A stretch of 22,146 nt of DNA from a virus, in IMG/VR virus record IMGVR_UViG_3300020175_000060, positions 1 through 22,146 of that record; one strand, written 5' to 3'. The translations under genes and the position numbers were made by a program. The notes under the pieces were generated by a model. The model worked only from the letters and a program-made list of their open reading frames with translations. It made no database searches and was not told the origin of the DNA. Positions 1 to 22,146 of the stretch are shown piece after piece; the first letter of the stretch is position 1, and every line of letters begins with the position of its first letter.

Positions 1-1575
1 GAACAATGCATTGTTTCCTTGTAAAGATAGTGCAGTTAGAACGAAATCCTCGAACTTACCTAAATACTTCTCTATCTCTTTATTAGTATCTTTTCTTTGT
101 TCACCATTAAGTGATTCAATAACTCCATTGTTATCTCTCCAAAAGTTTACATCTACCTTTACCGATGTTGCTTTTCTAACATAACGAGCCTTTCTTTCAA
201 TAAAGTAATCTATCCCATCTATTTCAAAGTTAAACTTACAATGGAAAGTTGTCTTACGATTGTTTATAATATTTTTAGAAACGTTTGTACGAGATGTTTT
301 ATCATAGATACAAAAAGATAGTGCATCCCACATAGAAGATTTACCACTTGCATTAGGAGCAAAGATACCCATGATACCTTGTGCCTTATCAAATCTAATT
401 AAATTATCTTCACCATAAGAAAACATATTAGAAAACTGAAACTCTTTGGGTGTCCATAAAATGTTACCCATCATATCTGATTCATCTATATGTGAATTTA
501 ATTCTGAGTTTATTTCTGCTATCTTATCTAACTCTTCATCTTCTAACAAATACTGTCTTTCTAAGTAATCTCTGATGAGTTGGTTTTGGAAGGTTTCATC
601 TTTAACATTACCAACAATGTTTTTGTTTACCTTTTGATTTGTTTTTAGTTGTCCGATTGTATCGGTTCTAGTTACAGTAACTTCAGCAACTTTGAATAAC
701 TTCTTAAGTTCAGTTATTCTTCTTTTCATATCAGATGCCTCTGTTCTTGTAAATCTCAATCTTAATCTTGGATACTTTGGAAGTTTTGTGTCTATTTCAT
801 CATACACCCATTGAGGTATCTTACCATCAACTACATCAACTGTAAGAAATCCATAATCATTATGTAGATGGTGTTCTGTAAAAGTTCTTGTAGGAATATC
901 CCAAAGTAAATAACCATGATTCTCTAATAGTTCTCCATGATTCTGTTGAACCATAGAACCTGCATAAGCAATGTGTTCATATCCATCTCCGAAAGTTTGT
1001 CGTTTATGGATATCACCCAACATAGCCATATCGAATCCATCGAACATATCCACTTGGAATGAGTTAGAGGAAACGGTATAGCCAATATCTGTTTGAGCTT
1101 TGTTTACTGGTCCATGAAAAAGACAGATTGTATTTTCTCCATCAACGGTATCTCCCTTAGGCCAATTTTCCTTGTTATCCAATATAGAATAGACAACAAA
1201 AGTAAGATTGTGGATAGGGTAAACACCAGTATCACGAAGATAATGAATTCTATCATTTCCAAGATTTTCGATAATAGGTGTGAGTACATCAAGTCTGTGG
1301 GAATTATTTAAATTACAATCGTGGTTACCTGTGATTAACACAGTTTCTCTTAACTTTGCACACTCGGTGAGAAACCAACTTATTTCGTGTACAAGTTCGG
1401 GTGACATCTCAGTTTTAGCATGAGCAATATCACCGGCAATATAAATGAGGGAATCCTCAATTTTATCTTCTTTAACTTTTTTTAGGAATTTTTTGAATAC
1501 TATTCTGTATTCCTTATGTCTTTGTAGATTTCTAATGTGTAAATCTGCAAGATGGTAAACTTTATTTATAACCAT
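1..1575 (-). CDS. Mre11/SbcD (gp47)-Rad50/SbcC (gp46) fusion, 3' end beyond window
   Basis: The frame is open for 525 codons from ATG 1575 to the left edge; I translated it in full and found no stop. Residues 1 to about 285 form an Mre11-type metallophosphoesterase: D11/H13 in LADLHI, D49 in IAGDIAH, GNHD at 83-86, H154 in FHGP and GDIHKRQ at 187-193. The last motif is usually GHxH, so Asp replaces the first His. After a linker, about residue 366 onward resembles the Rad50 N-terminal lobe: a FSYGEDN strand region, Walker A APNASGKSS at 406-414 and a Q-loop LQGNNALF with Q518. The coiled coil and second ATPase lobe would lie off-window. In T4 these are separate genes (47, then 46) whose complex resects DNA ends for recombination-dependent replication. 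The start overlaps the SGNH gene by 10 bases. The domain calls are firm; expression as one polypeptide is inferred from the open frame. Confidence 0.93.
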   Translation of the reverse strand, partial: MVINKVYHLADLHIRNLQRHKEYRIVFKKFLKKVKEDKIEDSLIYIAGDIAHAKTEMSPELVHEISWFLTECAKLRETVLITGNHDCNLNNSHRLDVLTPIIENLGNDRIHYLRDTGVYPIHNLTFVVYSILDNKENWPKGDTVDGENTICLFHGPVNKAQTDIGYTVSSNSFQVDMFDGFDMAMLGDIHKRQTFGDGYEHIAYAGSMVQQNHGELLENHGYLLWDIPTRTFTEHHLHNDYGFLTVDVVDGKIPQWVYDEIDTKLPKYPRLRLRFTRTEASDMKRRITELKKLFKVAEVTVTRTDTIGQLKTNQKVNKNIVGNVKDETFQNQLIRDYLERQYLLEDEELDKIAEINSELNSHIDESDMMGNILWTPKEFQFSNMFSYGEDNLIRFDKAQGIMGIFAPNASGKSSMWDALSFCIYDKTSRTNVSKNIINNRKTTFHCKFNFEIDGIDYFIERKARYVRKATSVKVDVNFWRDNNGVIESLNGEQRKDTNKEIEKYLGKFEDFVLTALSLQGNNALF

Positions 1576-2261
1576 TTATCTATAATATAATTTCCCCACA
1601 TTTTGTGAGATTCTTTTGTTGGATGTTTTCTTTCATGAAATGTACCATTATTATTATTTAAATAATAGTACATATCATCCATATCTATCTTTAAGTAATC
1701 TAATCCTAATTGTTCAGTATCTCTACCAAATTTATCAATTTTTGTTTTAGGTTCAGTTACGTTTTCGTATTTATAAAAAGCATTAAAAAAATAATAATCA
1801 ATGCCATTAAGTTCACATATTGAAATCAATGATTGAATATAATTAAATGTTCTAATATATGATGGTATTAATTCATTCTGATGTAATACAAATATGTCCT
1901 CAGTTGTTTTATCTTTATCATTATTTCCCCACTTATCATAACCAACCCACAATCTTTCTTGTTGATACTCACTTCCTGTCCACCATTCAAATCTTGTTGG
2001 TGATGTCCAACCAATTATAAGTTTAAATTCATCAGACTCAACCCAACCACTTTCTTCACTCCAAGTTTTATGAGTTGAAATCCATTGATTTATATCTCTC
2101 ATAGTATTTCTAAAAATATAATCATTAGAAACACCAGCTGATGCATTATTACAATCAATAAAACCTATTTCATCTGCAATTATTTTTGAAAACCTTTCGT
2201 TTTCTTTATTTTCTAATTCTGCTCCCCAAGTTACAGAATCTCCAATAGAATATAATATCAT
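1566..2261 (-). CDS. SGNH/GDSL-type hydrolase family protein
   Basis: This 231-residue protein begins with IGDSVTWGAEL, the SGNH block I with candidate nucleophile S9. NNASAGVSNDYIFRNT follows near residue 40 and resembles block II. The C-terminus has HPTKESHKMWG, with H213 the likely catalytic His. The middle segment IIGWTSPTRFEWW stands where the oxyanion-hole GxND block would be, and the usual Asn is not obvious, so activity is uncertain. There is no signal peptide or membrane segment, which suggests action in the cytoplasm or on the virion. SGNH enzymes are mostly esterases or deacetylases of lipids and glycans; the substrate here is unknown. The start ATG overlaps the primase stop as ATGA, and the end overlaps the recombination nuclease gene, so the three are probably co-transcribed and coupled. 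Its place between two DNA-metabolism genes is odd. Confidence 0.8.
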   Translation of the reverse strand: MILYSIGDSVTWGAELENKENERFSKIIADEIGFIDCNNASAGVSNDYIFRNTMRDINQWISTHKTWSEESGWVESDEFKLIIGWTSPTRFEWWTGSEYQQERLWVGYDKWGNNDKDKTTEDIFVLHQNELIPSYIRTFNYIQSLISICELNGIDYYFFNAFYKYENVTEPKTKIDKFGRDTEQLGLDYLKIDMDDMYYYLNNNNGTFHERKHPTKESHKMWGNYIIDKWL

Positions 2262-3202
2262 AAACCTTTTAATTTTTGTGATATAATATCACCAAATCCT
2301 GTCTTTTTAGATTCTTTTAATTTATTATTTACTTCTGTGAATCCCATATCAGATGCATCTTTATCTGTGGGTTTAATATTTTTTGTAGAAATACCTTGAT
2401 TACTAAATTGCATAGTATAATGTAACGCTTGTTGTTGAGCATCTTCATCTAATAAGATGTTAATGTTTTTTACTCTATTTTTAAATATAGCCTCGTTTAA
2501 TTTAGTAGGAATAAATTTACCCAAAATAGGAATAGAATTTCTTTTAACTGCCATTGCATCAAATACACCTTCTACTAAAGTTATTGGTTCGCTCCAATTT
2601 ATTTGGTTTTCGAACATAATAACATTTTTCGAAACTGGTGGATTCTTGTATTTAAACTTTTCTTCAGAGTGTATAGAACGTGCAATGAAGTAATTAAGTC
2701 TATTATCCAAATCATAGGAAGGAATAATAATACGATTGGAATACATACCAGTATCACAATAACCGATATTATATCTTGTAATATCTTCTTTAGTAATACC
2801 CCTTTCCTCTGCATACTTGAGAGCCTTTTTATAAACAGGTTTTATTTTACCTGTTGGTACTTTTAAAAGTGATTTAAATTCACTTGGTAATCGTAACTCT
2901 ACTCTCTCATCAACAGTATCTTTATTGTAAACTACATAATCATCACCATAGATTTCAAATAACTTTTTCTGTTTACGAGAATCTACATGAAGTCTTTTTA
3001 ATAATCTCTGTATCTTTCTACCTTTTGCATCACAAACCCAACAATGCCAATATTGTGTTTTAATATTAACTTGTAGTTTTTTCTTATGATGATGACAAAA
3101 AGGACAGAAATGTGCCTGTTCATCATTTTTCATAGATGTTCCAGGCCCTAGAACATCGTTTAATATATTAATAACTTCTTGTTTCTCGTGATGTGAGAGC
3201 AT
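2258..3202 (-). CDS. DNA primase, zinc-ribbon plus Toprim
   Basis: This 314-residue DnaG/gp61-type primase makes RNA primers for lagging-strand synthesis with the phage helicase. The N-terminal zinc ribbon has C33, C36, C54 and C57 (CPFC...WHCWVC). A basic linker and core follow, with a YNIGYCDTG...SNRIIIPSYDL segment around residues 144-165 typical of the primase core. The Toprim domain has LVEGVFDAM (E211, G212, D215) and the metal-binding ILLDED pair D252/D254. The length fits compact phage primases that lack the fused helicase of T7 gp4. A host-like promoter lies directly upstream, and the leader is too short for a strong Shine-Dalgarno sequence. The gene heads a tight run primase, SGNH hydrolase, recombination nuclease. 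Family assignment is secure; equivalence to T4 gene 61 is inferred. Confidence 0.92.
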   Translation of the reverse strand: MLSHHEKQEVINILNDVLGPGTSMKNDEQAHFCPFCHHHKKKLQVNIKTQYWHCWVCDAKGRKIQRLLKRLHVDSRKQKKLFEIYGDDYVVYNKDTVDERVELRLPSEFKSLLKVPTGKIKPVYKKALKYAEERGITKEDITRYNIGYCDTGMYSNRIIIPSYDLDNRLNYFIARSIHSEEKFKYKNPPVSKNVIMFENQINWSEPITLVEGVFDAMAVKRNSIPILGKFIPTKLNEAIFKNRVKNINILLDEDAQQQALHYTMQFSNQGISTKNIKPTDKDASDMGFTEVNNKLKESKKTGFGDIISQKLKGL

Positions 3203-3221
3203 AATTACACTTTTAACAATA

Positions 3222-3252
3222 CAAATATACGAAAAATATTTTAATTATCCAA
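3222..3252 (-). promoter_or_regulatory. Putative Bacteroidetes-type promoter of the primase operon
   Basis: On the minus strand, TTG (3252..3250) is followed after 20 bases by TATATTTG (3229..3222). This matches the Bacteroidetes primary-sigma consensus: a TTG near -33 and TAnnTTTG near -7. The -7 box ends 19 bases before the primase ATG, giving a leader of roughly 13-15 bases. The TTG lies in the last codons of the GIY-YIG gene. The match is exact by eye, but the region is AT-rich, so chance is not excluded. Confidence 0.6.
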
Positions 3253-3741
3253 GTCTTTTCTAAAAAACTTTCCTAATAAATTATCATTTAGGGATAAATC
3301 ATCTCCTAATACATCGTGTGCAAATTGTTCTTGTAGTTCATAATAGGTTAAAGCCTTCTTTCCTTTACAGAATCTAAGTATTTCTAACTTTAGTGTATCA
3401 TTGATATCACTTCTTCTATCTTCTTCTAAAGCCAGTGCATTAGAATGAAACCACAACTGTACTGTTGCATTTGATGAACGATAATCTAACCAATTAGATT
3501 CTTTTTCAACCATTTCATATTTCTTCATTCTCTTATCTGTAAGAGCAGCTGTTTCTTTTTTACCAAACTTTCGTTTCCTAATAGAAACTACTTGTTTTTT
3601 ACCAATGTAAAATTCACCTGTAATTCCATTAGTTATTTTGTATATAAAACCAAATGTACCATCTGGCATATCTGATAGTTCTGTTATACTTTTTGAATTA
3701 TATGTCCAACCCATAGTTAAAAATCTTGAAATCATTTTCAT
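3241..3741 (-). CDS. GIY-YIG-family endonuclease
   Basis: This protein of up to 166 residues has the GIY-YIG pair as GFIY (31-34) and YIG (45-47), separated by KITNGITGEF. A basic stretch VSIRKRKFGKK follows, then ESNWLDYRSSN, equivalent to the ESDWxxYxGSS motif of phage relatives. The C-terminal LTYYELQEQF...VLGDDLSLNDNLLGKFF is also typical of a family seen in T4-like phages. No separate DNA-recognition domain is visible, so a self-homing role is not supported; a nuclease for DNA processing or inter-phage competition is possible. Three starts are available: ATG 3741, ATG 3735 (GAAAGG 7 bases before it) and ATG 3714. The first two overlap the sulfotransferase end by about 40 bases. The third gives MGWTYN and has no visible ribosome binding site. 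Confidence 0.82.
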   Translation of the reverse strand: MKMISRFLTMGWTYNSKSITELSDMPDGTFGFIYKITNGITGEFYIGKKQVVSIRKRKFGKKETAALTDKRMKKYEMVEKESNWLDYRSSNATVQLWFHSNALALEEDRRSDINDTLKLEILRFCKGKKALTYYELQEQFAHDVLGDDLSLNDNLLGKFFRKDLDN

Positions 3742-4270
3742 ACCTTTCTTTTATGATATTCTTCATCCAATCTTCAGTATAAAATGCATTGTAATACATT
3801 TCTTGTTTTAAAGTTGGATGTTTATCATAAATTGGATTTTTGTTTAAATGTGGTATTTTTGAATTATGATTTAGTTTATTTAATAATTTTTTTATTTCAT
3901 CTTCATAGTTTTCATATCTTGCTATATATGATACCTGTTTATCTTCAGTTCTACCAGCATTTATATAATAACTTTGAGGAAGTATATCTAAGTGATTTTC
4001 ATTATAAGTTTTTAAAAAAGTTTGAAAATCATACTTAAACTCATTTTTTCGTAATCTATGTAAATAAGCAGAAACCATTCTTGTATATGGATTTCGTACT
4101 ATTGTAAATATAAAAAACTTTGAAACATCATTTAATGCTCTAATAGAATCGTGTACAGCAATAGTTTCTGTTCCATCTATCTTATTAAGAATATTTGTTA
4201 GGGATGTTCCACCAGTTTTTGGTATATGAATGTAAGCCCACTTCTGAGCTCTGTTTAAAAGTAAACCCAA
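3698..4270 (-). CDS. Sulfotransferase, PAPS-dependent family
   Basis: This 190-residue protein carries both signatures of PAPS-dependent sulfotransferases of the carbohydrate (HS2ST/sulfotransferase family 2) type. The 5'-phosphosulfate loop HIPKTGGTSL is at residues 15-24. The 3'-phosphate site is IVRNPYTRMVSAY at 57-69, with R59 and S67. These enzymes move sulfate from PAPS to sugar or other hydroxyl groups. At 190 residues it is short but includes a C-terminal acceptor-side region ending FNYGLDI. The start is TTG at 4270: no in-frame ATG lies between there and the upstream stop region, and the first internal Met (65) falls after the essential P-loop. The gene lies beside tail-appendage genes, and its 3' end overlaps the GIY-YIG gene. 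The acceptor, perhaps a host or virion glycan, is unknown. Confidence 0.85.
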   Translation of the reverse strand: MGLLLNRAQKWAYIHIPKTGGTSLTNILNKIDGTETIAVHDSIRALNDVSKFFIFTIVRNPYTRMVSAYLHRLRKNEFKYDFQTFLKTYNENHLDILPQSYYINAGRTEDKQVSYIARYENYEDEIKKLLNKLNHNSKIPHLNKNPIYDKHPTLKQEMYYNAFYTEDWMKNIIKERYENDFKIFNYGLDI

Positions 4271-4280
4271 GATAGGAAAT

Positions 4281-4463
4281 TTATCGTGATACTGAATCAG
4301 AGTATTTTTTCTGATTTAACTTTCCGCCTCTTGCTTGTCCAAGTGCTTTATCATCTTTGTGAAGTTTGTTTACTTCATCTGCAGATAAAGGTGTTTTATC
4401 TTTTCCTGTATTCGCTAATTTAGCGAATTCTGATTTTTCGTATAATTCTTCTATTGATGCCAT
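4281..4463 (-). CDS. Small hydrophilic protein of unknown function
   Basis: This 60-residue, highly charged, Lys- and Asp/Glu-rich protein has no hydrophobic segment and no family I recognise. The features suggesting a real gene are strong: ATG 4463 is preceded by AAAGGAGA (4478..4471) at a 7-base spacing, and the intergenic TATATTTATAT element lies just before that. It fills the gap between a tail-appendage gene and the sulfotransferase without overlap. The C-terminal third is rich in Gly, Lys and Gln (ARGGKLNQKKYSDSVSR). A small virion or assembly factor is a guess only. Confidence 0.7.
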   Translation of the reverse strand: MASIEELYEKSEFAKLANTGKDKTPLSADEVNKLHKDDKALGQARGGKLNQKKYSDSVSR

Positions 4464-4483
4464 ATTAGTATCTCCTTTGTATT

Positions 4484-4494
4484 ATATAAATATA
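4484..4494 (-). promoter_or_regulatory. Candidate late promoter element, copy 1
   Basis: The coding-strand sequence is TATATTTATAT, identical to three other intergenic copies. It ends 20 bases before ATG 4463 and directly precedes a strong Shine-Dalgarno sequence. If it is a -10-like box, the mRNA would start close to the ribosome binding site. Confidence 0.5.
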
Positions 4495-4496
4495 GA

Positions 4497-5648
4497 TTAA
4501 GTATCAAAACGAATAATGATGCTCATATCATAATCTGGTAAATTTTTAATTGGAGTAGGTAATTTAGCAACGGCTACCATCTCGTTGTTATCATTATATA
4601 ATCCTACTGTTGTTATGTATGGTGTTAAATAAGAACCTGTTGGGTCAGTTTGTCTATGAGTATCATAATCATTCCAACTACCTGTTGTACTTCCATCATA
4701 AGATGAAGTATATGCTGATTTTTTATCTATATCAATTACTTCTGTAATCTTTTTTGTACCACCTGGTATTACGTTATTTATTTTTGTAATTTCAAAATCA
4801 TAAGAACCACTTATATTTACACTAACCGCTGATGGATTTTGCGATGTATTAAACTCTCCAGCATTTGCAGTAACTAAAACTTCTGTTTCGTAAATTGTTT
4901 TTGTTGATTTAAAATCAAGTGTATAATTAATGAAAGAGGTTGCGTTGGTAAGTACAATTAATCCCTCGGAATAAAAAATATTTCCATACTTTACCTCATC
5001 TATATTCAATCCATCGAAATCAAGTGGAACAGATGTTTGTAATGTACCCGAAATTAAATCAATTAATACTATTGTAACTATATCAGTATCTCCACCAAAT
5101 GTTAATGTAGCTAATCCTGTTTCTACATCAAATGAACTAATTGTTCCTGTAAACTCTTCATTGTCAGCATCTTTAATTGTTATTATTTCTTGTTCAAAAT
5201 CTAATAACACTAAGGTGTAAAGAGGGTTAGATGATGTTAAACCACCAGTTGAATTATCTGAAAATGTTATTTCATTATCGTTATCTATTAGTGTTACAGA
5301 ACCTGCTTTTATTTTTTCACCAAATACTGATTGAGGTATTTTTACTATTTGAGCAGATGAACCTAAATTTCTTTCTTCAGATATATTACCAATATTTTTT
5401 ACTTTACCAATTAATGTAAAAGTATTTCCTATATTAGAATAATATTTTGATTTAAGACTTGTATATAAAGGTGATGTATAAATAGTAGAACCATTTACAG
5501 TTACATTATTAGCAGAACCACTATCAAAAGAACCACGAGATTCTTCTTCAGCCGTAATTACTGCGTAATCATCTTGAGTAACTGTCCAAGATTTATGAAC
5601 TTGGAAAGCTCTTTTACTTACATTTGATTTTGGAATTGTTTTTAACAT
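4497..5648 (-). CDS. Virion structural protein, probable tail appendage, paralogue A
   Basis: This 383-residue protein is rich in Ser, Thr, Asn, Ile and Val, with no signal peptide or catalytic motif, and looks like a beta-rich virion protein. Its last 40 or so residues (YITTVGLYNDNNEMVAVAKLPTPI...) closely match the end of the next upstream gene (FITTVGLLNDANETIAVAKTSQPI...). This ending recurs in large structural proteins of T4-like and other big phages. The N-terminus KTIPKSNVSKRAFQVHKSWT and the Ig-like middle do not resemble the paralogue, so the shared part is one C-terminal domain, perhaps a docking or assembly module. ATG 5648 has AGAGGAG (5665..5659) ten bases upstream and its own promoter-like element, and lies after a terminator. 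A fibre or whisker is plausible; the exact role is unknown. Confidence 0.8.
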   Translation of the reverse strand: MLKTIPKSNVSKRAFQVHKSWTVTQDDYAVITAEEESRGSFDSGSANNVTVNGSTIYTSPLYTSLKSKYYSNIGNTFTLIGKVKNIGNISEERNLGSSAQIVKIPQSVFGEKIKAGSVTLIDNDNEITFSDNSTGGLTSSNPLYTLVLLDFEQEIITIKDADNEEFTGTISSFDVETGLATLTFGGDTDIVTIVLIDLISGTLQTSVPLDFDGLNIDEVKYGNIFYSEGLIVLTNATSFINYTLDFKSTKTIYETEVLVTANAGEFNTSQNPSAVSVNISGSYDFEITKINNVIPGGTKKITEVIDIDKKSAYTSSYDGSTTGSWNDYDTHRQTDPTGSYLTPYITTVGLYNDNNEMVAVAKLPTPIKNLPDYDMSIIIRFDT

Positions 5649-5665
5649 ACCGGTATTACTCCTCT

Positions 5666-5676
5666 ATATAAATATA
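5666..5676 (-). promoter_or_regulatory. Candidate late promoter element, copy 2
   Basis: This is TATATTTATAT on the coding strand, ending 17 bases before ATG 5648. It abuts the Shine-Dalgarno AGAGGAG and follows the minus-strand terminator at 5684..5709. Terminator then promoter is the expected order for a separately transcribed downstream gene. Confidence 0.55.
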
Positions 5677-5683
5677 TGGAAAC

Positions 5684-5709
5684 AAAAAACCCCACTCGTG
5701 GTGGGGTTT
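5684..5709 (-). terminator. Rho-independent terminator
   Basis: A 9-bp perfect stem (bases 5687-5695 with 5701-5709) closes a 5-base loop. Read on the minus strand it is AAACCCCAC, loop, GTGGGGTTT, then a T run formed by the A tract at 5684-5689. The six central G-C/A-T pairs are very GC-rich for this AT-rich sequence. It lies 18 bases after the stop of the 403-residue structural gene and should end the baseplate/tail transcript there. The plus-strand T run is weak, so it works mainly for the minus strand. Confidence 0.93.
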
Positions 5710-5727
5710 CTTAAACGTTAAGTTCTT

Positions 5728-6939
5728 TTAGAAATCAAGTTTAACTTTTATTAATACTTCTTTATCAAATGATTTAGGAATTGGTTGTGATGTTTTAGCC
5801 ACCGCAATCGTTTCGTTTGCATCATTTAGTAATCCAACAGTTGTAATAAATGTTCTTGGGTCTTTTTCAAAAGTTGATTCTGCAAATGAACCATCTGAAC
5901 CTGTTACGAATGTTGGGTTATTAGAGAAGTTATATTCTCTGTTTGTTGCTCTTACAAAGTAATGCGAAGTAGAAACATTTTCTGTTCTTCTTGCTTGGAA
6001 ATCTCCACCACCTCTAATTGCCTCATGTAATAAGAAATGATTTTGTCCTTCTCTTGTAATTCCTTCATATATACTAGCACCACTATTAGAACCACTATCT
6101 ACTGATGTTCCAATTGTTTGATGAATTGCCGTTGGGTTAAGAACTATGATTCCTTGGTCTGGATAGAATTTACCATATCCTCTACCATTTGAATCAATTA
6201 AAGAATTTATAGTAGCTTCTGATTCAGTACCTAAGTTTAATGAACCACTACCTACATTAAATATTCTTCCAGCCTTACCAACTGAATCTGAAAATTTCTT
6301 TCCACTATTATCAATGAAGTTAAATGTTTGATTAGAACCACTTAATATTACTGACCAGTTTCCTGCATCCATTTTCTCTTTGTAACGGGCACGAGCTACA
6401 TTGATTATATAGATATCATCCGATTCGTGTCCATCTTCTGTTGAACCTGAATAGAATTTAAATTTATCATCTCCTTGGTCTAAAAGTAATTGTTTGTATT
6501 GAGCATAAGTTGCTTTACTTGCCAATGTTGAACTATCATCGTTAGTTAGGGATACTGAACCACTTCCGAATTTATGTCCATAAGCAACTGCATATTGAAC
6601 ATCTCCTGCAGATTCGTTATATACATTTACATAGTAGTTTAAACTTGCGGCTGATTGTGAAGAAGAAGTTACGAAAGTAGATAAACTACCAGTATTACCT
6701 GTCCAAAGACCAGTTGTTACAACTTCTACTTTACCATTTACTTGGTCAAACTCTCCAAATCTTTTATAGATACCATTTGTGATTTGTCCACCACTTGCAC
6801 CTAACTTATCTCCACCAGTTAAATACTGATTTATAATTGTTGTTAATTGTTCTGATGTAAGATTTCCTTGATTAGCATCTAAATAGTTTGCCAATTCTTG
6901 TGATAAATTTACTCCAGCTTGTCCTTGTATTGTTGCCAT
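5728..6939 (-). CDS. Virion structural protein, probable tail appendage, paralogue B
   Basis: This 403-residue protein begins MATIQGQAGVNLSQELANYLD and is rich in Ser, Gly, Thr and Asn. Two segments suggest a defined fold: GRIFNVGSGSLNLGTESEATINSL, and a DQGIIVLNPTAIHQ strand near residue 270. Similar segments occur in marine T4-like structural proteins. The C-terminal 45 or so residues (FITTVGLLNDANETIAVAK...IKVKLDF) match the downstream gene 4497..5648. ATG 6939 has AAAGGAT upstream and starts 16 bases after the 209-residue gene's stop, so the two are co-transcribed. A strong terminator follows. It is probably an abundant virion protein because it sits last before the terminator, but that is inference. 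Confidence 0.82.
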   Translation of the reverse strand: MATIQGQAGVNLSQELANYLDANQGNLTSEQLTTIINQYLTGGDKLGASGGQITNGIYKRFGEFDQVNGKVEVVTTGLWTGNTGSLSTFVTSSSQSAASLNYYVNVYNESAGDVQYAVAYGHKFGSGSVSLTNDDSSTLASKATYAQYKQLLLDQGDDKFKFYSGSTEDGHESDDIYIINVARARYKEKMDAGNWSVILSGSNQTFNFIDNSGKKFSDSVGKAGRIFNVGSGSLNLGTESEATINSLIDSNGRGYGKFYPDQGIIVLNPTAIHQTIGTSVDSGSNSGASIYEGITREGQNHFLLHEAIRGGGDFQARRTENVSTSHYFVRATNREYNFSNNPTFVTGSDGSFAESTFEKDPRTFITTVGLLNDANETIAVAKTSQPIPKSFDKEVLIKVKLDF

Positions 6940-6955
6940 ATCTCTTTATCCTTTA

Positions 6956-7585
6956 TTAACTTGGTTGTACATATGTAACTGTTACAGGAATAGTTTGAGA
7001 ACCACCTGTTTCATTACCATATACTGTTATAGTTGTTTGTGTTGTTTGTGTTATATTTGGATTCGGAATAAATGTAAATTGTAATCCCGTCTCTATTGCT
7101 GCAGTTGCAGTTATTTCATCTCCTAAGAATGTTGGTGTTGAACTAGCTCCTGCCGATAATCCACTTCCTACAATCGAACCTGCATTCTTATTAGAAAGAA
7201 TAACAGTATATCCACTTTGTGTATTACCACTTGGTGAAGTAGTTGGGGAAAGTTGAACTTGGCCTGAGTTCTGATTTACAGTTATAGAAGGTACACCAAA
7301 TTCTACTTTTGGAATTTTTGTTGTTCCTTTTGGTAAAGTCACCAATTTATATTTTAAGATTTGAGTTTCATCTGGTGAAGCCTCAGTAATCGGAATCGCT
7401 TTGATTGCCGCATCATAATATGCACTTCCTTTTGGATGTGCTGGTTCGTAAAGTGTGTAATCTACCTCATCATCACCTAGTGCGAATTTTGAGATATTTA
7501 AACCTTCACCAGATGCTAATTTCTCTCTACCCTTTTTGGTAAGAATTGCATCTACTGTTATTTCTGTGTTATTTAAATAAGCCAT
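6956..7585 (-). CDS. Phage structural protein with TKKGRExLA N-terminal motif
   Basis: This 209-residue protein has a conserved N-terminal region, MAYLNNTEITVDAILTKKGREKLASG, followed by ISKFALGDDEVDYTLY (about residues 30-47). The 'xLTxxGRExLA...KFALGDDExDY' pattern recurs in tail/baseplate-region proteins of many marine myoviruses. From about residue 95 the protein becomes a Thr/Ser/Val-rich beta region with TTQTTITVYGNETGG near the end, resembling an Ig-like or lipase-tail-like sandwich. ATG 7585 is preceded by AAGAGGA (7602..7596) and a promoter-like element. It is co-transcribed with 5728..6939. It is likely a tail-appendage adaptor; the specific function is unknown. Confidence 0.8.
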   Translation of the reverse strand: MAYLNNTEITVDAILTKKGREKLASGEGLNISKFALGDDEVDYTLYEPAHPKGSAYYDAAIKAIPITEASPDETQILKYKLVTLPKGTTKIPKVEFGVPSITVNQNSGQVQLSPTTSPSGNTQSGYTVILSNKNAGSIVGSGLSAGASSTPTFLGDEITATAAIETGLQFTFIPNPNITQTTQTTITVYGNETGGSQTIPVTVTYVQPS

Positions 7586-7612
7586 AATTAAATTTTCCTC
7601 TTGTTATTCAAT

Positions 7613-7623
7613 ATATAAATATA
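7613..7623 (-). promoter_or_regulatory. Candidate late promoter element, copy 3
   Basis: This is TATATTTATAT on the coding strand, ending 27 bases before ATG 7585, in the 78-base gap after the 1741-residue gene. The rest of the gap is AT-rich, with no convincing terminator. Confidence 0.5.
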
Positions 7624-7663
7624 AGTATTTTATAAAAATATATTATTTCTAATCTTTTATTCG

Positions 7664-10600
7664 TTAATCAACTTCTAAAATTGGTTCTCCACTACCTCTT
7701 CCACTATCAGAAACTCTCAATGTATTAGGATTCGTAGTAAATGTTACAATAGGCGAACCACCATCTAAAGTTGTTTTACTTGTTTGTGATGAACCTTTAA
7801 AAAATGAATTTTCTAATCCACTTGTTAAATCACCAACGTTACTATAATGTGTTTCAAAATTACCATCTAATGGAGTAACTTGTACTATATTTCCTGCTAC
7901 GACTGGGTCGGTTGTTTCAAGTCCATCTGAACCTGTGAATGGTAATATATTTACAATTTGTTTGAATTTAGTTATAGAAACAAATTCTCTTCCCAATGAT
8001 TCATCACTTGAATTTATATTCTGTGGTACATCTTCTAAATAAGATTCTTTTAATAAAAATACTTTTACTCTATCTTTTACAAAATTATTATTTTTATCTA
8101 ATCGTGTTCTAATAGAATGAGAACCACTTCCATATAATCCAAATCCTAATCTTGATAATGACTCAGCACCCATTCCTATTTGTTGATATGCAGTTGAATC
8201 ATACGCACCTTGTACTGAACCGGTGAATTGTGCATCTATACTAATACTAATACCACCCATATCAGAACCGCTATTTACTGTGATAAATCCTGACTGATTT
8301 ATATCATCAGAAGCTGATATCTCTGATTCATATACATCATATGAACTTGTAACAATTACATCATCTGATGCTGTTACTTCTGCATTAAATGTATTTGTAT
8401 TACCAACAAGAGAAACTTCTTGTGATGAAGTTACACTTGCTAATATCATATGATTATCAGAAGTAATAGATATATCTTCTTGAGTATTTACTTCACTACT
8501 ATATTGATTGTTTTCTGCAGTAGTTGGTTTTAATTCTAATTTACTTCTTTCAAGTATATGTGGTTCAATTAATAATCCACTTATTGTTTTTGCTCTACTT
8601 GGTATAAGTGATTCTAAAGTAGTAAATAATGATTTATCAATATATCTAACCAACTGTATGTACTCTTGGAAATTTAAATTATATCTATCAAAATAATAAT
8701 TTCTAAGATTTTTTAGTTTAGTATATGAATCTTTATAATCATCACTTGGGTCTCCAATGTAATCATCTATACTAAATGAACCAAGAGATTTCATTATATC
8801 CATATTGATTTCTTTTATAGGAGAAAAGAATAATCCTAATTTATTAGAATCAATAGGAGATTGGTCGTATGATTTTTTAGTTGCTCTACTTCTATAATTT
8901 AAATTAGATTCTAATGTTTGTGTTTCAAATCTAACTTTATTTCCAAAACTAAAACCTGTTTGTGGAACTTTAGCAGTTACTGTTCTTTCGTATGGTTGGT
9001 ATTGATAAGGATAATCAGATACACTTAAAAAATTAGATGCAGTTACAAACGGCTCGTAAGTGTTTATAACCGAAACATTTTTTATTTCAGTATCAGCGTT
9101 TCTATCTTTTGGATATTCAAAATCCAATCTTAAAATTAAATCATCTGTTGATGAAGAAACATGGTTACCATCAATTGCATCAGGTAGTAATGTGTGATTA
9201 GTAACTACCGATTCACTCAATGGAGATGTCCATAATCTAAACTCATCTAATGAACCAGTTAATGTGTTTCCACCAATATATAATTCACTTCCACTATCCC
9301 ATGCCTTTGTTGTGGTTGTAAGTATCGTACTTACTTCATTTCTGATTCTTCCTTGAAATCCTTCTTTAACATATAAGTTAAAATTATCAGATGTACTTCC
9401 ACTTTCTCTTGAAACTACTATTTGAGTATATTCTTCATTAAATAAAGGAGTTACTGCTGTACTTGCAGATTCTTCACCTACTGTTAACTTTACACTTGCA
9501 AGTGAACCTGTATTTTTTATAATATCTAAAGACCAATTTGATGCACTTATTATTTGTTGGTCTTGTTGTTGATTCGTATTTACTCTAACCTCAACTGCGT
9601 TTGGAAAAGTTGATGAGTATTCTTTCCAAGGTACTATAATAGAAGAACTACCACTAATATTAATTGAACTAGTTCTATCTTCAAATGTAAAATCACTTGT
9701 TGCACTTTCACTAGATACATCTTGTGGTCCACCAAATTCCATTATAGTTAATAATGATGCAGGTACACCATAACAACTCATTGCAGCGTGTATTGCTCTT
9801 TTTGTACCTTTTGTTTTTAATAAGTAAGGTAAGTTATTTAATATTCTTCTCCATATTTCTTGTTGTCTATCTTTACCACTCATTTCAGATGCCTGTGTAC
9901 CATCCGAGTTCTTTCCAAATGCATATTCCCAAAGTAGTTGTGATTTAACTCCCATATCAGCATCGAATCCTAAAGATTCTAACATATGATAAATTAATTC
10001 TGAATTTATACCTCGTTCAAATTTATGTTCTGATTTCTTAGATTGAGAACTTGCCTTTATATGTGAATAGATAACATCAAAATGTTGGCCAATCATATCA
10101 AAGAATAAAATAAAATCACTACTATTATTATCATCTTGAAGATGTTGTGGTAAATTATTTACAAATCTTGAAGAGTTTGTTGTATCATAAGTTGATGCAT
10201 TTTCATAAAGTGAGTTATACCAAGAACTTACATCAGAACTAGATGATAATTCATTACCACCTGCACCAGGATATGTTATTCCATCAATTGATGATGAGGT
10301 ATATAAGAATTTTTCAAACGAATCAAATCCTTTTTTAAGATTGTTTATTTTTCCAAGAGTTCTTTTTGATTCATTTTGAATTGCAATTGAACCCCTTACC
10401 GAACCTGTAATTTGTGTTGATGTTCCACTACCGAAATCAATTAAACTACCTGATACTAAACCATTATATTTTGTTTCGTATGATTCTATAAGTTGTACTT
10501 TGTAGAAGAAGTTAGCCACTCTTTCTTTTGCTGAGGAGTATTTTACAAATCCTTTCCAGTCTATCTCGTAGTTTTCATTACTTTCTACATATGTACCAGA

Positions 10601-12889
10601 TTCATCTTCATTAAGTTGAGTTGAAGAAGTAACAAAGTTTATATCTAAATTATCTAATGAAAATTCAGATGATGAAATAAATTGACCTACTACTTCATTA
10701 GAGGTAACAGAGCCACTCGCTACTAAATCATCTAGTATCTGATAACCAATATCATCTCCAACATCTAAAGTGAAGTTAGGAGTTAAAGGCTTACATTCTT
10801 TTGTTATATCATCTACAATTGTTATTTGGTCAATTATAGGAATGGATTGTATTTTAGAAATCCATAATTTATCATTTCTACTTATTTGACTTGGAAGTGG
10901 TTCATAAAGTTTAAGAACCAATGCCTTTTCTTCATTTATCTTTACGTTTTTATTTCGTTCTTCATCAAATTTAAATTCAGATAAGGTTTCTGTATCAACT
11001 GCATATGTTGCAATTAATTCATTTTTACCATCACCCAAGTGTAAGTAATGAGATAAAAAAGGATTTGTTGGTTCATCAAATATAGTGTTATCTAATACAG
11101 AAACAAATGAGTTTCTTAAATCAGATATTACATTATCTCTCCTAAGTGTTAAATCTCCTTTATCAAATATTATATTTATTTTCTCATGTCTACCAAGTGT
11201 AACAGAATCTCCTTCTAAGTTATATGGTAAAAGTGAAAGTTGTATTTCTTCAATATCTCTATAACCTTTTGATTTAGTAGAAGATGCGTACATTTTCTTA
11301 AGAACATCTTCTACAATAAAGTTTGCTTTAGTAGTTGGTCCAAACTTTCCTAAATATTGATTTTTTTCTATCTTTCCACCAGCATATATTTCAATGTAAT
11401 TTGTATTTACGGATTGCCAACTAATTTCAAATGGAACATTATATCCTTGAAAATCAGCTCCCTTAATTGTATTTGGGAAATTTATAATAGTAATATCAGG
11501 ACCAGGTAAATATTCTTTATTAATAACATTAACATTTATTCTTATCGAATCACCACTACCATTTGATTTTGAAACTGGTTGTAAGTATATTGTATAATTA
11601 CCTACTCCATTATAAAAATCAGATTTTGTTAATAATAAACTACCACTTTTTGATAAACTTCTTGTTGTTTTACCTAAAGTATAAATTACTTCATCTGCAT
11701 TACTACTTCTGTATGGTATCTTTACATCCTCTTTTGATGATATGTTAATTTCTACATTTGTTAAATCAACAACTAGTGATGGTTTAGATGGAGCACTTAT
11801 TACAGTTATTTTAGAAGTTTTAATAGAAACAGATGTTTCTCCGAGCTGAAGTTCAACTCTCTTATCTAAACATTTGTTTGTCTTAGGTGAACGATTAGTT
11901 GGTTCTATTACAGAGTAAGTTATATCATGTGTTGTTTGAGATATACCATTACTAAAAAAATCTACATATGGAATTTCTCCCTTAACACTCGGTTGATATT
12001 TAAGTAGTAAATCATCTTCCTCTAATAGTTCTCCTTTAGCACCCCAAGAAGTTGTATAGATTATATCATTATCGTTAGCTAACTCAGTACTAATTTTAAT
12101 TGAGTATAATTCTTCTGCAGGAGTTTCAATTATTTCTTCACCAGCTTCAAATGTAAATGGTAAATCAACAATGAACGCAAGTCCAAAATTATTTATACTT
12201 TCTATATTTAGTAACTTACCATTTTTTTCTACATAAAAGGTATAGTTAACATAAACCACTTCTCCGAGTATAGGATTTGCTTTTACTAGTTCTTCTTCTA
12301 TTTTATCAAATCCTAGTGGAATGCCATTACCAATTTTTATTTGTTCATCTAATCCAATGACTTCAAAATCATCAAATACAAGTGGTTTTATATCTGAAGC
12401 TGTTGTTCCTTTTGTTGAATAAACTTTGTAAGTATCTTTAGATGTTTTGTTATTTGTCTTTACAGTATATACTCTAGGTGTTAGTAATTGTGGTCCTGAA
12501 AGTATTTCGTAAGTTGGAGTGTTACCTGCTGAATTTGGATTTCCTTCCATACCAGAGGATTCTATACCATTTATACAAATCTTTGCATTTTTTTCAGTAG
12601 AAGAAATATTTACTCTTAATGCCTGATAGTTTGCACCATAGGCCGTTTTTAGAAAATCATATGATTCTAATCCTGGTGTAGATATTACACCTGATGTAGA
12701 AACTTTAGTTCCATCTTTAGTTGTAGTAACAGGACCTTGAGCTTTTCCCGAACTTATTAGTGCTCTATCAGATGTGCCTCCACCAGATACAATTGGAATA
12801 CCTTTGTTTTCAACAACTTCATCGGTAAATCCCTTATCAGTAGAAATTCCCCTAACACGCTTTCTTCCATATGTGTTTTTCTCTGCCAT
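7664..12889 (-). CDS. Giant baseplate/tail protein: Ig-like, tail-protein-I-like and LamG segments
   Basis: This 1741-residue mosaic has no signal peptide. Residues 1 to about 900 form a beta-rich chain with several Ig-like repeats. Residues about 930-1055 (FDVIYSHIKASSQ...WRRILNNLPYLLKTKGTKRAIHAAMSCYGVP) resemble the tail protein I/gpI-like element, in which a helical segment ending in KGTxxAIxxxxxxYGVP docks onto gp6/gpJ wedges. Residues about 1060-1250 form a LamG/concanavalin-like sandwich (YTQIVVSRESGS..., LYIGGNTLTGSLDEFRLWTSPLS). After that comes a helical block ending LIPSRAKTISGLLIEPHILERSK, then a Ser/Asp-rich beta tail. It starts in a TAATG overlap with the gene before it. Its place downstream of gp6 is that of T4 gp7, so it may be the wedge-fibre connector of this phage, with a glycan-binding module added. 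Domain limits are estimates. Confidence 0.85.
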   Translation of the reverse strand: MAEKNTYGRKRVRGISTDKGFTDEVVENKGIPIVSGGGTSDRALISSGKAQGPVTTTKDGTKVSTSGVISTPGLESYDFLKTAYGANYQALRVNISSTEKNAKICINGIESSGMEGNPNSAGNTPTYEILSGPQLLTPRVYTVKTNNKTSKDTYKVYSTKGTTASDIKPLVFDDFEVIGLDEQIKIGNGIPLGFDKIEEELVKANPILGEVVYVNYTFYVEKNGKLLNIESINNFGLAFIVDLPFTFEAGEEIIETPAEELYSIKISTELANDNDIIYTTSWGAKGELLEEDDLLLKYQPSVKGEIPYVDFFSNGISQTTHDITYSVIEPTNRSPKTNKCLDKRVELQLGETSVSIKTSKITVISAPSKPSLVVDLTNVEINISSKEDVKIPYRSSNADEVIYTLGKTTRSLSKSGSLLLTKSDFYNGVGNYTIYLQPVSKSNGSGDSIRINVNVINKEYLPGPDITIINFPNTIKGADFQGYNVPFEISWQSVNTNYIEIYAGGKIEKNQYLGKFGPTTKANFIVEDVLKKMYASSTKSKGYRDIEEIQLSLLPYNLEGDSVTLGRHEKINIIFDKGDLTLRRDNVISDLRNSFVSVLDNTIFDEPTNPFLSHYLHLGDGKNELIATYAVDTETLSEFKFDEERNKNVKINEEKALVLKLYEPLPSQISRNDKLWISKIQSIPIIDQITIVDDITKECKPLTPNFTLDVGDDIGYQILDDLVASGSVTSNEVVGQFISSSEFSLDNLDINFVTSSTQLNEDESGTYVESNENYEIDWKGFVKYSSAKERVANFFYKVQLIESYETKYNGLVSGSLIDFGSGTSTQITGSVRGSIAIQNESKRTLGKINNLKKGFDSFEKFLYTSSSIDGITYPGAGGNELSSSSDVSSWYNSLYENASTYDTTNSSRFVNNLPQHLQDDNNSSDFILFFDMIGQHFDVIYSHIKASSQSKKSEHKFERGINSELIYHMLESLGFDADMGVKSQLLWEYAFGKNSDGTQASEMSGKDRQQEIWRRILNNLPYLLKTKGTKRAIHAAMSCYGVPASLLTIMEFGGPQDVSSESATSDFTFEDRTSSINISGSSSIIVPWKEYSSTFPNAVEVRVNTNQQQDQQIISASNWSLDIIKNTGSLASVKLTVGEESASTAVTPLFNEEYTQIVVSRESGSTSDNFNLYVKEGFQGRIRNEVSTILTTTTKAWDSGSELYIGGNTLTGSLDEFRLWTSPLSESVVTNHTLLPDAIDGNHVSSSTDDLILRLDFEYPKDRNADTEIKNVSVINTYEPFVTASNFLSVSDYPYQYQPYERTVTAKVPQTGFSFGNKVRFETQTLESNLNYRSRATKKSYDQSPIDSNKLGLFFSPIKEINMDIMKSLGSFSIDDYIGDPSDDYKDSYTKLKNLRNYYFDRYNLNFQEYIQLVRYIDKSLFTTLESLIPSRAKTISGLLIEPHILERSKLELKPTTAENNQYSSEVNTQEDISITSDNHMILASVTSSQEVSLVGNTNTFNAEVTASDDVIVTSSYDVYESEISASDDINQSGFITVNSGSDMGGISISIDAQFTGSVQGAYDSTAYQQIGMGAESLSRLGFGLYGSGSHSIRTRLDKNNNFVKDRVKVFLLKESYLEDVPQNINSSDESLGREFVSITKFKQIVNILPFTGSDGLETTDPVVAGNIVQVTPLDGNFETHYSNVGDLTSGLENSFFKGSSQTSKTTLDGGSPIVTFTTNPNTLRVSDSGRGSGEPILEVD

Positions 12890-14625
12890 TATCTAAAAAT
12901 CCTTGTATCTATTAGTATTTCTTCTGATGTAACTTCTCCATTTGGTCCTGTACCATATACAGTTGTAAGTTCTTGTCCACCCTCAACTGAATCATATTTT
13001 ATATCAAGATTAGAACCTCCACCACCAATCGGAATATCGGATGCACCACAATCTCCTAGTTCAACTATTTTTATATTTTTACCAAGGAATCCTAGCGGTG
13101 GTACAACCGAATCTTTCTGTGCACAAAATTGAATTGAATCACCTGGTCCCATTTCCTCACTTATCTCTAATCTATCACTATCGTTCATGTATGATACCTG
13201 TACACGATTCACTTGACCTAGTCCTTTATAATCATCTTGTATAAATAAATTTGTTACTATATATTGTTTATAAATATTTTCAATTGGTCTTACTTTTGCA
13301 TATTCTCGAATATCTCCATCAAATGTTATACTATCTTTTTGAGCTCTTATTTTTATTGAGTCATATTCTACTCCAACTTTAGATTGAGATACTCCATTTT
13401 CATCTATATAATTAATAGTACCTTCAAATGACCAAACATAATATATTTTATTAACACTTGATATATCTTCATATTTACAAGAACCATCATCTATTGTAGC
13501 CAATGGATTGTAGTTTAAAGAAGTTGGGTCTGTACATCCTGATATTGATTCGTATCTACATGAACCATCATTTATATTTGCATTTGGATTGTAGTTTAAA
13601 GAAGTTGGGTCTGTACATCCATACACATCTCCTATTATTTCATCAGGTTCAGTTGTATCATATATTGATTCTGATGTTGTTGTTTTTAAAATAGTTTTAA
13701 GTTTATCAATTGTTATTTGTTGTTCCTTTGTTAGAATATTATTTTGTTGAACATCTCTTTTAGGTAAATAAAAATCAATACAAGAAATTATACTCTGCTC
13801 AATATCTCTTTGTAATTCTGATATTGATAAAGTAATACAACTTGTTTCATCTTTAATTGGTTTACCATAATTTATATCTGATATTTTCCAATTTCTGTTT
13901 TGTGAATAGTAAGTCATTGATTCAATAACTTTACTTCTAACTCTATTGATGAATACTTCAAAATTTTCTATTTTAAATTCTTTTTGAATTAACTTAATAT
14001 AGTTTTCACCATCAGTAATTTTTCCCTTTATACTTTTAAAATTAGAAAATATTTTTTCAAAATCTAAATTATTAACATAATCGGTAATATAATAAATTAC
14101 ATCATCTCTAAATGATTGATTATCTACAAAGTTTGAATATCTTTTTTCTAAATCTGTATTTAATTTAGTTGAACGATTTGGTAATATTCTTATTTCTGTT
14201 CGTGATGGTGATATTTCATGTATCCATAAATTGTTTCCATCTAAAGAATCTACTCCAGCTCTCCTATTTAATAAGGTTACTTGAGTTTTAAAAATACCAT
14301 TAGAATATCCCGCCTCTCTTACAAGTTTTTCTATATCAACTATAAATTCAGAAGTTCCATTCTTTTTGGTAGTTTCTAAACTTTCTGTTAGAATAAAGTA
14401 ATCTTTTATATTTACATCATCTATACTAATGTATCTTGATAATTTTCCATCATCTCCTTGAGGTAGTTGGTTATCATTTGAATCATATAATATAAATTCA
14501 ATCATATCAGAACACCCTAGTCCAAAGTTAGATTTAGATATTTCCTTTTCAAATATCTTTCTATCCTCAGTTTCTACCAAGTATCCTTTTCTATCAATTA
14601 TATTTTTAAAATCCTGTATTGCCAT
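12889..14625 (-). CDS. Baseplate-region structural protein with two GCTDP repeats
   Basis: This 578-residue protein has an N-terminal region (1 to about 310) with LWIHEISPSRTEIRILP at about residues 135-151, a motif I associate with marine phage structural proteins but cannot name, followed by Lys/Glu-rich helices. Residues 336-389 are two 27-residue repeats, GCTDPTSLNYNPNANINDGSC and GCTDPTSLNYNPLATIDDGSC, each with two Cys and an Asp-rich DDGSC end. Such repeats abound in secreted proteins of marine Bacteroidetes and may bind calcium or form a disulfide-stapled stalk. The C-terminal part (about 395-578) is beta-rich, with a Gly-rich IPIGGGGSNLD near the end. The gene overlaps its neighbours at both ends by TAATG. 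It is likely a tail or baseplate component; an adhesive role for the repeats is inference. Confidence 0.8.
   Translation of the reverse strand: MAIQDFKNIIDRKGYLVETEDRKIFEKEISKSNFGLGCSDMIEFILYDSNDNQLPQGDDGKLSRYISIDDVNIKDYFILTESLETTKKNGTSEFIVDIEKLVREAGYSNGIFKTQVTLLNRRAGVDSLDGNNLWIHEISPSRTEIRILPNRSTKLNTDLEKRYSNFVDNQSFRDDVIYYITDYVNNLDFEKIFSNFKSIKGKITDGENYIKLIQKEFKIENFEVFINRVRSKVIESMTYYSQNRNWKISDINYGKPIKDETSCITLSISELQRDIEQSIISCIDFYLPKRDVQQNNILTKEQQITIDKLKTILKTTTSESIYDTTEPDEIIGDVYGCTDPTSLNYNPNANINDGSCRYESISGCTDPTSLNYNPLATIDDGSCKYEDISSVNKIYYVWSFEGTINYIDENGVSQSKVGVEYDSIKIRAQKDSITFDGDIREYAKVRPIENIYKQYIVTNLFIQDDYKGLGQVNRVQVSYMNDSDRLEISEEMGPGDSIQFCAQKDSVVPPLGFLGKNIKIVELGDCGASDIPIGGGGSNLDIKYDSVEGGQELTTVYGTGPNGEVTSEEILIDTRIFR
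13504..13620 (-). repeat. Tandem 81-base coding repeat (GCTDP units)
   Basis: A 36-base sequence is identical at 13504-13539 and 13585-13620, with an 81-base (27-codon) period and similar flanks. It encodes the GCTDPTSLNYNP core of each unit. Identity at silent positions suggests a recent duplication or gene conversion. Confidence 0.95.
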
Positions 14626-15815
14626 TAGTTACCTTTACCGCCGTTTTTAACTTTTCTATAAAATCCAATTGGAATATCAAATACATCTTCACCAATTGTA
14701 AGTTTTAAATTATCAGTAAACCATTTTTTTCTACCACCAAATGAACCACCTCTAAGATTTCTTATTTTTGATGCACTCAATGTTGCAACACCAGGAGTTT
14801 CTCCACTTCTTGCAGCGATTGTTCCTGTTGCTTGAGAAAAAGCAAATACAGGATTTCCACTATATCCTGTTTTTGGTGCTACTGTTAATGACCAATTTAA
14901 AGGTTCTTCTGTTAAATTATAGATATTCATTGTTTGACCATTTGGCCAACCACTACTTTTTCTTTGTGATTTAAATATTATTGCACCATTGCTTGCCATT
15001 TCAGATGGTGAGTTTACTGCATCTTCAGGTACTTTCCATCCAGAATTACGAGTTTGTCCGAATCCTCCTGGTAAACCTGTTATAGATAATGCAGCAATTG
15101 TAGCTTGTGATTCTTCTTCAGCTTCTTCTATCTGGTCTTTTAATTTAAGTTGTTCTTGTAAACTTAATTTCTGTGCCTGTAAACCTCTTACTTGAGCTTC
15201 AAGAGATACTCTTTCAATTCCCTCTTTAGTTCCTTTTATAATTGAGTTCTGAAAATCTGAAAGAAGTGATACATAACGAGTGTTTATTGCAGTTGAATTA
15301 TTTTCTGCTGCAGCTCTCTGTATTTCAACTGAATCTAATAGTTCTAATAATGATTCTAGTTCTGCAGTAAGTTTTGTAGTTACTCCTACTTCTTCTTCGT
15401 ATAATTTTCTCCACTTAGCTACTTGTTTTCTTAACTCTTCTATTTCAAGTAATTTTGCATCATATTTTGATTTAAGAATATAAGGTCCTTTGTTTGGTTT
15501 TTTCTTTTTTATAAGTTCATCAACCTTTACATCAAGTGCCTTTTTTAATTCATCTTCATTATATTTTGGTTTTTCAACATAACCACTTGTTTCTCCTGCA
15601 AAATCAGTTTGGTTTTCATTGGGATTAACTAATTGTGGATTTGCTAAATCTTCTTTTGTTTTATCAAATTTTCTTTTAACTGATGAGGATAGTTTAGGCT
15701 TTTTTTGTTTTCCATCTTTTTTAGACACAAGAATATTACCATTAGAATCTTTTCTAATAGCAGTTGAACCTTTCTTAACAAGTTCATCTATTCTAAATCT
15801 ATCCTGTAATCCCAT
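14625..15815 (-). CDS. Coiled-coil structural protein of the baseplate module
   Basis: This 396-residue protein has three regions. The N-terminus (1 to about 95) is Lys-rich and probably disordered. Residues about 95-245 are long helices with Leu/Ile heptads (EELRKQVAKWRKLYEEEVG..., TAELESLLELLDSV..., GLQAQKLSLQEQLKLKDQIEEAEEE), a strong coiled-coil pattern. Residues about 250-396 form a compact beta-like domain (GWKVPEDAVNSPSEMASNGA, LNWSLTVAPKTGYSGNP, FDIPIGFYRKVKNGG). The architecture, a trimeric or dimeric stalk with a globular head, suits a short fibre or tail-fibre connector. ATG 15815 lies 5 bases after the upstream stop, and the end overlaps the GCTDP-repeat gene by TAATG, so it is part of the coupled baseplate operon. 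No family recognised. Confidence 0.78.
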   Translation of the reverse strand: MGLQDRFRIDELVKKGSTAIRKDSNGNILVSKKDGKQKKPKLSSSVKRKFDKTKEDLANPQLVNPNENQTDFAGETSGYVEKPKYNEDELKKALDVKVDELIKKKKPNKGPYILKSKYDAKLLEIEELRKQVAKWRKLYEEEVGVTTKLTAELESLLELLDSVEIQRAAAENNSTAINTRYVSLLSDFQNSIIKGTKEGIERVSLEAQVRGLQAQKLSLQEQLKLKDQIEEAEEESQATIAALSITGLPGGFGQTRNSGWKVPEDAVNSPSEMASNGAIIFKSQRKSSGWPNGQTMNIYNLTEEPLNWSLTVAPKTGYSGNPVFAFSQATGTIAARSGETPGVATLSASKIRNLRGGSFGGRKKWFTDNLKLTIGEDVFDIPIGFYRKVKNGGKGN

Positions 15816-15819
15816 TTAT

Positions 15820-16878
15820 TTATTCTTCAACAATGAAAGTCAATTCTTTATCAATAAAGTATTCAATTACACCATCTCTATTTGTTTTTATTTCAATATA
15901 ATAGTTTCTATTAATTTCCCAACTATCTAAATTTAATTTAAAGTAATTACCATTTGAATCACAACTAACTTTTGTATAATCACTAAATGGAACTACAACT
16001 TCGTGTGTAATTGCATCTTTTATTTGATAATATGTTGTAGATGGTAAATAATATACATCTGTGTAAGCATATTCGTTGGTGTAAGTTTTAAGAGGATATT
16101 TTTCTCTACCAAAAACTCTAATTGTAGGTTTACTTCCTCGCTTATATATACTTTTTAATCTTTTAAAAGTTACATTAATATCATCAGATGTAAGTTCTGT
16201 TAATGAACCAGTAGAGAATGAAGAATCATCCCAACCAATTCTTAGTTTAGGTTGGTATATTGTATTTGTTTCTTTTGAGAAGAATTTTAATTGTCCATAA
16301 TCAGTTGTATTGTTTTCTAATGATGAATCGTGTTTTAATATAAATCCATTATTTGGTAATGAACCACTAATCCAAGCAGTTAATGGAGTAATAACGTTCA
16401 TATTAATATCACTTGATTCGTAGTTAAATGATTGTGTAGCATAAGAACCGGTATACCACATACCACCTTTACCATTATATGAACCAGAACTATCCAAAGA
16501 TGCAGAACCAGGTAACCAAGATGAACTGGTGTTTCTTTTATTCCAAGTTACACCCTCTGTTGATATTTCGTCAAAACGTGTCCCAATTCCCATATCCCAA
16601 GATTGTGATACTGCATAAGCATATATTGAATAATTTGTAGGTATCTCCATTGATTCACATTCATGAATAATTAATTCAGCAGAACTCATTGTTACATCTC
16701 CACTTACAATAGAAGAAGATAATTCTGTTGTGTTAAAGTGAATAAGTGACCTTGATACATCTTTTAAGTTACCGTAATAAACTTTGGATACTTCAAGTAT
16801 TTCATCGAATCCTGTGTTTTGTTTTGGTTGTTGTAAATAAATTGTTGCATCTTTAGATGCTGTTACGAAATGATACAT
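15820..16878 (-). CDS. DNRLRE-like beta-sandwich structural protein
   Basis: This 352-residue protein starts YHFVTASKDATIYLQQPKQNTGFDEILEVSK, followed by SRSLIHFNTTELSSSI and SSAELIIHECE. That layout (DATIY, then rSLIxFd, then sAxLxL) is characteristic of DNRLRE/disaggregatase-repeat beta-sandwich domains found in surface and extracellular proteins. The domain spans roughly residues 1-210 and includes GVTWNKRNTSSSWLPGSAS and PLTAWISGSLPNNGFILK. About residues 230-352 form a second beta region ending IEIKTNRDGVIEYFIDKELTFIVEE. There is no signal peptide. It overlaps the gp6 stop by TAATG and leads the genes after gp6, where T4 has gp7-gp10. It may be a baseplate periphery or fibre-base protein with a carbohydrate-binding-like fold. 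The domain call is by pattern recognition. Confidence 0.75.
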   Translation of the reverse strand: MYHFVTASKDATIYLQQPKQNTGFDEILEVSKVYYGNLKDVSRSLIHFNTTELSSSIVSGDVTMSSAELIIHECESMEIPTNYSIYAYAVSQSWDMGIGTRFDEISTEGVTWNKRNTSSSWLPGSASLDSSGSYNGKGGMWYTGSYATQSFNYESSDINMNVITPLTAWISGSLPNNGFILKHDSSLENNTTDYGQLKFFSKETNTIYQPKLRIGWDDSSFSTGSLTELTSDDINVTFKRLKSIYKRGSKPTIRVFGREKYPLKTYTNEYAYTDVYYLPSTTYYQIKDAITHEVVVPFSDYTKVSCDSNGNYFKLNLDSWEINRNYYIEIKTNRDGVIEYFIDKELTFIVEE

Positions 16879-18893
16879 TATACAACTCTCCCTCTTATAT
16901 CTTTGTTTGGAAACTTCACTTCAAATACAGAAGGGTCTAAAGATGGATAAACCATTTTACCTTTAGTTGCCTCTTGTATGTTATATGAGTTAGAAGAATA
17001 GTTTCCTAAACACTTGTTAGTAATTTCACATTTTGGTACAGATTGTACTCCTTCAATTCCTGCAATTAATAATTCTATTTCAGAAATGTTTATTGGCATA
17101 TTAAAAGTCCAATTATCAATATCAAAGTAATTTGATAATTCATTTTGAACTCTTGTTAATACTTCTCTTTTATTATATCCACCATAAACTCTTATTTCAA
17201 AATCTACTCCGATATTAATAATAAATCCATTTATAATATTAATACCATCTGTTAATAATCTATATTCAGATAAATATGTTTTTAGGTTTTCTTTTATACC
17301 ACGATTTAAACTACTTAATTGTTTGTCTTGATTATAACCAAGTAAATATAAATTTATAGCAAATGGATTGTTTTTTTCGTTTACAGAGTTCTTTTTATTT
17401 TTAAGAAACTTTTGTAATTTTTCTTTAATATCAATTTCACTATCTGATTCAGTTTCTTTTAATGATAAAACTAAATTAGTAAATTCTTCTAATGAATCAG
17501 GATTAGAAAGAATAGATGATGGTGAGTTATTATCTAATTCTCCATCAGGTGCACAATATGCTTTTGCAACCGCACCGTATTTAGATGGCATTGATAATGC
17601 TCTTACTTGATAATCTTTTCTTGTTACCGCTCTATTTTGAGAACCGAAGTTTGCTAATGCATTTTCTCTAATTTCTTCTATCGTATCTGCACCTTTACCA
17701 CCAGTTGCAGCTTCTTCATTATCAACGGCTACTGAATTTATTGTTGTTCTATATAAACCTCTTTCTTCTGTTGTAAATGAGTTTCTATCTTCATCAAATT
17801 CAATTGTTTCAATTTGTACTAATTCACCAACTCCAACATTTGATTCAATACCACCACCTACTAAATAAGACACTGTAAATTCACCAACTGGTGCCTGGCC
17901 ATATGATTTTGTTTTTAAAAAATTAGAAGGGTCAAATGAATCTCCTAATCTATCAATTGAATTATTTAATCCCAATCCTACGTTTTTGAAATTTGGTATT
18001 AGAGTTTCATCACCTGATGTTGAGTTTCCTCCACCAAAAACAAGAGATGTAGAATTATTTTCATTTACCTTTGTAGTAAATCTACGAGATGTTTTTATTA
18101 CCTTTAATACATTTGAAGCTTGTTCTTTAAATTGTGCTAAATCTTTATCAGTTATATCTGATGTTGGATAATCAACGTAAACCATTTCTTGTGCAAGATA
18201 AGGTACATTGTACCATTTGTTTCCATTAGAATCCCTTACATCGTAAATATCAATTATATTATCATTTCCTAATTCTATCTTAGAAAACTGTTTAGGTGTA
18301 CTACCAAAATCAAATGTTATTTTTTTCAGTTCGGCAGATATTGCCTTTACATATTTTTTTATAAGATATTGAGTAGGTGCTCCTTCATTTGAATTATATA
18401 CACTAATCTCTCTATCTGTTGAATCTGCAAAATCTAAAATTTCAGTACTTCTGAAAATAGTTCCTGTTTCACTTGCTCTTACAGACATTCCTTCTTTTAT
18501 TCTAAGATAATATTTTGAATCTGGTTTAATTTCATCACCTGTTCCTGTTGATGGAACTACTTGGTAAACTGCCAAGTTAGTTATTGCTGGAGAACTTACC
18601 TTTGGTTTATATCCTAAGTATTCTGATAATGCTAATACATTCTTCTTATCTTCTGCATATAACATCATTGATTCTTTCAATGAATCATCTACATAATATG
18701 ATAACACATCACCAACATAAGATGCCATTTCTATGAACATCATACCTGGTGAGGATTCATTAAAATCAGAATAAGTTTGTGGAAAATATGTTTTTGCGTA
18801 ATCAATTAGGTTTTCTCTAAAACTTGAGAAATCCTTATTAAGATATTTTATATCTCTTCCCTTATTACTTTTAAATGATGAATTTAATGCCAT
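16878..18893 (-). CDS. gp6: Baseplate wedge protein gp6 (baseplate J-like)
   Basis: This 671-residue protein, close to the 660 of T4 gp6, forms the inner ring of wedges around the hub. The hallmark N-terminal region is present: YLNKDFSSFRENLIDYAKTY followed by FPQTYSDFNESSPGMMFIEM and ASYVGDVLSYYVDDSLKES (about residues 17-75). The baseplate-J core follows, with ENALANFGSQNRAVTRKDYQ near residue 405. It is followed by APDGEL, then the C-terminal dimer region EVLTRVQNELSNYFDIDNWTF at about 580. In the assembled baseplate it contacts gp25 and gp7-type partners, and gp25 is encoded immediately upstream, 5 bases away. The next gene overlaps by TAATG. This is one of the firmest identifications in the window and fixes it as a contractile tail module. 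Confidence 0.96.
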   Translation of the reverse strand: MALNSSFKSNKGRDIKYLNKDFSSFRENLIDYAKTYFPQTYSDFNESSPGMMFIEMASYVGDVLSYYVDDSLKESMMLYAEDKKNVLALSEYLGYKPKVSSPAITNLAVYQVVPSTGTGDEIKPDSKYYLRIKEGMSVRASETGTIFRSTEILDFADSTDREISVYNSNEGAPTQYLIKKYVKAISAELKKITFDFGSTPKQFSKIELGNDNIIDIYDVRDSNGNKWYNVPYLAQEMVYVDYPTSDITDKDLAQFKEQASNVLKVIKTSRRFTTKVNENNSTSLVFGGGNSTSGDETLIPNFKNVGLGLNNSIDRLGDSFDPSNFLKTKSYGQAPVGEFTVSYLVGGGIESNVGVGELVQIETIEFDEDRNSFTTEERGLYRTTINSVAVDNEEAATGGKGADTIEEIRENALANFGSQNRAVTRKDYQVRALSMPSKYGAVAKAYCAPDGELDNNSPSSILSNPDSLEEFTNLVLSLKETESDSEIDIKEKLQKFLKNKKNSVNEKNNPFAINLYLLGYNQDKQLSSLNRGIKENLKTYLSEYRLLTDGINIINGFIINIGVDFEIRVYGGYNKREVLTRVQNELSNYFDIDNWTFNMPINISEIELLIAGIEGVQSVPKCEITNKCLGNYSSNSYNIQEATKGKMVYPSLDPSVFEVKFPNKDIRGRVV

Positions 18894-18898
18894 TTATT

Positions 18899-19330
18899 TT
18901 ATCCCTCTAATGTAAATGTTACTTCTTGTGATTCAAATTGACTACCGATAGTAAAAGATATACTCATTTCTGCTCTATGTTTATCTTTCATTTCATCAGT
19001 CATCTTAACATCAATAGAATCAATGTTTATATATGGTAACCAAGAATTTACACTATTTGTTATTGTTTGTTCTAACTTAGTTGATAAATCATCAGTAAGT
19101 TGTTCAAATAATAATTCATGTAATCCTGTTCCAAAGTTTGGTTGAAATATTCTTTCTCCCTTTCTTGTCATCAGTAAATTTTTTAAATTACTTTTTGCTT
19201 GTTCAAATGAATTAAATGCCTGAGAAAAATATCCTGTATTACCTCGTTGTACAGGCAAAGTAATACCATACGCAAAGTTATTAAACTCTTTGGTATCCTT
19301 TACTATTTTTTTATCAAGAATATAAGCCAC
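18899..19330 (-). CDS. gp25: Baseplate wedge protein gp25 (GPW/gp25 lysozyme-like fold)
   Basis: This 143-residue protein (T4 gp25 has 132) carries the GPW/gp25 signature KNLLMTRKGERIFQPNFGTG followed by LHELLFEQ, at about residues 50-78. The conserved RP-region is followed by a C-terminal beta strand region (RAEMSISFTIGSQFESQEVTF). The family joins the tail sheath initiator to the wedge through gp6; despite the lysozyme-like name no enzymatic role is expected. The start is GTG 19330, supported by AGGGAG (19342..19337) six bases upstream that overlaps the previous gene's stop. No in-frame ATG is close. It lies 5 bases before gp6, as in many contractile systems. Confidence 0.95.
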   Translation of the reverse strand: MAYILDKKIVKDTKEFNNFAYGITLPVQRGNTGYFSQAFNSFEQAKSNLKNLLMTRKGERIFQPNFGTGLHELLFEQLTDDLSTKLEQTITNSVNSWLPYINIDSIDVKMTDEMKDKHRAEMSISFTIGSQFESQEVTFTLEG

Positions 19331-19340
19331 TATTTACTCC

Positions 19341-19934
19341 CTATCTTTTAAACTTTTTTACAAGTTCTGAATTATCTCTATTTAATATTTTATCAAGACC
19401 AGGTAATCCTGTTCGTACACCAAGTCCTGTTTTATTTGGTTTTGTTGCAACATCACCATATCCCATTTTATGAGCCATCTGAGTTCTTAATCCTCCAACT
19501 CCAGCTCCAGCTCCTTGAGAAGTAAACTCAATAGTTTTATCCATACTCTCTTGGATTGGTTGTTGTTGTGGTAGATTATCTAGTACTGATTTACCACCAC
19601 CTGGTGTTCCACCACCTGCTCTTTGTGCTTTTGTAAATGGCTGTGTTTGGTTTAAAACCTCATTCAATATTGGATTTTTTGAAAGTTGTTTTGTTGGTGC
19701 CTGTCTTTGTTCCTCAAGTGCAAGTTCTGCTTGTTCAAATGGGTCTACCACATCCTCTACAACTACTTGCGGAGAGGGAACGCTGACTACACCTCCCTTC
19801 ACCTCTGCTAATCTTTTATTTACTTCCTCTGCCAATATCTTTGGAAAAGTTTTCGATAAAAAACGTTCTTGTTGTTTGGCAGTTTCTACCTCAACAAGAG
19901 TCTTTATTACTTTTATTAATTGTTTGTTATTCAT
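19341..19934 (-). CDS. Unrecognised Gly/Gln/Pro-rich structural-region protein
   Basis: This is a protein of 197 residues from ATG 19934 (MNNKQLIKVIKTLVEVETAK); a TTG two codons earlier is possible but has no ribosome binding site. The first 50 or so residues are helical and charged. The middle is low-complexity (DNLPQQQPIQES, GAGAGVGGLRTQM) and probably disordered. The end, LDKILNRDNSELVKKFKR, resembles the 'LxRDYSxLVKxF' tails of proteins encoded near gp25 and gp53 in marine T4-like phages. A TATATTTATAT element ends 20 bases before the ATG. It may be a linker or chaperone in baseplate assembly. No catalytic motif is visible. Confidence 0.72.
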   Translation of the reverse strand: MNNKQLIKVIKTLVEVETAKQQERFLSKTFPKILAEEVNKRLAEVKGGVVSVPSPQVVVEDVVDPFEQAELALEEQRQAPTKQLSKNPILNEVLNQTQPFTKAQRAGGGTPGGGKSVLDNLPQQQPIQESMDKTIEFTSQGAGAGVGGLRTQMAHKMGYGDVATKPNKTGLGVRTGLPGLDKILNRDNSELVKKFKR

Positions 19935-19954
19935 TTTCAATTGTGTTTATCTTA

Positions 19955-19965
19955 ATATAAATATA
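19955..19965 (-). promoter_or_regulatory. Candidate late promoter element, copy 4
   Basis: This is TATATTTATAT on the coding strand, ending 20 bases before ATG 19934. It is the only copy inside the baseplate operon and would allow transcription of the 197-residue gene, gp25 and gp6 independently of the hub genes. No strong Shine-Dalgarno sequence lies between. Confidence 0.5.
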
Positions 19966-19977
19966 TGTACTTTAATT

Positions 19978-20574
19978 TTATGGTATTGTCCAACCCTTCC
20001 ATTCTACTATACCTGGCAAAGATACTAAAGCAATACCAGCTGGGTAAAGAGATGTTGTTTGATATATACCCTCTATTGTTGTAAGATGTATTTTTAGTTT
20101 ACTAATTAATCTATCTATAAAAACTTCACTATTATCTACCGGAAATATTTCTCCTATCTTTTTCCATTCACCAGGATTGGTACATATTGATTTTGTTGAT
20201 TCAATATTTTGTACAGCTCCTTTTGGTATTTGAATTGGTGGAATTGGAGTCATTAATTCTGCTGCTGTCCAATAGGCTAATACACCATTACCTATATCAT
20301 CTATAAAATTATGATTACCATCTTGTACACCCAATGCCGTTCTACAAGCTAATTTAATCTGCATTTCCATATCATCTATTTTGGGTTTATCAATTGGTAT
20401 TTCATTTAGTGTTTGTTTACCAGTTGAAACAACTTGATTATATTGTTGTGTAAAGAATTCTGAAAAATCATCATAGGATTCTACTTCATTAGATACATTT
20501 ACAGATTCACCATTAATAATAGTTTGTCTTTGCATATATCTTAACATATTGTTTTTAAACTTATCCCAAGACAT
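19978..20574 (-). CDS. Unrecognised baseplate-region protein
   Basis: This 198-residue protein starts MSWDKFKNNMLRYM from ATG 20574, which has CGGAG upstream overlapping the end of the hub gene. It has an amphipathic helical N-terminus, a Thr/Ala/Gly core (ACRTALGVQDGNHNFID, VLAYWTAAELMTPIPP) and a hydrophobic C-terminus LVSLPGIVEWKGWTIP. The AYWTAAEL...P.PP layout is reminiscent of small structural proteins next to the hub/spike gene in other large phages, but I cannot name a family. No signal peptide, metal site or catalytic motif is visible. By position, between the hub and gp25, a tail-tube or hub-associated role is likely; that is inference. Confidence 0.72.
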   Translation of the reverse strand: MSWDKFKNNMLRYMQRQTIINGESVNVSNEVESYDDFSEFFTQQYNQVVSTGKQTLNEIPIDKPKIDDMEMQIKLACRTALGVQDGNHNFIDDIGNGVLAYWTAAELMTPIPPIQIPKGAVQNIESTKSICTNPGEWKKIGEIFPVDNSEVFIDRLISKLKIHLTTIEGIYQTTSLYPAGIALVSLPGIVEWKGWTIP

Positions 20575-20579
20575 AATAT

Positions 20580-21818
20580 TTACTCCGTATAATTAAGTGT
20601 GGAAAGAAAATCATTTAATTTTGATTTTATAGAATTAAAATCAGAACGATTATTTGGGCCCATTGCAGTTGGTCCAGCTGGAGTTGAGAATATTTGTGCA
20701 TTAATTGTATCGATGAGTTCTTCCATTAATTCAACCAATACTTGTCCTCTTACCAAAGGTTGTTCTGTTTCTTCTGTATTAAGGTATATTTCTCCAGTAC
20801 CCCCTAATATTGTTACATTGTTATCATTTGTAGTAATTAATACATCTCCATTGAAGTCCATATCAGCTCCATCCAATCCATTATCTATTGTAAGTTTACC
20901 ATCTGATATAAAAGAGTAATTTCCCTTTGAGTAAAATAACATTTCAGAATCTTTTGATGATAATATAATTCTACCACTATTGATTAAGGTTTGGTCTGTT
21001 CCCTTTAGTTCGGGTTCTTCTGCATATATTGGTTCTGTTTCTAATGGTGTATCAACCGTACCAGGAGTAAATTCTAATAAATGTTCTCCACTTGATAATA
21101 CAATAATTGAACCATCATCAACAATATCTTCAAAAGTAGGTTCTCCTATTTTTAAATCTTTTAATGATTTATCTCCTTGTCTATTTCTTATAATAATTGT
21201 TGGGGCTAAAACATTATCTACATTATTGTAACCACTAAAACGAATTGATTGACCAAATCTTGATTGAATTAGTTTATCACCCTCATAAAATTGAAGAGGA
21301 TTTATTTTAGTTTGTTCAAAATATTCGTTTTCAATAGAAGATTCTTCCGCTGATGAATTTGGTGTTCCTGTTTCTGATGTTTCTTTATAATCTGAAGTAG
21401 TATTACTATCTTCAGTTTCAGGAAATAAAGTTTTGTTTACATCTTCAATAGCATTTCCTATATTAATTTGTGGACTTGATACTCTCCTATATACTTGTTG
21501 ATTTGATGCAAGGGTTAAAACTTCAACAGTTTCTCCTATTATGGGTAAATCTAAATTTAAATAATCTAATGGAGGAGTAAATGTTAAGTCCTGTATATTA
21601 GATGTTATATCGGTTAGTAATTTTATTTTACAAGAACCAATTATTGATGTATTTCTTGTATCAATTTTATCTTTATTTTCAATATCAAAATCGAAATCAA
21701 ATATAGAATCAGAATCTACATTAGTAACTACATCTAAAACAATTCCAAATTCAGGTTTTTTTAATGCAGTATTAGAACTTTGTCGTGAAAATCTGCTTGA
21801 ACTTCCTAACCTACTCAT
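20580..21818 (-). CDS. gp5-like baseplate hub/central spike protein
   Basis: This 412-residue protein has three parts. An N-terminal OB-like domain (about 20-115) includes the DLPIIGETVEVL strand typical of gp5/VgrG-like OB folds. A Ser/Glu-rich linker (about 135-165) comes next. A region beginning LQFYEGDKLIQSRFGQSIRFSG (about 172-193) is a motif of gp5-type spike proteins in marine T4-like phages. From there short strands suited to a triple-stranded beta-helix follow (SGRIILSSKDSEMLFYSKGN, GDVILITTNDNNVTILGGTG pattern), then a helical C-terminal tail VELMEELIDTINAQ. No lysozyme domain between OB and spike is evident, unlike T4 gp5. It should pierce the outer membrane. The start ATG 21818 overlaps the previous gene by 8 bases. 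Confidence 0.82.
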   Translation of the reverse strand: MSRLGSSSRFSRQSSNTALKKPEFGIVLDVVTNVDSDSIFDFDFDIENKDKIDTRNTSIIGSCKIKLLTDITSNIQDLTFTPPLDYLNLDLPIIGETVEVLTLASNQQVYRRVSSPQINIGNAIEDVNKTLFPETEDSNTTSDYKETSETGTPNSSAEESSIENEYFEQTKINPLQFYEGDKLIQSRFGQSIRFSGYNNVDNVLAPTIIIRNRQGDKSLKDLKIGEPTFEDIVDDGSIIVLSSGEHLLEFTPGTVDTPLETEPIYAEEPELKGTDQTLINSGRIILSSKDSEMLFYSKGNYSFISDGKLTIDNGLDGADMDFNGDVLITTNDNNVTILGGTGEIYLNTEETEQPLVRGQVLVELMEELIDTINAQIFSTPAGPTAMGPNNRSDFNSIKSKLNDFLSTLNYTE

Positions 21819-22146
21819 CTACACCTACCCTTTGTTTGAGTTCCTCTACCTCATTGGTAAGTTCATCAACTTTTATATCCTGTTCATCTGCAACTTGTGT
21901 AATGGTCTCATCGAGTTGTTTTAATAATTGTTCTTTTTCATCATCAGAAAGAAATCCACTATCTCCTTCTGCTTTTTGTGATGCTCCAATAATTCTTTGT
22001 GCAATTGCTGCCATCTTGATTAGTGAATCATCGTTCTTAACTGATGTATCTACTAAATCTTTTATGATTGGCCCAATTACTGCCATATCCCCTGCATGTC
22101 TAATTACTTTTTTCATTTCAGCAATTAGCTCAGAGATTCTTTGTTT
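21811..22146 (-). CDS. Small coiled-coil protein, 5' end beyond window
   Basis: The frame is open from the right edge to the stop at 21811. A start at ATG 22116 would give 101 residues, but the ten codons upstream to the edge (KQRISELIAE) contain no stop and continue the helical pattern of MKKVIRHAGD, so the true start probably lies outside. The visible part has a mixed helical region (AVIGPIIKDLVDTSVKNDDSLIKMAAIAQRII) and a Glu/Lys-rich coiled-coil tail (ISELIAEM, LDETITQVADEQ, ELTNEVEELKQRV). No known family is recognised. It overlaps the spike gene by 8 bases and precedes it in transcription, so it is likely a tail assembly factor or small baseplate part. Confidence 0.7.
   Translation of the reverse strand, partial: KQRISELIAEMKKVIRHAGDMAVIGPIIKDLVDTSVKNDDSLIKMAAIAQRIIGASQKAEGDSGFLSDDEKEQLLKQLDETITQVADEQDIKVDELTNEVEELKQRVGVDE

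Follow-up and report, generated by a model that had tools for sequence, protein, structure and literature searches.

In many members of a clade of T4-like phages, with contigs of up to 288,673 bases, a sulfotransferase gene occupies a single position next to the tail genes, and this suggests a part for the enzyme in recognising or altering the host surface. The gene studied here, ST (positions 3698–4270, minus strand; 190 aa; TTG start), was characterized by Pfam, PHROGs, a predicted model, structure comparison and alignment. It lies in a 22,146-base window, the whole stretch of DNA analysed, which is a virus record with a T4-like block encoding gp25- and gp6-like baseplate proteins, a DnaG-type primase and an SbcCD/gp46-47-like protein. 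Phage sulfotransferases are already known; what is new is the fixed locus, the single branch on which its enzymes fall, the empty sites and the link to the tail. We did not find the ST locus described in the open-access literature, and it may still be in print.

Identity, donor site and predicted fold

ST matches PF03567 (Sulfotransfer_2) at 60.5 bits against a cut-off of 22 (E = 3.6e-16) and phrog_3347, 'Galactose-3-O-sulfotransferase' (E = 4.4e-14); these two matches show that the open reading frame is not due to chance and bear out the sulfotransferase identity proposed in an earlier note on this DNA. NCBIfam gave no match for ST, phmmer found none among PDB sequences, and a profile search of the latter was weak (best E = 0.0079). 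The proposed TTG start also stands: the open reading frame occupies exactly 3698–4270 on the minus strand, and the start is credible because TTG occurs at the aligned start in 52 of 66 distinct copies (GTG in 9, ATG in 1 and other codons in 4).

The motifs for binding the sulfate donor PAPS, said earlier to be intact, are present as the P-loop HIPKTGGTS (residues 15–23) and as R59 and S67; we take H15–G21 to be the 5′-phosphosulfate loop and R59/S67 the 3′-phosphate site. Across all 69 distinct full-length relatives from the same locus, H15, P17, K18, T19, G21, H40 and R59 are invariant, as are P61, R64, S67, Q99, E120, N143, N145 and D180. Outside this set, 63 of the 69 relatives retain H71 and H141, and H151 varies in a 25-row alignment. 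In HS2ST, His142 is described as the catalytic base, the H142A variant being less than 1% active (PMC6094399). Lying between the donor loop and the 3′-phosphate site, H40 is, from its place in the sequence, the likely base of ST and putative counterpart of that histidine.

An AlphaFold2 model of ST, whose alignment input comprised 25 of the 27 distinct ST open reading frames, reached a pLDDT of 86.3 and a pTM of 0.85. The comparison with HS2ST-like enzymes that had been suggested as a check came out in their favour: VIA-align placed chicken HS2ST at the top (Z = 11.2 over 161 aligned residues, rmsd 3.2, about 20% identity), HS6ST third (Z = 10.3) and SULT enzymes at 10.2 and below, scores so close that the three are near-ties as nearest fold. 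Foldseek found no match in the PDB at E up to 0.001 and 24 matches among viral models at the same threshold, including proteins of Ralstonia phage phiRSL1 and of cyanophages ACG-2014f and P-SSM7, as well as gp5.1 of Roseophage SIO1 (TM 0.73). The predicted fold is that of a sulfotransferase, nearest to polysaccharide enzymes and too close to the others for a subfamily claim. Loss of the catalytic base or PAPS site on modelling, which the earlier note had named as evidence against the enzyme, was not seen: the model is of high confidence and no donor-site residue is missing. ST is very probably an active sulfotransferase.

A fixed site beside the tail genes

As had been proposed from the window, ST lies between structural and replication genes. 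On one side are tailB (5728–6939) and tailA (4497–5648), putative tail appendage proteins that are named by position, have no Pfam or PHROGs match and are alike in their C-terminal stretches, followed by a small 60-aa open reading frame (4281–4463) that ends 10 bases upstream of ST and is kept also in phages without ST. On the other side are a SegE-like GIY-YIG gene (3241–3741; PF19835, E = 2.2e-18), whose first 44 bases overlap the end of ST, and a DnaG-type primase (2258–3202; phrog_47, E = 2.3e-50) that begins the replication block with the gp46-47-like gene; all five neighbours are on the minus strand. The appendage label of tailA rests on its place and on a relative, Flavobacterium phage immuto, because the tailA model (pLDDT 79.6, pTM 0.60) gave no informative match in the PDB (best Z = 5.3). 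In immuto, the interval from the tailA homologue to the GIY-YIG gene contains annotated tail fibre and spike genes. tailB was found in none of 395 Bacteroidota genomes, a count that is uninformative as a host link without a positive control.

The small open reading frame, which matches nothing in Pfam, PHROGs or named phages, occupies this place with or without ST and has a conserved, RGGKL...KKYSDS-like C-terminus. Elsewhere in the window, a tail-cluster protein (12889–14625) contains a GCTDPTSLNYNP..DGSC motif twice, in nearly identical form, a repeat type known from Bacteroidota proteins. The slot between the primase and the gp46/47-like gene (1566–2261) differs in content among relatives, holding DUF6071/SGNH-like, GDSL-like or 2OG-Fe oxygenase-like genes, or open reading frames of 360–420 aa without a Pfam match.

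None of the 66 distinct ST copies has AGGA, GGAG or GAGG upstream. Copies preceded by such a motif number 43 of 49 for tailA, 47 of 50 for tailB, 30 of 46 for the small open reading frame, 16 of 48 for the GIY-YIG gene and 0 of 48 for the primase. We infer that translation of ST is probably weak or coupled to that of the small open reading frame, which would suit an enzyme.

Whether related phages keep the gene in this place had been raised as a check, and they do, at a fixed site in a T4-like clade. Loci were scanned from four anchors (the GIY-YIG gene, ST, the primase and tailB; best 80 loci each) and their genes labelled by profile; the anchor groups share contigs and so are not independent. 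ST lies between the tail genes and the GIY-YIG gene or primase in 38 of the 44 first and GIY-YIG-anchored loci (absent from 1, 5 incomplete). It is present in 44 of 82 in the ST-anchored group, which includes two cultured phages fetched by accession (36 incomplete; the 2 rows lacking it are those cultured phages), and in 72 of the best 80 tailB-anchored loci (absent from 1, 7 incomplete). Among the best primase-anchored loci it is present in 34 of 79, with 10 incomplete, and absent at the site in 35, so the tail works without it. Loci with ST run tailB–tailA–small open reading frame–ST–GIY-YIG–primase, sometimes with an extra open reading frame interposed; in those without it, the GIY-YIG gene mostly follows the small open reading frame directly, leaving an empty site. 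Each of 25 ST-positive records searched has one PF03567 match, and neither immuto nor Microcystis phage Mel-JY01 has any.

A roving cargo gene, or moron, with scattered places was considered and dropped: ST is at one fixed place wherever it is present, the limit to this constancy being its absence from some sister phages. A PF03567 protein of 229 aa occurs elsewhere in 1 of 11 ST-negative records (L453, 1432–2121, on the contig of L231), within a clade that has lost ST. Four other viral contigs (L097, L105, L121 and L123) have at least two sulfotransferase-like open reading frames close together, unlike the single fixed ST.

A quick backbone tree of 77 distinct rows joining primase and tailB (50 with ST and 27 without, including two cultured outgroups; the ST-negative loci L249 and L352 failed the filters and were left off) requires at least four changes in ST presence. 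The simplest story is one gain followed by losses in a 19-row clade, a 5-row clade and L017, on a count that does not distinguish gains from losses. A middle stretch of tailA is missing too in the 19-row clade (276–315 aa, against 358–450 in ST-positive rows), but the 5-row clade and L017, which also lack ST, keep a long tailA. In a quick tree of same-locus ST with the best-scoring other sulfotransferases from viruses (22) and bacteria (26), a split with support 99 places 19 rows on one side and 48 on the other; all but one of those 22 viral rows and all 26 bacterial rows fall off the ST branch, which includes a subclade 28–32% identical to the ST of the window. ST is under purifying selection: dN/dS is 0.06–0.28 for 17 of the 18 close pairs, and the remaining pair has a dN of 0. 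The other finding named beforehand as speaking against the enzyme, absence from all close relatives together with decayed copies, did not materialize: relatives keep ST, and each of 196 ST open reading frames (74 distinct) is at least 175 aa long unless it lies at a contig edge.

ST travels with the tail module. Over 46 loci, ST distances correlate with those of tailA at 0.86, tailB at 0.76 and a 209-aa tail-cluster gene at 0.63, compared with 0.59 for the primase, 0.48 for the small open reading frame and 0.44 for the overlapping GIY-YIG gene. Partial correlations were computed on 26 loci in which two additional control genes were present (17 of the 46 lacked one and 3 near-identical loci were dropped) and repeated on 24 with the deep subclade left out. 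There they are 0.64 for tailA given three genes and 0.54–0.56 given six, against 0.28–0.29 for the primase, 0.27–0.33 for the small open reading frame and 0.07–0.10 for the GIY-YIG gene; together with the 46-locus analysis, the ranges are 0.54–0.69 for tailA and 0.07–0.15 for the GIY-YIG gene. Functional coupling of ST to tailA is plausible; synonymous distances of the two genes run roughly parallel, so linkage alone could give their correlation, and tailA correlates with another tail gene at 0.91, above its 0.86 with ST.

The GIY-YIG gene of the window (3241–3741) has a synonymous distance of 0.26 between loci L061 and L063, against 0.03–0.06 in four surrounding genes, and seems to be exchanged on its own. 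A recombination boundary at its junction with ST was for that reason dropped as proof of a tail–ST unit.

Candidate acceptors and roles

The earlier note had put forward superinfection exclusion through sulfated host glycans, sulfation of virion glycans, and a conceivable part in mimicry or masking. The fixed place beside tail genes makes a role in adsorption likelier than one in general metabolism and is compatible with host surface and virion alike; ST probably belongs to an adsorption module. By eye, no signal or membrane segment is seen in ST, which should therefore work in the cytosol, the site of PAPS synthesis, where the acceptors would be envelope glycan precursors or phage proteins. 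In a distant 484-kb phage, LR756508 (L367, 2061–14971), two PF03567 proteins and a third open reading frame with like motifs and no Pfam match share an island with a GT10 fucosyltransferase, a GT25 protein, an NAD-dependent epimerase and a cytidylyltransferase-like protein, and this company of glycan genes favours glycan acceptors.

Our preferred reading, held at a little under even confidence, is that ST is an active, cytosolic, PAPS-dependent enzyme acting on an adsorption-linked glycan, of the host envelope first and of the virion second. ST would draw on host PAPS in the cytosol and sulfate a host-envelope glycan, namely an LPS or capsule precursor that faces the cytosol. If this glycan is the receptor recognised by the phage's own tail, the receptor would be changed late in infection, so that progeny would not re-adsorb or a second phage would be kept out. 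A host-envelope glycan has close to an even chance of being the acceptor; the virion is a possible, less probable one.

A phage gene for PAPS supply linked to ST was considered and demoted. An APS-kinase-like protein occurs in 4 of 10 ST-positive records at 53–73 bits, below the NCBIfam cut-offs; in a comparison of 61 Bacteroidota genomes, the 21 strongest APS kinase matches scored 137–233 bits and a second, partial class 51–56. None of 12 ST-negative records has the gene, an absence that tells little because the records are fragments and the gene lies more than 80 kb from ST where it occurs. PF03567 is absent from 14 of 16 other large phage records that carry the APS-kinase-like gene. Four ST-positive phages share the cluster in question (L369, 6959–10724; also L370, L371 and L372), in which an APS-kinase-like and a small nucleotidyltransferase-like gene are followed by a DUF2061-like open reading frame and a long one that is weakly arginine deiminase-like, labels that come from Pfam and NCBIfam runs on part of its open reading frames. 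DUF2061 occurs in 2 of the 61 Bacteroidota genomes, never on the APS kinase contig.

The strongest rival, itself unlikely, is that ST modifies the phage's own tail appendage, on protein tyrosine or a protein-linked glycan, so that the added charge joins in receptor binding. ST adjoins the tail genes and its divergence follows that of tailA, as this predicts, and yet the 5-row clade and L017 have full-length tailA without ST. We know of no sulfated phage virion. More doubtful is a dedicated virion-modifying enzyme that makes a sulfated tail tip part of host recognition across a whole clade of large phages; if true, it would to our knowledge give the first sulfated phage virion.

It is improbable that ST is an auxiliary metabolic enzyme that sulfates a host small molecule and is unconnected with adsorption. 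SULT small-molecule enzymes come within about 1 Z of HS2ST in the structure comparison, and phage sulfotransferases appear as auxiliary metabolic genes in one listing (PMC8290583); against this, ST is fixed at the tail module, retained through deep divergence, and its Pfam family is PF03567. Least credible, and rejected, is a RaxX/RaxST-like pair in which ST sulfates the C-terminal tyrosine of its neighbour: that neighbour is 60 aa long, as the RaxX precursor is reported to be (PMC6637879), lies directly before ST and has a conserved tyrosine, but the tyrosine in its C-terminal segment is kept in 25 of 25 ST-negative rows with the gene, so the two are not co-dependent.

Comparison with known systems

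ST resembles the heparan sulfate 2-O- and 6-O-sulfotransferases of PF03567 in its Pfam match, its donor-site motifs and its nearest solved folds, and differs in having only 190 aa and in being apparently cytosolic. With RaxST/RaxX of Xanthomonas it shares the arrangement of a sulfotransferase gene adjoining the gene for a 60-residue peptide with a tyrosine, whereas the phage keeps its small gene and tyrosine without ST.

Other phage sulfotransferases (phrog_3347; ACG-2014f, P-SSM7, phiRSL1 and SIO1 gp5.1) are predicted to adopt the same fold. The gene for SIO1 gp5.1 is close to that phage's tail fibre gene; the protein has no Pfam match, and its motifs were read by eye. All but one of the best 22 other viral sulfotransferases fall off the ST branch, in a tree built without ACG-2014f, P-SSM7, phiRSL1 and SIO1. 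Phage sulfotransferase genes have been noted before, in an account that calls their function unclear (PMC10580990). The present clade lends itself to testing, with a single gene at a single site, natural relatives without ST whose site is otherwise similar, and tailA as candidate partner.

Finally, a surface-modifying enzyme with a role in adsorption would fit the place of ST, as in phage receptor conversion and exclusion. Known cases of such enzymes act by acetylation or glucosylation and come mostly from temperate phages, and we know of none that uses sulfation. Should ST change the receptor or the tail tip by sulfation, sulfate chemistry would be added to phage–host recognition.
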